DNA from: Idiomarina aquatica
GTDB taxonomy: Bacteria; Pseudomonadota; Gammaproteobacteria; Enterobacterales; Alteromonadaceae
Length of the DNA: 64,000 bases
Direction of reading: 5' to 3'
NCBI RefSeq assembly: GCF_004362895.1
Contig: NZ_SNXI01000002.1
Span: 186,001 to 250,000, forward strand
Part shown: positions 1 to 64,000 of the stretch, one piece after another
How positions within the stretch are numbered: position 1 is the stretch's first letter
How the letters are laid out: each line of letters starts with the position of its first letter
Made by a program: the position numbers and the translations under genes
Notes under the pieces: generated by a model
Told to the model about the DNA's origin: nothing
Database searches by the model: none
The model's input: only the letters and a program-made list of their open reading frames with translations

Positions 1-79
1 CCTCTTCTGCACCACAACCAATAAGCAAAGCCGCAACAGCAACTGCCACCAACGAGCGTGAAAAAGTATGCACGTCCAT
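1..79 (-). CDS. Lipoprotein, N-terminal part only (runs off window start)
   Basis: Reading leftward from an ATG at 79, the first 26 codons encode a basic N-region, a hydrophobic stretch rich in Ala, Val and Leu, and then a lipobox LLIGC followed by GAEE. This is a lipoprotein signal peptide, with Cys22 as the lipidation site. The residues after Cys (Gly, Ala) give no inner-membrane retention signal, so outer-membrane sorting is likely. A GGGAG ribosome site lies about nine bases before the ATG. The body of the gene is outside the window, so its function cannot be said. Confidence 0.6.
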   Translation of the reverse strand, partial: MDVHTFSRSLVAVAVAALLIGCGAEE

Positions 80-196
80 GTTCGTTTCTCCCGATGTAAA
101 AGGAGAACAAGAATAGCGTCAGCAACAGGCGAAAAGGATAGAAGAAAGCGCAACACCACGTAGGATATGTGGGACATCGGGACAAACGGTTTGTAC

Positions 197-214
197 GTCG
201 CGCCCCAACGCGAC
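197..214. repeat. Single hairpin of the mosaic repeat family
   Basis: GTCGCG and CGCGAC form a 6-bp hairpin stem with a 6-base loop, preceded by TTGTAC. The same arms after the same TTGTAC occur near 5391-5414 with a different loop, which identifies it as a member of the intergenic hairpin family seen throughout the window. It lies in the gap between the divergent lipoprotein and the first hipA. I see nothing else in 80-190. Confidence 0.6.
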
Positions 215-230
215 TTTTAATATTCGAACA

Positions 231-288
231 GTAGTTTGCTACCGATTATTATGCAATCCTCAATATAAACGGTAGAATATTACCGTTT
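231..288 (+). promoter_or_regulatory. Probable operator/promoter of the first hipA module
   Basis: Two inverted repeats lie just before the toxin gene. One is GTAG-TTTG-CTAC at 231-242. The other is a 22-bp palindrome at 267-288 with perfect 8-bp arms AAACGGTA and TACCGTTT. HipB-type antitoxins autoregulate through such palindromes, so binding by the downstream XRE protein is a reasonable inference. The surrounding DNA is AT-rich, as expected for a promoter. Confidence 0.6.
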
Positions 289-335
289 TAATGTCTATAG
301 TACATATAAAGCGGAAACAAACTACCGGGTTGAAT

Positions 336-1667
336 ATGAGTGAAATAACGCTCCAGCTGTTTAATAAAGGAAGGTGGTGGGACGCTGCTCGTTTAAACTT
401 TAAAGGCGAGCGAATGAATGACGGCGTCACATTAACCTATTTACACGAATACCTTAAAGATAGTCCACATTACGGTGTTTCTGACTGCTGGGCTTGCAGT
501 GTCAATGCGCCGGTATCGGTCGCTCCGATAGATTATCCAAACTGGCCGGCATTGCTTGACGATTTGCTTCCCGTGGGTAAGTCCCGTGTTTGGTGGCTTA
601 ATTATTTGAATATGAGCCGACGTAGTGAGTTTGCACAAAACTATGCACTCCTCACACATGCCTGTATGTCGCCGATTGGCAATATGCGCATTAAAGAGGC
701 GGTTCCGGCGCTTGCGGGTGTCAATGCACAGCGCTTTAATATTTCTGATGTTGCCAGGTTGCAACACGACTTTCTTGAATATGCGAATGCACAGGGGGCT
801 GCTGTTGGTGGTGCAACAGGTGCCGGTGGCGTGGCACCTAAACTGTTGTTAATGGTGGAGGATGATCAAGTTTATATTGACGGAGACTTTGCTGGTAAAC
901 CGCTTGCTGCAATTCCTTATTTGACCAAGTTCGCTCGAAATACACGCTCGACGCGTGATAACGATATTCTGCGAGCTGAGGGCGTTTTTTACCAAGTTCT
1001 TGATGAATTGCTGGCCGATACACCGATAGAAACTATCGCCGTTAGTCATATGCTGACGCTTGAACATGAGTCACAAGTTAGTCTGTGGTTGCCCCGGTTT
1101 GATATTCAGACTAAGGATGGCGTTGCAAGTCGGATCGGTATGGAAAGCATCTATTCCATCATCAATACAGGTCCTGGTAGTTATCAGAATCATTTTGACG
1201 TAATGAGACGGGTGTGGAAAAAAATAAAAAGCAGCACATGCATGTCTAGTGATGACTTCGCAAAGCAATATTTAGCGCGAGATCTGCTTAACCTGGTGTT
1301 TGGTAATTCGGATAACCACGGACGCAATATTTCGTTTTTAAAGTTTGAGGGTGATATTCAGTTTGCACCTATTTATGATTTCGCGCCGATGAAGGCAGAT
1401 CCGGAAATGGTGACACGACTGTTTAAGTGGGGGAGTGACTTTGAATCGGGCGGCCAGGTGCGATTTGATCTCATCGTTAAGGCATTGGACGATTTTTGTG
1501 CTCCGGAAGATCTTTTGGCATTTTTGAATGACTTGGCACAGCGCTTAGTTGGGGTACCTGAACGACTAGAACACTATGGTTGTCCAGAGAGTATTTTTGA
1601 GTTCCCAGCCATTGGTTTTCGCGACCTTCCGAACAAGTTAAGAAATTTTGGAGTCACCTATGACTGA
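336..1667 (+). CDS. HipA-family serine/threonine kinase toxin (module 1)
   Basis: A 443-residue HipA-like toxin. Such proteins phosphorylate a translation-related target, glutamyl-tRNA synthetase in E. coli HipA; the target here is unknown. A Gly-rich loop AGGVAPK lies near residue 160. The catalytic motif GNSDNHGRN is at 323-331 (D326 the likely catalytic Asp, N331 a metal ligand), and a DFG-like YDFAP has D348. I chose the ATG at 336 rather than an upstream in-frame ATG at 291, because 291 abuts the operator palindrome and family proteins begin close to the 336 start. The toxin precedes its antitoxin and overlaps it by 8 bases, the reverse of classic hipBA. The family call is firm; the exact start is less so. 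Confidence 0.85.
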   Translation: MSEITLQLFNKGRWWDAARLNFKGERMNDGVTLTYLHEYLKDSPHYGVSDCWACSVNAPVSVAPIDYPNWPALLDDLLPVGKSRVWWLNYLNMSRRSEFAQNYALLTHACMSPIGNMRIKEAVPALAGVNAQRFNISDVARLQHDFLEYANAQGAAVGGATGAGGVAPKLLLMVEDDQVYIDGDFAGKPLAAIPYLTKFARNTRSTRDNDILRAEGVFYQVLDELLADTPIETIAVSHMLTLEHESQVSLWLPRFDIQTKDGVASRIGMESIYSIINTGPGSYQNHFDVMRRVWKKIKSSTCMSSDDFAKQYLARDLLNLVFGNSDNHGRNISFLKFEGDIQFAPIYDFAPMKADPEMVTRLFKWGSDFESGGQVRFDLIVKALDDFCAPEDLLAFLNDLAQRLVGVPERLEHYGCPESIFEFPAIGFRDLPNKLRNFGVTYD

Positions 1668-1938
1668 TCTGCCGGTAGAAAAACGCAGAGCTATAATGCA
1701 AGCAATAGAGGATGGCCTGTCGAACGGTGAGCTTTCTGTGGGTGAAGCGATAAAAATAATCCGATCTGATTTATATGGTATGAGCCAGGCGCACTATGCG
1801 CGCTTCATGGGGATATCGGATAAAACATTGCGCGATATTGAGAAAGGCAATACCGATCCACGACTATCCATAGTTACGAAACTATTAGAGTCCGGCGGCA
1901 TGCGTTTATCGGCTAAAGCGGTTGGGGTGAGGGTTTAG
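1660..1938 (+). CDS. XRE/HTH antitoxin of HipB type, downstream of its toxin
   Basis: A 92-residue protein with a Cro/C1-type helix-turn-helix: the stretch YARFMGISDKTLRDIEKG followed by DPRLSIVTKLL matches the XRE core. It has an N-terminal helical extension of about 40 residues that classic HipB lacks. The start is the ATG inside the overlap with the hipA stop; a TTG at 1648 is a weaker alternative. Translational coupling and position make it the probable antitoxin and autorepressor, with the palindrome at 267-288 as likely operator. The stop codon TAG is the first base triplet of the mosaic repeat that follows. Confidence 0.8.
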   Translation: MTDLPVEKRRAIMQAIEDGLSNGELSVGEAIKIIRSDLYGMSQAHYARFMGISDKTLRDIEKGNTDPRLSIVTKLLESGGMRLSAKAVGVRV

Positions 1939-2068
1939 GCTCGCTGCGCTCGCGGTTTAGGGCCTTCGGCCGGTTTAGGGTTTAACGCGCGAAGCGCCTA
2001 AACCCGTGCGCCGAAGGCAGCACGCTACACCGCGAGCGCAGCGAGCCTACCCCGGCCGAAGGCCCCAA
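1936..2068. repeat. Mosaic palindromic repeat, long composite form
   Basis: A GC-rich array of short hairpins such as CTCGCTGCGCTCGCGGT, GGCCTTCGGCC and GCGCGAAGCGC, joined by linkers of the type GGTTTAG or GTGTAG. The left half (GGCTCGCTGCGCTCGCGG) recurs as its reverse complement in the right half, so the whole unit can also fold as one long stem. It begins at the stop codon of the antitoxin and ends just before the stop of the convergent porin gene, so it could act as a bidirectional terminator-like element. Confidence 0.75.
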
Positions 2069-2072
2069 GTGT

Positions 2073-3242
2073 TTAGAACTTATACATCGCCATCAATTGC
2101 AGACGATTCAAATCGCCATCAACACCGGCTTCGGTTTCGCGTGATGCTTGTGAAATTTCGGCACCGAAGGTCAGGTTAGAGGCGGCTGAATACATTACGT
2201 TAAACGCCAGGCGTTCGGTGTATTCGGTCATGTCGCCTGCCAATGTCAGCAACGCATCGTCGTTGTCAGCCCAACCGCGCGAGTAAACGACGTTGGAACG
2301 CAGTTTTTCGGTCCAGAAGTGACGGTACGCAAACGAAATGCCGGTCGAATCAATCGCTTCCAGTTCGCCATTAGCATCAATGTAAGCGCCGTTCCAGGTG
2401 TTCAGACCCAAATAGCGACCTAAACCTGAGCCGGTAGTGATTGATGCACGAATGTCGTCCATACCAAAGGTGTACTTGGCACCTAAGCTGACACCGTAAC
2501 CAAAGGTGGTTTCATCGTCACCAGTTTGGCCCACATCATAGGTCAACTGACGCAACAAGACTGAACCCTGCCACGACAAATTGTCGCTCTTGCCCGAATA
2601 TTTAAAGGTTACATCCGGCATAAAACCATCGCTGGAAATAATACGGCCGCCGCCGGCAGGCGTCACGGTAGTTTCAGGGTTTTCGATAGAGGCGCTAAAA
2701 CCGCCCGAGGTGTAACGAATTTGTGCCTGGCGGTTAAAGATAATGCCGTCGGTAATACCGATAAAGTCGACTGACTCGGCCAGAATGTTCAGATCCTGGA
2801 AGTTTGACCAGGTTTGCCCGAAGGTCCAGTTACCGTACTTTAAGAACGCCTGACGCAAGCGCGGGTTATAGGAGTTAGAAATGCGCTCGTCACCGTCGGG
2901 GGTTAACTGAAAATCCATTTCGATGTGGCCGGTCAGCGTCTGACCGTTATCGAGTTCGGTATTGGTGGTAAAGAAGAACCGCGACTGGCGTGCATGGAAA
3001 TCGGTGGTCAGGTCATCGCCTTCGCCGCCGACCGGCGTAATGCTGGGAATGTATTGTTGGCGACCAATGTTGGCGCTGGATGGCGCCTGGCCATCGGCAT
3101 AATCAGACACTAACATGTCCAGTTTTACGTAACCGCCAAAGTCAAAATCAGTTTCCTGTGCTTGCGCGCCGAAGCTGGCAACGCCTAAAACAGCCGCTGC
3201 TGCCGCTGTTAATTTAAACGTGTTCTTTTTACTTGAGGCCAT
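2073..3242 (-). CDS. DcaP-type outer-membrane porin
   Basis: A 389-residue secreted beta-barrel. The signal peptide ends at FGAQAQ, and the mature protein starts ETDFDFGGYVKLDM, typical of DcaP-like trimeric porins. Further family features are RQSRFFFTT, GHIEMDF, RLRQAFLKYG and the FGQTWSNF segment; the C-terminus ends in Phe (MAMYKF), as outer-membrane barrels do. Two adjacent ATGs (3245, 3242) follow GGGAG; 3242 gives the better spacing. DcaP porins take up small anionic organic solutes. It is divergent from acs and shares its regulatory region, so acetate or other short-chain acids are plausible substrates, which is inference. Confidence 0.85.
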   Translation of the reverse strand: MASSKKNTFKLTAAAAAVLGVASFGAQAQETDFDFGGYVKLDMLVSDYADGQAPSSANIGRQQYIPSITPVGGEGDDLTTDFHARQSRFFFTTNTELDNGQTLTGHIEMDFQLTPDGDERISNSYNPRLRQAFLKYGNWTFGQTWSNFQDLNILAESVDFIGITDGIIFNRQAQIRYTSGGFSASIENPETTVTPAGGGRIISSDGFMPDVTFKYSGKSDNLSWQGSVLLRQLTYDVGQTGDDETTFGYGVSLGAKYTFGMDDIRASITTGSGLGRYLGLNTWNGAYIDANGELEAIDSTGISFAYRHFWTEKLRSNVVYSRGWADNDDALLTLAGDMTEYTERLAFNVMYSAASNLTFGAEISQASRETEAGVDGDLNRLQLMAMYKF

Positions 3243-3346
3243 CATCTGTTCTCCCGTGTCAGCCAAGTTTTTATGCTTACTTTTTGTGAGCCAAGAAGCT
3301 TTATAAACGCCATTAATTCTGGGTAATTGTTCAATTTTTCGCAATC

Positions 3347-3390
3347 TAGACTATGGTCTAATAGTGTTCAGCCCGCGTATTCCGTACAAA
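3347..3390 (+). promoter_or_regulatory. acs promoter with predicted CrbR box
   Basis: A perfect inverted repeat TAGAC-TATG-GTCTA lies at 3347-3360. It is followed, 24 bases later, by a -10-like TACAAA at 3385-3390, with no convincing -35. The same arrangement (TAGAC-N4-GTCCA, 24 bases, TACATT) precedes the symporter operon at 13139-13182. LuxR-type regulators bind inverted repeats of this size, so I propose this is the site of CrbR, encoded at 8653. The assignment is inferred from position and sharing. Confidence 0.55.
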
Positions 3391-3422
3391 TGAGTCATTA
3401 AGCGAATAAGGAGGAAGTGGTA

Positions 3423-5363
<1,941 letters not shown>

Positions 5364-5365
5364 GT

Positions 5366-5500
5366 CGTGTCCCGACGATCTTGTACGTCGCGTCCTGACG
5401 CGACTGAACCCACCCGTGCGTCAGGACGCACGCTACGAGCAAGATCGTAGCTCGCGCTCTGGCGCGAGGGTGTTTGCCTGCGTCAGGACGCAGGCTACGG
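5366..5500. repeat. Mosaic hairpin repeat, four-hairpin array
   Basis: Successive hairpins with different words: GTCGCG/CGCGAC, CGTGCGTC/GACGCACG, CTCGCGC/GCGCGAG and GCCTGCGTC/GACGCAGGC, several ending in the linker GCTACG or its complement GTAGC. An outer pair (CGATCTTG at 5386 and CAAGATCG at 5440) can enclose the inner hairpins. It lies between convergent acs and hipA, and its right edge supplies the TAG stop of the hipA gene on the minus strand (5495-5497). Confidence 0.75.
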
Positions 5501-6709
5501 GTATTTGCGTTTCTTGTCATGCCGATAAGTGCTAACCGTTGCTGTTTGATGCATTGTTCGGGATAGATGCCGTGAAATGGATTCCTTTAATCCATCAATG
5601 AGCTTTACCTCTTCGCTATCTACTAAAAGCTCCTCGATACGTTGAGCAAACTCATGAATTATGTCTTTTGCGCCTCTTATTTTAAATCCAGGTCCATCGG
5701 CCAATGCAAGTAAATGACTGAACGAAGGAAACTCCTTCGAGCCCGCCATTTTCAACGCCATCTTATTATCGATGTCCTCGTAAATCAGTGTATGAGTGAT
5801 GTCGAAAGGAGGACTTACAAAAACTTCACTCATGTCAGGCGTGTATTGCAGGGCAAAATTTTTGAGATGTGCATCGCCGTTGCCGATCAAGCAGTTGAAC
5901 ACAATGTAACGATACATGCGGGTGACTTCTTGTAAGTCATTGGTATAAAGCATAGTGGCGCGTAACAAAGCTTCGTAACCACCTTGGTATTTGGCATCAG
6001 GCGTATTCGCGCGCTTCATCAGCGTGGTAAAATCTTCATAGCCTAGCCATTGGCCATTCGGCCGGTCAAAGCGCTCGATCACAAAATGCTGCAGATCGTT
6101 AGACAGATATGTTGCCGGTGGCGCCAAACCGCAGGCATGAGCGGCTTGCATGCAAACATATTCATTCACGGTCAGTAGAGGGAAAGCTTCGTCATAAGTT
6201 TTTACAATAACCCCGGGTTGCGGGACAGTTCGGTCAGTTATGTTCGAAATACTGACTTTGGGCTGAACGCCAGAAACGGCGTTGCGTAAGTAATATCGTT
6301 CCAATAATTGTGGGAACAGCGATTCTGTACCTTGGTAGTCGAGAATATCGGTTAAAGACAAAGGCTCTACGTCATCAAGTTGGAGTTCGCTTTGGTAGCA
6401 TAATTGACCGATGCCGTTGTTTTGCTGTAATGCCAATAAGTACATGTCATCCAGTTTGGCATACCGAGCAAGTCGCTCAGCAATAAATCGTCGGTTGAAT
6501 CCTTCAGGTAAATTTTGACTAAAAATGGGGTGAAGCGCACCACTGTTATAACTTCGTAGGTCTCTGCGGGTCATCGTGAGCGACACAAAAACGTCATCTG
6601 AGGTCGGGTGGTAATTATAAACAGCGCCGTGCGTTAACAAGCCAAGCTTTTCATGTTGGTTGGCTACGTTAATCGACGTGATCTTTTTCGGCAGTATTTT
6701 GCTCGTCAT
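5495..6709 (-). CDS. hipA: HipA-family kinase toxin (module 2)
   Basis: 404 residues, close to classic HipA. The N-terminal couple_hipA subdomain (about 1-110) contains LGLLTHG and the SGALHPIFSQNLPEG motif. The Gly-rich loop SGVQPK is at 146-151. The kinase catalytic motif GNGDAHLKN is at 276-284 with D279, and the DFG-like FDIT has D303. It overlaps the upstream antitoxin by 4 bases (ATGA), the usual hipBA coupling. Its target is probably a component of translation, by analogy only. Its last codons and stop lie in a mosaic repeat hairpin. Confidence 0.9.
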   Translation of the reverse strand: MTSKILPKKITSINVANQHEKLGLLTHGAVYNYHPTSDDVFVSLTMTRRDLRSYNSGALHPIFSQNLPEGFNRRFIAERLARYAKLDDMYLLALQQNNGIGQLCYQSELQLDDVEPLSLTDILDYQGTESLFPQLLERYYLRNAVSGVQPKVSISNITDRTVPQPGVIVKTYDEAFPLLTVNEYVCMQAAHACGLAPPATYLSNDLQHFVIERFDRPNGQWLGYEDFTTLMKRANTPDAKYQGGYEALLRATMLYTNDLQEVTRMYRYIVFNCLIGNGDAHLKNFALQYTPDMSEVFVSPPFDITHTLIYEDIDNKMALKMAGSKEFPSFSHLLALADGPGFKIRGAKDIIHEFAQRIEELLVDSEEVKLIDGLKESISRHLSRTMHQTATVSTYRHDKKRKYP

Positions 6710-6963
6710 TCGTCATCCTTAAACAAATCATCAAGATCATCCCAATCGGGCAGCGTATGCTGACGCTGCTGGATCGCTAAATCAAAATTAAGATAATGAA
6801 TGTAGCGTAAAAGAATATCTAATGACCCGGTAAAACGACCATTTTCAATTTCAGACAATGTGCTCTTATGGATACCTGTGGCCTGCGCAACCTGCTGCTG
6901 CGTGAGTTTCCGGCTTTTCCGCTCAGCCGCTAAGGCTTGCCCGATAGTATTGAGAGAAGTCAT
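6706..6963 (-). CDS. hipB: HipB-type XRE antitoxin (module 2)
   Basis: 85 residues with a clear XRE helix-turn-helix at about 10-60: LTQQQVAQATGIHKSTLSEIENG. The acidic tail DDLDDLFKDDE may contact the toxin. It is encoded upstream of hipA with a 4-base overlap, the classic order. It would repress its own promoter in the AT-rich divergent region to the right, where the palindrome TTGCTA-TT-TAGCAA lies at 7007-7020. Confidence 0.88.
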   Translation of the reverse strand: MTSLNTIGQALAAERKSRKLTQQQVAQATGIHKSTLSEIENGRFTGSLDILLRYIHYLNFDLAIQQRQHTLPDWDDLDDLFKDDE

Positions 6964-7124
6964 TTGTTAGTCAAATAGCGAACTTTGTTAAATTAAAGCA
7001 TTAAGTTTGCTATTTAGCAATAAATCATGCTTTTTATCTTTAGTCAAAATCTATGAATCACTTGATGTAGTATATTAATAGTCTATATTTAATAAATAAG
7101 TTACTAATTGATAAAATATGATAA
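6964..7124. promoter_or_regulatory. Divergent promoter region between two hipBA modules
   Basis: About 160 AT-rich bases serve two back-to-back toxin-antitoxin operons. A perfect palindrome TTGCTATTTAGCAA is at 7007-7020, and a related half-site with TAGCGAA is at 6976-6982. The right part, near 7060-7100, is rich in TATATT and TAATAG words suited to a -10 for the rightward operon, but I cannot pick one site. Shared control by either antitoxin is possible. Confidence 0.5.
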
Positions 7125-7412
7125 ATGAAATCTGAAGAATTCTTAACTACCCTCGGCAGTATTGTTAAACGAACCCGGTCGAAAACGATGGATCAAGCCG
7201 ATTTTGCTCAGCGCGTGGGGTGTGGCGTTGCCACGCTATCGCGTTTGGAAAATGGCCAACCGGTGAATGCAGAGACCTTATTCACAGCCCTCGAACTTTT
7301 GGGTTTGCTGGACGACTATATTGCGGTCGGCGATGAGCAGAATGCACGCCTGGCCAACGCGCCGCTGCGGAAAAAACGTAAACCTGAAAGTGATTTGCCA
7401 AATGATTTCTGA
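7125..7412 (+). CDS. XRE-family antitoxin (module 3)
   Basis: 95 residues. The helix-turn-helix stretch MDQADFAQRVGCGVATLSRLENG is followed by a basic tail (PLRKKRKPESD). It starts at the ATG at 7125 with no clear ribosome site. Its end overlaps the following hipA by 11 bases, so the two are translated as a pair. It is only weakly similar by eye to the module 2 antitoxin across the divergent promoter, so the modules are not a recent duplication. Confidence 0.82.
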   Translation: MKSEEFLTTLGSIVKRTRSKTMDQADFAQRVGCGVATLSRLENGQPVNAETLFTALELLGLLDDYIAVGDEQNARLANAPLRKKRKPESDLPNDF

Positions 7413-8604
7413 AGCCTATGTTTTTGTCGAGGGACTAGAAACCGAACCGGTAGTTTGCGGAGTGGTTCATTACGATGCGGTGAACCAACTGGGGCGGTTT
7501 CGTTATGGTAAATCCTATTTGGCACGGCAAGATGCCTTTGCGCTTGATCCGATTCACTTACCGCTGACAGAAAATACCCACGAGACACGTGTCAATAAGG
7601 GGCTTTTCGGTGTATTGAGTGATGCTGGTGCTGACGCGTGGGGTCGCAAGCTAATTTTGCAACTACGCAAAACCAAACCAAAAAATGAACTCGAATTTAT
7701 TATTGCCGGGGCCTCAATGGGTGTCGGGGCGCTCAGTTTTAGTCTTTCGCGGAGTAAATCGAAGTCTCCCACCAATCGAAACTCATTGGATAATTTGAAT
7801 TTACTGGTAGAGGGTAAAAACAAAATCCTAGCCGCCGAAACCGTCTCGGTCGAGGTCAAAAAGGCCTTTCAGTATGGTGATTCAATGGGAGGGGCTCGAC
7901 CTAAAACCGTATTAATCCATGATAACCAAATGCATTTGGTTAAATTCAACCGCAGCGACGATCTGATAAATATTTGTCGGGTAGAATTTGCCGCGATGCA
8001 GTTATTGGCTCAGATTGATGACGTCAACGTTGCAGAAACGGAATTAATCAATGGGGTTGAAGATCTGTTACTAGTGCGACGTTTTGACCGCAGTGGAACA
8101 GATGTTTCACACCACCTTATAAGTGCTAATTCGCTGCTACTGGAAGGGCATGTGAGTGAGGCTGCGTTAACAAAATGGTACTCGTACGGAGCGCTGGCCG
8201 AGTACTTACGACGATACAGCAGACGTGCCAAAGACGCGGAAGAACTCTACAAACGAATGGTGTTTAATGCCCTCATTGGTAACACCGATGATCACGGGCG
8301 CAACCATGCGTTAATTTGGCACTTAAAAGGCGGAGGTTGGCAATTGTCACCTGCTTACGATGTTTTGCCTGTTAATAATACGCGTTTACATGCAATTGGC
8401 CTGGGTGACGAAGGTCGCTTTGCCAGTCGTAAAAACTTATTATCGCAAGCCAAGCGCTTTGGTCTTTCAGCGCAAAAAGCCCAAGCAATTGTGAATGATA
8501 TTCATGACTTGGTGGATGATTGGGAAGTGCATTTTTCCCGAGCGGGAGTCAGTGATGGCGATATTGAACGACTGAAGGGTATTATCCCCAGCCTTGCGCG
8601 TTAG
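7402..8604 (+). CDS. HipA-family kinase toxin (module 3)
   Basis: 400 residues from the ATG at 7402, inside the antitoxin's last codons. An open frame extends upstream to 7267, but that stretch only shadows the antitoxin gene. The Gly-rich loop SMGGARPK is at 161-168, the catalytic motif GNTDDHGRN at 293-301 (D296) and the DFG-like YDVLP has D320. The N-terminus (EGLETEPVVCGVVHYD) resembles the shorter HipA-like proteins often annotated as HipA-domain toxins rather than E. coli HipA. With modules 1 and 2 it makes three unlike HipA kinases within 8.6 kb. Confidence 0.87.
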   Translation: MISEAYVFVEGLETEPVVCGVVHYDAVNQLGRFRYGKSYLARQDAFALDPIHLPLTENTHETRVNKGLFGVLSDAGADAWGRKLILQLRKTKPKNELEFIIAGASMGVGALSFSLSRSKSKSPTNRNSLDNLNLLVEGKNKILAAETVSVEVKKAFQYGDSMGGARPKTVLIHDNQMHLVKFNRSDDLINICRVEFAAMQLLAQIDDVNVAETELINGVEDLLLVRRFDRSGTDVSHHLISANSLLLEGHVSEAALTKWYSYGALAEYLRRYSRRAKDAEELYKRMVFNALIGNTDDHGRNHALIWHLKGGGWQLSPAYDVLPVNNTRLHAIGLGDEGRFASRKNLLSQAKRFGLSAQKAQAIVNDIHDLVDDWEVHFSRAGVSDGDIERLKGIIPSLAR

Positions 8605-8652
8605 CGGCAAGTTGGGTAGCTTATAGCAATTGCTTCGAAGATAAGAATAATT

Positions 8653-9285
8653 ATGGCTAAGTTTTTGATTGCGGATGATCATCCGTTGTTCCGCGAGGCG
8701 TTGCAGGGTGCGCTGGGTAATCATTTTGAAGAACTGACTTTGCGTGAGGCGGAGGATCTGGACTCGACGCTGGCGGCGCTTAATCAAGATGATGACGTGG
8801 ATCTGTTATTGCTTGATCTGCACATGCCGGGTAGTGGCGATCTGTATGGTCTGATCCGTGTTCGCGAAGACTTTCCGTTATTGCCGGTGGCTATTATTTC
8901 CGGCTCTGAAGATGCATCGATTGTGGCTAAATGCATTGGTTTTGGGGCGCTCGGTTTTATTCCTAAGTCGCTGTCGTCGGCGAAAATTGCCGAGGCGATT
9001 GATACAATTCTGCAGGGCGATACCTGGGTGCCTGAAGAAACCCGCGGCCGCTTGGATAGCATTACCGACGAGGATCAGGAGCTGGCGCGCAAAGTGTCTG
9101 AGCTGACACCGCAACAATATCGGGTACTGCACTTTTTGCACGAGGGCTTGCTGAATAAGCAGATTGCCTACCAGCTTAATATTACCGAAGCGACCGTTAA
9201 AGCGCATATCACCGCCATATTCCGCAAACTCGGCGTCTACAGCCGCACCCAGGCCGTGCTCGTGGCCGAGCGACTGCAGTTGTGA
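8653..9285 (+). CDS. crbR: LuxR-family response regulator of the acetate switch
   Basis: 210 residues. The receiver domain (1-120) has the acidic pair at D8-D9, phospho-acceptor D55 in LLLLDLHMPG, and Lys in PKS near 104. The LuxR/FixJ helix-turn-helix (148-210) contains LTPQQYRVLHFL, NKQIAYQLNITEATVKAH and IFRKLG. Immediate pairing with a transporter-histidine kinase hybrid is the signature of CrbR/CrbS (ErdR/MxtR in Pseudomonas), which activates acs in Vibrio. Likely targets here are acs and the symporter, by way of the shared TAGAC-N4-GTCYA box. The gene name rests on this context. Confidence 0.85.
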   Translation: MAKFLIADDHPLFREALQGALGNHFEELTLREAEDLDSTLAALNQDDDVDLLLLDLHMPGSGDLYGLIRVREDFPLLPVAIISGSEDASIVAKCIGFGALGFIPKSLSSAKIAEAIDTILQGDTWVPEETRGRLDSITDEDQELARKVSELTPQQYRVLHFLHEGLLNKQIAYQLNITEATVKAHITAIFRKLGVYSRTQAVLVAERLQL

Positions 9286-9296
9286 CTTGTTTGTTA

Positions 9297-9363
9297 CGGT
9301 AGCTCGCGCCTCTGGCGCGAGGATGTTTTTTGTGACTTGCGCCAAAGGCGCAAGCTACGATAT
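9297..9363. repeat. Mosaic hairpin repeat, facing pair
   Basis: Two hairpins face each other. GTAGCTCGCGCC-TCT-GGCGCGAG is on the left, and CTTGCGCC-AAA-GGCGCAAGCTAC is on the right. The outer GTAGC and GCTAC ends also pair, so the unit can fold as a cruciform with two arms. It lies between crbR and crbS and could attenuate read-through between them. Confidence 0.75.
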
Positions 9364-9385
9364 GTTTCTTGATGGGCGCTAAACA

Positions 9386-12300
9386 ATGACGTGGATTTTG
9401 GTGCTGGCTTCGCTGCTGTATGTGGTGTTTTTGTTTACCGTAGCGAGCTGGGGCGATCAGAAAAACTCATGGGCAAACCGGCTCAGTCACCGGCCGTTTG
9501 TCTATGCCATGTCACTGGCCATTTACTGTACCTCCTGGACCTATTACGGCGCCGTTGGTAATGCTGCCAACGAGGGTTGGGCGTTTTTCCCGATCCTGCT
9601 GGGCCCGATTCTGCTGTTCCTGTTTGGCATCCGTATCCTCGAAAAGCTGGTATCGGTCAGTAAACAGCAAAATATCACTTCGATTGCGGACTTTATTTCT
9701 TCCCGTTACGGCAAAAAACGCCGGCTAGCCGTTGTAGTTACAACCATTGCAGCGCTGGCGATTGTGCCCTATATCGCCTTGCAGCTAAAAGCTGTGGGCT
9801 TGAGCTTTTCGGTGTTAACCGAGGTAGATTCCGTCGCCAGTGAATTCTCGTTAAAAGAGCTGGGCGCCGCAGCCCTGATGGCGATGTTCGCGATGCTGTT
9901 CGGTACCCGCCACGTGGAAGTCACCGAGTACCGCAGTGGCATGATTTTAGCCATTGCAGTGGAGTCGATGATCAAGCTAGCGGCACTCATCGCCGCTGCT
10001 ATATTTGCCTTCGAGCTGATTAACGACGACATGCAGTATCAGCTGGCGCAAACTTTTCAGTCGATAGAAAAACCGCAGTGGAGTCTGGCCGCATTCGGTG
10101 AGTTTGAGTTTATCGTACAAACGCTGATGGCAGCCGGCGCGATCCTTTGCCTGCCGCGGCAGTTTCACGTGGCGGTAGTCGATAACGTTAACGTTAAGCA
10201 CTTAAAAACCGCGCGCTGGGGCTTCCCGTTATACCTGGCGATTACCGCAGCGGCCATTGTGCCCATTGCCGTCGCCGGAAGTATGTACTTACCCGCAGGT
10301 GCGGATGGGTCGACCTTTTCACTGCAACTACCATTGCTGCAAGACCAGTTATGGTTGTCGTTGGTGGTGTTTATCGGCGGTATTTCGGCGGCCACGGCAA
10401 TGGTGATTATTGCCTCGGTAACCCTGAGTACCATGGTCACTAACGACGTGATTATGCCGCTGCTATTGCAGCGCGAATCAAAGTTGCCGCTAAAAGAACG
10501 TCGCCGCGAATACGACCGCACGCTGTTAAAATTCCGCCGCTGGGCAATAGCCGTGACCATGGCGCTGTCATTTTTATGCTATTACTTTTGGGCGTCACGT
10601 ACCGACCTGGTCAGTATCGGCCTGCTGGCGTTCTCACTGGTTCTGCAACTGCTGCCAACTTTAATCGGTGCGCTGTATTGGCGCAAAGGCCATGCTCGCG
10701 GTGTTTATGCGGGCCTGACCGCGGGCTCCATCGGCTGGATCGTAGCGGTTTTGATCCCGTTATACAGCAACCTTGAATTGACCGACGTTGAGGTAATTAC
10801 CCGCGGCACGGTGATCTCGCTGAGCATGAACCTGATTGCCTATATTGCATTCTCGATGCTGGCACAGCCGCGTTTAGTTGACCGTATTCAGGCCACCGCC
10901 TTTGTGAAACCGCGCGCTGCGCTACCCGATAACAACCTGCACAAAAACCATCATGCGACCAATGCCGACATGATGTTGTTGCTGAAAACCTTTTTAGGTG
11001 CCGAACGAGCGCAGCAGTTGATGTCGTATTATCAAAGCCCGGACGAAAACCAGTCTTTAAGAGCTGAAGCGGTGGCCGAGCAGCCGCTGATCCAATACGT
11101 TGAACGCGCCATTGCCGGGGTGCTGGGATCCGCCACGGCGCGCTCGTTAATCCAGGCGGCACTGCGCGACAAACAGCTGAATTTAGAAGAGGTCGTGCAT
11201 TTTTTCGACGACACGACCCAGGCGCTGCAAACCCAGCAGTCGATATTGTTCAGTTCGCTGGAAAATCTGGCTCAGGGCATCAGCGTAGTCGATAAAGAGT
11301 TAAAGCTGGTGGCCTGGAACGCCCGCTACCTGGATTTGTTTGACTATCCCGAGGGCATGGTCAAGCCTGGCCAGCCGATAGCCATGTTAATTCGCTATAA
11401 CGCCGAACGCGGCGAGTGCGGACCGGGTGACATCGATGAGCTAGTTAGTAAGCGCTTACGCCACATGCAAATGGGCTCGCCACACCGATTTATTCGCCGT
11501 CGCGCCGATGGGCGAGTGATCGAAATGGTCGGTAACCCGTTGCCCAGCGGCGGTTTTGTTACCAGTTTTACCGACATTACCGAGCACGTCGAGACCCAGC
11601 AAGCGCTGGAAGACGCCAATATCGATCTGGAGCAGCGGGTGGATACCCGCACCCAGGAAATTAGAGAAATAAATCAGGAGCTAACCGCCGAAATTGATCG
11701 TCGCCGCGAAGTCGAAGAGCAACTGAAAAAAGCCAAAGCCGAGGCCGAAGCCGCCAACGCATCAAAAACCCGCTTTTTAGCACTGGCCAGCCACGATATT
11801 CTGCAGCCGCTCAATGCAGCACGATTGTATTTGTCGGCGATTGACGAAAAAGAATTGTCGGAGCGCAACATCGGGCTCATCGGCAAGTTAGACACCGCAT
11901 TGGGTTCAACCGAACACTTATTGTCGACGCTGTTATCCATTGCAAAAATGGACCAGGGGGCGTTGCAACCGCAATTCCGGCATATCCAGTTAAGTTCGAT
12001 TTTGTCGCCTTTAGTGGAGGAATACACGGTTCTTGCTGAACAACGGCAACTGGAATTTAATGCCTTTTACAAAGATCGACCGGTGTATACAGACCCGACT
12101 TATCTGCGCCGTATTGTGCAGAACTTTTTATCCAACGCGATTAAATACACCCATACCGGCAAGGTCTTACTGGGCGTAAGAAAGCGCGGCGATTACCTGC
12201 AAATCGCGGTATGGGATACCGGCCCGGGCATTGCTGCGCAACAGCAAAACAAAGTATTCGACGCTTTTTACCGCATTCAGAACCAGAACGTCGAAGGCGT

Positions 12301-12835
12301 TGGTTTAGGCTTAAGCGTGGCACAGCGTATGAGTGAACAACTGGGCTGTGAACTGCAGATTAACTCGGTAGAGGGTAAAGGTTCGTGCTTCTCAGTGACC
12401 GTGCCATTGGGCAGCGCCGCGCAGATCGTGCACAAACCGCAATACCAAACCGACGAAGCACCTACGGCAGAGTTAACCTTATTGGTTGTTGACGATGACA
12501 AAGACAACCTAAACGCCGTTAAAGCTTTGCTGGAAAAATGGAATTGCGCAGCGATAACCTGCCAAAGCTACGCCAGTGCAATTGAATACGCGAAAAGCAA
12601 CGCAGCCGTTGACGGCATGCTGTTAGATTACCAGCTAGGCGAGGGCGACGGCCTGGCACTGGTACACGAACTACGCCACATCTGGCAAAAAGACGACCTG
12701 CCCGGCGCACTCGTCACCGCCATGCGCGACGACACCGTCAAACACGCCGCCCGCCAGGCCAAACTGCACTTCCTGCCCAAACCGGTTAAGCCGGCGTCGC
12801 TTAAAGCACTGCTAAAATATATATCCTCCCGGTAG
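9386..12835 (+). CDS. crbS: Transporter-like hybrid sensor histidine kinase of the acetate switch
   Basis: 1149 residues. Residues 1 to about 510 form a sodium:solute symporter (SLC5/PutP-like) domain with some 13 membrane helices. A linker and PAS-type sensor follow (about 620-740), then a coiled coil (740-795). HisKA has His803 in ASHDILQPLN. The HATPase has N-box NFLSNAIKYT, G1 DTGPGI and G2 GVGLGLS. The C-terminal receiver has its phospho-Asp near 1081 (MLLDYQLG). CrbS-type proteins sense acetate or its transport state and act through CrbR. Whether the symporter part carries solute cannot be told here. The gene follows crbR after a repeat hairpin pair, and its TAG stop opens the next repeat. 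Confidence 0.9.
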   Translation: MTWILVLASLLYVVFLFTVASWGDQKNSWANRLSHRPFVYAMSLAIYCTSWTYYGAVGNAANEGWAFFPILLGPILLFLFGIRILEKLVSVSKQQNITSIADFISSRYGKKRRLAVVVTTIAALAIVPYIALQLKAVGLSFSVLTEVDSVASEFSLKELGAAALMAMFAMLFGTRHVEVTEYRSGMILAIAVESMIKLAALIAAAIFAFELINDDMQYQLAQTFQSIEKPQWSLAAFGEFEFIVQTLMAAGAILCLPRQFHVAVVDNVNVKHLKTARWGFPLYLAITAAAIVPIAVAGSMYLPAGADGSTFSLQLPLLQDQLWLSLVVFIGGISAATAMVIIASVTLSTMVTNDVIMPLLLQRESKLPLKERRREYDRTLLKFRRWAIAVTMALSFLCYYFWASRTDLVSIGLLAFSLVLQLLPTLIGALYWRKGHARGVYAGLTAGSIGWIVAVLIPLYSNLELTDVEVITRGTVISLSMNLIAYIAFSMLAQPRLVDRIQATAFVKPRAALPDNNLHKNHHATNADMMLLLKTFLGAERAQQLMSYYQSPDENQSLRAEAVAEQPLIQYVERAIAGVLGSATARSLIQAALRDKQLNLEEVVHFFDDTTQALQTQQSILFSSLENLAQGISVVDKELKLVAWNARYLDLFDYPEGMVKPGQPIAMLIRYNAERGECGPGDIDELVSKRLRHMQMGSPHRFIRRRADGRVIEMVGNPLPSGGFVTSFTDITEHVETQQALEDANIDLEQRVDTRTQEIREINQELTAEIDRRREVEEQLKKAKAEAEAANASKTRFLALASHDILQPLNAARLYLSAIDEKELSERNIGLIGKLDTALGSTEHLLSTLLSIAKMDQGALQPQFRHIQLSSILSPLVEEYTVLAEQRQLEFNAFYKDRPVYTDPTYLRRIVQNFLSNAIKYTHTGKVLLGVRKRGDYLQIAVWDTGPGIAAQQQNKVFDAFYRIQNQNVEGVGLGLSVAQRMSEQLGCELQINSVEGKGSCFSVTVPLGSAAQIVHKPQYQTDEAPTAELTLLVVDDDKDNLNAVKALLEKWNCAAITCQSYASAIEYAKSNAAVDGMLLDYQLGEGDGLALVHELRHIWQKDDLPGALVTAMRDDTVKHAARQAKLHFLPKPVKPASLKALLKYISSR

Positions 12836-13125
12836 CTTCGGAGCGCCAGGCGCGGTAACGGTGGGCTTTGTTTGTGCTTGGGGTAGTGCCGCATGGGGAC
12901 CGCTCCAAGCACGTCCGTGTGGCTTGTTTCCGGCCATCCATGGCCTCCAACATCCCCATGCGGCACTACCCCAAACCCAAACGCCCACCTAAACCTTGTT
13001 GTGTGTTTAACAAGGCGAGCGGCGAAGCCGCAAGCCGCCAGGCAAAGCGCGGCGAAGCACGCGCTGCCAAGCAAGCCGCCAACGGCAACGCCCAGCAAGC
13101 CCCGCAGGGGCGCCTAGCGCATCCA
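12836..13125. repeat. Composite mosaic repeat containing a 128-bp structured core
   Basis: About 290 bases of GC-rich nested inverted repeats between crbS and the symporter. The left edge (AGCTTCGGAGCGCCAGGCGC) partly matches the right edge (GCGCCTAGCGC). The right third is built of short words such as GCGAAGC, CCGCAAG and GCGCGG that recur, re-ordered, at 19340-19465. The core at 12861-12988 is described separately. Open frames across it on both strands are spurious, because they follow the repeat and not any protein family. Confidence 0.7.
12861..12988 (+). repeat. Structured 128-bp repeat, copy A
   Basis: An outer stem GTGGGC/GCCCAC, an imperfect middle stem and a perfect 20-bp stem (12880-12899 with 12953-12972) enclose a 53-base loop. 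The loop has an inner hairpin GGCCAT-CC-ATGGCC. The same 128-bp element occurs inverted at 19201-19328. The loops are nearly identical, while stem differences are compensated on both arms, which points to a conserved fold in DNA or RNA. No coding signal of its own. Confidence 0.8.
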
Positions 13126-13138
13126 AAGGATGTGCTGT

Positions 13139-13182
13139 TAGACCAAAGTCCAATTCTTTTTCTTAACAACTCCATCTACATT
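13139..13182 (+). promoter_or_regulatory. Symporter operon promoter with predicted CrbR box
   Basis: TAGAC-CAAA-GTCCA at 13139-13152 differs from the acs box by one base in its arms. A -10-like TACATT begins exactly 24 bases after the box (13177), the same spacing as at acs. A clear -35 is absent, consistent with an activator-dependent promoter. The intervening 24 bases are unlike those at acs, so the conservation is limited to the box, the hexamer and the spacing. Confidence 0.55.
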
Positions 13183-13240
13183 TGTTAGCGAACAACAAGT
13201 AACGTTCAAAAAAACCATTAACAAATAAGAGGGGACGTTT

Positions 13241-13507
13241 ATGGCATTTAAAAACGAAAGCGATGCCAAAGCGTATTGGAAAGAGAACCTCAGCTTGATG
13301 CTTAAGCTGTTGGTTGTCTGGTTTATTGTTTCCTACGGCTTTGGAATACTGCTGGTGGACGTCTTGAACCAAATCACATTCTTCGGCTTAAAGCTGGGAT
13401 TCTGGTTTGCACAGCAAGGCTCAATTCTCACCTTCATCCTGCTCATCTTTATTTACATGAGGGGCATGGCCAAACTCGATAACAAATACGAAGTTCACGA
13501 GGACTAG
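13241..13507 (+). CDS. Sodium:solute symporter small subunit (DUF4212)
   Basis: 88 residues with two membrane helices. The pattern AYWKENL, LLVVWFIVSYGFGILL, GFWFAQQGS and LDNKYEV matches the DUF4212 small subunit that always precedes the VC_2705-type symporter. A GAGGGG site precedes the ATG. It ends six bases before the large subunit, so the two are co-translated. It plays the same accessory role as YjcH (DUF485) beside ActP but is a different family. Confidence 0.88.
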   Translation: MAFKNESDAKAYWKENLSLMLKLLVVWFIVSYGFGILLVDVLNQITFFGLKLGFWFAQQGSILTFILLIFIYMRGMAKLDNKYEVHED

Positions 13508-13513
13508 TGCGCT

Positions 13514-15229
13514 ATGGATATTCAAACGCTCACATTTATTATTGTCGGCCTGACCTTCGCGTTATATATCGGTATCGCAATTTGGTCTCGTGCCGGATCA
13601 ACCAATGACTTCTACGTAGCCAGTGGTGGCGTACATCCCGTTGCAAACGGTATGGCGACCGCGGCGGACTGGATGTCGGCGGCGTCTTTCATTTCAATGG
13701 CGGGTATTGTTGCCTTCGCAGGCTATGACGGCTCGGTTTACCTGATGGGTTGGACCGGTGGTTATGTGCTGCTGGCGATGTGTCTTGCACCTTACTTACG
13801 TAAATTTGGTAAGTTCACGGTGCCGGACTTTATCGGTGACCGCTATTATTCACAAACCGCACGTACCATCGCGGTACTGTGTGCCATCCTGATCTGCTTT
13901 ACCTACATTGCCGGCCAAATGCGCGGCGTGGGTGTGGTGTTCTCACGGTTCCTGGAAGTTGATATTGCTACCGGTGTAATCATCGGCGCGGTTATCGTGT
14001 TCTTCTACACCGTATTGGGCGGCATGAAAGGTATTACCTACACGCAGGTGGCGCAGTACATTGTATTAATGTTTGCCTACATCGTACCGGCGATTTTCTT
14101 GTCGTTGCTGATCACCGGCCACGTACTGCCGCAAACCGGCTTTGGGGCGACCATCGCAGAGGGCGTTCCGGGTTCCGGGCAGTTCTTGCTTGAACGACTA
14201 GACGGCCTATCGCAAGAACTCGGTTTTGCCGCTTACACTGAAGGTGTGCGCAGTAAAGTCGATGTGTTCTTTATCACCGCGGCTTTAATGGTCGGTACGG
14301 CGGGTCTGCCACACGTCATTGTACGCTTCTTTACGGTACCGAAAGTACGTGATGCACGCCGTTCAGCGTTCTGGGCATTGACGTTCATCTCTGTGGTTTA
14401 CCTGACTGCACCTACCATTGCTGCGTTTGCTAAAGTAAACATCTTTAACACCATTAACGGTCCTGACCTGCAGGGTGTTGAATATGAAAACGCGCCAAGC
14501 TGGATCAAGAACTGGGAAAAAACCGGTCTGATCACCTGGGAAGATGAAAATGGTGACGGCAAGATGTTCTATTCGGGCGATGAGCGCAACGAAATGACCA
14601 TCGACCGTGACATCATGGTATTGGCTAACCCGGAAATCGGTGAATTGCCGGCATGGGTCGTGGCACTGGTTGCAGCTGGTGGTGTTGCCGCGGCATTGTC
14701 GACCTCAGCGGGCTTGCTATTGGTTATCTCGACCTCGGTTTCGCATGACTTACTGAAACGAAATCTGATGCCGGATATAACTGATAAGAAGGAGCTGTTC
14801 TACGCCCGACTGGCCGCAGCGGTGGCGATCTTCATCTCTGTCTACTTTGGTATCTACCCGCCCGGCTTCGTTGCGCAGGTGGTGGCATTTGCCTTCGGCT
14901 TAGCCGCAGCAAGCTTCTTCCCTGCGATCATTCTGGGTATCTTCCATAAACGTATGAACCGTCAAGGTGCGGTTGCGGGTATGGTTGTGGGTATTCTGTT
15001 TACCTTCTCGTATATCGTGTTCTTCAAGTTCGTTTCACCTGAACTGAACACACCGGAGAACTGGTTATTTGGTATCTCGCCAGAAGGTATCGGTACCTTA
15101 GGTATGATCATCAACTTTGTGGTTGCCACGATCGTACACAAAATGACAGGCGATGCCCCTGAAGACATTCAGGAGCTGGTTGAGTCAATCCGCTACCCGA
15201 AAGGTGCCGGCGAAGCGACTGACCATTAA
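13514..15229 (+). CDS. Sodium:solute symporter, VC_2705/ActP type (probable acetate uptake)
   Basis: 571 residues with about 13 membrane helices. SLC5-family features are SRAGSTNDFYVASGGV, the TAADWMSAASFISMAG segment that forms the sodium site, AGQMRGVGVVFSRFL, and GTAGLPHVIVRFFTVP. A hydrophilic insert of about 60 residues (roughly 305-375, with GPDLQGVEYENAPSW and DENGDGKMF) marks the VC_2705 subfamily. Its place after CrbSR, its shared box with acs and the acetate genes around it suggest acetate or a related short-chain acid as substrate, which is inference. Direct hairpin repeats follow its stop. Confidence 0.9.
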   Translation: MDIQTLTFIIVGLTFALYIGIAIWSRAGSTNDFYVASGGVHPVANGMATAADWMSAASFISMAGIVAFAGYDGSVYLMGWTGGYVLLAMCLAPYLRKFGKFTVPDFIGDRYYSQTARTIAVLCAILICFTYIAGQMRGVGVVFSRFLEVDIATGVIIGAVIVFFYTVLGGMKGITYTQVAQYIVLMFAYIVPAIFLSLLITGHVLPQTGFGATIAEGVPGSGQFLLERLDGLSQELGFAAYTEGVRSKVDVFFITAALMVGTAGLPHVIVRFFTVPKVRDARRSAFWALTFISVVYLTAPTIAAFAKVNIFNTINGPDLQGVEYENAPSWIKNWEKTGLITWEDENGDGKMFYSGDERNEMTIDRDIMVLANPEIGELPAWVVALVAAGGVAAALSTSAGLLLVISTSVSHDLLKRNLMPDITDKKELFYARLAAAVAIFISVYFGIYPPGFVAQVVAFAFGLAAASFFPAIILGIFHKRMNRQGAVAGMVVGILFTFSYIVFFKFVSPELNTPENWLFGISPEGIGTLGMIINFVVATIVHKMTGDAPEDIQELVESIRYPKGAGEATDH

Positions 15230-15325
15230 GTTAAACGTGCGCCCAAGGCGCACGCTACAGTTTGTAGTTAAACGTGCGCCCAAGGCGCACGCTACAATAT
15301 TCGTACCGTGCGCCTTTGGCGCACG
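15229..15325. repeat. Mosaic hairpin repeat: two tandem copies plus one inverted
   Basis: A 30-base unit GTTAAACGTGCGCC...GCTACA occurs at 15230-15259 and again, identical, at 15267-15296. Each holds the hairpin CGTGCGCC-CAA-GGCGCACG. A third hairpin at 15307-15325 has the same stem with the loop in reverse complement (TTT), and so is the inverted copy. It lies directly after the symporter stop codon. Confidence 0.8.
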
Positions 15326-15343
15326 TTGCGCGAAGTCCCAACC

Positions 15344-15380
15344 AAAGCCGGTGTGGTATTTAATGCCCACCGGCTTTTTT
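15344..15380 (+). terminator. Rho-independent terminator after the symporter
   Basis: AAAGCCGGTG pairs with CACCGGCTTT, with a loop of about ten bases and a run of six T on the right. This would end the DUF4212-symporter transcript. Confidence 0.75.
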
Positions 15381-15383
15381 ATA

Positions 15384-15452
15384 CGCTTGGCGCGGGCTAC
15401 GCCGAGCGCGAGCAAAGCGTAGTGCTTGCGCCAGAGGCGCAAGCTACATATG
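15384..15452. repeat. Mosaic hairpin repeat before the polysaccharide cluster
   Basis: The hairpins CTTGGCGCGGGCTACGCCGAG and CTTGCGCC-AGA-GGCGCAAGCTACA lie between the terminator and the ribosome site of the following receiver gene. The second has the same stem word as the right arm at 9337-9363. Confidence 0.65.
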
Positions 15453-15478
15453 CTGGAAGTACGACTGAGGAGGTGGTG

Positions 15479-15874
15479 GTGATTGAGAAGTCGATATTGG
15501 TGGTTGAGGACGATACGGTATTACGCGAATTGCTGGAGTATTTACTGCAGCGCGAAGGTTATCAGGTGGCCAGTTGTGCTGATGGCGCGCAGGCGCAGGA
15601 GCGGTTGCAGCAGCAATTGCCGGATTTAGTGTTATTAGACTTGCAACTACCCATCGTCTCGGGCAACGAATTGATTGCCTGGCTGCGGGCAAATTCGGAT
15701 AGCGCAGCGCTACCGATTCTGGTACTGACCAGCTTGCAGGACGAGGACGATATTGCTGCCGCGTTGGATGCCGGCGCTGATGACTACATGGTAAAACCGT
15801 TTCAGCCGAAAGAGCTGCAGGCGCGGTTGCGCAAACTGTTAAAAATTCGCCCCCAAGCCAAAAGGACATCCTAA
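15479..15874 (+). CDS. Single-domain response regulator (CheY-like)
   Basis: 131 residues, a lone receiver: the acidic pair in VVEDDTVLREL, phospho-Asp in LVLLDLQLP, Thr in LVLTS and Lys in YMVKPFQPKEL. No output domain follows. I chose the GTG at 15479 because GAGGAGG lies five bases before it; the longer open frame upstream crosses the repeat and terminator. The last base of its stop codon is the first base of the yaiO-type ATG (TAATG), so it belongs to the four-gene polysaccharide operon and probably controls the synthase complex post-translationally. Confidence 0.85.
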   Translation: MIEKSILVVEDDTVLRELLEYLLQREGYQVASCADGAQAQERLQQQLPDLVLLDLQLPIVSGNELIAWLRANSDSAALPILVLTSLQDEDDIAAALDAGADDYMVKPFQPKELQARLRKLLKIRPQAKRTS

Positions 15875-16638
15875 TGCGTCGGTTAGTATTGCTATCGACT
15901 GCACTATTAAGTGTCGCTGCTTCAGCACAAGAATTTGAACGCGCTATCGAAGCTGGTTATGGCTTTGATAGCTTAAGCGGGCGTTACGATAACTGGCAAA
16001 ATGCCTACCTTCAGTACGAACAACCCTTGGCTGAGGACACGCTGGGCTACGTTCGTTTTAATCAAACCGAGCGGTTTAACTTGTCCGACAACGAATTACT
16101 AACCGGGGTGTATCACCGTATTAATAACGACTGGCAGTTGTTTGCTGAAATCGGCGGGTCGGGAACGCAGCAAGTGCGTCCTGAGTTGCAGGGGCAGGTT
16201 ATTGCAAGTCGCAGTTTGGATGATGGCTATCTGCTAAGTTTTGGCGTACACCGCACACATTGGGCATCGAGTACCAGTCAGGGTTACAGCGCGCAAATCG
16301 AACGCTATTTTGGTAACGCAGAGTGGGGTGAGTGGCGGTGGTCGTATCGTATTCGGCAGGACCATCTGCTGGGCGGTGATAATGCCCTGTCACATGCCGC
16401 AACACTAAGCCACTTTTATAAAGACTGGAGCTCGATTACGTTGGCGCTTAGCCAGGGTGAAGAGGCCGAAAAAATTGGCCCGCAACGGGTGTTAATTACC
16501 GATGTTAAGGTATTAAGTGTGTACGGACTGCATCAGCTGAATAATCGCTGGGGCTTACGCTGGTCGTTGAGTTTTAACGAGCAGGGCGCGTTTTACGACC
16601 GCCGGGGAGTGTTGCTTGGACTTCGCTATCGATTCTGA
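15874..16638 (+). CDS. YaiO-family outer-membrane beta-barrel protein
   Basis: 254 residues with a signal peptide cleaved after SVAASAQ. The rest alternates amphipathic strands and turns (YGFDSLSGRYDNWQNAYLQYEQPL, GYVRFNQTERFNL, GVYHRINNDWQLFAEIGGS) and ends LGLRYRF, a C-terminal Phe barrel signature. This matches the YaiO outer-membrane domain. In other bacteria YaiO proteins neighbour glycosyltransferases and are thought to help export a polysaccharide. Its end overlaps the next gene by 23 bases. Confidence 0.8.
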   Translation: MRRLVLLSTALLSVAASAQEFERAIEAGYGFDSLSGRYDNWQNAYLQYEQPLAEDTLGYVRFNQTERFNLSDNELLTGVYHRINNDWQLFAEIGGSGTQQVRPELQGQVIASRSLDDGYLLSFGVHRTHWASSTSQGYSAQIERYFGNAEWGEWRWSYRIRQDHLLGGDNALSHAATLSHFYKDWSSITLALSQGEEAEKIGPQRVLITDVKVLSVYGLHQLNNRWGLRWSLSFNEQGAFYDRRGVLLGLRYRF

Positions 16639-17710
16639 CCAGCTGCTACGCTGGATGCTGAAGGCACTGTGGGTGATTGGCGCTGCCATTTTGCTCACCT
16701 GGACTTGGCTGTTTGTGCTGCGCCTGCGGCACAGCCGTGCATCACGTCGACGGGAGGTGCTGCAGCAGCAATGGCAGCGGTTCATGTTTGAATATTGTGT
16801 TGACCCCACTGCCAAGCCACCCGCGCAACACTTACTGAATGAGTTATGGCAACAATCGGCGGCTTTTTTATGGTTCCTGCAATTGTGGTCGCAGTTGCAC
16901 CGTTATGTGCGCGGCGATGCCGATGAAGGTCTGGAACGGCTGGCGCGGGCAGTAAAACTGGAACGCAAAGCCCTGGAATTAATGCGAGGTCATCAGGTTC
17001 GCGTGCTTATTGCCACGGCCATTGCCATGGGTGACCTGCAGCAGCTGGCGCCGGAAACCATTAAACGGCTGCGTGAATTAACCCGGCATGAGAGCAGCAT
17101 GGTGGTGCTCAGCGCATTACGGGCGTTAATGCGCCACGACCAGGAGCATGCCATAACGGTATTACTGGCGCTGGATAACTTCGTCGCACCCGAGCGCTTG
17201 GTGGCGATTGCCCGAGAATGTGACGTACAGCATTTAACCGAGGCATCGGTGGCTGCGTTACTGACCGCCAAGCCCAATCATGCCAGTTATTTGTTACGTG
17301 TTTTACACGGCATTGATATCGACTTGAGTAACCAGCAAGCTGAGCAGTTGGCCGCGCATTTTAAACAACAGCCAGAGGTTGTTGCACAGCTCATACCGTT
17401 GCTGGATCATCCCCATCATTTGCCGTTGGTCAGGCGCTTAACTCAATCTGTCGACTTGGGTGTGCGAGTGCAGGCGACACGCATGCTGGGCGAGCTTGCT
17501 GACGCGCGCGGTGATCATGAGCGTTTATGGCAGCTACTGCAGGATTCCGCCTGGTGGGTTCGCTACCGAGCGGCAGAGGCAATTTTACTGCAGCCGAGAC
17601 CAGACAAAGCGCTAGTCAAAGAGCAGCTGTCAGAGCTGGGTGACTCCTTCGCCCGCAGTATGTTACTGCAGGTACAAAGTGAGCTGGGGCAGGAGGGACG
17701 CTATGTCTGA
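16616..17710 (+). CDS. Membrane-anchored HEAT-repeat protein of the polysaccharide cluster
   Basis: 364 residues. One N-terminal membrane helix (about 12-34, LKALWVIGAAILLTWTWLFVL) is followed by a basic stretch and then helical HEAT-type repeats, for example ESSMVVLSALRALMRHD and LGVRVQATRMLGELADARG and WWVRYRAAEAILL. The start is a TTG at 16616, preceded by GGGGAG with six bases between; it lies within the yaiO 3' end. HEAT repeats make protein scaffolds, so a role in assembling the synthase with the barrel is plausible. It overlaps the next gene by 8 bases. Confidence 0.75.
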   Translation: MDFAIDSDQLLRWMLKALWVIGAAILLTWTWLFVLRLRHSRASRRREVLQQQWQRFMFEYCVDPTAKPPAQHLLNELWQQSAAFLWFLQLWSQLHRYVRGDADEGLERLARAVKLERKALELMRGHQVRVLIATAIAMGDLQQLAPETIKRLRELTRHESSMVVLSALRALMRHDQEHAITVLLALDNFVAPERLVAIARECDVQHLTEASVAALLTAKPNHASYLLRVLHGIDIDLSNQQAEQLAAHFKQQPEVVAQLIPLLDHPHHLPLVRRLTQSVDLGVRVQATRMLGELADARGDHERLWQLLQDSAWWVRYRAAEAILLQPRPDKALVKEQLSELGDSFARSMLLQVQSELGQEGRYV

Positions 17711-19124
17711 GCAAACTCCAGAATGGCTGGACAATGTTGTGATCATCGCGCAGCTGAGTTTTATTGGCTACTTTTTGCTGTTAACGCTGGTGTACGCGAT
17801 TCTGAATGTAATTAGCTTTGTTGTCATACGCCGTTATATGCGCCGCTACGATAATCCGCTGTTACCGAGCAGTTTTGGGCCGTTACTGCCTCCCGTGTCG
17901 GTACTGGTGCCCGCTTACAACGAAGAGCTGAGCATTGTGGCGTCGATAAAGAGCATTCTGCAAATGGAATATCCGCGCTTTGAAGTTGTGGTGATCAACG
18001 ATGGCTCTAAGGACGATACGCTGGCGCAACTGACCGCAGCGTTCGGTTTAAAGTCCTATCACGAAGCCTACCGCGAGCAATTAACTACGCAGCCTATTCG
18101 TCAATTATACCGATCGGAGCGTTACCCACAGTTACGTGTCATTGACAAAGACAATGGCGGCAAAGCCGATTCGTTAAATGCCGGCATCAATGCCTCGCGG
18201 TACCCTCTGTTTTGTGCAGTTGACGCTGATTCGATCATGCAACGCGACAGCCTCGATAAAATCGCCCGGCCGTTTATCGATGAACCGGAAACCGTCGCCG
18301 TTGGCGGCTCTATCCGAGTAGCGAATGGCTCGACTATTCGGCATGGACTCCTAAATAAAGTAGCCTTGCCTAAATCGTTACTGGCGCGGTTGCAAATTGT
18401 CGAGTACCTGCGCGCGTTTTTATTTGGCCGCATGGGCTGGTCGCCGTTAAACGGCATGTTGATTATATCCGGTGCTTTCGGCTTGTTCCGTAAAAAGGCC
18501 GTGCTGGCCTGCGGCGGTTACCAGGCCAGTACCGTTGGTGAAGACATGGAGTTGGTCACACGTCTGCACCAGTACATGAACCACAGTAATCAGCAATACA
18601 AAATTACCTTTGTACCCGACCCGGTTTGCTGGACCGAAGCGCCTGAAGATCTCACCACGCTTAAGAATCAACGCATTCGTTGGCAACGTGGATTACTGGA
18701 AAGTCTGACCAAAAACTTTGGTTTAATGTGGTCAGCAAAAGGTAAAGCCGCCGGCTGGGTGGCATTTCCGTTTATGTTGTTTTTTGAGGGGATAGGACCG
18801 TTAATTGAATTATTGGCTTACGTGCTCACTGGTTATTTTTTTGCCGCCGGTCTGGTGGATGTCGAGTTTACTTTGGCTTTTTTAATCGCAGCTTTCGGCT
18901 TCGGGATCTTCATCTCAATATTTTCACTGATTCTGGAAGAACTCACCTTCCGAACTTATCAGTCAAAGCGCGATTTAATGCGCTTAATCTTAGTCGCAAT
19001 TCTGGAAAACTTTGGTTACCGACAATTAAATAGTTGGTGGCGTCTGCGGGGTTTATGGCAGTTTGCCCGCGGACGTCGCCACAATTGGGGCAAGATGAAA
19101 CGGGTTGGTAGCTTGGGGAACTAG
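17703..19124 (+). CDS. Family 2 glycosyltransferase, polysaccharide synthase type
   Basis: 473 residues from the ATG at 17703, which overlaps the HEAT gene's stop. An N-terminal membrane helix comes first, then a GT-A domain with VLVPAYNEE, VVINDGSKDDT, the DADS metal-binding motif and EDMELVTRLH. The QRIRWQRG motif of processive synthases follows, and then three or four C-terminal membrane helices. This is the architecture of PgaC- and hyaluronan-synthase-like enzymes, which polymerise and extrude a polysaccharide across the inner membrane. The polymer is unknown. The TAG stop lies at the start of the next repeat. Confidence 0.88.
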   Translation: MSEQTPEWLDNVVIIAQLSFIGYFLLLTLVYAILNVISFVVIRRYMRRYDNPLLPSSFGPLLPPVSVLVPAYNEELSIVASIKSILQMEYPRFEVVVINDGSKDDTLAQLTAAFGLKSYHEAYREQLTTQPIRQLYRSERYPQLRVIDKDNGGKADSLNAGINASRYPLFCAVDADSIMQRDSLDKIARPFIDEPETVAVGGSIRVANGSTIRHGLLNKVALPKSLLARLQIVEYLRAFLFGRMGWSPLNGMLIISGAFGLFRKKAVLACGGYQASTVGEDMELVTRLHQYMNHSNQQYKITFVPDPVCWTEAPEDLTTLKNQRIRWQRGLLESLTKNFGLMWSAKGKAAGWVAFPFMLFFEGIGPLIELLAYVLTGYFFAAGLVDVEFTLAFLIAAFGFGIFISIFSLILEELTFRTYQSKRDLMRLILVAILENFGYRQLNSWWRLRGLWQFARGRRHNWGKMKRVGSLGN

Positions 19125-19470
19125 CGCTAGGCACGTGCTTCGCCGTGCCTTGCTGGGCTCTCGCTGCGCTCGCCTTGCTAAACATAAGAGCGGGTTGGGT
19201 ATGGGCGTTTGGGTGTGGGGTGGTGGCGCACGGGGATGTTGGAGGGCATGGATGCCCGGAAACAAGCCACACGGACGTGCTTGAAGCGGTCCCCGTGCGC
19301 CACCACCCCATACCCAAACAAAGCCCATAGCCATCCCATTCCGCGTTTGTGTTTAGCAAGGCGCGACAGCGCCGCCAAGCAAAGCGAGCGTAGCGAAGCC
19401 GCCAAGCAAAGCGCGGCGAAGCACGCGCTGCCGAGCAAGCAGCCGCAGGCTGCGCCTAGCACTCGAATTC
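19122..19470. repeat. Composite mosaic repeat containing the inverted 128-bp core
   Basis: About 350 bases with the same parts as 12836-13125 in the opposite orientation. On the left are GCGCTAGGCACG, a CTCGCTGCGCTCG hairpin and CTTGCTAAACA. The 128-bp core follows, then GTTTAGCAAGGCGCG and a run of short GCGAAGC/GCCGCCAAG words ending CGCCTAGCAC. The outer flanks are inverted copies of each other. It separates the polysaccharide operon from the DUF294 gene. Open frames across it are spurious. Confidence 0.7.
19201..19328 (-). repeat. Structured 128-bp repeat, copy B (inverted)
   Basis: An outer stem ATGGGC/GCCCAT and a perfect 20-bp stem (19217-19236 with 19290-19309) enclose a 53-base loop with the inner hairpin GGGCAT-CC-ATGCCC. 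Read in reverse complement, the loop differs from copy A (12861-12988) at three positions, two of them paired with each other. In the stems, A-T becomes G-C or C-G becomes G-C with both partners changed. Confidence 0.8.
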
Positions 19471-19488
19471 GAGCAGAGGATATAAAAA

Positions 19489-21321
19489 ATGGAACCCGAT
19501 AGCTTTTTAGAAGACTGCCCGCCGTTTGATGAGCTTGAAGCTGAGCAACGACGTTGGGCCGTATCGCAGTTGCAGTCCGTCTATATGAACGAACAAAACT
19601 GTAATGAAATTATGCATGACATGCGGCCGGCGCTGTTTATCGTTCGTTCCGGTGTTTATGACTTGCGTAGCGGTGAGGGACGCTTGATTGACCGGTTGGA
19701 AAGTGGTGACTTATTTGGTTTTCCGTCGTTGTTGACCGGGCGTGAGATTGTAAACCGCTTAACGACTATCGAAGATGGCATTGTGTATGTGCTGCCGCAA
19801 CACGCCTTTGATCGCTTGCGAAATGCCTCGAAGCAGTTCGAACAATATTTTATCCGTGCGCACGGCGAGCGACTGTTGACCGAAAAAGGCGGTGGTGACG
19901 GCAGTGGTGATGACTGGACCGAGCAAACGGTGGGCTCGGTAGTGACTATGGCGCCGGTGAGTTTGGCAAGCGATACGTCGATTCAGGATGCAGCCAAACT
20001 GATGGCTGAGCACGGTATTAGCTCGGTGTTGGTAGTGGATGATGGTCAGTTAGTAGGTATTTTAACGGATCGGGATTTGCGTAATCGGGTTATTGCTCAG
20101 GGCTTGTCGTACGAAGTTAACGTTGCCGCGGTAATGACGCAGCTGCCGGAGTCGGTTGAGGAGAATCGCTCCCTGCTGGATGCGTTAACCACCATGACGG
20201 CCAGTAACGTGCACCATTTACCGGTGGTAAATAGCAAGAACCAACCGGTGGGGATGGTGACAGCGACCGACTTGATCCGTCAGCAGCGCAGCGAGCCGGT
20301 GTATCTGATTAGTGCTATTCGTAAAGCGGAGAGTCGCGAGCAACTGATCCAGGAAGCGCAAAAGGTGCCTGAATACTTAAAAACCTTTGCCAACCGCGTA
20401 AAACGCACAACTGTGGTAGGGCAACTGATGGCGTCGTTAACCGACGGTATGACGCGGCAACTCATTCAACTGTATGAAAAACAATACGGCGCGGCACCGG
20501 CGCAATATAGCTGGCTGGCGTTTGGATCGCAGGGCCGGGAAGACCAAACGCTAAGTTCCGATCAGGATAATGGTTTGTTGCTTGCCAATGGCTTAACAGA
20601 AAAGCAAAAAGACTGGTTTAAGGGCCTGGGAGAGTATGTCTGCGAAGGGCTGCATGAATGCGGTATTCCGCTGTGCCCGGGTAATATCATGGCGTCAAAT
20701 CCGGAGTGTCGCGGCACCACCGACGAATGGTTACAACGATTCAAAAAGTGGACCCAAAGCCCAACTCCGAAAGCGTTGATGTATTGTCAGATATTTTTTG
20801 ACAGTCGGGCCGTAGTGGGCAATGGACGGTTTTACCAGAACTACCGCGAACAGGTTGCTAAATTAGCGCAAAACGAGATGTTTTTGGGTAACTTAGCCAT
20901 GTTAGTTAACCGCATCTCGGTACCCTTAGGTTTGTTTAATCGCTTTAGAACCGAGGATACTGACGATGGCGATACCATTGATATTAAACGCTATGGTATT
21001 GCCCTGATTAACGATATTGCCCGCATCTATTCACTGCAGGCAGGTTTAACCGAGCCGAGCACGCCGGTGCGGCTAAAAGCGTTGCAGAATAGTAAGTTAC
21101 TTAACCAGCGAGATAACGAATCCTTGTTGGAAGCATGGCAATTTCTGACCCAGTTGCGGCTTAACCACCAACTCGCTGTGTGGGATACTGACAAACCGAA
21201 AAATGCACTGGACCCGGATGCGCTCAGTACGCTATCACGCCGCCAACTCAAGTCTGCGTTTAAAATTATTAAAGAAGCGCAGCAGGGCGTCGGTCTTAAG
21301 TTCAGCCGCCAGGGATATTAA
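19489..21321 (+). CDS. cNMP-binding/CBS/DUF294 putative nucleotidyltransferase
   Basis: 610 residues. There is an N-terminal cyclic-nucleotide-binding-like domain (about 15-125, RSGVYDLRSGEGRLIDRLESGDLFGF). Two CBS domains follow (about 150-268, with GISSVLVVDDGQLVGILTDRDLR and HHLPVVNSKNQPVGMVTATDLI). The DUF294 nucleotidyltransferase core has GSQGRE from 346 and the metal pair D358 and D360, and the DUF294 C-terminal helical domain lies at about 450-600. Such proteins sit beside acetate symporter genes across Proteobacteria and are probably signal-dependent nucleotidylyl enzymes; the substrate is unknown. A gap of 2 bases to the exonuclease gene indicates an operon. Confidence 0.88.
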   Translation: MEPDSFLEDCPPFDELEAEQRRWAVSQLQSVYMNEQNCNEIMHDMRPALFIVRSGVYDLRSGEGRLIDRLESGDLFGFPSLLTGREIVNRLTTIEDGIVYVLPQHAFDRLRNASKQFEQYFIRAHGERLLTEKGGGDGSGDDWTEQTVGSVVTMAPVSLASDTSIQDAAKLMAEHGISSVLVVDDGQLVGILTDRDLRNRVIAQGLSYEVNVAAVMTQLPESVEENRSLLDALTTMTASNVHHLPVVNSKNQPVGMVTATDLIRQQRSEPVYLISAIRKAESREQLIQEAQKVPEYLKTFANRVKRTTVVGQLMASLTDGMTRQLIQLYEKQYGAAPAQYSWLAFGSQGREDQTLSSDQDNGLLLANGLTEKQKDWFKGLGEYVCEGLHECGIPLCPGNIMASNPECRGTTDEWLQRFKKWTQSPTPKALMYCQIFFDSRAVVGNGRFYQNYREQVAKLAQNEMFLGNLAMLVNRISVPLGLFNRFRTEDTDDGDTIDIKRYGIALINDIARIYSLQAGLTEPSTPVRLKALQNSKLLNQRDNESLLEAWQFLTQLRLNHQLAVWDTDKPKNALDPDALSTLSRRQLKSAFKIIKEAQQGVGLKFSRQGY

Positions 21322-21323
21322 CC

Positions 21324-21980
21324 ATGGGTAAGTTACTCGGTGCGTTAGCCGACTGGTACCAACGCCGGCAACAATTACAAAAGCCCTGGACACAACAACG
21401 TTATGTCGCGCTCGATATTGAGACCACAGGGCTTGACCCTAACAAGCATCAGGTACTGTCCATCGCCTGGATGTCAATTAACCCGCCGGTGATGCACACC
21501 GGCAGTGCGCAATATCACGTGTTCTCCCACGGACAAGAACTGGAACTGGGCCAAAGCCCGACTATTCATGGCCTGACGCAACAGGACTTTTTGCATAGTT
21601 CTGATCCACGTCAAACCTATGCCATGTTAAGCAGGGCTTTACAGGGTGCGGTTCTGGTGTGCCATCATAAGGGAATGGACTGGCGCTTCTTAAAGCACAT
21701 CGAAAAAGAGTTTTTGATAAATTTCAGGCCTTTGGGTATTTTTGACACGCTGGCATTTGAAAAAAACATAATGTTCAAAAATCCTGACAGTCCCCCAAAA
21801 AAAGGGCAGTTAACTTTAAGCGCATGTAGGGCAAGGCGCGGGCTGCCGAACTATACATCTCATCATGCCTTTACAGACACTCATGCATGTGCGGAACTAT
21901 TTTTGGCGCAGGCCTTTAAATATGCGGGGCATTCAACAAAAACAATACATCTGTTAAAACAGTGTAAACATTTAATATGA
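21324..21980 (+). CDS. DEDDh 3'-5' exonuclease, DnaQ-like
   Basis: 218 residues. All DEDDh residues are present: D31 and E33 in ALDIETTGLD, D119 in HHKGMDWRFL, and H180 with D185 in HHAFTDTHA. The family includes the proofreading subunit of DNA polymerase III and RNase T-like enzymes. This short stand-alone form regularly follows the DUF294 gene in acetate-symporter neighbourhoods, which suggests a joint role that is still undefined. The last codons are AT-rich and run up to the promoter of the next gene. Confidence 0.88.
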   Translation: MGKLLGALADWYQRRQQLQKPWTQQRYVALDIETTGLDPNKHQVLSIAWMSINPPVMHTGSAQYHVFSHGQELELGQSPTIHGLTQQDFLHSSDPRQTYAMLSRALQGAVLVCHHKGMDWRFLKHIEKEFLINFRPLGIFDTLAFEKNIMFKNPDSPPKKGQLTLSACRARRGLPNYTSHHAFTDTHACAELFLAQAFKYAGHSTKTIHLLKQCKHLI

Positions 21981-22004
21981 AATAAACATTTTCCACACAA
22001 AACA

Positions 22005-22033
22005 TTTACATCGCTGGATTAGGTTGCTATGTT
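22005..22033 (+). promoter_or_regulatory. Sigma-70-type promoter of the Oar-like receptor
   Basis: TTTACA, 17 bases, then TATGTT preceded by TTGC (extended -10). The receptor promoter at 25236-25264 has the same TTTACA-N17 layout with TTGC before its -10. About 70 bases of leader follow, ending with the GGGAG ribosome site before 22106. Confidence 0.55.
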
Positions 22034-22105
22034 CTCGGAACGTCAGAGACTGGTTTTCGGTCTAGATGACGCACAAGAATAATATTCCAGGGAGTATTAC
22101 ACGTT

Positions 22106-25075
22106 ATGAAATCTCAGTTTTTTAAACGCACGTTAACAGCTGCAGCTGTTGCGGCAGCAATGGGTATCTCAGCAACAGCAGTTGCACAGAGCACCACAGG
22201 TAGTGTAAATGGCCAAGTCGTTACTACGAGCGACCAGGCGGTAGAAAATGCAAGCGTTACTATCCGTAACGTCGAAACGGGTTTTACCCGCACGGTTCAG
22301 GTAGGTGAAGACGGCTCTTACCGTTTCCCTCAGTTACCAACAGGCCGCTACATTGTAGTAGCTAATGCTAGTGGTTATGAGCCGAATCAATCTCAAGAAT
22401 TTGTAATCAGTGCTGGTGGCTCTCGTGAGCTGACTGTACCGCTGGCTACCGGTATTGAGACCATTGACGTATCGGGTACCGCAATCTCTATGGTTGACAC
22501 GCGTAGCTCAGGTACATCGCTTAACATCGGCGAAGCACAAATCGACCGTATCCCGGTCCCACGTAATGCAACTAACGTTGCGTTGCTGGCGCCAAGCACA
22601 ACTGCTGGTGACAGCCGTTTCGGTAACTTAGCATCTTTCGGTGGCTCATCTGTTGCCGAGAACGCGGTTTACATCAACGGTTTGAACGTAACTAACTTCC
22701 GTACCGGTACTGGCTTCTCAGAAGTACCATTCGAATTCTACAAAGAGTTCGAAGTTAAAACGGGTGGTTACAGCGCTGAATATGGTCGTTCGACTGGTGG
22801 TGTTATCAATACCATCGTTAAGAGCGGTACCAACGAATGGGAATTTGGTGCTAACCTTTACTACACGCCAGATAGCTTCTCTGAAGACGCTCCTGATGTT
22901 CGTTATGCAAACGCAGCAGCGACCAACGAATACTATATTTACAACGCAGCAGATACGCGTGATGAATACGAAGGTAACATCTACGCATCAGGTCCGATCA
23001 TCGAAGATACCCTGTTTATCTATGCATTGTATAACCCACGCAATGTCGAACGTGAAACTGTTGGCACCGAAGCACAGACGTTCTTCGATGACTCAACTGA
23101 TGATGCGTTCTGGGGTACTAAAATTGATTGGCAAATCACCGGCGACCACCTGTTAGAGTTGCTGGCATTCTCTGATAGCACCACGACTAACACACTGAGC
23201 TACGGTTTTGATCCGCAAACAGGTGAGCGCTCTGGTCCTCCAGGTGTCTCTTACTCTGAAAACGGTGGTACCAACTACTCAGCAACTTACACGGGTTATC
23301 TTACCAATGACCTGACCATGAAGGTCATGTACGGTGAAAACCAGTACGACTTGAGCTCTAACTCTGATGAGTTTGCTTATTGTTCGCTGATTCGTGACTA
23401 CCGTACTAACGTAACACCACCTAACGGTATCGAAGCAGGTTGTGCGGATACTTCAACTTACTTCGGTGAGACTGGTGAAGATACGCGTAAAGCGTTCCGT
23501 GTTGACTTTGAATGGTACTTGGGTGACCACCTGCTGCGCTTTGGTTACGACCGTGAAGAGAATACTTCAACTTCACAAACCTCTTACTCAGGTCCTGAAC
23601 AGTCTTACTACTTCGTTGAGACTGGTGAACCAGGTCAGCAGCTTGCAGGCGGCAACACCGTACCTGAAGGTGTAACTGAGTATGTTATGGCGCGTGAGTA
23701 CCGTGTAAGCGGTGACTTCGAGACTATCGGTAGTGCGTTCTATGTTGAAGACCAATGGTCAATTACTGACGACTTAACGGCAACTATCGGTTTACGTAAC
23801 GATACCTTTGACAACAAAAATGCTGAAGGCGAAACTTTCGTTAAGATCGACAACATGTGGGCACCACGTTTGGGCCTTTCATGGGACGTAAACGGTGATG
23901 GACAATCTAAACTGTTTGCTAACGTTGGTCGTTACTTCCTGCCTGTAGCAAACAACACCAACGTGCGTTTGTCAGGTAACGAATACGACGTGCGTACATT
24001 CTACGAGCTGAACGGTGCGACTGTAGGTCAAATCGAAGGTCAGGACTCGCTGATTCTGGACTTAGGTCCTGCGTTTGGTGAAGTTGTCAACGCCGACGGT
24101 ACTGTTCCAGATACTCGCGCTATCGTTGACCAGGATATCGACCCAATGTACCAGGATGAAATCATCTTAGGTTATGAGTCGGCATTTGCTGAGAACTGGA
24201 GCTGGGGTATCCGTGGTATCCGCCGTCAATTGAATGGCGCGATCGACGATATGGAAATTTCTGCCGCCCTAGACGACCGTTATGGCTGTCACGCAGCATC
24301 TTACGTACTGGGTAACCCAGGCGAGAGCATGGAAATCTTTGCAGACACCAACTGTGATGGTTCGCTGGACGAGCAGATTGCGTTGCAACCTGAAGAACTT
24401 GGCTACCCAGAAGCTGAGCGTTCTTACAACGCAGTAGAAGTTACTTTGGCTCGCGCATGGGCTGATGGTTGGTCAATCAACGCATCATACACTTGGGCAC
24501 ACAGCTATGGTAACACCGAAGGTCTGGTAAAATCTGACATCGCACAAGACGATGCCGGTATTACCCAGGACTTCGACTTCCCTGAGTTGATGGACGGTGC
24601 CTACGGTGATCTTCCAAACGATCGTCGCCATATGTTTAAAGCTTATGGTGCTTACGAGTTGACTGAAAACCTGCGTGTAGGTGCTAACTTCCGTCTGGAA
24701 TCTGGCCGTCCTACCAACGCATTCGGTATCGGTCACCCTAACGGCGTGCCTTCATACGGCGATACTTTCTACGTATGTAAAGCAAACTGTAACGACGAAG
24801 CAAACGATGAGTACGCGTACTTCCCACGTGGCACCTATGGCCGTACGCCATGGCAGGCACGTTTGGACTTAAACGCAACTTACACAACTCAAATCCAGAA
24901 TATGGAAACTGAGTTCCGTGTAGACGTATTCAACGCGCTTAATGCGCAGTCTGTTGCTCGTGTTAACGAGTTCGCAGAAGACGGCGCACCAGGCGTTGCG
25001 AACGAGCGTTTTATGCTGCCAACGGCATTCCAAACTCCTCGTTACCTGATGTTTAGTGCTTCAGTTAAGTTCTAA
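22106..25075 (+). CDS. Oar-like TonB-dependent receptor with carboxypeptidase-regulatory domain
   Basis: 989 residues. The signal peptide ends ATAVAQ. An N-terminal beta-sandwich (about 30-115, GSVNGQVVTTSDQAVENASVTIRNVETG then GSYRFPQLPTGRYIVVA) is the carboxypeptidase regulatory-like fold. A plug (about 120-260, with AENAVYINGLNVTNF and GGVINTIVKSGTN) and a 22-stranded barrel follow, ending MFSASVKF. This is the OmpA-related Oar type, linked to uptake of peptides or other large nutrients. Codon use is strongly biased to GGT, CGT and AAC, suggesting high expression. It is monocistronic, with its own promoter and terminator. Confidence 0.88.
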   Translation: MKSQFFKRTLTAAAVAAAMGISATAVAQSTTGSVNGQVVTTSDQAVENASVTIRNVETGFTRTVQVGEDGSYRFPQLPTGRYIVVANASGYEPNQSQEFVISAGGSRELTVPLATGIETIDVSGTAISMVDTRSSGTSLNIGEAQIDRIPVPRNATNVALLAPSTTAGDSRFGNLASFGGSSVAENAVYINGLNVTNFRTGTGFSEVPFEFYKEFEVKTGGYSAEYGRSTGGVINTIVKSGTNEWEFGANLYYTPDSFSEDAPDVRYANAAATNEYYIYNAADTRDEYEGNIYASGPIIEDTLFIYALYNPRNVERETVGTEAQTFFDDSTDDAFWGTKIDWQITGDHLLELLAFSDSTTTNTLSYGFDPQTGERSGPPGVSYSENGGTNYSATYTGYLTNDLTMKVMYGENQYDLSSNSDEFAYCSLIRDYRTNVTPPNGIEAGCADTSTYFGETGEDTRKAFRVDFEWYLGDHLLRFGYDREENTSTSQTSYSGPEQSYYFVETGEPGQQLAGGNTVPEGVTEYVMAREYRVSGDFETIGSAFYVEDQWSITDDLTATIGLRNDTFDNKNAEGETFVKIDNMWAPRLGLSWDVNGDGQSKLFANVGRYFLPVANNTNVRLSGNEYDVRTFYELNGATVGQIEGQDSLILDLGPAFGEVVNADGTVPDTRAIVDQDIDPMYQDEIILGYESAFAENWSWGIRGIRRQLNGAIDDMEISAALDDRYGCHAASYVLGNPGESMEIFADTNCDGSLDEQIALQPEELGYPEAERSYNAVEVTLARAWADGWSINASYTWAHSYGNTEGLVKSDIAQDDAGITQDFDFPELMDGAYGDLPNDRRHMFKAYGAYELTENLRVGANFRLESGRPTNAFGIGHPNGVPSYGDTFYVCKANCNDEANDEYAYFPRGTYGRTPWQARLDLNATYTTQIQNMETEFRVDVFNALNAQSVARVNEFAEDGAPGVANERFMLPTAFQTPRYLMFSASVKF

Positions 25076-25116
25076 AGCTAAGTTAATTTAGATTTAAAAC
25101 TTAGTAGCGAGAATAC

Positions 25117-25142
25117 AAACCGCCCTTCGGGGCGGTTTTTTT
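25117..25142 (+). terminator. Terminator after the Oar-like receptor
   Basis: AAACCGCCC-TTCG-GGGCGGTTT followed by further T residues: a stable tetraloop hairpin with a T tract. Confidence 0.85.
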
Positions 25143-25235
25143 CGTCTCTGCGCCCAAAAATTGACCCGGGACAAGCAAAAAGTTGATGAGTTCAACATTA
25201 TTTCAACAAAACAACCACATGTGCGTTACAAAGTG

Positions 25236-25264
25236 TTTACATTAAAATAACTTCTTGCTAACTT
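25236..25264 (+). promoter_or_regulatory. Sigma-70-type promoter of the second receptor
   Basis: TTTACA, 17 bases, TAACTT, with TTGC before the -10 as at 22005-22033. The leader ends in GGGGAG before the ATG at 25324. Confidence 0.55.
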
Positions 25265-25323
25265 TTAAACATCCACAACACGAAGTGGATTCATAACAAT
25301 AATGTTCCGGGGAGTTTTTACTC

Positions 25324-28173
25324 ATGAATAACACGACATTTCGTAAGAGTTTACTTGCGGCGACTATTGCTGGTGCAATCAGCTTTCCAGCCGCTGTATT
25401 AGCTCAAGACAACCAGGAAGACGGTGCGCAGGAAGACGTAGAGCGCATTCAGGTTACTGGTTCTCGTATTAAACGTACTGACATGGAAACAGCTTCTCCT
25501 GTAGAAATGGTTTCTTCTGAAGAAGTTAAAGCCTCAGGTTACACCCGTGTGGAAGACTTGATGGCAACCTTGCCGCAGTTAGAAACTGCTGCACAAAACT
25601 CGTTTGTTGCTAACGGCGCGGCCGGTGTTGCAAACCTTGACCTTCGTGGTCTGGGTGCTAACCGTACCTTGGTGTTGGTAAACGGTCGTCGTTTACAGCC
25701 GGGCGGCGTTTATTCACAAGCAGCAGACGTTAACCAAATCCCAACAGCACTGATTGAGCGCGTTGAAGTACTGACAGGTGGTGGTTCATCTGTATACGGT
25801 TCTGACGCGGTTGCCGGTGTTGTTAACTTTGTCATGAAAAAAGACATGGAAGGTTTCGAAGTATCTTTAGGTACTTCAGGTTACCAACATGACAACAGCA
25901 ATGAATACATGCAAGGCCTGATGGACGACGCAGGTTATGAGTATCCTACCGGCGGTTCAGGTATTGACGGTAAAACTTACACTATCGACGTTGCTGGCGG
26001 CAGCTTGTTCGCGGGTGGTAAGGGTAGTGCAACATTCTACGCAACTTACCGTACCAACGACGAAATGTTGCAGGAAACACGCGACTATTCTTCGTGTGCA
26101 TTGAATGGTGCAGGTACCGTTTGTGGTGGTTCTGCAACAGCACCAGTGCCTAACTTCTTTATTTCGCCTTATGAAAACGGCGCGCCAAACTTTGATGAAG
26201 AAGTGTTTTGGTCACTAACACCAGACAGCACCTTTGTTCCATTTAGTGATAACGTTTATAACTACGCACCAATCAACCACTTCATGCGTCCGAACGACCG
26301 TTATACTTTCGGTTCATTCGTAAACTATGACGTGAACGATAACTTCCGTCCTTATTTAGAAACCAGCTACATGCATGACCGCACTGAAGGTCAGATTGCG
26401 CAGTCAGGTGTTTTCTTCCAAAACTTTGTATTTGACGTTGACAGCGAAATCTTTAACGACGCACAGCGCCAGCAGTTCCGCGACCAGTTTGGCGCAGACA
26501 CTGACCAAATCATGGCGTACATTGGTAAGCGTAACGTTGAAGGCGGTCCGCGTATCAACAACCTGGAGCACAACTCTTACCGTATCGTAGCGGGTGCTAC
26601 TGGTGCGTTAAGTGGTATGTGGGAATATGACGTGTCGTTCCAGTACGGCTCTACGCAGTCTTCGTCAGTGTACATCAATGACTTTTATGTACCGCGTATG
26701 CCTCAGGTACTGGGTGCATCAGGTGCAGATGCCTGTGGCGAAGGTTGTATTCCATACGATGTATTCACTTATCAGGGCGTAACTCCTGAAGCAGCGAATG
26801 CATTGGGTGGTACGGCTATTCTTACTGGTATAACGACTCAGCGTATTGTTAATGGTTTCGTTACCGGTGAAACTGACTTCAGCATGCCGTCTTCAAACTA
26901 CAACATCGCGGCTGTATTTGGTGTTGAAAACCGTGAAGTTGACTTCGAACGTGTTGCTGACGAAGTCTATCAGCTAGGCGCATTGTCTGGTCAGGGTGGT
27001 CCAACTAACAGCTTGATCGGTGGCTTCAACGTTTCTGAAGTATTTTCAGAAATTAACATCCCGGTGATCGAAGACGCAAGCTGGGCTAACAGCTTTGTTA
27101 TCGACTTGGGTTATCGTTACTCAGACTACAGCACTTCAGGCGGTGAGCCGTCGTACAAGTTTGCTGTAGACTGGCAAGTTAACGATGACTACAAACTGCG
27201 TGGTACCTTTAACCGAGCGGTGCGTGCACCGAACGTGGCTGAACTTTTCGCAGAGCAAGGCTTAGGTTTGTGGGCTGGTGTTGATCCATGTGCCGGCGAC
27301 AGCCCTGACTACACTGCGGAACAATGTGCTCGCACAGGTGTATCTTCTGGCCAGTATGGTAATGTATCTTCTAACCCAGCAGGCCAGTACAACGGTATCT
27401 TCGGTGGTAACCCAGACCTGCAACCAGAGCTGGCTGACACGGTAACCTTAGGTATCGTGGGTAACCCATTAGACAACTTCAACTTCTCGATTGACTACTG
27501 GGACATCCAGATGGAAGACCGTATCGGCACTATCGCGCCGGAACTGGTTATCCGTCAGTGTGCTGAAACCGGCGATGCCCGCTGGTGTGACGCGATCACT
27601 CGTAGCCCGTCAGGCGACTTGTGGCGTGGTACTCAAGGTTTCGTTTCTGCTACCAACGTAAACTTAGCAGAGTCACGTAACAGTGGTATCGATGCAAACT
27701 TTAACTGGAACACCGAAATCGGTGGTGGTCAGTTAGCAGTTAGCATGACTGGTACTTACTACATGACTAAGGAAACCACGACCCTGCCAGGTATCGCGGA
27801 TCCAATCGAGTGTGCAGGTTTCATCAACTCAAACTGTTTCCCTCAGCCTGAATGGCGTCATTCAATGAACTTCACTTACAGCACCGGTGACTGGTGGACT
27901 GTTGGTGCTAAGTGGCGCTACCTGGGTTCAGCTGAGTACAACGAGACTGCTGACGAGTTGATTGGCGACGGTTTAGGTTCGATGAGCTACTTGGATCTTA
28001 ACGCTAACTTCGACGTAACAGAAAATATCTCTGTACTGCTAGGTATGAACAACGCGTTGGATAGAGAACCAGCCATCGTAGGCGACGTAAACAGCCTGAA
28101 CGGTAACACCCTTGCGGGTTACCATGACGCGCTGGGTCGTTATGTGTTCGGTAGCGTAACATTCCGCTTCTAA
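25324..28173 (+). CDS. TonB-dependent receptor (CirA/BtuB-like, nutrient type)
   Basis: 949 residues. The signal peptide ends AAVLAQ. Plug motifs: VERIQVTGSRIKRTD (TonB-box region), VEDLMATLPQL, LRGLGANRTLVLVNGRR, RVEVLTGGGSSVYGSDAVAGVVNFVMKK (each cited in parts). The barrel has the TFNRAVRAPNVAELF box and GGNPDLQPELADTVTLG, and ends FGSVTFRF. This subclass of long receptors is expanded in Alteromonadales and usually imports organic nutrients, not siderophores. It is similar in layout and signal peptide to the receptor at 28414, consistent with an old tandem duplication. A terminator follows within 30 bases. Confidence 0.9.
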   Translation: MNNTTFRKSLLAATIAGAISFPAAVLAQDNQEDGAQEDVERIQVTGSRIKRTDMETASPVEMVSSEEVKASGYTRVEDLMATLPQLETAAQNSFVANGAAGVANLDLRGLGANRTLVLVNGRRLQPGGVYSQAADVNQIPTALIERVEVLTGGGSSVYGSDAVAGVVNFVMKKDMEGFEVSLGTSGYQHDNSNEYMQGLMDDAGYEYPTGGSGIDGKTYTIDVAGGSLFAGGKGSATFYATYRTNDEMLQETRDYSSCALNGAGTVCGGSATAPVPNFFISPYENGAPNFDEEVFWSLTPDSTFVPFSDNVYNYAPINHFMRPNDRYTFGSFVNYDVNDNFRPYLETSYMHDRTEGQIAQSGVFFQNFVFDVDSEIFNDAQRQQFRDQFGADTDQIMAYIGKRNVEGGPRINNLEHNSYRIVAGATGALSGMWEYDVSFQYGSTQSSSVYINDFYVPRMPQVLGASGADACGEGCIPYDVFTYQGVTPEAANALGGTAILTGITTQRIVNGFVTGETDFSMPSSNYNIAAVFGVENREVDFERVADEVYQLGALSGQGGPTNSLIGGFNVSEVFSEINIPVIEDASWANSFVIDLGYRYSDYSTSGGEPSYKFAVDWQVNDDYKLRGTFNRAVRAPNVAELFAEQGLGLWAGVDPCAGDSPDYTAEQCARTGVSSGQYGNVSSNPAGQYNGIFGGNPDLQPELADTVTLGIVGNPLDNFNFSIDYWDIQMEDRIGTIAPELVIRQCAETGDARWCDAITRSPSGDLWRGTQGFVSATNVNLAESRNSGIDANFNWNTEIGGGQLAVSMTGTYYMTKETTTLPGIADPIECAGFINSNCFPQPEWRHSMNFTYSTGDWWTVGAKWRYLGSAEYNETADELIGDGLGSMSYLDLNANFDVTENISVLLGMNNALDREPAIVGDVNSLNGNTLAGYHDALGRYVFGSVTFRF

Positions 28174-28202
28174 ACACCCCTGCGATTATTATTCTTGTGA
28201 GT

Positions 28203-28228
28203 AAAGGCGACCTTCGGGTCGCCTTTTT
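28203..28228 (+). terminator. Terminator after the second receptor
   Basis: AAGGCGACC-TTCG-GGTCGCCTT followed by T residues, 30 bases after the stop codon. Confidence 0.85.
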
Positions 28229-28284
28229 ACGTTTTATCAACCTGTGTTATTTTAATAAATAACAAATGACCACAATATACTCAT

Positions 28285-28305
28285 TTTGACTAACTAATAG
28301 TCAAA
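28285..28305. promoter_or_regulatory. Inverted repeat upstream of the third receptor (possible operator)
   Basis: Perfect 8-bp arms TTTGACTA and TAGTCAAA with a 5-base spacer. The left arm contains a -35-like TTGACT, but I see no good -10 at the right distance. It may be an operator overlapping the promoter, and it is not present at the other receptor promoters. Confidence 0.4.
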
Positions 28306-28413
28306 CAAACCACTTTTACTCTCTGATCAGTTGAATTCGCTATCACCAGCGAGTACAACAGTTGCGCTTGTTTTAAGCAAAACTAACAAAAAGACGTACC
28401 AGGGAGTTTTCTT

Positions 28414-31155
28414 ATGAAACGTAGTACCTTCCGTAAAAGTCTGACCGCGGCAGCGATCGCGACAACCTTAGGCTTTCCAGCAGTAGCGGTTGCTCAAGAT
28501 AGCGGCGCTAACGATGTAGAACGCATTCAGGTTACCGGTTCACGCATCAAGCGTACCGACACAGAAACAGCAAGCCCGATCACGGTTTTTGATGCAGAAG
28601 CGATCGAAAACTCAGGCTTCACCACCATGGAAAAGTTCATCCATAACATTCCGTCGATGAACGGTGGTTACAATGGCTCAAACACAAACAACGGTTCGGT
28701 AGGTTATGCATCAGCTAACTTACGGGGCTTAGGCTCAGCGCGTACGCTGATCCTTATCAACGGACGCCGTTATGCGTCTGGCGATTTGAACTCAATTCCA
28801 ATGGCTTACATCGAGCGCGTAGAAGTACTGCGTGACGGTGCTTCAACCATTTACGGCTCTGATGCAATTGCCGGTGTTATCAACTTCATTACTAAGTCAG
28901 ACTTTGAAGGTGCTGAATTCTCTGCGCAGTACGATCTGACCGGTGAAGGCGATGGCGAAACCACCAAAGTATCGGGTGTTATCGGTGCCACCAGCGACAA
29001 AGGTAACGTAACTTTAGCGCTTGAATACCAAAACCGTAACCCAATCTGGCAGGGCGACCGCGACTTTTCGAAAGTACCTTACAGTGAATCCGGCGGCGAG
29101 TTAGTACCGGGTGGTTCTTCAACCATTCCTTACGGTAACTGGTCTGCGCTTGATCCAAACTCACAATATAATTCAGGTAACGCTGGCACCAGTTTTGTTG
29201 TTGACCCGGTAACCGGCGAAGTTCGCCCGTATAACGGCCAGCAAGATGCATATAACTTTGCACCAGCCAGCTACATGGTAACGCCGCAGGATCTGTTCTC
29301 GATCAACGCATCTGCAAACTACGAGCTAACCCGTGATCTGACTGCGTTTATGGAAGGTGGTTTCACTAACCGTCAATCAGACCAGCTGATGGCTGCAGAA
29401 GGTACGTTCTGGGGACCAACCGTTGCGGCTGATCATCCGAACAACCCAGTTGGCGAAGAGTTAGTTATCTATCGTCGCCTAGCGGAAACCGGTGGTCGAT
29501 CATTCACGCAGGACTTCTCTGACTACCGCATGGTATTTGGTTTAGAAGGTTACCTGGACAACGGTTGGGCGTGGGATGTTTCTTACAACTACTCTCGCTA
29601 TGTTGACAGCCGTGTAGAATATGGTCGTTCTAACCCTGAGCGTATCGGCACATTGTTGGATCCAACATTGTGTGAAGCCGACGCAGAATGCCCGGGCGTA
29701 TGGAACCCGTTCCAAACCGGTACGTTCACACAAGAATTCCAGGACTACGCAACCATTCCAAACTCGCCGGTTGACCGCGCTACAACTAAGCAGTTGATGG
29801 CTAACTTAACTGGCGACACCGGTTCATTTGGCCTGCCTGCTGGCCCTGTAGCCTGGGCGTTCGGTGTGGAAAAACGTTGGGAAGAGTACCAGAACCAGCC
29901 GGATGGCGGTGCTATCTTAGGTCAAATCTACAGCGTTGCAGCTGAGCCGACTAATGGTTCTTATGATGTTCAGGAAGCTTATCTGGAAATCAATGCGCCG
30001 CTATTGTCAGGTATTACCGGCGTTGACCGTTTAGACTTGTCTGCTGCGGTTCGTCGCTCGGACTATGACTTCCTGGCTGCGCAAACCACCACCAAGTTCG
30101 GTTTAGAATATGTACCGACTGACGGTATGCTGGTTCGTGCGACCTTCGCTGAAGGCTTCCGTGCACCGGGTATCGGTGACTTGTATTCACCACAGGTCGA
30201 GTCAAACATCAGCTACACTGACCCGTGCATCAACTACGCGAACAGTAATGCCAGCGAAACCGTAAAAGCAAACTGTGCCGCAGAAGGCCTGCCGGGCGAT
30301 TTCAACCTTGACAACAACCAGTCTTCAACGCTGGTCGGTGGAAACCCGGATCTTAAGCCGGAAACTTCTGAAAGCTTCACCATGGGTATCGTTTACCAGC
30401 CTGAGTTTATCGAGAACTTCAGCGTTGCGGTTGACTACTACGATATCGAAATCGAAGACGGCTTAGGCGCGCCTAGCACCTCAGCAATCATTGCTCAGTG
30501 CTACAACAGCGAAAACTTCTCAGCTGATTCTTGTAACCTGATCTTAGGTCCGGAAGCGGTCGGTCGCCCTGGCTACACTGGCTCTGACTACCGTGACTCA
30601 CAAGGTTACATGGCGGGTATCCTGGCAGGTACGGCTAATATCTCGACCTTCACCACCTCAGGCTTCGACTTTGACATCAAATGGGCAACTGAGCTGGGCG
30701 ATGGCATGTTCGATATGCGTGTTGACGGTACCTGGTTAGATGAGTACACCTACCTGGCACAAGAAGGCGCGCAAACGCTGGAACTGGCAGGTAAATTCGG
30801 TGCTGACACCAACTTTGGTGGTCGTGTAGCCGCGTTCCCTGAACTGCGTACTAACTTGACCATGGGTTACCAGATCGGTGACTTCGACTGGAGCTGGATC
30901 ACACGCTTCCAGGACGGCGTAAACGACATCAACTACTCAGAAGACGACCTGTCGTCAGAAGTGGGTAGCTATGTTTATCACGACGTACAAATGAGCTACT
31001 TCATCAACAATACAACCACCTTTACTCTAGGTGCGCGTAATGTGTTTGATAAGCAGCCTCCTTACGTTACTAACAACAACGATATGAACACCTTGAACTC
31101 TTCTTATGACACAGCAGGCCAATACTGGTATGCTCGTGTTGGAGTCAAGTTCTAA
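28414..31155 (+). CDS. TonB-dependent receptor (nutrient type)
   Basis: 913 residues. The signal peptide ends VAVAQ. The plug has VERIQVTGSRIKRTD, nearly the same as in the receptor at 25324, then ANLRGLGSARTLILINGRR and RVEVLRDGASTIYGSDAIAG. The barrel has TFAEGFRAPGIGDLY and GGNPDLKPETSESFTMG, with four or more Cys in extracellular-loop positions, and ends ARVGVKF. The leader ends ACCAGGGAG before the ATG, close to the leaders of the two receptors before it. It is monocistronic, with a terminator 30 bases downstream. Confidence 0.9.
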   Translation: MKRSTFRKSLTAAAIATTLGFPAVAVAQDSGANDVERIQVTGSRIKRTDTETASPITVFDAEAIENSGFTTMEKFIHNIPSMNGGYNGSNTNNGSVGYASANLRGLGSARTLILINGRRYASGDLNSIPMAYIERVEVLRDGASTIYGSDAIAGVINFITKSDFEGAEFSAQYDLTGEGDGETTKVSGVIGATSDKGNVTLALEYQNRNPIWQGDRDFSKVPYSESGGELVPGGSSTIPYGNWSALDPNSQYNSGNAGTSFVVDPVTGEVRPYNGQQDAYNFAPASYMVTPQDLFSINASANYELTRDLTAFMEGGFTNRQSDQLMAAEGTFWGPTVAADHPNNPVGEELVIYRRLAETGGRSFTQDFSDYRMVFGLEGYLDNGWAWDVSYNYSRYVDSRVEYGRSNPERIGTLLDPTLCEADAECPGVWNPFQTGTFTQEFQDYATIPNSPVDRATTKQLMANLTGDTGSFGLPAGPVAWAFGVEKRWEEYQNQPDGGAILGQIYSVAAEPTNGSYDVQEAYLEINAPLLSGITGVDRLDLSAAVRRSDYDFLAAQTTTKFGLEYVPTDGMLVRATFAEGFRAPGIGDLYSPQVESNISYTDPCINYANSNASETVKANCAAEGLPGDFNLDNNQSSTLVGGNPDLKPETSESFTMGIVYQPEFIENFSVAVDYYDIEIEDGLGAPSTSAIIAQCYNSENFSADSCNLILGPEAVGRPGYTGSDYRDSQGYMAGILAGTANISTFTTSGFDFDIKWATELGDGMFDMRVDGTWLDEYTYLAQEGAQTLELAGKFGADTNFGGRVAAFPELRTNLTMGYQIGDFDWSWITRFQDGVNDINYSEDDLSSEVGSYVYHDVQMSYFINNTTTFTLGARNVFDKQPPYVTNNNDMNTLNSSYDTAGQYWYARVGVKF

Positions 31156-31183
31156 GCAGTGATTGCTTAACGTGATCATGATA

Positions 31184-31210
31184 AAAACCCGGCTCCGGCC
31201 GGGTTTTTTT
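31184..31210 (+). terminator. Terminator after the third receptor
   Basis: AAACCCGG-CT-CCGGCCGGGTTT type hairpin (arms CCCGGC and GCCGGG) followed by a run of seven T. Confidence 0.8.
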
Positions 31211-31271
31211 ATGGGCATGTTTTGAGCAACTAAACCTAAACAATAATAAAGTGGCGTAAGGAAGTCGTATT

Positions 31272-32186
31272 ATGTCAAACAAACAAAATCCATGGTCTGT
31301 GTTTTGGCAAAAAGGCGCATTCGCGTCGTTTTTAGATGAGAAGTCGACATTACAGAATTACCAAATGCGTAAATTCTGGTTCGAACGAATGGAAGAAACC
31401 GAAGCTAAGCAACCGATACTGGATGTGGCAACGGGTAACGGCATTGTAGTGCAGTGGTTAACTGAGTTTGCCGAGAAAAAGGGCAAGAAGTTTGAGCTGA
31501 TTGGCGTTGATGCCGCGGTGATCAAACCCAGTAACGATAAGCTTAAGTTGCACGGCGAGACCGAGTACGAAAGCTTTACTTTACCGTCCAATAAAAAAGT
31601 GGGGACCGTGGTTTCGCACTACGGCCTGGAATACGGTGACATGGCTACCGGTTTGCCGCATTTGCATAAACAGATCAAACGCGGTGGTGGGCTTATTGCA
31701 CTGGTGCATTCCGAGGACTCGGTGATTGTGCAAACCAGTCGCAAAGTTTACGAGTTGTTGCCATCGCTGATAAAGCAATTAAATAAATCGGTCGAACCAT
31801 TATTTGAAGCCATTTTAAAAGCTGCCGGCAAGCCCTTGCCCCGTAACGCACAGTTAGCACAACAAAAATTGAATCAATTTGCTAACAAATATCGCAACGA
31901 TCCGACTTTTCATCGCACCAACTTTGTACCTGCTGTACGCCATATTTTACAGGCGGCAGAGCAGGGTAAGGTAGCTGAAGCCAAACACGTGTTCAATGAT
32001 TACCTGGGTAATTTAACCGATCACAAGGCACGCCTCGCGACAATGGTACGTGCGGTCGAGCAAGCGGGTGACGGTCAGCAATTAAAACAACAGTTTGAAA
32101 CAGCAGGCTTTAAAAATGTTCGTGTTCAAACCGTTCAATTCCCGGAAACGGGTATCGTTGGCCAATGTGTACAAGCTGACAAATAG
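31272..32186 (+). CDS. Class I SAM-dependent methyltransferase
   Basis: 304 residues. The SAM-binding motif ILDVATGNGIVVQWL is near 48-62, followed by LIGVDAAVIKPS (acidic end of strand 2) and a helical C-terminal region. FENWFE-like nucleic-acid methylase motifs are absent, so a small-molecule substrate is more likely. The N-terminus (NPWSVFWQKGAFASFLDEKS) resembles other uncharacterised Alteromonadales methyltransferases. It lies alone between receptor genes, with a terminator on each side, so its neighbours do not reveal its substrate. Confidence 0.75.
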   Translation: MSNKQNPWSVFWQKGAFASFLDEKSTLQNYQMRKFWFERMEETEAKQPILDVATGNGIVVQWLTEFAEKKGKKFELIGVDAAVIKPSNDKLKLHGETEYESFTLPSNKKVGTVVSHYGLEYGDMATGLPHLHKQIKRGGGLIALVHSEDSVIVQTSRKVYELLPSLIKQLNKSVEPLFEAILKAAGKPLPRNAQLAQQKLNQFANKYRNDPTFHRTNFVPAVRHILQAAEQGKVAEAKHVFNDYLGNLTDHKARLATMVRAVEQAGDGQQLKQQFETAGFKNVRVQTVQFPETGIVGQCVQADK

Positions 32187-32383
32187 TCCGCGATTAATTT
32201 GCGTCTGATGGTTGGCAGGCTGGTGATTGAGATCTCACCGGAACATGCATTTACTTGGTTTTGGTGTATAACACATGGCTATACAACTTTTTAATTTCGG
32301 TACTGCTATTTGTATGTTGTATCTATTTTAACTACCTTTTCAGATTTATATCTGAACATTCACTAAAAAAATCGAATTAAATC

Positions 32384-32411
32384 AAAGCCCTTTAAATAAG
32401 GGCTTTTTTTG
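32384..32411 (+). terminator. Terminator before the fourth receptor
   Basis: AAAGCCCTT-TAAAT-AAGGGCTTT followed by T residues. It lies about 200 bases beyond the methyltransferase stop, in an AT-rich gap (32187-32536) with no open frame of note. Confidence 0.8.
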
Positions 32412-32447
32412 TTCTATAAATTAGGAATTTTAACACAAAAAAAACAC

Positions 32448-32476
32448 TTGTTAATATTGTGTGGGTTTTATACTCT
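32448..32476 (+). promoter_or_regulatory. Promoter of the fourth receptor
   Basis: TTGTTA, 17 bases, TACTCT (TATACT is an overlapping alternative). The stretch TTGTTAATATTGTGTGGG aligns with TTGTTAAATTGATGTGAA at the fifth receptor promoter, so the two genes share a duplicated promoter. Confidence 0.5.
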
Positions 32477-32536
32477 CTCGGTGTCCTGAGGAGTTATACA
32501 ACTCGGGTATAATGAAAATATCGGGGAGAACACACT

Positions 32537-35419
32537 ATGAATGAACAGTCATTATTGGCTCGTTCTATTAGAACGATTTTATTTGCAGGCGTAAGCTCTG
32601 CATTTATTGCTGCACCAGCTATGGCACAGCAACAAGAAGAACCAGCACAAAACGAAGAACAGCAAGCGGAAGAACAAGTTGAGCGTATTGCAGTAACGGG
32701 GTCACGTATTGCCCGTCCTGAACTATCTCAGGCAACACCGATTCTTTCACTTGACGCTGACGAGATTGAGCGCTTCGCATCACCGGATTTGGGTCAGATT
32801 TTGGCTGAGCTACCAGCAGTTGGTGCAACCAACACCTTGATCGGTAACCGCGAAAGCAACGCCAGCGCGGGTGTCAGTTCTGCTGACTTACGCCGTTTGG
32901 GTGCTAACCGCACGCTGGTGTTGGTTAACGGCAAGCGTCACGTGGCGGGCTCGCCAGGTTCGGCATCTGTTGATTTATCAACCATCCCATCAAGCATGAT
33001 TCAGCGGATCGAGATCATGACCGGTGGTGCATCAGCAATTTATGGCTCTGATGCGGTTTCCGGTGTTATCAACGTTATCCTTAAGGATGACTACGAAGGT
33101 CTTGAATTCAGCGGCCAGGCAGCGGGCTCGACTGAGGGTGTGGGTGCGCGTACGCACGAATTCACGATTCTTGGTGGTGGCGACTTCATGAATGGTCGTG
33201 GTAACGCAACCTTTTATGCGGGCATGAACCGCATCCAGGAAACCATGGAAAATGACATTCGCCAGTTCGAAAGCTGGGGAACCATTTTAAATCCTGAAGA
33301 TACCGGGCGTTTAGACGGTATTCCTGACCGTATTTTTGTACGCAACGTCGGTTCGGAATATATCTCGGGCAACGGTGTATTATTAGCCGATAACTTCTAT
33401 GGCTTTTTGCCGAGTGGCGATTATGTGATTCAGCCGCCGCGTGTTGGCACTAACAGTGCCCTGTTTGGCTCGTTCCCTGATGGTTGCGATACCTGTGCCT
33501 TCACTCAGGATTACGTTAACCTACAGCCAGAAGTTAACCGCGTTAACGTAGGTTCATCTGTCAATTTCGATATGACTGAAAACGCGCGTTACTATGCCGA
33601 CTTTAAATACACGCAAGCGGATATTGAGCAACAGTTCCAGCCGGCATTTACCACATCTACAGTAATCAACATTGCTGAGAACCCTTACTTAAATGAAGAG
33701 CTACGAGCCAACTTGCTAGGTAAAGGTATCGGTGCCGCTGTCATGTTTAAGTTCTTTGAAGACTGGGGCAACCGTACCGCATCGAACCGTCGTGAATTGT
33801 TCCGTTTCGTAAACGGTGTTGACGGTGGTTTCCAGTTAGGCGAATCATTGATGACTTACGACCTATATTACGGCTATGGCGAAACCCGTAACCGCCGTAA
33901 TACGCTGAACGAGTCAATCCCGGAAAATATTGCTGCGGCGGTTGATACGGTGCGTAATGCCGACGGTAACATCGTATGTCGAGATCCGGATGCGGGCTTG
34001 GTTAACACAGGTGGAGAGTGTGTTCCATACAATCCATTCGGTCAAAACGCGACACCTGAAGCAATTGCCTTTATGAGTGCTGACGTTACTCGTGACGATA
34101 AAATCACGCAAGAGTATATCGGTGCGTCTTTCGTTACCGATACCGGCAGTCTGCAATTGCAAGGTGGTCCTATTGACATAGCCTTCGGTTTTGAATGGCG
34201 TGAAGAAACATCAGAAACACTTACTGATGAATTCACCCGTCGTGGCTTAACTAACAATGCGGCTACACCAAACGAATACGGTGAGTATGACGTGACCGAA
34301 GGTTTTGTCGAAGTTAACTTCCCATTACTTTCCGGTGTTAGCTTTGCCGAAGAGCTGAGTGTTGACATGGCATACCGTGGCGCTGATTACTCACATGCTG
34401 GTTCTGCAGATGCGTGGAAAGTTGGCATGGTATGGGCTCCAACCAGTGAATATCGTTTGCGTGGTACCTTTGGTAAAGCTGTCCGTGCACCAAACATCAC
34501 TGAGGCGTTCAGCCCGCGTTCACCGGGTTTCGTTAATATTACCGACCCATGTGATCAAAACAACATTGATAACGATCCAAACCGTGAAGCTAACTGTGCG
34601 GCATTGGGCGTACCGGCCAACTTCGAATCAAACACTAACGTGAGTATCGATCTGATCTCTGGCGGTAACCCAAACCTGGATCCGGAAGAGTCAGATTCAC
34701 TGACTGCTGGTTTTGTCTGGACTCCTGACTTTATTGAGAACTTCTCTGCAACTATCGACTACTATGACATTGAGATTACAGACGCGATTACATTTATCGC
34801 ACCGCAGACGGTTATCAATAACTGTGTCGATTCAGAAAGTGGTATCAATAATAACTTCTGCAGTCAGGTCACCCGTGGTCCTGATTCACAGTTAACGGCA
34901 GTAGAATCAGGTTACCTGAACGCCGCATCGCTTGAGACTTCTGGTGTAGAGATGGAAGTTAACTATCAAACCGAGTTGGCTGATTTTGACTTGCCAGGCT
35001 CGATATCAAGCTCACTGTTCGTTAACCACTTGATCGACTTTGTTAACTTCCCGTTCCAGGATCAACCTGAACAGGAGAATGTTAACACCGGCCAAGTTGG
35101 TGACCCTGAGTGGCAGTTCCGTTTTACCGCGAACTATCGTTTGGACGATTTGACCGTGTCATGGGCAACTCGCTTTATCGACCGTTCGGCGTTATTTAAC
35201 GTGACTCCTCGCTTAGAGGCATATGAGAACGTGGGTCCGGCATACGTCGGTTCAATTTTCACACATGACCTCTCTGCAGGTTACTATTTTAACGAAAACT
35301 TCCGCATCAGCGGTGGTATTCGTAACATTTTCGACAAGGTACCTCCGGGTTACACGGGTAACGCACTTTATGACTTAACCGGTCGTCGTGCATTTATCAG
35401 CGCAACCTACGAGTTCTAA
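32537..35419 (+). CDS. TonB-dependent receptor (nutrient type)
   Basis: 960 residues. The signal peptide begins MNEQSLLARSIRTILFAGV and ends APAMAQ; its first part is almost the same as in the next receptor. After a Gln/Glu-rich stretch come VERIAVTGSRIARPE, ADLRRLGANRTLVLVNGKR and RIEIMTGGASAIYGSDAVSG. The barrel has TFGKAVRAPNITEAF and GGNPNLDPEESDSLTAG and ends ISATYEF. It belongs to the same large nutrient-receptor subclass as its neighbours. Four Cys lie in loop regions. It has its own promoter and terminator. Confidence 0.9.
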   Translation: MNEQSLLARSIRTILFAGVSSAFIAAPAMAQQQEEPAQNEEQQAEEQVERIAVTGSRIARPELSQATPILSLDADEIERFASPDLGQILAELPAVGATNTLIGNRESNASAGVSSADLRRLGANRTLVLVNGKRHVAGSPGSASVDLSTIPSSMIQRIEIMTGGASAIYGSDAVSGVINVILKDDYEGLEFSGQAAGSTEGVGARTHEFTILGGGDFMNGRGNATFYAGMNRIQETMENDIRQFESWGTILNPEDTGRLDGIPDRIFVRNVGSEYISGNGVLLADNFYGFLPSGDYVIQPPRVGTNSALFGSFPDGCDTCAFTQDYVNLQPEVNRVNVGSSVNFDMTENARYYADFKYTQADIEQQFQPAFTTSTVINIAENPYLNEELRANLLGKGIGAAVMFKFFEDWGNRTASNRRELFRFVNGVDGGFQLGESLMTYDLYYGYGETRNRRNTLNESIPENIAAAVDTVRNADGNIVCRDPDAGLVNTGGECVPYNPFGQNATPEAIAFMSADVTRDDKITQEYIGASFVTDTGSLQLQGGPIDIAFGFEWREETSETLTDEFTRRGLTNNAATPNEYGEYDVTEGFVEVNFPLLSGVSFAEELSVDMAYRGADYSHAGSADAWKVGMVWAPTSEYRLRGTFGKAVRAPNITEAFSPRSPGFVNITDPCDQNNIDNDPNREANCAALGVPANFESNTNVSIDLISGGNPNLDPEESDSLTAGFVWTPDFIENFSATIDYYDIEITDAITFIAPQTVINNCVDSESGINNNFCSQVTRGPDSQLTAVESGYLNAASLETSGVEMEVNYQTELADFDLPGSISSSLFVNHLIDFVNFPFQDQPEQENVNTGQVGDPEWQFRFTANYRLDDLTVSWATRFIDRSALFNVTPRLEAYENVGPAYVGSIFTHDLSAGYYFNENFRISGGIRNIFDKVPPGYTGNALYDLTGRRAFISATYEF

Positions 35420-35439
35420 GTTGAATGTCCCTGGACGTT

Positions 35440-35462
35440 GCCCTCGTTCGCGAGGGCTTTTT
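35440..35462 (+). terminator. Terminator after the fourth receptor
   Basis: GCCCTCG-TTCG-CGAGGGC followed by five T. Confidence 0.85.
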
Positions 35463-35528
35463 CCACGGCTATGAGCATGTTAATAGCGAGGCGTTATATC
35501 GAAATAGAAAATTACATTTGAAAAACTA

Positions 35529-35557
35529 TTGTTAAATTGATGTGAATTTTATATGTT
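35529..35557 (+). promoter_or_regulatory. Promoter of the fifth receptor
   Basis: TTGTTA, 17 bases, TATGTT. It aligns with the promoter at 32448-32476 in both hexamer positions and much of the spacer. A leader of about 110 bases follows, ending in CAGGGAG before the start. Confidence 0.55.
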
Positions 35558-35669
35558 ATGCAGTTCTGATTGTACAACTCTGTGTTTATAAGTTTATACA
35601 GGGTAAGGCGCAGAGGATAGCTACGCTTAACAATTAGACAAAAACTATAATAATTCAGGGAGATTTAAC

Positions 35670-38600
35670 ATGACCGAACAGTCATTACTGGCGCGGTCCA
35701 TCAAAACTATCTTGATGGCCGGCGTAGGTTCAGCGTTCTTGGCGGGTGCTCCGGCATTTGCGCAAGATGCAAACCAAGACGTAGACGTGCAAGGTGTGCA
35801 AACTACTGACGAACAAGAAAGTTCAGCAGAAGAGCAACCTGAGCGCATCCAGGTAACGGGTTCTCGTATCCGTACCGATGCTTTCGCTAACGAAACCCCA
35901 ATTGACATCATTTCTGCCGAAGAAGCCACTGAACAAGGTCTTGCGACTTTGGGTGACTTGCTACGTACCAGTACTGTTGCAGCTGGCTCGAGCCAGATTA
36001 CATCTGCATTAACGGTCGGTTACGTCACTTCAGGTGGTGCTGGTGCAGAGACCATTTCAATGCGTGGTTTGGGTGCAAACCGTACCCTGGTACTGTTGAA
36101 CGGCCGTCGTGCCGGACCTGCAGGTACGCGTGGTCAGGTATCAGCATTCGATATGAATGCCCTGCCAATTTCTGCAATCGAGCGTGTAGAAGTACTTAAA
36201 GATGGTGCATCATCACTTTACGGTTCTGATGCGGTAGCGGGGGTTATCAACATCATCACTAAAAAAGGTGATGACAAATCAATTTCAGTTGATATCAGTC
36301 AGCCATTTGAATCAGGCGGTGAGCGTCAACGCATTAACGCTTCAATTGGTGAAACCTATGACAAAGGTTCATACCGTTTCGTACTCGATTACAACGCCCA
36401 GCGTGAATTGAAACGTGGCGACCGTGATTTCTACCGTTGTTCACAGCGCTACTTATTTACCCCTGAGGGTGAGCGCGCTGATCCGATTGATCCGCGTACC
36501 GGTGATTACCACTGTAATGATACCCCTTACGGTTTGTGGCTATACGATCTGGGTACAGGTAATATTCCTCGTACTCCAACAGGAACCTACGGTTTCTATG
36601 ATTACGATGGTTTCTTAGGTTCAAACGGCTACGACAGTATTAATGATACTGCTAGCGGACCAGGTGACTTACGCAGCCCAGAAGGTTTCTACTTTGTCGG
36701 CTACGATAAAGAATCAGACCCGCTGTGGGGCAAGCAACATCCATTCACCGACAAAGAGTCGATGGTTCCTGAAACGGTCACTGCTTCTGCATTTTTGCAG
36801 GGGGACTACAGCCTGACTGATACCACGACATTATACGGCGAATTGCTGCATAGCTCGCGTGAAACCGAGACTCAGGGATATCGTCAATTCTGGACTGCCG
36901 ATGTCGGTTACATTCCGGTACAGGCCTTGGCTGGAAACTGGTCGGGCAATGCTTATGCTATGCCGGTTCACCTGACTGACCATTATGGTGCAGATGTTAA
37001 AGTTGACTACACCCGTTTTGTTGCAGGTCTTGAGGGTAGTTTAGGTTTCTGGGACTGGGATATCTCTTACCAGAACAGCTACAACAAAGGTACCTACGGC
37101 AACAAAGTTATCTTCCGTGATTCGATGCTGATGGCGCAGAACAATGCGGTCACTGGCGGAAGCTGTAACGGCGAAGTAACTGAATTTTCTGGCAAAACCT
37201 GTGTAGATGTTCCATTTGGTGATGCGCAACTGCTGTATGGTAACCCTTCTGATGAAGTTCGTAACTTCCTATTTGGTTACGAGCAGGGCGAAACCATTTA
37301 TAAGCAACAAACATTGGAAGGTTACATCACTGGTGACTTGTTCACCTTGCCTGCAGGTCCTGTTGGCGCGGCTTTTGGTGCGTCATACCAACGTGACGAG
37401 TTAGACGATCAGCCGGGCGAACAAAGCGCTAATGGTAACTCGTGGGGCTTATCAAGCGCTAGCCGTACAGCTGGTTCACAAAACTCACGTGCAGTATTTG
37501 GTGAGGTGCGTGTTCCTGTGCTGGCTGATGTATTCCTGGCACAACGTGTCGACATCACTGGTTCTGCGCGTTGGACTGATGTTTCTACTTACGGTAGTGA
37601 CACCACGTTCAAACTGGGCCTTAACTGGGAAATTAACGACGATTGGCGTATTCGCGCATCGCGTGGTACATCATTCCGTTCACCTGCATTGTTTGAGCTG
37701 TTCTTAGCAGGGCAAACCGGTTTCGGTGGCCAGATGGCTGTTGACCCATGTTACAACTATGGTGCACGTTACGAAGAAGGTAACGTATCTGAGCAGGTGT
37801 ACCAAAACTGTCAGGCTGATGGCATTCCATTAGACTATGATGGCGCAGGCACAAGCTCTGCAACCTTGGTAACCTCTGGCGGCGCCGGTAACCTGGAAGC
37901 TGAAACCTCAGTAGCTGAAAGTGCGGGTATCGTCTGGACTAGCCCGGAAAACACCTTCGCAGCGTCAGTTGATTACTATGATGTAGACATCTCTGGTCAG
38001 ATCGCCTCTCTGGGCGGCGCGGACATCGTGCGTAGCTGTTACACCTCAGAAAACTTCCCGAACGATCCATTGTGTGAACTGTTCACACGTAACGATGGTA
38101 CCAACGGTGACTGGGGTATCGATACGGTTAACGGTGGTTACGTAAACATCGCAAGCCAGGGTACCCGAGGTGTTGATATCAACCTGACTTATCAGGATGA
38201 GTTTGACTTTGGTCGTGTTCGCGTCAACCTGGAACACACTAACCAAATCGAGCAACGCTACCAGTTATTCGCTGACAGCGAGCCGTCGCAGTGGATTGGT
38301 GAAATCGGTTATCCGAAGCACGTTGGTTTGTTAACTTCAACCTTCGCGCGCGATGACTGGAGCCTGACCTGGACTATGCGTTATGTTGATAAAACTAACG
38401 ACTATGAGTACTTTGATGATACAAATGAGACGAGCTATCGCGGTGAAGACGTAACATTTGTTGCAGAGACACCAACCACGTTTTATCACACGCTGTCTGG
38501 TAATATGACGTTTGCTGACGCGTTTGACGTAACCGTTGGTGTGGCTAACTTGTTTGATAAAGAGCCTCCTATGGTTTCTCCGTCATACGTACGTTCGGTA

Positions 38601-38675
38601 GGTAACGCAACGTTGTATTCACAGTACGACAACCTAGGTCGTCGTGTATTCGCGAACGTTACTTACAACTTCTAA
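35670..38675 (+). CDS. TonB-dependent receptor (nutrient type)
   Basis: 1001 residues. The signal peptide MTEQSLLARSIKTILMAGV ... FAQ is a clear paralogue of that at 32537. The plug has PERIQVTGSRIRTDA, SMRGLGANRTLVLLNGRRA and RVEVLKDGASSLYGSDAVAG. The barrel has RASRGTSFRSPALFELF and ends RVFANVTYNF. Several Cys lie in extracellular loops. It is followed after 92 bases by a secreted S9 peptidase, which has its own ribosome site past a terminator, so peptide uptake is a reasonable guess for the pair. Confidence 0.9.
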   Translation: MTEQSLLARSIKTILMAGVGSAFLAGAPAFAQDANQDVDVQGVQTTDEQESSAEEQPERIQVTGSRIRTDAFANETPIDIISAEEATEQGLATLGDLLRTSTVAAGSSQITSALTVGYVTSGGAGAETISMRGLGANRTLVLLNGRRAGPAGTRGQVSAFDMNALPISAIERVEVLKDGASSLYGSDAVAGVINIITKKGDDKSISVDISQPFESGGERQRINASIGETYDKGSYRFVLDYNAQRELKRGDRDFYRCSQRYLFTPEGERADPIDPRTGDYHCNDTPYGLWLYDLGTGNIPRTPTGTYGFYDYDGFLGSNGYDSINDTASGPGDLRSPEGFYFVGYDKESDPLWGKQHPFTDKESMVPETVTASAFLQGDYSLTDTTTLYGELLHSSRETETQGYRQFWTADVGYIPVQALAGNWSGNAYAMPVHLTDHYGADVKVDYTRFVAGLEGSLGFWDWDISYQNSYNKGTYGNKVIFRDSMLMAQNNAVTGGSCNGEVTEFSGKTCVDVPFGDAQLLYGNPSDEVRNFLFGYEQGETIYKQQTLEGYITGDLFTLPAGPVGAAFGASYQRDELDDQPGEQSANGNSWGLSSASRTAGSQNSRAVFGEVRVPVLADVFLAQRVDITGSARWTDVSTYGSDTTFKLGLNWEINDDWRIRASRGTSFRSPALFELFLAGQTGFGGQMAVDPCYNYGARYEEGNVSEQVYQNCQADGIPLDYDGAGTSSATLVTSGGAGNLEAETSVAESAGIVWTSPENTFAASVDYYDVDISGQIASLGGADIVRSCYTSENFPNDPLCELFTRNDGTNGDWGIDTVNGGYVNIASQGTRGVDINLTYQDEFDFGRVRVNLEHTNQIEQRYQLFADSEPSQWIGEIGYPKHVGLLTSTFARDDWSLTWTMRYVDKTNDYEYFDDTNETSYRGEDVTFVAETPTTFYHTLSGNMTFADAFDVTVGVANLFDKEPPMVSPSYVRSVGNATLYSQYDNLGRRVFANVTYNF

Positions 38676-38713
38676 GTTGATGACTTAGAACGTCATGTTG
38701 GTAAGAACGAAAC

Positions 38714-38740
38714 AAAGCCCTCGCTTGCGGGGGCTTTTTA
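38714..38740 (+). terminator. Terminator between fifth receptor and peptidase
   Basis: AAAGCCCTCGC-TT-GCGGGGGCTTT followed by T residues. It leaves only 27 bases before the peptidase ATG, so the peptidase may depend on read-through or on a promoter inside this stretch. Confidence 0.8.
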
Positions 38741-38767
38741 GTTCACGAAGATTAAAATGGTGAGAAC

Positions 38768-40735
38768 ATGATCAAACGTTTATTAGCGTCGGTAGTCTCC
38801 ACAGTATTGTTAACTGCCCCTGTGTTGGCCGACGACGTTGTCAAAAAACCTGTGCTGGAAAAATATGCCCGACACGCACAGTTTATGAGTATAAAAATTT
38901 CCCCTGAAGGAAAGTACCTGGCTGCCACGTCGCGTACCAGTGAAGGTGGGGTTATCCTGACGGTATTGGATATCGAAGATCAGGAAGTGTTGTCGGTCAC
39001 ACGGGGTCGTGGCTCTGAATCGGTCAGTAATTTTGACTGGGTAAGTGACGAGCGCATTGTAATGACCATGGCACGCGAAGTGGGTGCATTCGAAACGCCA
39101 TTCCCTACCGGGGAAATCTTTGCCATGAATGCTGATGGCGGCAACCAAAAGATTTTGACCGGCTGGCGCTCGGACGGCCTTAAGCAGTATGCGCGTATTA
39201 TCGATCTGCTGCCGGAAGAGCCGGATCAGGTAATGATCTATTCGATCCCGAATAACTCCAGCGAGCCCTTTGTCGATATTTACCGCCTAAAGGTCGATAG
39301 CGGCCGTACTATGCCGGTTGGACGTGCTCCCGTGCGCCAATACGAGGGCACAGGCGTGCAGGTATTACTGGATGACAATGGCGTGACGCGTTTAGCAACT
39401 GGGGAAGAGCCGCATAACACTAACGAAAAAGTGATTATGAGCCGGCCGGGGGCTAACGAGGAATGGAAAGAGATTGCTCGCTTTGGCCAACAAGAGGGTA
39501 ACTTTAATCCGATCGATATTTTGCCTGACGGCAACACCGTGGTTGGCTTAAGTGATGTTATTACTGATGCGCTGGCACTAACCACAATGAACCTGAACAC
39601 AGGTGAAATCAGTATTTTAGCTGAGCACCCGGAAACCGATTTAATGCCGATTATGAGTGTTCGTGAAGGCCGCACCAATGAGGTCATCGGTGCTGCTTAT
39701 GAATACGACAGTATCGACACGGTATTCTTTGCTGATGTCGAAGATGAATATTTCTCCAGTGTCGTGCAAAGTTTGTCAAAGGCATTTCCGAACGCCAGTG
39801 TTGGTATTAACTCTGCAACGCTCGATAACTCCAAAATGGTAGTGTCGGTGTCCTCAGCCAACTACCCCACGGAATTCTACCTGTTTGATGCAGAAAAGCG
39901 TGCGCTGTCACTGATTATTAAATCAAAGCCGTGGCTTGATAAAGACGAACTGCCGCAAACAGATATTATCACCTATAAAAGTCGTGACGGCTTAACCATT
40001 AAAGCCTTATTAACTCTGCCAAAAGGTCAGGAAGCGAAAGATTTGCCGTTGATTTTATTACCCCATGGCGGTCCTCACGGTCCTCGCGATACGCTGACGC
40101 GCCTTGACTCTGATGCCAAGGTATTAGCCGAACATGGTTATGCTGTGCTGCAACCCAACTTCCGTGGGTCTGGCGGTTATGGCAAGGAGTTTTTGCAGTC
40201 AGGCTATAAAAACTGGGGTACCACCATGATCAATGACATGACCGATGGTGTCATGCACTTGGTTGACGAGGGTATTGCGGATAAAGATCGGATGTGTGTT
40301 TATGGCGGCTCTTACGGTGGTTATGCAGCGCTTATGACCGTCATCCGTGAACCGGATTTGTATGACTGCACCATCGGCTTTGTCGGCGTTTATGATCTGA
40401 ATATGATGCGCGTCGAAGGTGATATTCCAGAGACGTTGTCGGGGATGAACTACTTGGATATGGCGTTACCGGATACTGAAGAAGCGCGCTCGGCCCAGTC
40501 GCCGGTGGACTTAGTAGACCAACTAAAAGTACCGGTATTTATTATTCAGGGCGGTCAGGACGTTCGCGTACCACCGGAGCAAGCGTATGCATTACGCGAT
40601 GCGCTGGAGGCGAAGAACCATCCGTACGAATGGATGTTTAAAGAAAGCGAAGGCCACGGCTTTTATAAACCAGAAAATAATATTGAACGCTGGACGCGAA
40701 TGCTCCAGTTTATCGATAAGCACATGGATGGTTAA
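38768..40735 (+). CDS. Secreted S9 family peptidase (prolyl oligopeptidase / acylaminoacyl peptidase type)
   Basis: 655 residues. A signal peptide (LLASVVSTVLLTAPVLA) precedes an N-terminal beta-propeller-like region (about 30-385) and a C-terminal alpha/beta hydrolase domain. The catalytic triad is visible: Ser515 in GGSYGGYAALM, Asp598 in GGQDVRVPPEQ and His630 in EGHGFY. Oxyanion-region motif LPLILLPHGGPHGPRD is typical of the family. It cleaves oligopeptides in the periplasm or outside the cell, consistent with the proteolytic marine lifestyle suggested by the receptors upstream. A terminator follows. Confidence 0.92.
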   Translation: MIKRLLASVVSTVLLTAPVLADDVVKKPVLEKYARHAQFMSIKISPEGKYLAATSRTSEGGVILTVLDIEDQEVLSVTRGRGSESVSNFDWVSDERIVMTMAREVGAFETPFPTGEIFAMNADGGNQKILTGWRSDGLKQYARIIDLLPEEPDQVMIYSIPNNSSEPFVDIYRLKVDSGRTMPVGRAPVRQYEGTGVQVLLDDNGVTRLATGEEPHNTNEKVIMSRPGANEEWKEIARFGQQEGNFNPIDILPDGNTVVGLSDVITDALALTTMNLNTGEISILAEHPETDLMPIMSVREGRTNEVIGAAYEYDSIDTVFFADVEDEYFSSVVQSLSKAFPNASVGINSATLDNSKMVVSVSSANYPTEFYLFDAEKRALSLIIKSKPWLDKDELPQTDIITYKSRDGLTIKALLTLPKGQEAKDLPLILLPHGGPHGPRDTLTRLDSDAKVLAEHGYAVLQPNFRGSGGYGKEFLQSGYKNWGTTMINDMTDGVMHLVDEGIADKDRMCVYGGSYGGYAALMTVIREPDLYDCTIGFVGVYDLNMMRVEGDIPETLSGMNYLDMALPDTEEARSAQSPVDLVDQLKVPVFIIQGGQDVRVPPEQAYALRDALEAKNHPYEWMFKESEGHGFYKPENNIERWTRMLQFIDKHMDG

Positions 40736-40751
40736 GCTGTTTTCTGACATA

Positions 40752-40778
40752 AAAAACCCCGGGGAACCGGGGTTTTTT
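40752..40778. terminator. Bidirectional terminator
   Basis: AAAAACCCCGG-GGAA-CCGGGGTTTTTT: A-rich on the left and T-rich on the right, so it can serve both the peptidase and the convergent ATPase gene. Confidence 0.85.
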
Positions 40779-40814
40779 ATTAGAAAAGTGCCTGAAATTT
40801 TAACGCGAATTAAA

Positions 40815-42128
40815 CTACAAAAGCTTCGTAACATACTGGGTAAAATACAATGGCAGAACAAAGTGCTTTTTCTCAGTAACGGGCGAGCCTTGAGTCCCTG
40901 TCAGTTTTAGTGTTTTTTTTGGTTGGCACTTATTAATATAGGACTGAAGAGAGCGCGCTTTTGTTCGGCGACCGCTTTTAACTTCGACAGGAATGATGTT
41001 GCCTAGATCGTCGCTTAGCAAAAATTCAATTTCTGAACGAGCGTCGTTCCATGAAAAGCTCGGCTCAATACCTAAAGCTGAAAGCTCCTGCGCGACAAAA
41101 TTCTCAGCAATATACCCTTTGTATTGGTAACTTTGTTGCTTTATCTCCTTATAGCCCGTATTCAGCATGTGGTTGAGTAAACCAACATCGAACAAGAAAA
41201 GTTTTACCCGGTTCTCTTTCTGATAAGCTGCCAACGGTGACTTCGCCTGCCCTTCTATTGGATAGTTTTTTAACACCAAGCGGCATTTGTGCAGCCAACT
41301 TATAGCGCTCTCGAAGTCTGAGTAGCGCGACTTTTTGTCAAAAACGTCTTTAAATTTAAATCGTTTTACTGATTCATCTCGTACCGCTGAAAGTTGTGCT
41401 GGAATGCTGCTGAATACTGATTCGATGAGTTGCGCATTAGTTTTTCCTGAATATTTACCAAAGTCACGTAAGTAGCCATTAAAGAGGTTATCGTGTAGCT
41501 CAGAAACGGCCTCTACTCTGCTAATGATGCTTTCATCTGAATTTTTAAACCAGCGGGCCACGACTTCGGGCATGCCCCCAGTGAAGTAGTAGTCAGTGAG
41601 TTTATCGAAAAGTTGTTTGTGAGCGGCTGTCGAGTTTGCTTGGTTTTCGAAGGCCTTAATTAAAGGAGCTTCTTCTGATGCCCAAAGAAACTCCTGAAAG
41701 GTTAAAGGTTGCAGATTGTATTGTTCGACTTTTCCTACGGGGAAGGACGTTAATAATCCGATATTAGATCCACTGGCAGCGACGAACATGTTTGGCGCTT
41801 TTTCAGCAAAGTACTTCAGTGACGTGACGGCTCGAGGGCATTCACCAATTTCATCTAAAATAAGTAAGTCGGATTGTGCGTTAATTTCCTTACCCGTTAT
41901 GAGCTCGATGCTTGATAGTATATCTTCTGGAGTTAAAGAGTCCTCAAATGCATCCGCAACTTCGGGGGTTTCTAAAAAGTCGATACGAACAACGTTTTTA
42001 AAGTGTTGGCCCAAAAGCTCCTTCAACAAATAAGTTTTACCGGTTTGGCGAGCCCCATCGATGAGTAGAGGTTTTCGTTGTGATTTGTTTTTCCACGAAA
42101 GAAGCTTCTCAAGGAGTATTCGTTTCAT
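40815..42128 (-). CDS. AAA ATPase with DUF4143 (archaeal-type ATPase family)
   Basis: 437 residues. Walker A GARQTGKT is at 25-32, Walker B LLILDEIGE near 88-96, and a sensor-type Ser/Asn in FVAASGSN. A winged-helix and a DUF4143 nuclease-like C-terminal domain (about 230-410) follow, with the motif FLFDVGLLNHML, the stretch AENFVAQEL and the PD-(D/E)XK-like segment EIEFLLSDD...IPVEVKSG (E, D and EVK). These ATPases are widespread single genes of unknown role, often transferred horizontally. The upstream 120 bases carry three 22-bp palindromes at a 32-bp period, probably its operator. Confidence 0.87.
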   Translation of the reverse strand: MKRILLEKLLSWKNKSQRKPLLIDGARQTGKTYLLKELLGQHFKNVVRIDFLETPEVADAFEDSLTPEDILSSIELITGKEINAQSDLLILDEIGECPRAVTSLKYFAEKAPNMFVAASGSNIGLLTSFPVGKVEQYNLQPLTFQEFLWASEEAPLIKAFENQANSTAAHKQLFDKLTDYYFTGGMPEVVARWFKNSDESIISRVEAVSELHDNLFNGYLRDFGKYSGKTNAQLIESVFSSIPAQLSAVRDESVKRFKFKDVFDKKSRYSDFESAISWLHKCRLVLKNYPIEGQAKSPLAAYQKENRVKLFLFDVGLLNHMLNTGYKEIKQQSYQYKGYIAENFVAQELSALGIEPSFSWNDARSEIEFLLSDDLGNIIPVEVKSGRRTKARSLQSYINKCQPKKTLKLTGTQGSPVTEKKHFVLPLYFTQYVTKLL

Positions 42129-42166
42129 ATAGCGGCCCTTAATATATTCAGGTTTAGCTGCTATTA

Positions 42167-42252
42167 CACTTTATTGCGCATAAAAGTGCAAGAGTTATCA
42201 TTTTTATGCGCATAAAAGTGATTAAATTTACTTTTTTATGCGCTTAAAAGTG
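42167..42252. promoter_or_regulatory. Three 22-bp palindromes at exact 32-bp spacing (operator array)
   Basis: Copies start at 42167, 42199 and 42231. Each is close to the palindrome CTTTTATGCGCATAAAAG with TGCGCA at the centre; the third has CGCTTAAAAG on its right arm. The spacing of 32 bp is about three helical turns, so a bound protein would sit on one face of the DNA. The array lies 39 bases upstream of the ATPase start, which favours autoregulation or a dedicated repressor. It is not a CRISPR: the 10-base spacers are too short. Confidence 0.7.
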
Positions 42253-42477
42253 TTGTTTTGATTGTTTTTCATCGAAAAAATGAAATCACGACGCTATAAA
42301 AAGTCATATGGCTTACATGCAGTTTTGCCGCTTTTATCTACAGTTTACTGATGCTTTGTTAACGGTGCTGAATGATTGATTGTCCCTAAATACGATTCAT
42401 TAGAAAACCCAAACGATTCACTAATCACATATTGCTCTATTAAAGTGTTGCTTCCCTACCATCGTGATTATGAGGTA

Positions 42478-42834
42478 ATGGAAAGGGACGGACCATTTAG
42501 AACCATGAAACGGGTATTTCCGGTGCGCTCGGTGGGTAAGATCGAGCTGGTGCCTTTAAACGAGATCCGCTGGATAAAGGGCGCGGCAAACTATGTCGAG
42601 ATCCATGCTGCGAGCGGCAAGTATATGCATCGTGAGACCATGCATAACGTCATTGAGCAACTTGATGCAAGTATGTTTGTTCGTATTCATCGATCGGCTA
42701 TCGTCAATCTCGAACAAATTAAAGAGATAAGCAGTGAGCTGGGGCGTTATTCACTGTTGGTTTTGCATGACGGCACCGAACTAAAAATTGGTAATGCCTA
42801 TCGTGACGCGTTATTTGATGCGCTCAATTTGTAG
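42478..42834 (+). CDS. LytTR-domain DNA-binding protein
   Basis: 118 residues from the ATG at 42478; an in-frame TTG at 42376 would add 34 residues of no known fold. The LytTR domain (about 20-118) has GKIELVPLNEIRWIKGAANYVEIHA, MHRETMHNVIEQL, FVRIHRSAIVNLEQIKEI and TELKIGNAYRDAL. LytTR proteins bind direct repeats to control virulence-type, surface or competence genes. No sensor or receiver domain is present, so it may be a remnant or an orphan regulator. The FlgO-like genes downstream are possible targets by position only. A small repeat hairpin starts at its stop. Confidence 0.8.
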   Translation: MERDGPFRTMKRVFPVRSVGKIELVPLNEIRWIKGAANYVEIHAASGKYMHRETMHNVIEQLDASMFVRIHRSAIVNLEQIKEISSELGRYSLLVLHDGTELKIGNAYRDALFDALNL

Positions 42835-42857
42835 TGTGCGCTTAGCACGCGCACGCC
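42833..42857. repeat. Short mosaic hairpin
   Basis: GTGTGCGC-TTAGCAC-GCGCACGC: a single small hairpin that starts at the TAG stop of the LytTR gene. Confidence 0.5.
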
Positions 42858-42927
42858 ACGAAATTCCCCCTCAATTATTTCCCGGTCAGGCCGATAACAG
42901 CGTAACAAAGCATTAGCGGAGAAGTTT

Positions 42928-43485
42928 ATGTTACGCGCAGGTTTTTTGTTGCTGATATGGGTGCTGAGTCCATTAGCAACGGCACATCAACCGAAAAGCT
43001 ATGATGGCGTAGCCGATGAATTGGCAGACCAATTGGTCGCGCAAATACAACATAGCCAGTATGACGACGGTTACTCACAACTGGGGCTAACCCGCTGGGT
43101 GATGGCTGACTCACTGGAGTTACCGCATCCGCATGACTCGGTCACCAGCCTCAGCCATCAACTGAGCGAGAGTTTATACGCTCATCTGCAGGAGCGTAAC
43201 GTGCGTTTGATTGACTACCGGGCGCAGGATTTTGTGTCACTGTCCGAGGATGGCAGCACGCTGTTAACGCGTGACCCCGAGCAATTAAACCAACAACCGG
43301 CGCTTGACTGGGTGTTAGTTGGCACCATGGCGCCGGAGCAGGGTGGCGTTATTGTTAATCTGCGGATTATCGATCGCACGTCACAGCAAGTGTTGGCGGC
43401 TGCAAACCGGTTTGTGCCTAAACACTTATATGCCAGTAACCGCCGCAGCGAAGTCGTTGATGGCAAACTACAGCGCAATTTTTAA
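42928..43485 (+). CDS. FlgO-like periplasmic or outer-membrane protein
   Basis: 185 residues. The signal peptide is cleaved after SPLATA. The body has the FlgO-family pattern: YDGVADELADQLVAQI, TRWVMADSL, LSHQLSESLYAHLQERN, DYRAQDFVSLSEDG and PALDWVLVGTMAPEQGGVIVNLRIID. FlgO in Vibrio is an outer-membrane protein needed for motility, but no flagellar gene lies here. A GGAGAAG site precedes the ATG. The next gene has the same fold, so the two look like a diverged pair in one operon (10-base gap). Confidence 0.75.
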   Translation: MLRAGFLLLIWVLSPLATAHQPKSYDGVADELADQLVAQIQHSQYDDGYSQLGLTRWVMADSLELPHPHDSVTSLSHQLSESLYAHLQERNVRLIDYRAQDFVSLSEDGSTLLTRDPEQLNQQPALDWVLVGTMAPEQGGVIVNLRIIDRTSQQVLAAANRFVPKHLYASNRRSEVVDGKLQRNF

Positions 43486-43495
43486 GGAGCTGACT

Positions 43496-44077
43496 ATGAA
43501 TCGCTTAATGCTTTTACTGGCCGGCAGTGCCTTTGTTCTGAGCGCTTGTACGGTGTTGCCTAAACCAGAGCCAAAAGCACAGTTATCGCCTTACGATAAA
43601 CCTTTCTCCGAGCCCGGCAGTGCACACTATGTTAACGCCATTGCAGAGCAGTTAGCACACAACGCAACTATCGACTTAACACGCACCACCATTGGCGTAA
43701 CGACTTTTAGTAACGTCACCTCAGACTACAACGAAGGCACGCCGTTTGCGCAAACACTGGCGCAGCAGTTGATGACCGAAATGCACCGTAGTGACTTGCC
43801 GTTGATGGATTTTAAAACGACTGATTTTATTCGCGTGACTGAGGACGGGGATTTTGCTCTGACGCAAGATTATCTTGAACTGGATGAAATTATTCCGATC
43901 AGTCACGTGGTGGTGGGCACCTGGGCCCAGCATCGCACCGGGGTAATGGTGTCGGCGCGATTGGTCGATATCAACAGCAAAGACGTGGTGAGTGTTGCGC
44001 AGACGTTTATTCCGCAATTGGTCGTGCGACAGCTGAGCGAGCAGGGCGATAAAGCGATAATTCGTAAAGCACCGTAG
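43496..44077 (+). CDS. FlgO-family lipoprotein
   Basis: 193 residues. A lipoprotein signal peptide with lipobox LSAC (Cys19) is followed by TVLPKPEPKAQLSPYDKPF and a FlgO-type domain: IAEQLAHNATIDLTRTTIGVTTFSNVTSDYN, FAQTLAQQLMTEMHRS, DFIRVTEDGDFALTQDY and SHVVVGTWAQHRTGVMVSARLVD. The ATG at 43496 has AAGGAG upstream. It is closer than its upstream neighbour to authentic FlgO in length, lipobox and the TEDGD motif. The operon probably ends here. Confidence 0.8.
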   Translation: MNRLMLLLAGSAFVLSACTVLPKPEPKAQLSPYDKPFSEPGSAHYVNAIAEQLAHNATIDLTRTTIGVTTFSNVTSDYNEGTPFAQTLAQQLMTEMHRSDLPLMDFKTTDFIRVTEDGDFALTQDYLELDEIIPISHVVVGTWAQHRTGVMVSARLVDINSKDVVSVAQTFIPQLVVRQLSEQGDKAIIRKAP

Positions 44078-44146
44078 ATCTCGCTTTCGTCAGTTAGCGT
44101 ACCTATACTGGTTAAAATTCAATAACAAAAACCTAAAAGGTACGCT

Positions 44147-44854
44147 ATGAAAATTCTACAAACCCTTGTGATTTGGCTTGGTCTGCTGTCGGTGCTGGTG
44201 CTGGCGGTGTCCGGCCCGCTTTATCAAGCTGAGATTATTGGCCTGGGTACTGCATTTACCTTACTGCGCTATGCCGCCTTTGTTGCCGCGGGCTCGGCTG
44301 TAATAAACATTCTGTTCTTTATTTTCAAACGTCCGGCCGGTGCTAAAGCGGGTTTGACTGTGGTGTCGATTATTGCCGCCGCTATCGCGTTTTACTTGCC
44401 GTACAGCCAATATCAGGTAGCACAGTCGGTGCCACCGATCCATGATATTTCTACTGATTTAACCAATCCGCCTGAATTTGTTGCAATTGCGCCGCTGCGT
44501 GCTGATGCGCCAAATCCGGTTGAATATGCTGGCCCGGAAACGGCGGAACAACAGCGCGAAGCCTACCCGGATCTACAAACCTATATCACGCAGCAAGATG
44601 TGGATGCGTTGTTTGCCAAAGCGCTGCAAGTGGCTAACGACATGGGCTGGGAAATTGTCGAAGCCAATGAAGATGCTGGCCGAATTGAAGCAACCGACAC
44701 CACCACCTGGTTTGGCTTTAAAGACGACGTGGTTATACGCATTGCGTCAGTTGACGGCGAAACACAGTTAGATATTCGCAGTAAGTCGCGAGTTGGCCGC
44801 AGCGACGTCGGCAAAAACGCCGACCGCATCCGCGAGTTTTTAGCCGCATTGTAG
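44147..44854 (+). CDS. DUF1499 membrane protein
   Basis: 235 residues. Three membrane helices (about 7-27, 37-60, 68-90) are followed by a DUF1499 domain: STDLTNPPEFVAIAPLR, YITQQDVDALFAKALQVANDMGWEIV, IEATDTTTWFGFKDDVVIRI and IRSKSRVGRSDVGKNADRIREFL. The family is common and uncharacterised. The TAG stop is also the TAG of the repeat unit GTAGCTCGTGCC that follows, so the C-terminus abuts the repeat directly. Confidence 0.82.
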   Translation: MKILQTLVIWLGLLSVLVLAVSGPLYQAEIIGLGTAFTLLRYAAFVAAGSAVINILFFIFKRPAGAKAGLTVVSIIAAAIAFYLPYSQYQVAQSVPPIHDISTDLTNPPEFVAIAPLRADAPNPVEYAGPETAEQQREAYPDLQTYITQQDVDALFAKALQVANDMGWEIVEANEDAGRIEATDTTTWFGFKDDVVIRIASVDGETQLDIRSKSRVGRSDVGKNADRIREFLAAL

Positions 44855-44911
44855 CTCGTGCCTCTGGCACGAGTCTCAATGATCAGTCGCGCTGTAAGCG
44901 CGACCTACTAT
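44851..44911. repeat. Mosaic hairpin pair overlapping two gene ends
   Basis: GTAGCTCGTGCC-TCT-GGCACGAG and GTCGCGCT-GTA-AGCGCGACCTAC face each other between two convergent genes. The first supplies the stop of the DUF1499 gene. The second lies within the last codons of the DUF547 gene and encodes its C-terminal SRSRLQRD. Confidence 0.75.
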
Positions 44912-45695
44912 TTAATTGCCAATTGTAGTCGGTGTAGCGGATGGCAATGTCGGTTTCTATTAAGCGTTGACGCTGCGCTTCGTTATCCGCTAAAGCTTGT
45001 GCATATTGGCGCATATACTCACGAACGCCGGCCTCGTTGCCTTGCCTGAAGTCCTCAGCGTACCAGTCAAAGATCTTCGATAAATACAGACCCTTTTCGT
45101 CGATACCGTTTTTATCGCGATCGTGTAAAAACGACACCATTTGGTCTTCAAGCTGCTGTTCAAGTTCGTCAGCGATAAAAGCTTCTGCGCGAAGTTTAGG
45201 ACAGCTTACAGCGGCACAGACCAACGCGGCATGAATGCGTGGCTCGTCAAAATGAACGCGGATTTTTTCATGTTCCAGCCAGTCCAACGTGCGCTTTTTG
45301 CCCAGTAAGGTAAAGAATTCCTGTTCCCAGGGGCTGGTGAACAAGCCACCTAAATCCCTTATTGATTCCGCGTCGCCGGATTTAAATTGATCCCAGTTGT
45401 TGATAATCAGTTGCAAGGTAAAGGCGTTATAGGCATTGATTAAAAACGCCAGTTGCTGGTTTTCGTTCCATTGCTGGTATTGCCCTTGATTGACCGAAGA
45501 AAGTTGATTGAGGTAAATATTAAGCACATCGGGAGAGTCGGCCAAAGCGGCGTAGTCAATCGCCGATTTCAGGCCGTTATCAGAAACCACCACACGCTGC
45601 TGCAGCACCTCGGTAAAGGCGAAGTGCTGATGATTAAAGTCTTTGGCATGAGAGGCCACTGTAAGTAATAAAACTAGTAAAGCAAAAAAACGCAT
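44883..45695 (-). CDS. Secreted DUF547 protein
   Basis: 270 residues. The signal peptide is cleaved after VASHA. The DUF547 domain (about 65-220) includes QLAFLINAYNAFTLQLIINNW, RDLGGLFTSPWEQEFFTLLGKKRTLDWLEHEKIRVHFDEPRIHAALVCAAVSCPKLR (in parts; the A[AL]VCA..SCP Cys-Pro motif is diagnostic) and KIFDWYAEDF. Function is unknown; a glutaredoxin- or transglutaminase-like fold has been suggested. The last seven residues are encoded by a repeat hairpin, so the original end may have been altered. Confidence 0.85.
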   Translation of the reverse strand: MRFFALLVLLLTVASHAKDFNHQHFAFTEVLQQRVVVSDNGLKSAIDYAALADSPDVLNIYLNQLSSVNQGQYQQWNENQQLAFLINAYNAFTLQLIINNWDQFKSGDAESIRDLGGLFTSPWEQEFFTLLGKKRTLDWLEHEKIRVHFDEPRIHAALVCAAVSCPKLRAEAFIADELEQQLEDQMVSFLHDRDKNGIDEKGLYLSKIFDWYAEDFRQGNEAGVREYMRQYAQALADNEAQRQRLIETDIAIRYTDYNWQLNSRSRLQRD

Positions 45696-45710
45696 AGTGA
45701 TCTCCTGGCT

Positions 45711-45772
45711 ATCCGTAGCGTGCGTCCCGACGCACGGTCAAATAAGGCTTGCGTCAGGACGCAAGCTACACT
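45711..45772. repeat. Mosaic hairpin pair
   Basis: CGTAGCGTGCGTC-CC-GACGCACG and GCTTGCGTC-AG-GACGCAAGCTAC lie between the DoxX and DUF547 genes. The GTAGC and GCTAC ends face outward, as in the pair at 9297-9363. Confidence 0.75.
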
Positions 45773-46170
45773 TAGATCGCCAATTTCGTATCATGGTCGC
45801 GCAGCATAAATAGCGCAATACAGGCTGCCAGCATTGGCCAGGCGGCAAAAAACAACAAGTTATTGAACGCATCGATGTATTGCGGGAATGAAGATAACGT
45901 GGAAACACCGTGCATTACCAATATCACACCATAGGTAATGGTTTTCCATAGGCCCGCCAAAAATGCTAAGCACAACAAGATTTGCAGAATGCCTAGTACG
46001 GTTGCGATGGTTGCTGATAATCCTGCAATACCGTAAAAACCTTCGAATACCGCGGCGGTATGGCCTGGATTTAACAGTTTATCCAGTGCCCACACGAACA
46101 TCACAATAAAAATGCCAACGCGAAGTGTTAGCAGCGCCCAGGGTAGCTTTTGTTCAAGTGTATTACTCAT
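45772..46170 (-). CDS. DoxX-like small membrane protein
   Basis: 132 residues with four predicted membrane helices: LLTLRVGIFIVMFVWALDKLL, IATVLGILQILLCLAFLAGLW, TYGVILVMHGVSTL and LLFFAAWPMLAACIALFML. Its size and helix layout fit the DoxX/DoxD superfamily, whose roles include thiol and sulfur redox. The GGAA before the ATG is a weak ribosome site. It may be co-transcribed with the AhpD-like gene upstream, but a repeat of about 180 bases lies between them. Confidence 0.65.
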   Translation of the reverse strand: MSNTLEQKLPWALLTLRVGIFIVMFVWALDKLLNPGHTAAVFEGFYGIAGLSATIATVLGILQILLCLAFLAGLWKTITYGVILVMHGVSTLSSFPQYIDAFNNLLFFAAWPMLAACIALFMLRDHDTKLAI

Positions 46171-46197
46171 TTTTAATTCCTTTATTTTGTGCCGATG

Positions 46198-46378
46198 ATC
46201 GGTTTAGGCGCTTCGCGCGGTGTAGGCTCGTGCTTCGCACTCGCGGTTTGGGGGCTGCAAAGCTACACCGTCCGCAGGCCCTATCCCCTCGCGCCGAAGG
46301 CGGCGAGCTACACCGCGAGAGCGCAGCTCGAGCCTAAACCGCGCGCAGCGCCTACCCCGCGAGCGCAGCGAGCCTATT
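46198..46378. repeat. Mosaic palindromic repeat, long composite form
   Basis: Words such as GCGCTTCGCGCGGTGTAG, CTCGTGCTTCGCACTCGCGG, CCTCGCGCCGAAGGCGG and CCGCGAGCGCAGCGAGCC follow one another, joined by GGTGTAG or CTACACC linkers, and the right half mirrors the left. The right edge forms the TAG stop of the AhpD-like gene on the minus strand. The plan is the same as at 1936-2068 and 53585-53748. Short open frames across it are spurious. Confidence 0.75.
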
Positions 46379-46913
46379 TGAACTTCTGAAAAGGCTCATC
46401 GACCGGCGTCTGTGCAATGGCGTTGGTGTAGTTGCTCATGGTTTTTTGCGCAATACCCAAAATAACCTCTAGCACCTGACGATTGCCGTAGCCTGCATCA
46501 AAAAACGGACGTAAGTCAGTTTCCTCTACGTGACCGCGTTTCTCCAGCAGCGCCTCGGTGAAAATACGTAGCGCTTGTAGCTTCGGGTCATCAAGCGTTT
46601 CGCCATTTTTTAGTTGGCGGGTAATAGAATCATCAGCGCCCATCTGCTTGGCAATGGCAGTATGCGCCGGCACGCAATAATGGCAGCTGTGGTAAACGTT
46701 AATGGTTTGCCACACCACGGTTAGCTCGTTCTCATCAAAACTACTATTGGCAAACAGTTCGTGAATATCCTGATAAGCTTTTAATAGCCCCGGGGCTTCT
46801 GCCATCACAGCGTGCAGATTTGGGATCATGCCGAAGGACTTCTCAGAGCCCTCCAGCAGGGGTTTGCTGTCCTCGGGTGCTGATCCTTTATCGTGTAGTT
46901 TAAAGTCTGTCAT
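46374..46913 (-). CDS. Carboxymuconolactone decarboxylase / AhpD-like protein
   Basis: 179 residues. The AhpD-type redox motif is YHSCHYCVPAHTAIAKQMG, with Cys-x-x-Cys and the following His; the flanking helices VWQTINVYHS and ALRIFTEALLEKRG fit the CMD fold. AhpD-like proteins are alkylhydroperoxide or thiol-dependent peroxidases. The N-terminus (LLEGSEKSFGMIPNLHAVMAEAPGLLKAYQ) is typical of the longer peroxidase-related group. A GGAGAAG site precedes the ATG. With the DoxX-like gene downstream it may form a small redox unit. Confidence 0.87.
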   Translation of the reverse strand: MTDFKLHDKGSAPEDSKPLLEGSEKSFGMIPNLHAVMAEAPGLLKAYQDIHELFANSSFDENELTVVWQTINVYHSCHYCVPAHTAIAKQMGADDSITRQLKNGETLDDPKLQALRIFTEALLEKRGHVEETDLRPFFDAGYGNRQVLEVILGIAQKTMSNYTNAIAQTPVDEPFQKFK

Positions 46914-46986
46914 AGTGCTTCTCCTGTTGCATAGTCTGTGCTTTTCTGCACAAAGTATTGAAAATTGTATTTACTATCCGAATACG

Positions 46987-47886
46987 CTATTGCGTTAACG
47001 GCGCGACAGTCTGCGCAATAAAACGTTTGATCAGCGTCGTATCTTCGCGCGGTTGGTTGTCCGCAGCATCCGCGTAATGTCCGGTTGGCTTGGCTACCCA
47101 GATCGAGTCTTTTTTAACCAGTTGCATTTGAGCATTACATAACGGGCAGGCGATCAGATCATTTTCATTGGCATCGCTGGGTTGACTTACCACCGGGCCG
47201 CAAGTGGGACATTCGTGCAGTGGAATGCCGTCATCACTGTGCATTAAAATCCGATCCAGCTGACCTGCTTCATCCAACGCAAACATCACTTCAACCCAGC
47301 GTTGATGAAATTGCGAACCGCTGTTCTCTTGCAATATGCTCAACGCTTTTTGTTTTGACATCGGGGCTCGATAGGGCCGCGCACTGGTCATCGCGTCAAA
47401 AGCGTCGGCGACACCTATAATCGCCGCTTCAAGCGGAATCTGCTGCTGACTTAAACCGAAAGGATAACCTTTGCCGTCAGGCCGTTCGTGGTGCAGCTCG
47501 ACAGCTTTTATGACTAAATCCGACAACGGGTGAGCAGCGAGTAGTCGTGCGCCATTGCCGGGATGCATCTTAATAATGGCAAATTCATCGTCGCTTAATT
47601 GCCCGGGCTTTCCCAGCACCGCATCAGCAATAGAAACCTTGCCAATATCATGCAGAAAACCACCGAGTCCGATGCGGGCTATGTCGGCATCCGCAAAGCC
47701 CTGATGACGCGCCATCAGCTTGGCATACTGAGAGACTCGCCATAGGTGACCGCCAGTATAGGGGTCTTTTGCTTCAACGAACCACGCCATTACAGCCAAG
47801 CTCGTCAGCAGTTCCGTTTGTGACTGCCTGGATAAGGGCGTCGCAGTTGCTGCGCCAGACCATAACGCTTTAAGTCGATTAAACAT
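46987..47886 (-). CDS. HD-GYP domain protein with C-terminal zinc ribbon
   Basis: 299 residues. The HD-GYP domain (about 28-205) has HLWRVSQYA, HD at 79-80 in FLHDIGKV, MHPGNGARLL, HHERPDGKGYP at 132-142 and VADAFDAMTSARPYR. These are the residues of an active cyclic-di-GMP phosphodiesterase. A treble-clef or zinc-ribbon-like tail follows with CPTC (226, 229) and CPLC (247, 250). No receiver or sensor domain is present, so the zinc ribbon may be the regulatory or partner-binding part. It is divergent from the bufferin operon and shares its 171-base upstream region. Confidence 0.9.
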   Translation of the reverse strand: MFNRLKALWSGAATATPLSRQSQTELLTSLAVMAWFVEAKDPYTGGHLWRVSQYAKLMARHQGFADADIARIGLGGFLHDIGKVSIADAVLGKPGQLSDDEFAIIKMHPGNGARLLAAHPLSDLVIKAVELHHERPDGKGYPFGLSQQQIPLEAAIIGVADAFDAMTSARPYRAPMSKQKALSILQENSGSQFHQRWVEVMFALDEAGQLDRILMHSDDGIPLHECPTCGPVVSQPSDANENDLIACPLCNAQMQLVKKDSIWVAKPTGHYADAADNQPREDTTLIKRFIAQTVAPLTQ

Positions 47887-48057
47887 AACGCTGCTCCGTT
47901 GCTGTGTTGATTACATCATAGAAGCATTAATTGCATACTGGGAAGCGCTAAAACTCGGTACCGGTGTTTTGGTCGTGTGTTCCGTTGTTTTAGATGTAAC
48001 GCTTGGTGTTGCAAAGGGCTAGGCTAAAAATGCAACAACCAACGAGGAGTGTTTATT
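47887..48057. promoter_or_regulatory. Divergent upstream region of the HD-GYP gene and the bufferin operon
   Basis: A small inverted repeat GTTGCA (48008-48013) and TGCAAC (48031-48036) with a 17-base spacer lies just upstream of the GAGGAG ribosome site of the bufferin gene. I do not see a clear metal-regulator box or a sigma factor gene nearby. Bufferin operons elsewhere are under ECF sigma or metal control, so the regulator here must lie outside the window or be of another type. Confidence 0.35.
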
Positions 48058-48426
48058 ATGAAAAAAGCAACTGTTCAAACCGCCTTGATGACAGGTGTCG
48101 CTATGGCATCAATGGCAACAACCAGCGCGATGGCCGCCGGTAATTCACAGCTGACACTGGCAAGTGCGGCCCCACAAGAAGTGCAGCAGAAGTTTAACCA
48201 GTGGCTTGGCGGAGAACAAGTGGAAGGGCGCATGGAGCGTTGTTATGGTATTGCCCTAGCGGGAGAAAACGATTGCCGAGCGGGCGCAGGCACCAGCTGT
48301 GAGGGAACGTCGACGGTCGATTTTCAGGGTAATGCCTGGACGTTTACGCCCAAGGGAACCTGCAGTTACATTTTGACGCCCGAAGGTGAAGCTTCATTAC
48401 AGCCGTTAGACCGCAACACGGCATAA
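48058..48426 (+). CDS. bufA1: Bufferin-type metallophore precursor peptide (DUF2282)
   Basis: 122 residues. A long signal peptide ends near SAMAA. The DUF2282 core [20 protein letters not shown]...SCEGTS...[14 protein letters not shown] carries four Cys at 62, 73, 81 and 102. In Caulobacter BufA1 such Cys are partly converted to 5-thiooxazoles by the DUF692 enzyme, and the exported product binds copper. The start at 48058 follows GAGGAG; an in-frame GTG at 48049 is too close to that site. Only three bases separate it from the DUF692 gene. The family and pairing are firm; the metal bound here is unknown. Confidence 0.9.
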
Positions 48427-48429
48427 GTT

Positions 48430-49290
48430 ATGACGGGTTTTAACTCGGTGCCAGTCCGATCCCTGGGTAGCGGGATTGGACTGAGTTTTAAAGCTGATTT
48501 TTATGATGCCGTGATGTCCCTTGAACCATCTGCATTCTGGTTTGAAGTACATACCGAGAATTACTGCGCGGTGGGCGGCCCGCGGCGGCGCATGTTGGCA
48601 GAAATAGCTGAACGTTTTGCTGTAAGTCTGCATGGCGTTGCGGGCTCGCTCGGCAACAGTTCGCATGATCCACACGCCCATTTAAAGCAAGTGAACCAAT
48701 TGGTGCGGCAAATAAATCCGGCACTGGTGTCGGAGCATGTTGCCTGGTCAATGAGCGATCACGAATATTTTGCCGATCTGCTCCCCATCAAGCGCACGCA
48801 ACAAGCCCTTCAGACATTGGTTAATAATATTGACAGGTATCAGAATGCGGTTGGCCGGCAAATTCTTATTGAGAATCCAACGCACTATGTTGACTTACTC
48901 CACGACTGTGCAGAGCCCGAGTTCATGCTTGAGGTAACGCAGCGCAGTGGCTGTGGTCTACTAATGGATTTAACCAACCTTTACTTGAGCCAGATTAATT
49001 GTGGTATCGATGCCGGGCAGTATATCCGGAAGATACCGGCCAACGCGGTTGGCGAACTTCATGTTGCCGGGTTCGAGCCCGATGTGGGCGTGCATGGACT
49101 CCTAATTGATAGCCACAGCCAGCCGGTACCTGACGCAATCAAAGATTTATTGTCACTCGCTTACCAACAGTGGGGTGATAAACCTACGCTGCTTGAGCGT
49201 GATGCAAACCTGCCAGCCTTTTCTGAGCTCCAGCAAGAAGCGCAGCAGTTGCTTGATATCAAAGAGGACACTGTGCATGCCATCGCTTGA
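48430..49290 (+). CDS. bufB1: DUF692 multinuclear non-heme iron oxidase (bufferin maturase)
   Basis: 286 residues with a TIM-barrel DUF692 fold. Conserved metal-site stretches are LGSGIGLSF, WFEVHTENY, SLHGVAGSLG, VSEHVAWS, IENPTHYVD, LMDLTNLYL, ELHVAGFE, VHGLLIDSHS and LERDANLP. MNIO enzymes such as MbnB and BufB1 use two or three iron atoms and O2 to remodel Cys residues of a precursor peptide. Its substrate is surely the adjacent DUF2282 peptide. It overlaps the partner gene bufC by 14 bases. Confidence 0.92.
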   Translation: MTGFNSVPVRSLGSGIGLSFKADFYDAVMSLEPSAFWFEVHTENYCAVGGPRRRMLAEIAERFAVSLHGVAGSLGNSSHDPHAHLKQVNQLVRQINPALVSEHVAWSMSDHEYFADLLPIKRTQQALQTLVNNIDRYQNAVGRQILIENPTHYVDLLHDCAEPEFMLEVTQRSGCGLLMDLTNLYLSQINCGIDAGQYIRKIPANAVGELHVAGFEPDVGVHGLLIDSHSQPVPDAIKDLLSLAYQQWGDKPTLLERDANLPAFSELQQEAQQLLDIKEDTVHAIA

Positions 49291-49987
49291 ACGGGAAATG
49301 ATTAAGAATTTTCGATTTGGGTGCGCGAGTCACCGATTTGCGATTTATGCAAATAATCGGATGGCGGCACTACGCACAGCCTTAGAGCAGAATTTTAAAA
49401 CATTAGTTGCTTATTGCGGTGCGCCTGGCGTGCGACCGTTGTTGCGCGAGTATTGTCAGGCTCACCCGCCGACCTCGCCCTATTTAGTCTATTTTGGAGA
49501 GCGACTCAGCGAGTTTCTCCGTCGCCGGGGTTTGTTCGTTGAGGCCGACCTTGCTGCGCTCGACTATGCCTGGCTGTCGGCGCTAATGGCGCCTGAAGTC
49601 ATTGCTGCCGCGGCCACGCAGCTGACTAAGCCCGGCCGGCTGTCACAGCTACAGTTAAATCCTAGCTTTTGTATCTGTTCGTGTCAGACACACAACTTAG
49701 CACAATGGTTGTCATTAACGCAGCAAAGCACACAACAACCATTGCCGAATCAGGATGACAATGCGCAACTTCATACAATCGATGTCTTACTTTACCGCAA
49801 CCAGCATATGCAGATTAATGTGTTGCCATTGAATGAGCCTGAGTCGCTGTTTATTGAATGTTTGCTACAAGGTTTAACCGTAGAGAAGGCGGCGCAAAGG
49901 GTTGCCAGTGGATACCCTGCATTTTCCCTGAGCGAGTGGTTTGCGCGCTTACTTGTTATGGGAGCCTTTTATGAAAAGTCTGAGTAA
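49277..49987 (+). CDS. bufC1: DUF2063-type partner of the bufferin oxidase
   Basis: 236 residues from the ATG at 49277, inside the bufB 3' end. The N-terminal DUF2063-like domain (about 10-105) shows FRFGCASHRFAIYANNRMAALRTALEQNF and YLVYFGERLSEFLRRR. The C-terminal half (about 150-235, INVLPLNEPESLFIECLLQGLTVEKAAQRV) is a peptide-recognition-like region. In known systems this partner binds the precursor and complexes with the oxidase. It ends 17 bases into the DoxX gene. Confidence 0.85.
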   Translation: MPSLEREMIKNFRFGCASHRFAIYANNRMAALRTALEQNFKTLVAYCGAPGVRPLLREYCQAHPPTSPYLVYFGERLSEFLRRRGLFVEADLAALDYAWLSALMAPEVIAAAATQLTKPGRLSQLQLNPSFCICSCQTHNLAQWLSLTQQSTQQPLPNQDDNAQLHTIDVLLYRNQHMQINVLPLNEPESLFIECLLQGLTVEKAAQRVASGYPAFSLSEWFARLLVMGAFYEKSE

Positions 49988-50486
49988 AGTCCCGGAGTTC
50001 GCTCGAGACAGTGTTTTGCTGGGTACACGCTTGTTATTGGGGCAAGTTTTTCTTGCTTCAGGGTTATCAAAATGGAACGCCTGGTTTGACTTTGATGAGT
50101 CGAAATTAACGTTATTTAAATACGAGTTTTTTTGCCCTGATCCGCCGCGGGAAAATGCGTTGCAATTGTGTGAGGCAGCAACTTTAAGTTACCCACCTGA
50201 CAGTTTTGGACTCTGGATTGCAGAGACTATGGCGTATCTTGCCGGTGTAACCGAAGTGGTGTTACCTGTGCTGCTCATTGCGGGTCTACTGAGTCGTCCG
50301 GCCGCTATGGGCCTGCTGGGTATGGCACTGTTCATACAGTTAGCGGTGTATCCCAGCTGGGGGCACTTTATTAATCCGGCTGCCTGGTGGCTGCTTGCTG
50401 CGGGCTTCATTATCGTATTCGGGCCCGGCCGCTTGAGTGCTGACTTTATTATCCGCAAGTTTTGGCTTAAAAGGAAAAAACTATGA
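49971..50486 (+). CDS. DoxX-family membrane protein of the bufferin operon
   Basis: 171 residues from the ATG at 49971, which follows GGGAG and overlaps bufC. DoxX features: [26 protein letters not shown], a short periplasmic loop with two Cys ([17 protein letters not shown]), [39 protein letters not shown] and a last helix [14 protein letters not shown]. DoxX genes are a frequent fourth member of bufferin clusters, probably for redox or export support. It overlaps the chemoreceptor gene by four bases (ATGA). Confidence 0.85.
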
Positions 50487-52099
50487 AGCTAGTGCATAAG
50501 ATCTCGTTGGCATTTACTGCGGTGGCATTGGTTTTTGTGGTGTTTATCAGCTTGATGGTATTCACACTGAATGTTAACCAACAAAGTATCGAGCGGATTG
50601 ATCACTACAATAATCAGCTAACAACTGCCGGCACCGCACAACGATTGCTATTAGCGATGGAAAATGGTCAGCGAGGCTTCATTATTACTGGTTATGACGA
50701 TTTTATGGCGCCTTATTCTACCTCTCTTACTCAGTTTAACGACAGCCTTGCTGGGTTGAGAAAGTCGGAGTCGACTGCGGCCGGAAACAACGCATTGCAG
50801 GATATTCGTGATATTTTTGATGGCTGGCACGAGATCGCTTTGTTACCCACTATCGAAATGGCAAAGCAGGGTGATTTAGAACAAGCCCGCCGATACATTG
50901 GTCAAGCACGTGGTGAAATGCTGTTGGAGGATTTACGTACCCTGTTTGCTGATTATCGAACACTCAAACACGAGGCTATTACGCAACAACAAAAAAAGGC
51001 GACGTTTTATGACCAGCTGAGCTTTTGGGTTATGTTTGGCGGTGCGGGGTTACTTTTACTCGTAATTTTGGTTGCTGCGCTGTCAATTCGGCAGCAGCTG
51101 TTAAGTCGCCTGCAACAGGTCACTGATGTGGCGGGTGCAATTGGTCAGGGTAATTTAGCTAAACCAGTAGCGACTGACCAAGCCGATGAAATTAATGCCG
51201 TTATGCTTGCACTGGAGCATATGCGCAGGCAATTACAGCACACACTTGATGGTGTTCAGCGCGCCAGTGACGAGATTCATCAAGTCGGCAATGATTTAGT
51301 GAGCACAGCGAGTGAGCTAAGTCATACCGTAGAGCGGGAGAGTGTGACAAGCGATGAGGTAGTGCAGGCTATTGATGCGTTAAATGACCACATTGAACGT
51401 GTTGTGACACAATCTTCGCAAGCCGGGGAAGTTGCTGCTGGCGCTGGCGGGCGTGTGCATGAGAGCGCATCGACTGTCGAGCATGCGGTGGCGACGATGC
51501 AGTCGATTGCGACGTCAGTTAACGAAGCGTCATCAGATGTGCATAGCCTGGGGAAACAGTCCCAGCAAATCACCGAAATTATCGACACCATTAAAATCAT
51601 CGCTGACCAAACTAATTTACTGGCACTCAATGCCGCTATCGAGGCAGCTCGTGCCGGCGAACATGGCCGAGGCTTTGCGGTGGTAGCTGATGAGGTCAGA
51701 GCGTTGGCTAACCGAACCAGTCGCTCGACCGGTGAGATAGAAGCGATGATCGAACAAATTCAGCAGGTTGCACAACGCTCAGTAACGCAAATGAATGCGG
51801 GCGTGGAGCGGGTCAATCAGGGGGTTGAAGAAGGGCAGGCAGCTAAGCAAGCAATGCAGACGATTCAAACGCATTTTGATGAAGTCGTTGCGCTGGTTAC
51901 GCAGATATCGACTGCGTTGGATGAACAAAAACAAACCAGCACAACGTTATCAGCAAGTAGTAAAGAATTTCAGCGCAGCGTTGATGAAACAGCAAGTGCC
52001 AGTCAAACAACCAGCGCAGCGGCTGAACAACTCGATCGCTTATCGGCGCAGCTGCAACAGTCTTTAAAACAGTTTCAGCTTAAAGGCACATCAGTGTGA
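50483..52099 (+). CDS. Methyl-accepting chemotaxis protein in the bufferin operon
   Basis: 538 residues. TM1 is at about 9-30. A CHASE3-like periplasmic helical bundle (about 35-175) contains [22 protein letters not shown]2 is at about 182-204 and a HAMP domain at about 204-258. The cytoplasmic coiled coil has the conserved tip [19 protein letters not shown] and the stretch [22 protein letters not shown] from about 375. It overlaps the DoxX stop by four bases, so it is translationally coupled to the bufferin genes. This hints that the ligand is linked to the metal or stress that the bufferin handles. No C-terminal CheR-docking pentapeptide is seen. Confidence 0.9.
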
Positions 52100-52106
52100 G
52101 GAGTTA

Positions 52107-53021
52107 TCACAACTCACGGTAATGATTAGCCGAAACGTTGGCATAGCGCTTAAAAAAGCGGCTGAACGCGGTTGCAGACTGATAGCCCAGTTGCTCAGCG
52201 ATAAGTTCCAATGGCAGGTTGGTATTACTGAGCAACATGCGTGCACGTTGCAGACGCAATTGATCAACCAACTTTTTCGGTGCCAGACCCGTTTGCTTGT
52301 GACAGCGTTCGGCGAACGCACTCGGTGATAAAAACACTTTTCGCGCCATAGCCTCGACGGACCAGTCGCCGCCGGGTTCGTCAATGATGGCAAGCACGAG
52401 TGTGCGTAAGTGACGATCCTGCAACGCGGCCAATGGGCCATTAAGTTCTTGGTGGGCTTCAAGCACTGCCCGTAGCAGGTGAATGGCCAACACATCACTC
52501 AAACGTTGTACGATAGTTTGGCTACCGGGCTCGCCGGCTTGAGTTTCGGTTCTGATCATACGAATCAGTGCTTGCATATCATGCGCTTGTTGTTGGTGAT
52601 TAAGCACTATCCAGGGCGGCAATAACCTGAACACGGTGTCGGTGATCTGTGACGGGCTGTCAATGTCGTAGCAGACAACGCCGTTTTGTTGATGTTCAAG
52701 TTGGCAAAACTGCGGAATATCTTGTTCAGGAATTTCGCTGGGTACGGGCTGGCGACTCAGGAAATGTGAAATGCCTTGATTAACGAATACCACATCGCCT
52801 GCATGAAGCGCCTGCACGTCAGTCTGGTTTGACGGAAACCCAAACCAACAATCGCCTTGTGTTATTAGGTGCAGAGCTGCTTTGTCGGGCTCTCGGGCGA
52901 GTAGGGTCCAGTCGCCACACAGGCCCGACTGAAAGTGAAACTCGGTGCCTTGTGCAACTTGATTGAGTAGCGCATCAACAGTATTTGGTGTTTTGGTTGC
53001 TGAGTCCGGTGTTTTAGTCAT
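52107..53021 (-). CDS. AraC-family regulator with N-terminal cupin
   Basis: 304 residues. An N-terminal cupin of the AraC type (about 20-190, TEFHFQSGLCGDWTLLAREP, ALHAGDVVFVNQGISHFL) precedes the AraC double HTH (about 205-303): WSVEAMARKVFLSPSAFAERCHKQTGLAP and LPLELIAEQLGYQSATAFSRFFKRY. This architecture often controls an adjacent transport or metabolic gene. It converges on the bufferin operon and is divergent from the small gene at 53094, upstream of a siderophore-type receptor, which is its likeliest target. The ligand is unknown. Confidence 0.88.
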   Translation of the reverse strand: MTKTPDSATKTPNTVDALLNQVAQGTEFHFQSGLCGDWTLLAREPDKAALHLITQGDCWFGFPSNQTDVQALHAGDVVFVNQGISHFLSRQPVPSEIPEQDIPQFCQLEHQQNGVVCYDIDSPSQITDTVFRLLPPWIVLNHQQQAHDMQALIRMIRTETQAGEPGSQTIVQRLSDVLAIHLLRAVLEAHQELNGPLAALQDRHLRTLVLAIIDEPGGDWSVEAMARKVFLSPSAFAERCHKQTGLAPKKLVDQLRLQRARMLLSNTNLPLELIAEQLGYQSATAFSRFFKRYANVSANHYREL

Positions 53022-53093
53022 GTTGTTTTGCTTTGGACAGTGTCATTATTTAGTAAATCACTCGCTAAGAGTGCAGTAAAGGGGTAATCGTCA

Positions 53094-53537
53094 TTGGCAA
53101 TCAAAACGGTAACATTAGCGCGTCCGCATCCGGCTATCGTCGGTGATATGGTTCCTTTTTTAGAAAAGTTGGGTATTGAGGTAGAGCAAATAACGCGCCT
53201 TGAACAGTTGCAATACGAGCTGACGTTAACAACCGATGCAGTGGTGATTTCATTAGCCGTGACCTCAACTGTAAGAGCAACCGTTGAGCGTGTGCTAAGC
53301 GAAGTAATGCGATTGAATCCTAACGTGTTACTCATTTTTTCCAGTGAGTTACCGCTTAAAAAGAAACAGAAGAACTTATTTTATATGTTATCACGCTACT
53401 TTGAGAATCCTTGCATCACCGATTGTGATAATGAATGCGCTCCGACCTATGATGGGCGCTGTCTGTATATTTGTGGTGATGATTTAAAGCTTGAAGGGCG
53501 CCGACAAAAAGTAAGGGATTTGATAAAACGTTATTAA
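53094..53537 (+). CDS. Unrecognised protein with a Cys-rich C-terminal segment
   Basis: 147 residues, no family recognised. It starts at a TTG (53094) after AAAGGGG; the next ATG would remove 18 residues. The N-terminal 80 residues (VTLARPHPAIVGDMVPFLEKLGIEVEQI, DAVVISLAVTSTVRATVERVLSEVMRLNPNVLLIFSS) look like an alpha/beta receiver-like fold without the acidic pocket. The C-terminal part has five Cys within about 30 residues (NPCITDCDNECAP...GRCLYICGDD). That spacing could bind a metal or an iron-sulfur cluster. It is divergent from the AraC gene, so it may be controlled by it. Confidence 0.6.
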   Translation: MAIKTVTLARPHPAIVGDMVPFLEKLGIEVEQITRLEQLQYELTLTTDAVVISLAVTSTVRATVERVLSEVMRLNPNVLLIFSSELPLKKKQKNLFYMLSRYFENPCITDCDNECAPTYDGRCLYICGDDLKLEGRRQKVRDLIKRY

Positions 53538-53584
53538 AACATCCAAAATACCAATGAGTTACGTAATCCAATGACGATGTAGGC

Positions 53585-53748
53585 TTTGCGGTATAGGCGC
53601 TTCGCGCGGTGTAGCTCGTCGCCTTCGGCGCGAGGGTATAGGGCCGAAGGCCGGTTTAATGCGTGAAGCTTATACCCCCTCGCGCCGAAGGCAGCGAGCT
53701 ACACCGCGAGTGCGCAGCACGAGCCTACACCGCGCGCAGCGCCCAAAC
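53585..53748. repeat. Mosaic palindromic repeat, long composite form
   Basis: Starts TAGGCGCTTCGCGCGGTGTAG and ends CTACACCGCGCGCAGCGCC, so the two ends pair. Inside are CTCGTCGCCTTCGGCGCGAG, GGGCCGAAGGCC and CCTCGCGCCGAAGGCAGCGAGC words. The plan is that of 46198-46378 and 1936-2068 with different hairpin words in some slots. It lies just upstream of the receptor gene at 53774. Confidence 0.75.
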
Positions 53749-53773
53749 CAGAATCAATCGATAGGATAAAGCA

Positions 53774-56089
53774 GTGAAGAAAACAGTTATTTTGGCCTTA
53801 ACGGCCATCCCGCTGGCAGCCCCTGTTATGGCACAAGAGCCAATGGAAGTCATTGAAGTGATGGGCCGCGATAGCGAACAGCTGGTATTGCCGTCGGAAG
53901 AAGAGACCGAAGGCTTATTTGGATTGGCTGAGAGTCTCAAGGATATTCCGCGTGCGGCGACGGTGATTAATGAATCGCTGATGCAGGAAGCGGCGATCGA
54001 TGACTTGCACGATATTGCGCGTTTTGTGCCCAACAGCTATGCAGCGGCTGGCTTTGGCAACCCGTCACTGCCAACTATTCGCGGCCAGCTGGGCGAATTA
54101 TATGAAGCCGGTATGCGCCGTCAGGCCGGTAATAATGGCTTAGGCATTCCGATGTCCTTTAATGCCATCGAGGGCATTGCGGTGGTTAAAGGCGCACCGC
54201 CGGTGATGTTAGGCACCAGTCAGCGGGTCGGCGGTTTTGTTAATTTACAGCCCAAAAACGCCAACGTTAACCGTGCTCACACGCGACTGGCGGGTGAGTG
54301 GGGGCAATGGAGCCAATACCGTCTGCAGTTAGACCACAATGCGGTATTAAAAAGTGATGAACAGGCATTGCGGGTCAGTGCTGAATATATCGATGAAGAC
54401 AGCTTCTACGATTATCACCAGCACCGCAGCGATGACTTATTGGTCGCTTACCAGTGGCAGCCCAATAGCGATACCCAGCTTGACGTCGCATTGGAGTATT
54501 ATGACGTCGCCTGGACCGACAATGCCGGCATCAACCGGCCGACACAGAACCTCATCGATAATAATATGTACATTACCGGCCAGGGCGTGCAGCCTAACGG
54601 ATCGACGGTGCCGGGTGCCGGTGCGGTTATTAGCCCGACTGGCGAAGTGCGCATTGATCGCAGCACCACACTGAACGATCCACGCGACACTAATACCGCG
54701 GAAACGACCTTGCTGCATGCTAAGTTGCAGCATTACTTTAATGACGACCTGGTGTTAGTTAATCGCACTTATTATCAGTATTTAACCCGCGAAGGCATCA
54801 ATCAGAATAGCTTTGTCGAGATCATCGATGACGCCCATACCTTTGAGAACCGCACCGAGCTGCATATTGCCAAAAAGACAGTGATCGGTGCTAATTTGCG
54901 GGTTAATGATGTGTTGGGTTACAGCCAGTTCACGACCGAAGCAGACAATCCAATCGATTTAACAGGCCCGTTGAGCAACCGTCGCATTCCATTGACTGAT
55001 GCGCAGCAAGCGCGATTAATCGAGCTGCGACCGGGGCTTTTTGTGTCGCCGGGCGGCCAATACGATTTAGACGGCGATGGTGCCGGTGATTTTAATCTGT
55101 CTGATACTACCGACTCGACCAGCTATCAGTGGGGTGTGTTTGCGCAACACGAGCAGGCACTAACCGAACGCTGGAGCATCACAGGCGGCGTGCGAGCCGA
55201 TTATTATGACGTCGATGCCGAAGATCCGCTGGCGCCTGCCGGTGTTGAAGCGCAACGTGACGGCTACAGTGACTGGTTATCGGCGCTGAGTTTATCCACA
55301 CAATATGCCTGGACGCCGGATTTAACCCTGTATGCAACCGCCTATAAAAGCGACTCGACCTCGAATTCTATGGCCGGCGGCACCGTACTGAATGCGGCTG
55401 GTGTGATTGATGAACAGAACTTTGCCACCGAAAACGAATTGTATGAAATTGGCCTGAAATACGCACCGTCTGATGCGCGCTGGTATGCCGACGCGACGCT
55501 GTTTGACCAAACCCGCAGCCTGCGTAATCGCGATGGCTCTAACAGCGGTATTCGAACCGAAGGTATTGAAGGCCAGTGGCATTTTGCGGCTGACGCATAC
55601 TGGGTAACATTGGCCGCCAGTTATATTGATGCCTACTGGGATAATTCGGCGTCGTCGCAGGGCACCGGCCAGGTTGCTGATGCCTTTGATGATTCGCGCC
55701 CTGATATTATCGAGGGCACCGGTGTGGGCTCGCCAAATTTCACCTTGTTTCCGGCATCGACTCAACAATTGCAGGGTATTCCAGAGGTGCAGGCGTCACT
55801 TGTGGCGGGCTGGTCGATCACGGAAAATTGGTCGGTGGGCGGTGATTTAAGCTATACCAAGCACTTTCCGCTGGACTATCTGCAAACGGTGTTTATCCGT
55901 GACCAGCATACCCTGAATTTGCACACGCAGTACCGTGTGACGCCGCAACTGACCGCACGGCTGGATGTATTTAATGTCACCGATCAGGATAACTGGTCAC
56001 CGGTATTCGAAGGCGGCTATTTTGGTGCCACGCTGGCATTTCCATCGCAGCCCGTGCACGCTCAGTTAAGTGTGCGTTACGCATTTTGA
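53774..56089 (+). CDS. TonB-dependent siderophore-type receptor
   Basis: 771 residues. The signal peptide ends APVMAQ; a TonB-box-like MEVIEVMGRD follows. The plug has LAESLKDIPRAATVINESLMQEAAIDDLHDIARFVPN and IEGIAVVKGAPPVMLGTSQRVGGFVNLQPK, of the FhuA/FpvA siderophore group. The barrel ends AQLSVRYAF. This differs from the five nutrient receptors upstream in size and plug type. The AraC regulator and Cys-rich protein just upstream may respond to the same ligand. Codon use is less biased than in the nutrient receptors. Confidence 0.9.
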   Translation: MKKTVILALTAIPLAAPVMAQEPMEVIEVMGRDSEQLVLPSEEETEGLFGLAESLKDIPRAATVINESLMQEAAIDDLHDIARFVPNSYAAAGFGNPSLPTIRGQLGELYEAGMRRQAGNNGLGIPMSFNAIEGIAVVKGAPPVMLGTSQRVGGFVNLQPKNANVNRAHTRLAGEWGQWSQYRLQLDHNAVLKSDEQALRVSAEYIDEDSFYDYHQHRSDDLLVAYQWQPNSDTQLDVALEYYDVAWTDNAGINRPTQNLIDNNMYITGQGVQPNGSTVPGAGAVISPTGEVRIDRSTTLNDPRDTNTAETTLLHAKLQHYFNDDLVLVNRTYYQYLTREGINQNSFVEIIDDAHTFENRTELHIAKKTVIGANLRVNDVLGYSQFTTEADNPIDLTGPLSNRRIPLTDAQQARLIELRPGLFVSPGGQYDLDGDGAGDFNLSDTTDSTSYQWGVFAQHEQALTERWSITGGVRADYYDVDAEDPLAPAGVEAQRDGYSDWLSALSLSTQYAWTPDLTLYATAYKSDSTSNSMAGGTVLNAAGVIDEQNFATENELYEIGLKYAPSDARWYADATLFDQTRSLRNRDGSNSGIRTEGIEGQWHFAADAYWVTLAASYIDAYWDNSASSQGTGQVADAFDDSRPDIIEGTGVGSPNFTLFPASTQQLQGIPEVQASLVAGWSITENWSVGGDLSYTKHFPLDYLQTVFIRDQHTLNLHTQYRVTPQLTARLDVFNVTDQDNWSPVFEGGYFGATLAFPSQPVHAQLSVRYAF

Positions 56090-56113
56090 GGCTGGAAAAA
56101 AGCAATTAATGAC

Positions 56114-56151
56114 CTATAATAAGACCTGTTAATAGTCTTTTAGGAGGTCTT
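56114..56151 (+). promoter_or_regulatory. Promoter/operator of the RelBE-type module
   Basis: TATAAT at 56114-56119 is a consensus -10. The inverted repeat AAGACCT (56121-56127) and AGGTCTT (56145-56151) brackets the transcript start and includes the AGGAGG ribosome site, directly before the ATG. An antitoxin bound here would block transcription, and a folded leader could hide the ribosome site. Confidence 0.6.
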
Positions 56152-56406
56152 ATGAAAACGGTCAGGCCCATTTACGCACGCAACTCGACCAGTATTAGCG
56201 AGTTGAAAAAAAATCCGATGGCGGTTGTTGAGGAGTCTCATGGAGAGCCGGTAGCGGTGCTGAATAGAAACCAGCCCGCGTTCTACTGTATCCCGGCAGC
56301 GACCTATGAGGCGCTGATGGAAGAACTCGATGATAGGTATTTAGCTGAGTTGGTGAAGAAACGTCGACATGAAGATGAAGTCGAGGTGAATATCGATGAC
56401 TTATAA
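56152..56406 (+). CDS. Phd/YefM-type antitoxin
   Basis: 84 residues. The Phd/YefM N-terminal DNA-binding fold shows NSTSISELKKNPMAVVEESHGEPVAVLNRNQPAFYCIPAATYEALME. The acidic C-terminal tail (KKRRHEDEVEVNIDDL) would wrap the toxin. It overlaps the RelE-type toxin by 11 bases and probably represses the promoter at 56114-56151. Confidence 0.88.
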   Translation: MKTVRPIYARNSTSISELKKNPMAVVEESHGEPVAVLNRNQPAFYCIPAATYEALMEELDDRYLAELVKKRRHEDEVEVNIDDL

Positions 56407-56683
56407 GCTGACGTTTAAACGTTCAGCTTATAAAGAATGGAAGAAGTTGAACAAGGATGTTCAGGCGCAATTTAAAGTCAAGTTAAAACAGAGGCTTGAG
56501 TCGCCGCACATATTATCCTCTCGTCTAAGGGGGATGGATAACTGTTACAAAATTAAGTTACGCAAACTAGGGTACAGACTGGTTTACCAAGTAAGAGATT
56601 CCGAGCTTGTAGTTACGGTAGTAGCTGTTGGCAAACGGGATAAAAACCAAGTGTACGAGAGTGCACGCAAGCGATTGGATTAA
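56396..56683 (+). CDS. RelE/ParE-superfamily toxin
   Basis: 95 residues of the RelE mRNA-interferase fold: YKLTFKRSAYKEWKKLNKDVQAQF, a long basic helix with KLKQRLESP, RLRGMDNCYKIKLRKLGYRLVYQV and VVTVVAVGKRDKNQVYESARKRL. The basic residues and the C-terminal Arg/Tyr resemble RelE that cuts ribosome-bound mRNA. The start ATG lies within the antitoxin's last codons. It ends 5 bases before the next gene, which may therefore be partly co-transcribed with it. Confidence 0.88.
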   Translation: MTYKLTFKRSAYKEWKKLNKDVQAQFKVKLKQRLESPHILSSRLRGMDNCYKIKLRKLGYRLVYQVRDSELVVTVVAVGKRDKNQVYESARKRLD

Positions 56684-56688
56684 TTCTT

Positions 56689-58830
56689 ATGTCATTGAAA
56701 AAGCTACTGTTGCTGTTGGTTATTATTGCGCTGTTTATCAGTGCATTTGTTTTTGATTTAACCCAGTATTTATCGCTGGATGTACTTAAAGAGAAGCAAC
56801 AGCAGCTTAATTCATTGTTTGCTGAAAACCCTGTCAGCACCTTTGCGATTTATTTTGCCATTTACGTTATTTCTACAGCGCTTTCTCTGCCCGGCGCGAC
56901 TGTATTAACACTAGGGGCCGGCGCGATATTCGGGTTTGGTTGGGGCTTGTTGTTAGCTAGCTTTGCCGCCTCTGTTGGTGCTTTCTTATCATTTTTAAGT
57001 GCCCGTTTTATTTTGCGCGACTGGGTACAGGCTAAATTCGGTGAGCGACTGGATGCGATCAATCGCGGTATTGAACGTGACGGCGCGTTTTACCTGTTGA
57101 GCTTGCGACTGGTGCCGCTGTTTCCGTTTTTTGTCATTAATCTGGTCATGGGGCTGACCCCGATCAAAGCCTGGACTTACTATTGGGTCAGTCAGGTGGG
57201 TATGTTGCTGGGCGCTGCGGTTTATATCAACGCCGGTACTCAGCTGGCGCAAATCAATAGCCTCGGCGATGTGGTGTCGGCGGATCTCATAGGCGCCTTT
57301 GTCTTACTTGGCATTATGCCGATTATCGCCAAATTTATTTTAAGCATCGTTAAACGCCGCAAGGCATTCAAAGGCTACCAAAAGCCGAAGTCGTTCGATA
57401 ACAATATGGTGGTCATTGGTGCCGGTTCTGCCGGGTTAGTCAGTGCTTATATTGCCGCCGCGGTAAAAGCGAAGGTCACATTGATCGAGCGCGATAAAAT
57501 GGGCGGCGACTGTCTGAATACCGGCTGTGTGCCCTCTAAAGCCTTGCTGCATGTGGCGAATGTGGCACACCAGGCGCGTCATAGCGAACATCTCGGCGTT
57601 AAAGCTGACAATGTGCAGGTCGATTTTAAGCAGGTAATGCAACAGGTACAAGACGTTATTGGTAAAATCGAACCCCATGATTCGGTGGAGCGCTATGAGC
57701 AGCTGGGTGTTAATGTCGAACTCGGAGAGGCGCGTATTGTGTCACCATGGGAAGTCGAAATAACACAAAATGGCGAGACCAAAACCATCACTACCCGCGC
57801 TATCGTAGTGGCGACCGGGGCGCGTCCGTTAGTTCCTGAGTTCGAGGGACTGGGTAACATCGATTACCTGACTTCCGATAATTTGTGGTCGTTGCAGGAA
57901 TTGCCTGAACGATTGGTGGTACTCGGCGGTGGCCCGATTGGCTGCGAATTATCACAGGCCTTCCAACGGTTAGGTTCACAGGTAACCCTGGTGGAGATGG
58001 CGGATCGTATTTTAGGTCCGGAAGATCAGGATTCGGCGGAATTGTTAGCTAAGCAGCTGCAAAACGATGGTATTGACTTAAAAACCGGTCACAAAGCTAA
58101 GCGCTTTGAACAACACAACGGCGAAAGCCTGTTGGTGGCGGAACATGACGGCAAAGAACAACAGATCCCGTTTGACCGGGTATTGATAGCGCTGGGCCGT
58201 CAGGCCAACGTCAGTGGTTTTGGCCTGGAAGAGCTAGGTGTCGAAACCGATCGCACCATCAATACCAACGAATTGCTGCAAACCAATTATCCCAATATTT
58301 ATGCCTGTGGTGATGTGGTCGGCCCGTATCAGTTTACTCATGTTGCCTCGCATCAGGCTTGGTATGCAGCCGTTAATGCCTTATTTGATCCGCTTAAAAC
58401 CTTCCGCGTGGATTATTCGGTCATCCCCTGGGTCACTTATACTTCACCGCAGGTTGCAAACGTGGGTCTGACCGAACAACAGGCGCAACAGAAAAACAAG
58501 GAATACGAGGTTACGACCTACGATATTGGCGAGCTCGATCGCGCGATAGCCGATGACAATGCCTATGGACGGGTTAAGGTATTGACCGTGCCGGGCAAAG
58601 ATAAAATTCTCGGGGTTAATATTGTCGGCCCGTCTGCGGGTGAGCTGTTAGCCGAATATGTGCTGGCGATGAAGCACGGCATTGGTCTTAATAAAATTCT
58701 CGGTACCATCCATAGCTACCCTACGCTGGCAGAAGCCAATAAATACGTTGCAGGTGAGTGGAAGCGTGCTAATGCGCCGCAGAGCTTGCTAAACTGGGTG
58801 GAGAAATTCCATCGCTGGCGTCGGAGTTAA
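56689..58830 (+). CDS. Fusion of TVP38/DedA-type membrane domain and FAD disulfide oxidoreductase
   Basis: 713 residues in two parts. Residues 1 to about 225 are a TVP38/VTT membrane domain of about six helices, with LSLPGATVLTLGAGAIFGFGWGLLLA and YLLSLRLVPLFPFFVINLVMGL. From about 238 on is a group I pyridine nucleotide-disulfide oxidoreductase: the FAD motif VVIGAGSAGLVSA, redox Cys275 and Cys280 in GGDCLNTGCVPSK, NAD-binding VVLGGGPIGCELSQAF, CGDVVGPYQFTH and a C-terminal IHSYPTLAEANK. The active His-Glu pair of lipoamide dehydrogenase is replaced by HSYPTLAE, as in mercuric-reductase-like enzymes. Substrate unknown. It is 1 base before ynjB. Confidence 0.92.
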   Translation: MSLKKLLLLLVIIALFISAFVFDLTQYLSLDVLKEKQQQLNSLFAENPVSTFAIYFAIYVISTALSLPGATVLTLGAGAIFGFGWGLLLASFAASVGAFLSFLSARFILRDWVQAKFGERLDAINRGIERDGAFYLLSLRLVPLFPFFVINLVMGLTPIKAWTYYWVSQVGMLLGAAVYINAGTQLAQINSLGDVVSADLIGAFVLLGIMPIIAKFILSIVKRRKAFKGYQKPKSFDNNMVVIGAGSAGLVSAYIAAAVKAKVTLIERDKMGGDCLNTGCVPSKALLHVANVAHQARHSEHLGVKADNVQVDFKQVMQQVQDVIGKIEPHDSVERYEQLGVNVELGEARIVSPWEVEITQNGETKTITTRAIVVATGARPLVPEFEGLGNIDYLTSDNLWSLQELPERLVVLGGGPIGCELSQAFQRLGSQVTLVEMADRILGPEDQDSAELLAKQLQNDGIDLKTGHKAKRFEQHNGESLLVAEHDGKEQQIPFDRVLIALGRQANVSGFGLEELGVETDRTINTNELLQTNYPNIYACGDVVGPYQFTHVASHQAWYAAVNALFDPLKTFRVDYSVIPWVTYTSPQVANVGLTEQQAQQKNKEYEVTTYDIGELDRAIADDNAYGRVKVLTVPGKDKILGVNIVGPSAGELLAEYVLAMKHGIGLNKILGTIHSYPTLAEANKYVAGEWKRANAPQSLLNWVEKFHRWRRS

Positions 58831-58831
58831 A

Positions 58832-59896
58832 ATGCGCACGTTAATCCTCGGCTTATTGTTATTACTGTCTAGCGCAGCTTATGCGCAGCCGCAAACGGTC
58901 TACTTTTATGCCTGGGGCGGCAATCCGGCGGTTAACGACTACCTGCGTTGGGCAGCACGTGAGCTTAAAGCGCAGGACATCGAATTGCGCCACGTTAAGG
59001 TGGCGGATATTGCCGAGGTGGTAAAGCAATTAACCGACGGCCGCAGTAACGCCGACTTGATGTGGATAAACGGCGAGAACTTTCATGCTCTAAAAGCAGC
59101 GGATAAGTTGTACGCGGCAGCCGAACAGGTGCCAAACCTGGCCCATGTGCGGGACGAATTGAACTGGCAAACCGACTTTGGTGAATCGGTCGATGGTTTG
59201 GAAATACCCTGGGGGGTGGGTCAGTTTTACCTGCTCAGCTGCCAAACCTGTTTAACCGGGAACACCATTTCAGCCGAAGAGTTACTACTATATGCCGAAC
59301 GCAATCCCGGCCAAGTCAGCTATCCGAAACCACCGGAGTTTCATGGCACGACCTTTTTAAAAGCGTTATTACTGTCGTTAAGCGAACAAGATGAGGTGTT
59401 CCAGCAGCCGGTGTCGGCAGTCGATGCCGAAAAACTCACGCAACCGTTGTGGAATTACCTACAGCGACTGCATCCGCTTTTATGGCAACAGGGCGAGAAC
59501 TTTCCCGCGTCGGCTTCGGAAATGCGTAATTTATTTGCCAACAGCGCGTTGGATATCGCGGTCAGTTTTAACCCCAACGAAGTGCAAACACTCGTCAGTC
59601 AGGGCCGAATCCCTTCAGGAACGCAGCGGGTGACCCTGGGTGATGCCGCGATTACCAACCATCACTATCTGGCGATCCCTGCGTCGGCTAAGGCGAAAGA
59701 TGCGGCCGTTGAGGTGATTAATTTTATGCTCAGTGACCAGGCTCAGCTGCGTAAAGCGCAGCTTGATGACTGGGGCGACCCGGCGGTTGTCGAACTGTCA
59801 GGCGCCAAAACACCCGCATTGTTGCCGGTAGCACCGGATTTTCACGCCAGTTGGCAAACCTACCTGGAGCAGGCGTGGTTAGAGCGCTTTCAGTAA
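58832..59896 (+). CDS. ynjB: ABC transporter substrate-binding protein YnjB
   Basis: 354 residues. A signal peptide ends AAYAQ. The class F-like binding-protein fold has VYFYAWGGNPAVNDYLRW near the N-terminus, LMWINGENFHALK, GLEIPWGVGQFYLL and ITNHHYLAIPASAKAKDAAVEVINFML. This matches YnjB of the Ynj ABC transporter, whose solute is not established. Its end overlaps ynjC by 22 bases. It follows the TVP38 fusion gene, so all five could form one transcript. Confidence 0.85.
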   Translation: MRTLILGLLLLLSSAAYAQPQTVYFYAWGGNPAVNDYLRWAARELKAQDIELRHVKVADIAEVVKQLTDGRSNADLMWINGENFHALKAADKLYAAAEQVPNLAHVRDELNWQTDFGESVDGLEIPWGVGQFYLLSCQTCLTGNTISAEELLLYAERNPGQVSYPKPPEFHGTTFLKALLLSLSEQDEVFQQPVSAVDAEKLTQPLWNYLQRLHPLLWQQGENFPASASEMRNLFANSALDIAVSFNPNEVQTLVSQGRIPSGTQRVTLGDAAITNHHYLAIPASAKAKDAAVEVINFMLSDQAQLRKAQLDDWGDPAVVELSGAKTPALLPVAPDFHASWQTYLEQAWLERFQ

Positions 59897-61458
59897 CGGT
59901 ATTACTGGTATTAGTCGGCGTGCCGCTACTCGCGGCATTGCAGGCTTTGCAATTGCCATCAACCATTGACTGGGCGCTATGGACATGGCCGTTACTGCAA
60001 ACACTCTTAGTAACAGGGGTCAGCGCGCTGCTGGTTGCCTGGCTGAGTCTTGCGGTTGCGCCTGTTATTGCAAATAGTCGCTGGTTTAATGGTCTTAGCG
60101 TGGTGCTGGCAACACCGCATGTTGCCTTTGCTGTGGGGATTGTGTTTTTGTTCAGCCCTACGGGTTATCTGGTACGCCTTGTCGAAGCCATGACCGGTCT
60201 GCTGCCGACACCACCTAGCGGCTGGCCATTACCGGATAAGTCGCTGCTGACGTTGACGCTGGTTTTGCTGCTAAAGGAACTCCCTTTTATGTTGTTGATG
60301 GTCAGCACCCAGCTAAAACAAATTCCCTACCAGCGCTGGTTGTTGCAGGCGCAGAGCATGGGCTGGTCGGCACGCCGCAGCTGGTGGTCGTTGATTGTAC
60401 CGGTGCTGTTATCACGCCTAAAATTACCCTTGGCTGCCATTATTATTTATACCGTGTCGGTCGTCGATATCCCTTTGTTATTAGGCCCCAATGCGCCGGG
60501 TTTACTTGCCGTGGTGGCTTTTGAGCAACATTACCAATGGGGCAATCAGGATAATGCCAGTCAGGGCGTGTGGTTGCTGATATCAACCAGCGCCCTGGCA
60601 TTGGCGGCCATGTTGATGGCTATTCGCGCGTATCGGTGTGTGGCTGAACGCTTACGGCAGCAGTTTGCTAAAGCGTCGCGACGACAATGGCATCTGTCGT
60701 TTGCGGGCAGCGCCGTTGCGGCGGCGCTGGTTTTGGTGTCGCTACTGGTTATCGGGATGTTAGTGGTGCAAAGTATTGCCGGAGCGTGGTTTTATCCCGA
60801 TTTACAGCCCGGCGCATGGCAGCCGCAGCGCTGGTCAACGGAGTGGCCCTATATGGCACCCCTGTTATGGGATACGTTTTGGGTTGCTCTAGTTAGCGCT
60901 ATAGCGTCGGTGGCGGCAGCGGTTATGGTATTAGAGCGACAACGACAGCGCCGGCAAAAGCAGCTGAAGGTATTGCCATTACTGTTGTTGTTGGTGCCGC
61001 AGTTGGTGTTGGTTCTGGGCTGGCAACAGCTTGCAGGACAGGGCTCTGAGGGCGCTGTTTTAGTGTGGTCACACGTGGTATTTGGCTTCCCTTATGCGTA
61101 CCTGGTTATGCACGGCGCCTGGGTGAATTTCGACGAGCGTTGGCTTTATCAGGCGCAAAGCCTGGGCTACAGCTATGGTCGTGCCTGGTTTACACTGGTG
61201 CCCCGGATGCTGAAAGGACCGCTGCTAACGGCCTTTGCTATCGCCTTTGCGGTGAGCATTGCGCAATATCTGCCGACGCTGTGGCTGGCAGGGGGGACTT
61301 TGCCGACCTTAACCACCGAAACAGTCAGCATCGCCTCCGGCGGCGACTGGCGTTTGGCTGCGGTCTATGCGGTGATGCAGACGTTATTGCCGTTGCTGGT
61401 ATTCAGTTTGGTTTTAATGATTCAACGTCGACAACGGGGAACACAAGTCAGTGTCTGA
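59875..61458 (+). CDS. ynjC: ABC transporter permease YnjC (fused double permease)
   Basis: 527 residues from a GTG at 59875, with GGAG five bases before it (TTG at 59851 is the other candidate). About 12 membrane helices occur in two permease halves, each with its own cytoplasmic EAA-type loop: QAQSMGWSARRSWWSLIVP and QAQSLGYSYGRAWFTLVPR. This double layout is that of YnjC. The end overlaps the ATPase gene by eight bases. Confidence 0.87.
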   Translation: MVRALSVTVLLVLVGVPLLAALQALQLPSTIDWALWTWPLLQTLLVTGVSALLVAWLSLAVAPVIANSRWFNGLSVVLATPHVAFAVGIVFLFSPTGYLVRLVEAMTGLLPTPPSGWPLPDKSLLTLTLVLLLKELPFMLLMVSTQLKQIPYQRWLLQAQSMGWSARRSWWSLIVPVLLSRLKLPLAAIIIYTVSVVDIPLLLGPNAPGLLAVVAFEQHYQWGNQDNASQGVWLLISTSALALAAMLMAIRAYRCVAERLRQQFAKASRRQWHLSFAGSAVAAALVLVSLLVIGMLVVQSIAGAWFYPDLQPGAWQPQRWSTEWPYMAPLLWDTFWVALVSAIASVAAAVMVLERQRQRRQKQLKVLPLLLLLVPQLVLVLGWQQLAGQGSEGAVLVWSHVVFGFPYAYLVMHGAWVNFDERWLYQAQSLGYSYGRAWFTLVPRMLKGPLLTAFAIAFAVSIAQYLPTLWLAGGTLPTLTTETVSIASGGDWRLAAVYAVMQTLLPLLVFSLVLMIQRRQRGTQVSV

Positions 61459-62098
61459 CAATACGGATTCATTACTAATTCGACAGCTTAACATCAGCCG
61501 GCAGGGTAAGTCGCTGATAAGTCTGACGGAACTAAGGGTTAAGCCCGGTGAGGTGGCGACCATCGTTGGCCCCAGTGGCAGCGGCAAAAGTACGTTATTG
61601 CGCTGGGTTCTGGGCGAGCCGCTGCATGATTTTAATGCCAGCGGCGAACTTTGGCTGGGTGGCAAACGTATGGATAAAGAGCCCATTGAGCGGCGTCAGA
61701 TTGGCTTGATGTATCAAAAAGGTGACCTGTTCCCACACTTGACGGTATTGCAGAATTTACTCTTTGCGCTGCCGCGGGTTGGCAAAGCAGAGCAGCGGCA
61801 ACGTGCAGAGCAGGCACTGCAGGCGGTGGGATTACAGCATAAACGAACGGCAATGCCGGATGAGCTCAGTGGGGGGGAACAATCGCGTATTGCTTTGATC
61901 CGATCGTTGCTGGCTGAGCCTGAGGCCATTTTGCTGGACGAGCCGTTTTCGGCGCTGGATACGCAATTGCGTCGGCACATTCGCGAGTGGACTTTTGCGC
62001 AAATCAAACAACGCAATATCCCGGCCATTTTAGTGACGCATGATGCGGCTGACCATGGTCAGGGCCCGTTGGTAGAACTTGGGGAAACACATGTTTGA
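61451..62098 (+). CDS. ynjD: ABC transporter ATP-binding protein YnjD
   Basis: 215 residues. Walker A GPSGSGKST, Q-loop LMYQKGDLFPHL, signature LSGGEQSR, Walker B AILLDEPFSALD and H-loop VTHDA are all present. It starts at a GTG inside the ynjC stop. Its last codons overlap the start of ynjF. The length is normal for YnjD. Confidence 0.92.
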   Translation: MSDNTDSLLIRQLNISRQGKSLISLTELRVKPGEVATIVGPSGSGKSTLLRWVLGEPLHDFNASGELWLGGKRMDKEPIERRQIGLMYQKGDLFPHLTVLQNLLFALPRVGKAEQRQRAEQALQAVGLQHKRTAMPDELSGGEQSRIALIRSLLAEPEAILLDEPFSALDTQLRRHIREWTFAQIKQRNIPAILVTHDAADHGQGPLVELGETHV

Positions 62099-62696
62099 TC
62101 CGGTTATTACGCCGCTAACGCGAAAAATACTCGAGCCAGCAGTGGGCTGGTTAGTTAAGCGCAATATCAGCGCTGACCAGGTAACGGTGAGTGGTTTCTT
62201 AATCGGCTTACTGGCAGTACCTGCACTGGCGTATGAATTTTACACTGTGGCGTTGCTGTTTATTTTATTAAACCGCCTGGCCGATGGCCTGGACGGTGCG
62301 GTAGCTCGGCAGACTCAGCAGACAGATGCCGGCGGCTATCTGGACATTGTACTGGATTTTATTTTTTATAGTGCGGTAGTGCTGGGTTTTTTACTGGCAG
62401 AACCGGCGCAAAATGCGGTGGCCGCCGGGGTGTTAATGGTGACCTTTATGGGCACCGGCTCAACGTTTTTAGCCTTTGCCGGTATTGCCGCCAAACGCGG
62501 TATCGAGAACCTCGATTACCCGAATAAATCGTTGCACTACATGGGCGGTTTAACCGAAGGCTTCGAGACCATACTGGCGTTTGTGCTGTTCTGCCTGTGG
62601 CCGCAACACTTCGTTATGCTCGCGTACGTATTTGCCACCGCCTGCTGGCTAACCGCGCTAACCCGCCTGTACAGCGGCTACCGCACACTCCAGTAG
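62091..62696 (+). CDS. ynjF: CDP-alcohol phosphatidyltransferase YnjF
   Basis: 201 residues with about six membrane helices. The family motif D-G-x2-A-R-x8-G-x3-D-x3-D is seen in DGLDGAVARQTQQTDAGGYLDIVLD. The start is the ATG at 62091 after TGGGGA, overlapping ynjD by eight bases. CDP-alcohol transferases make phospholipids by joining CDP-diacylglycerol to an alcohol; the alcohol here is unknown. In E. coli ynjE, a sulfurtransferase, sits between ynjD and ynjF; it is missing here. The TAG stop is the TAG of the following repeat. Confidence 0.87.
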   Translation: MFDPVITPLTRKILEPAVGWLVKRNISADQVTVSGFLIGLLAVPALAYEFYTVALLFILLNRLADGLDGAVARQTQQTDAGGYLDIVLDFIFYSAVVLGFLLAEPAQNAVAAGVLMVTFMGTGSTFLAFAGIAAKRGIENLDYPNKSLHYMGGLTEGFETILAFVLFCLWPQHFVMLAYVFATACWLTALTRLYSGYRTLQ

Positions 62697-62722
62697 CTCG
62701 TGCCCTGGCACGAGGCGCGAAG
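62694..62722. repeat. Short mosaic hairpin
   Basis: GTAGCTCGTGCC-CT-GGCACGAG: the same stem word as at 44851. It begins inside the ynjF stop codon. Confidence 0.7.
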
Positions 62723-62736
62723 AGGACACACGATTT

Positions 62737-63522
62737 ATGACGATGGAAGCGATTATACGACTGACAATTTTTCTTAGCGTGCTGGCGTTGATGGTGGGCT
62801 GGGAAGTGGCGCGGCCGAAGCGGCAGCCGCGGTATAACCGTTGGCAGCGTTGGCCGGCGAACCTCGGCATTGTTGTTATCGATACGCTGGTAACGCGTTT
62901 GTTAGTGCCGGCTGGTGTGGTAGGCGCGGCGCTATGGGCACAGCAGCAGGGCGTGGGCTTGTTCAATATGCTGCAAGTGCCCGCTTGGCTTGCTGTCGTG
63001 GCGAGCTTTATTTTACTGGACATTGCCATCTACTGGCAGCATCGCGCGTTTCACCGTATCCCCGTGTTATGGCGTCTGCATCGTGTACACCATGCCGATC
63101 CGGACTTTGACGTAACTACCGGATTACGCTTTCATCCCATCGAAATAGTCTTAAGCCTGGGCATTAAAGCGGCCGTGGCTGTCGTGCTGGGTGCGCCGGT
63201 TTTGGCGATTATCATTTTCGAAGTGGTATTAAATGCCTGTTCGCTGTTTAACCACGGCAATGTGGCACTGCCGCCAAAGTTAGAAAGAGCCGTTCGCAAA
63301 ATCTTGATCACTCAGGAACTTCACCGCATTCACCATAGCAGTGTAAAAACAGAAACCAACTCCAACTACGGTTTTAGTGTTAGCTGGTGGGATCACCTGT
63401 TTAACAGCTACACCGGCCAGCCCCAGGCTGGCTCAGACAACGTCGACATCGGCCTGACCGACTACCGCGACGCCTCGCTCACCACCAAACTTTGGGGCCT
63501 GCTGCGTATTCCTTTTAGGTAA
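62737..63522 (+). CDS. Sterol desaturase / fatty acid hydroxylase family protein
   Basis: 261 residues with about four membrane helices and the His clusters of the di-iron family: HRAFHRIPVLWRLHRVHH and, later, ELHRIHHSS. These enzymes hydroxylate or desaturate lipids using O2. The final part SWWDHLFNSYTG is typical of the bacterial sterol desaturase-like group. It is 40 bases after ynjF, past a repeat hairpin, and could be read with it; a joint lipid role is only inference. Confidence 0.88.
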   Translation: MTMEAIIRLTIFLSVLALMVGWEVARPKRQPRYNRWQRWPANLGIVVIDTLVTRLLVPAGVVGAALWAQQQGVGLFNMLQVPAWLAVVASFILLDIAIYWQHRAFHRIPVLWRLHRVHHADPDFDVTTGLRFHPIEIVLSLGIKAAVAVVLGAPVLAIIIFEVVLNACSLFNHGNVALPPKLERAVRKILITQELHRIHHSSVKTETNSNYGFSVSWWDHLFNSYTGQPQAGSDNVDIGLTDYRDASLTTKLWGLLRIPFR

Positions 63523-63524
63523 AT

Positions 63525-63800
63525 CAGCTGTTTGTGCCTGCTGCACGGCTATTGGTCGCTTCGCGACGGCTGTTTGCCCTGCGGGCGGCTATTTGTGCCT
63601 ACGGCACGGCTGTTAGCAGCGAGCCTACGGCCGCTGCGGCTTTATTGCTGGGTGCATTTAAGCGTCTTTTTTTGTCTTTAAACAGCCGCAACGAGCGAAG
63701 GGATGTTGCCAACAGCCGTCGCGAAGCGACAAACAGCCGCCCGCAGGGCAAATATCCGTCGCAAAGTGGCAAGGAGCCGCCCGCAAGGCAATGAACCGGT
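63525..63800. repeat. Long mosaic hairpin array with CGGCTGTTT linkers
   Basis: On the left, the linker CGGCTGTTT or CGGCTATTT separates hairpin words GTGCC/GGCAC, GTCGCTTCGCGAC and GCCCTGCGGGC. On the right, the same words return as inverted copies joined by AACAGCCG, for example GTCGCGAAGCGAC and GCCCGCAGGGC. The middle is AT-richer. This differs in linker from the other composite repeats. Open frames on both strands across it follow the repeat and are spurious. Confidence 0.75.
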
Positions 63801-63870
63801 GAAGCCCCTTGTCCGCGTTTACAGATAATGCTATATAGTACACAAAATATTAACAAAATAAGGTGCGCGC

Positions 63871-64000
63871 ATGGACAGAGATGCGATCCTTTTGCGTAAC
63901 AATGTCAACGTTCGTGGTGATGGAGATACCACGCTGCTTTTTGCTCACGGGTTTGGCTGTGATCAAACCATTTGGAATCAGGTAGCGCCGCACTTTTATA
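63871..64000 (+). CDS. Alpha/beta hydrolase, N-terminal part only (runs off window end)
   Basis: The first 43 codons read MDRDAILLRNNVNVRGDGDT, then LLFAHGFGCDQTIWNQVAPH. The motif HGFGCDQTIW is the oxyanion-hole region of RsbQ-like alpha/beta hydrolases. An AAGG lies before the ATG. The catalytic Ser, Asp and His lie beyond the window, so activity cannot be checked. Confidence 0.75.
   Translation, partial: MDRDAILLRNNVNVRGDGDTTLLFAHGFGCDQTIWNQVAPHFY

Follow-up and report, generated by a model that had tools for sequence, protein, structure and literature searches.

Why should a chemoreceptor gene stand at the end of an operon for a metal-buffering peptide? Bufferins, exported peptides that bind copper, have only recently been described as a class. 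The stretch of Idiomarina aquatica DNA analysed here (the window; 64,000 nucleotides, positions 186,001 to 250,000 of contig NZ_SNXI01000002.1) contains a bufferin-type gene cluster, bufABCD, followed by the gene for a methyl-accepting chemotaxis protein (MCP). These genes, their neighbours and two predicted regulatory sites are as follows:

46374..46913, minus strand: AhpD-like (peroxidase-related) protein, next in the divergent run (NCBIfam peroxid_rel, 7e-16, below cut-off)
46987..47886, minus strand: HD-GYP-type (HD_5) protein, divergent from bufA (Pfam HD_5, 3e-33)
47963..47993, plus strand: predicted operator upstream of bufA, GKTGTTTYRG twice with 21-bp spacing, 0 mismatches
48058..48426, plus strand: bufA, Buf1-type bufferin precursor, DUF2282, 122 aa, four Cys (Pfam PF10048, 2e-21)
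48430..49290, plus strand: bufB, MNIO (DUF692) RiPP maturase (Pfam PF05114, MbnB_TglH_ChrH, 7e-81)
49277..49987, plus strand: bufC, DUF2063 partner protein of the MNIO (Pfam PF09836, 7e-14)
49971..50486, plus strand: bufD, DoxX membrane protein (Pfam PF07681, 1e-12)
50483..52099, plus strand: CHASE3-HAMP-MCP chemoreceptor, 538 aa (Pfam CHASE3 1e-18, HAMP 6e-7, MCPsignal 4e-44)
52107..53021, minus strand: AraC-family regulator with Cupin_6, convergent with the MCP gene (Pfam Cupin_6 2e-35, HTH_18 1e-19)
52987..53017, plus strand: second predicted operator copy, over the first codons of araC as called, upstream of orf147
53094..53537, plus strand: orf147, conserved protein with a Cys-rich carboxyl terminus, listed start TTG

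Of the features of a Buf1 cluster, a four-Cys DUF2282 precursor is present, with a DUF2063 partner and a DoxX protein in the operon. So are the features of an MCP: a signalling domain, a HAMP domain and a sensor domain. The Pfam matches of all four buf products and of the three MCP domains lie above the curated cut-offs (BufA, for example, scores 76.1 bits against PF10048, cut-off 22.4). The NCBIfam matches lie below theirs: MNIO_BufB, the best model for BufB, gives 292.9 bits (cut-off 310), and for the BufC/BufD run HvfC gives 40.4 bits (cut-off 142) and HvfX 26.7 (cut-off 80). BufA residues C62, C73, C81, and C102 are invariant in all seven aligned precursors, and its hydrophobic amino terminus, with AMA-A, resembles a Sec signal peptide by eye.

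The five genes are tightly joined. A gap of 3 bases separates bufA from bufB; bufB and bufC overlap by 14 bases, bufC and bufD by 17, and bufD and the MCP gene by 4 (ATGA), with AGGA preceding the MCP start. (An earlier note on this DNA had given this gene order, gap and set of overlaps, which coordinates and Pfam matches confirm to the base.) Between 47600 and 53800, a sigma-70 scan finds 6 promoter-like sites against 6.5 in shuffled sequence, and terminator-like sites number 7 against 7.6, so neither is in excess; one of the latter (50415-50440, plus strand) lies within bufD, about 40 bases ahead of the MCP start, and is inside the shuffle expectation. As read from the sequence, bufABCD-MCP is presumably a single transcript. 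Co-expression of the receptor with the bufferin genes could, for its part, be mere convenience.

What might switch this operon on? Direct repeats with 21-bp spacing are typical of AraC-family operators, and such a repeat stands both upstream of bufA and at the start of araC, a new observation. With a motif derived from three upstream regions, whose sites are among those counted, these two are the only copies with at most one mismatch in the 2.95-Mb I. aquatica genome (reversed-pattern control, 0); within the window, among spacings from 11 to 59, exact repeat pairs occur at 21 alone. The site at bufA is exact in I. aquatica, Idiomarina sp. ATCH4, and Alishewanella longhuensis, and has one mismatch in the relative G098. 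The site at araC has 0 mismatches in these four, except for 2 in ATCH4, and is found in Alishewanella and further relatives. Exact copies in 395 family genomes number 14, at least two of which (in G024 and G026) are neither at araC nor at bufA. One-mismatch hits in G002, G007, G017, and G011, and the second in G001, were rejected as an apparent conserved gene segment, judged by letters alone; the one-mismatch site in L330 (16626) was omitted, as no bufA adjoins it within the stretch examined.

Since the repeat lies at bufA and araC only in this genome, AraC/Cupin_6 control of the operon within a local regulon is probable, with the convergent neighbour as the probable regulator. Four cysteines of this protein (35, 106, 117, and 240) are shared without exception by 18 sequences, the window's own among them. 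Its best NCBIfam model is RclR, an AraC-family regulator that responds to reactive chlorine (NF040475; E 1e-21), an identity ruled out by a score of 77.5 bits, far below the cut-off of 400. The nature of the inducing stress is hinted at by congeners that lack buf: seven of nine have a weaker operator match (1-3 mismatches) upstream of ahpD, and some have one at araC, so the regulon may concern oxidants rather than metals. (L168 has no match, and L169 a single one, elsewhere.) The AhpD-like gene adjoins araC in six of the nine.

These observations suggest a model in which a thiol or metal stress signal leads the AraC/Cupin_6 regulator, bound to the 21-bp-spaced repeat at two places, ahead of bufA and at the start of araC, to turn on bufABCD-mcp. 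By analogy with described bufferins, BufB and BufC would convert the central BufA cysteines by oxidation into heterocycles that bind metal, and the mature peptide would be exported to buffer periplasmic copper. The translationally coupled chemoreceptor would be inserted in the membrane simultaneously with this defence. Defending cells would then be guided by a cue in the periplasm that CHASE3 senses and that is relayed to CheA/CheW. To this proposal as a whole, a Buf1 bufferin operon switched by AraC, with a gained fifth gene whose product serves defence-linked steering, we assign a joint probability of about 0.5. The chemoreceptor likely serves the same stress as the bufferin operon, and the cell may thereby link its defence against metals or oxidants to directed swimming.

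Might the receptor instead be a passenger, landed at the bufD/araC junction and borrowing the operon's expression while answering a cue unrelated to metals or bufferin? We think this possible, though on the unlikely side. Its distribution fits. Among 19 congeners searched, ATCH4 is the sole other carrier of the operon, and MCP-bearing bufferin operons were found in two species, both Idiomarina: an MCP lies in the operon at 1 of 80 kept BufB loci (scan of 84,980 species), this being ATCH4 itself, and at none of 140 further DUF2282 loci (0/100 in a class set, 0/40 in a phylum set), some sampled stretches stopping shortly past the last buf gene. The earlier note had staked its bufferin-chemotaxis link on conservation of the MCP beside bufferin genes; this held in ATCH4 and failed at the sampled loci of other genera, which points to a lineage-specific addition rather than general bufferin biology. 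Moreover, A. longhuensis (L109/L331) and G098 (L333) have a like gene set around bufABCD, and like operators, but lack the MCP (the A. longhuensis order is bufABCD-araC-orf147-HD-GYP). In both, the neighbour of bufD is an araC gene of the same family, oriented convergently and with no MCP in the interval; by comparison, the I. aquatica receptor looks like an insertion. MCPs are also plentiful, with 18 domains above cut-off in the genome.

The passenger account is weakened by what has been kept. ATCH4 retains the bufABCD-MCP order and the same 4-base overlap across large divergence (identities of 62% for BufB, 50% for BufC, 66% for BufD, and 71% for the MCP), and the placement of the MCP as last gene of the bufferin operon is thus borne out both by the sequence and by a second species. 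Given a genome with 18 MCP domains, and the order retained in this diverged relative, the arrangement exceeds chance. The periplasmic sensor (72.5%) is no less conserved than the signalling half (70.6%), and no close free-standing copy that might have been the source occurs in the 395 family genomes sampled, in which the sensor's only close relative is that of ATCH4, the next being just 32% identical. (A plasmid source was also considered; 5 records had weak CHASE3 matches, and no origin was found.)

If defence-linked steering is accepted, what would the receptor read? In the fullest form of the proposal, one switch would provide both a metal-buffering peptide and a dedicated receptor that reads either the inducing stress or the peptide, free or metal-bound, in a programme of buffering and fleeing, or of finding buffered neighbours; this we regard as doubtful. 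Still less probable is the strong version of the earlier note's proposal, that the receptor directly senses copper, mature bufferin or Cu-bufferin, the cell swimming away or towards. The common operon, and a periplasmic sensor in the compartment where bufferin acts, are consistent with direct sensing, as is precedent in Caulobacter, which has a Buf1 bufferin (PMC12452194) and performs copper chemotaxis through McpR (PMC10579534), as far as the available text of these papers goes. However, McpR is there described as cytoplasmic, binding Cu via Cys75 and His99, whereas the Idiomarina receptor has a CHASE3 sensor, placed by eye between two hydrophobic stretches, zero Cys in 538 residues and no recognisable metal site; it is not a cytoplasmic Cys/His sensor of the McpR type. 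Few sensor His and Met residues are common to I. aquatica and ATCH4 (His41, His116, Met59, Met75, Met126, and Met146), and in other genera the bufferin operons sampled manage without a receptor. A search of solved structures returned 8 sequences with E no higher than 1, none a relative with a known ligand: two MCP I matches over residues 172-251 (E 0.00085 and 0.001), the sensor histidine kinase 3va9 (E 0.077), and five of unrelated name (E at least 0.13). A sensor structure predicted from a two-sequence alignment was set aside (mean pLDDT 55.3).

Finally, might the MCP act jointly with the neighbouring HD-GYP protein on an output other than motility (c-di-GMP, surface behaviour)? In favour, the HD-GYP gene is divergent from bufA, and homologues lie beside araC, orf147, and buf in both sister clusters too. 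We nevertheless consider this very improbable: those clusters lack the MCP, the MCP signalling domain is an ordinary one by Pfam, and one of the genome's four CheW-domain matches falls within a 735-aa frame of CheA size.

How does the locus compare with known systems? In the portions available, the papers on Buf1 clusters, for example in Caulobacter (PMC12452194, PMC8224329), describe the same core: a four-Cys DUF2282 precursor, an MNIO, a DUF2063 partner and DoxX. The Caulobacter DUF2282-DUF692-hypothetical-DoxX run (03363-03366) is tabulated in a Cu-stress transcriptome, with values of 1.4 to 6.3 (PMC8224329). To this core Idiomarina adds the CHASE3 chemoreceptor as fifth gene, and in place of the sigma factor and NrsF genes of the clusters in PMC12452194 it has AraC/Cupin_6 and a predicted operator. 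The main text of PMC12452194 contains none of the terms chemotaxis, methyl-accepting, chemoreceptor, AraC or HD-GYP. The earlier statement that no bufferin-chemotaxis link has been described held in literature searches, where, in the text covered, the two whole words co-occur only unconnected; links between copper and chemotaxis in general have, however, been published. One is McpR (PMC10579534), again a chemoreceptor whose host also has a Buf1 bufferin. Another is CsoR-CheA of Pseudomonas putida, which likewise ties copper resistance to chemotaxis but, from the text available, acts through a CheA-binding repressor, not a chemoreceptor within the resistance operon (PMC11978298).

A chemoreceptor fixed in a bufferin operon would be the first hint, in the literature searched, that metal buffering and movement are coordinated in one transcript. 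Moreover, the operon context narrows the candidate ligands of a CHASE3 receptor to a few, and the operator points to a regulator that can be tested and that differs from the sigma factors whose genes have been reported for Buf1 clusters.

Two neighbours merit comment. With E values as high as 1 allowed, the orf147 product matches no Pfam family, and its gene adjoins araC in several, not all, of the relatives examined. The HD-GYP protein carries at its carboxyl terminus a weak match to a zinc ribbon (Zn_ribbon_LysW, 4e-4, below cut-off).

The five-gene operon is genuine: a known operon in a variant form specific to this lineage. It comprises bufA (DUF2282), bufB (MNIO/DUF692), bufC (DUF2063), bufD (DoxX), and a fifth gene encoding a 538-residue chemoreceptor (MCP) with a CHASE3 sensor, a HAMP domain, and a signalling domain. 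The five genes have exactly the coordinates that the earlier note gave, and Pfam upholds each family name. The features are as follows.

46374-46913 (-), AhpD-like gene
46987-47886 (-), HD-GYP gene
47963-47993, operator copy at bufA
48058-52099 (+), bufABCD and MCP gene
52107-53021 (-), AraC/Cupin_6 gene
52987-53017, operator copy at the araC start
53094-53537 (+), orf147

Four Cys residues of BufA are shared by all seven precursors aligned; the Buf1 bufferins likewise have four, with modification on the two central ones (PMC12452194). For BufB, the nearest NCBIfam model is the bufferin maturase, at a score slightly below its cut-off. The window's own genome contains one DUF2282 gene, 18 MCP domains above cut-off, and four CheW-domain matches, one within a 735-aa frame of CheA size. 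A second MNIO gene (contig G000:C15; locus L048, 5951-7307, -) lies downstream of a precursor with repeated EGKCG motifs; by eye, this cluster is of the EGKCG/oxazolin type.

A direct repeat of GKTGTTTYRG at 21-bp spacing, the usual spacing for AraC-type proteins, lies 5' of bufA in the window, in Idiomarina sp. ATCH4, and in Alishewanella, and the pair is found again at the araC start. Allowing at most one mismatch, the 2.95 Mb genome holds two copies, the bufA and araC sites only, and none of the reversed control. At the same threshold 92 of 395 family genomes have a match, most of them background, because the reversed control matches many too. Among the 14 exact copies listed from these genomes, eight are at an araC of this family and three upstream of bufA; those in G024 and G026 are near neither, and the fourteenth is in G262. 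At spacing 21 the fetched loci contain 29 exact pairs, against zero at the other spacings from 11 to 59; this count is biased, since the pattern itself served to fetch some of the loci and certain stretches are counted twice. The window alone, free of that bias in the choice of loci, holds two exact pairs at spacing 21 versus none at other spacings, the motif being partly derived from one of these two sites.

The opening codons of the called AraC gene coincide with the operator (52987-53021 in the window) and encode a repeated KTP motif; either translation truly begins further in, or the operator may lie within coding sequence. This overlap recurs in Alishewanella and others. In Alishewanella longhuensis, a second, divergent operator (L109 6486-6516, one mismatch) faces genes that appear by eye thioredoxin-like and CcdA/DsbD-like. 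Genome G288 (L327 5928-11838) has an AraC gene with an exact operator and an MCP gene about 3.5 kb off, with no buf genes in that stretch; the next closest sensor relative (32%) is elsewhere in the genome.

Four Cys residues are invariant in 18 of 18 AraC regulator sequences (the window and 17 chosen relatives), which would suit a thiol or metal sensor. Neighbours such as AhpD and DoxX in the window, and thioredoxin-like and OsmC-like proteins (named by eye) in Alishewanella, are as indicative of oxidant or thiol stress as of copper. The MCP sensor has no Cys, and the residues conserved between the window and ATCH4 suggest no copper site. Most likely, a copper-binding peptide, by analogy with described bufferins, and a chemoreceptor, as gene order indicates, are made under one stress-responsive switch. 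Functional coupling of bufferin and chemoreceptor is plausible but unproved.

Copper chemotaxis is already known through McpR in Caulobacter (PMC10579534) and CsoR-CheA in P. putida (PMC11978298). The earlier note knew of no described bufferin-chemotaxis link, and literature searches, as far as they reached, agree: none surfaced for DUF2282 or bufferin with chemotaxis, or for MNIO with methyl-accepting. PMC12452194 reports additional conserved genes of MNIO clusters in extremely low proportions; a word search of its main text finds no chemotaxis, methyl-accepting, chemoreceptor, AraC, or HD-GYP, and a preprint on related clusters mentions neither chemotaxis nor methyl-accepting.

Within Idiomarina, this BufB is present in 2 of 19 genomes, the window's own and ATCH4, and both carry the MCP inside the operon. 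Eight of the other 17 have a BufB match at E <= 1e-30, all at 33% identity or less. ATCH4 reproduces the neighbourhood from DUF547 through the TonB receptor, and retains both the 3-base gap and the ATGA overlap. Identities between the two are 76% for BufA, 62% for BufB, 50% for BufC, 66% for BufD, 71% for the MCP, and 75% for AraC; thus the receptor is better kept than BufB, BufC, or BufD. The earlier note named a lack of conservation of the MCP beside bufferin genes in relatives as one thing that would refute its proposal; ATCH4 keeps order and overlap, and none of the bufferin operons sampled in other genera contains an MCP.

Counted across DUF2282-DUF692 operons, the linkage is not general. 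A BufB scan of 84,980 species used two short peptide patterns (relatives without them escape); among the best 80 of 100 relatives, 11 with fewer than 1000 bases beyond the last buf gene, an MCP is within the operon in one, ATCH4 itself. Another (L115) has an MCP on the other strand, 3 kb off. The class sample (369 genomes; 118 DUF2282 places in 96 genomes) gave 100 fetched regions, covering 107 of the 117 places other than the window's own; BufB is also present in 78, and an MCP in none, 12 regions having fewer than 1000 bases downstream. The phylum sample (299 genomes, 66 places) likewise gave none in 40 fetched regions. Among 20 chosen MNIO regions, the own genome's second MNIO included, an MCP belongs to the operon in ATCH4 alone; in L034 one lies about 0.9 kb off on the opposite strand. 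Species may overlap between these sets, and a control run of the MCP search recovered known cases. In each of three MAG loci labelled Gammaproteobacteria (L102, L103, L108), a pair of BufB-like frames is separated by about 0.9 to 1.5 kb.

How did the arrangement arise? In Alishewanella longhuensis (L109/L331) and G098 (L333), bufABCD reaches a convergent AraC gene of the window's family, with stop-end gaps of 7 and 9 bases, and orf147 and an HD-GYP gene lie beyond it. In Idiomarina the MCP occupies the place between bufD and araC, and the window's MCP stops 7 bases short of araC. A further nine Idiomarina genomes that carry the AhpD gene have no buf or MCP gene across the 14-15 kb fetched; there AraC adjoins AhpD in six, is 3.5 kb off in one, and is absent in two. 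The simplest reading of these gene orders is that a buf/HD-GYP block entered the AhpD-AraC junction, and that this lineage added the MCP to its operon. Loss of the buf and MCP genes from the other Idiomarina is possible instead, but requires more events. The orf147 product (53094-53537) has no Pfam match and resembles by eye a degenerate receiver domain followed by a Cys-rich tail; its gene adjoins the AraC gene in several genera.
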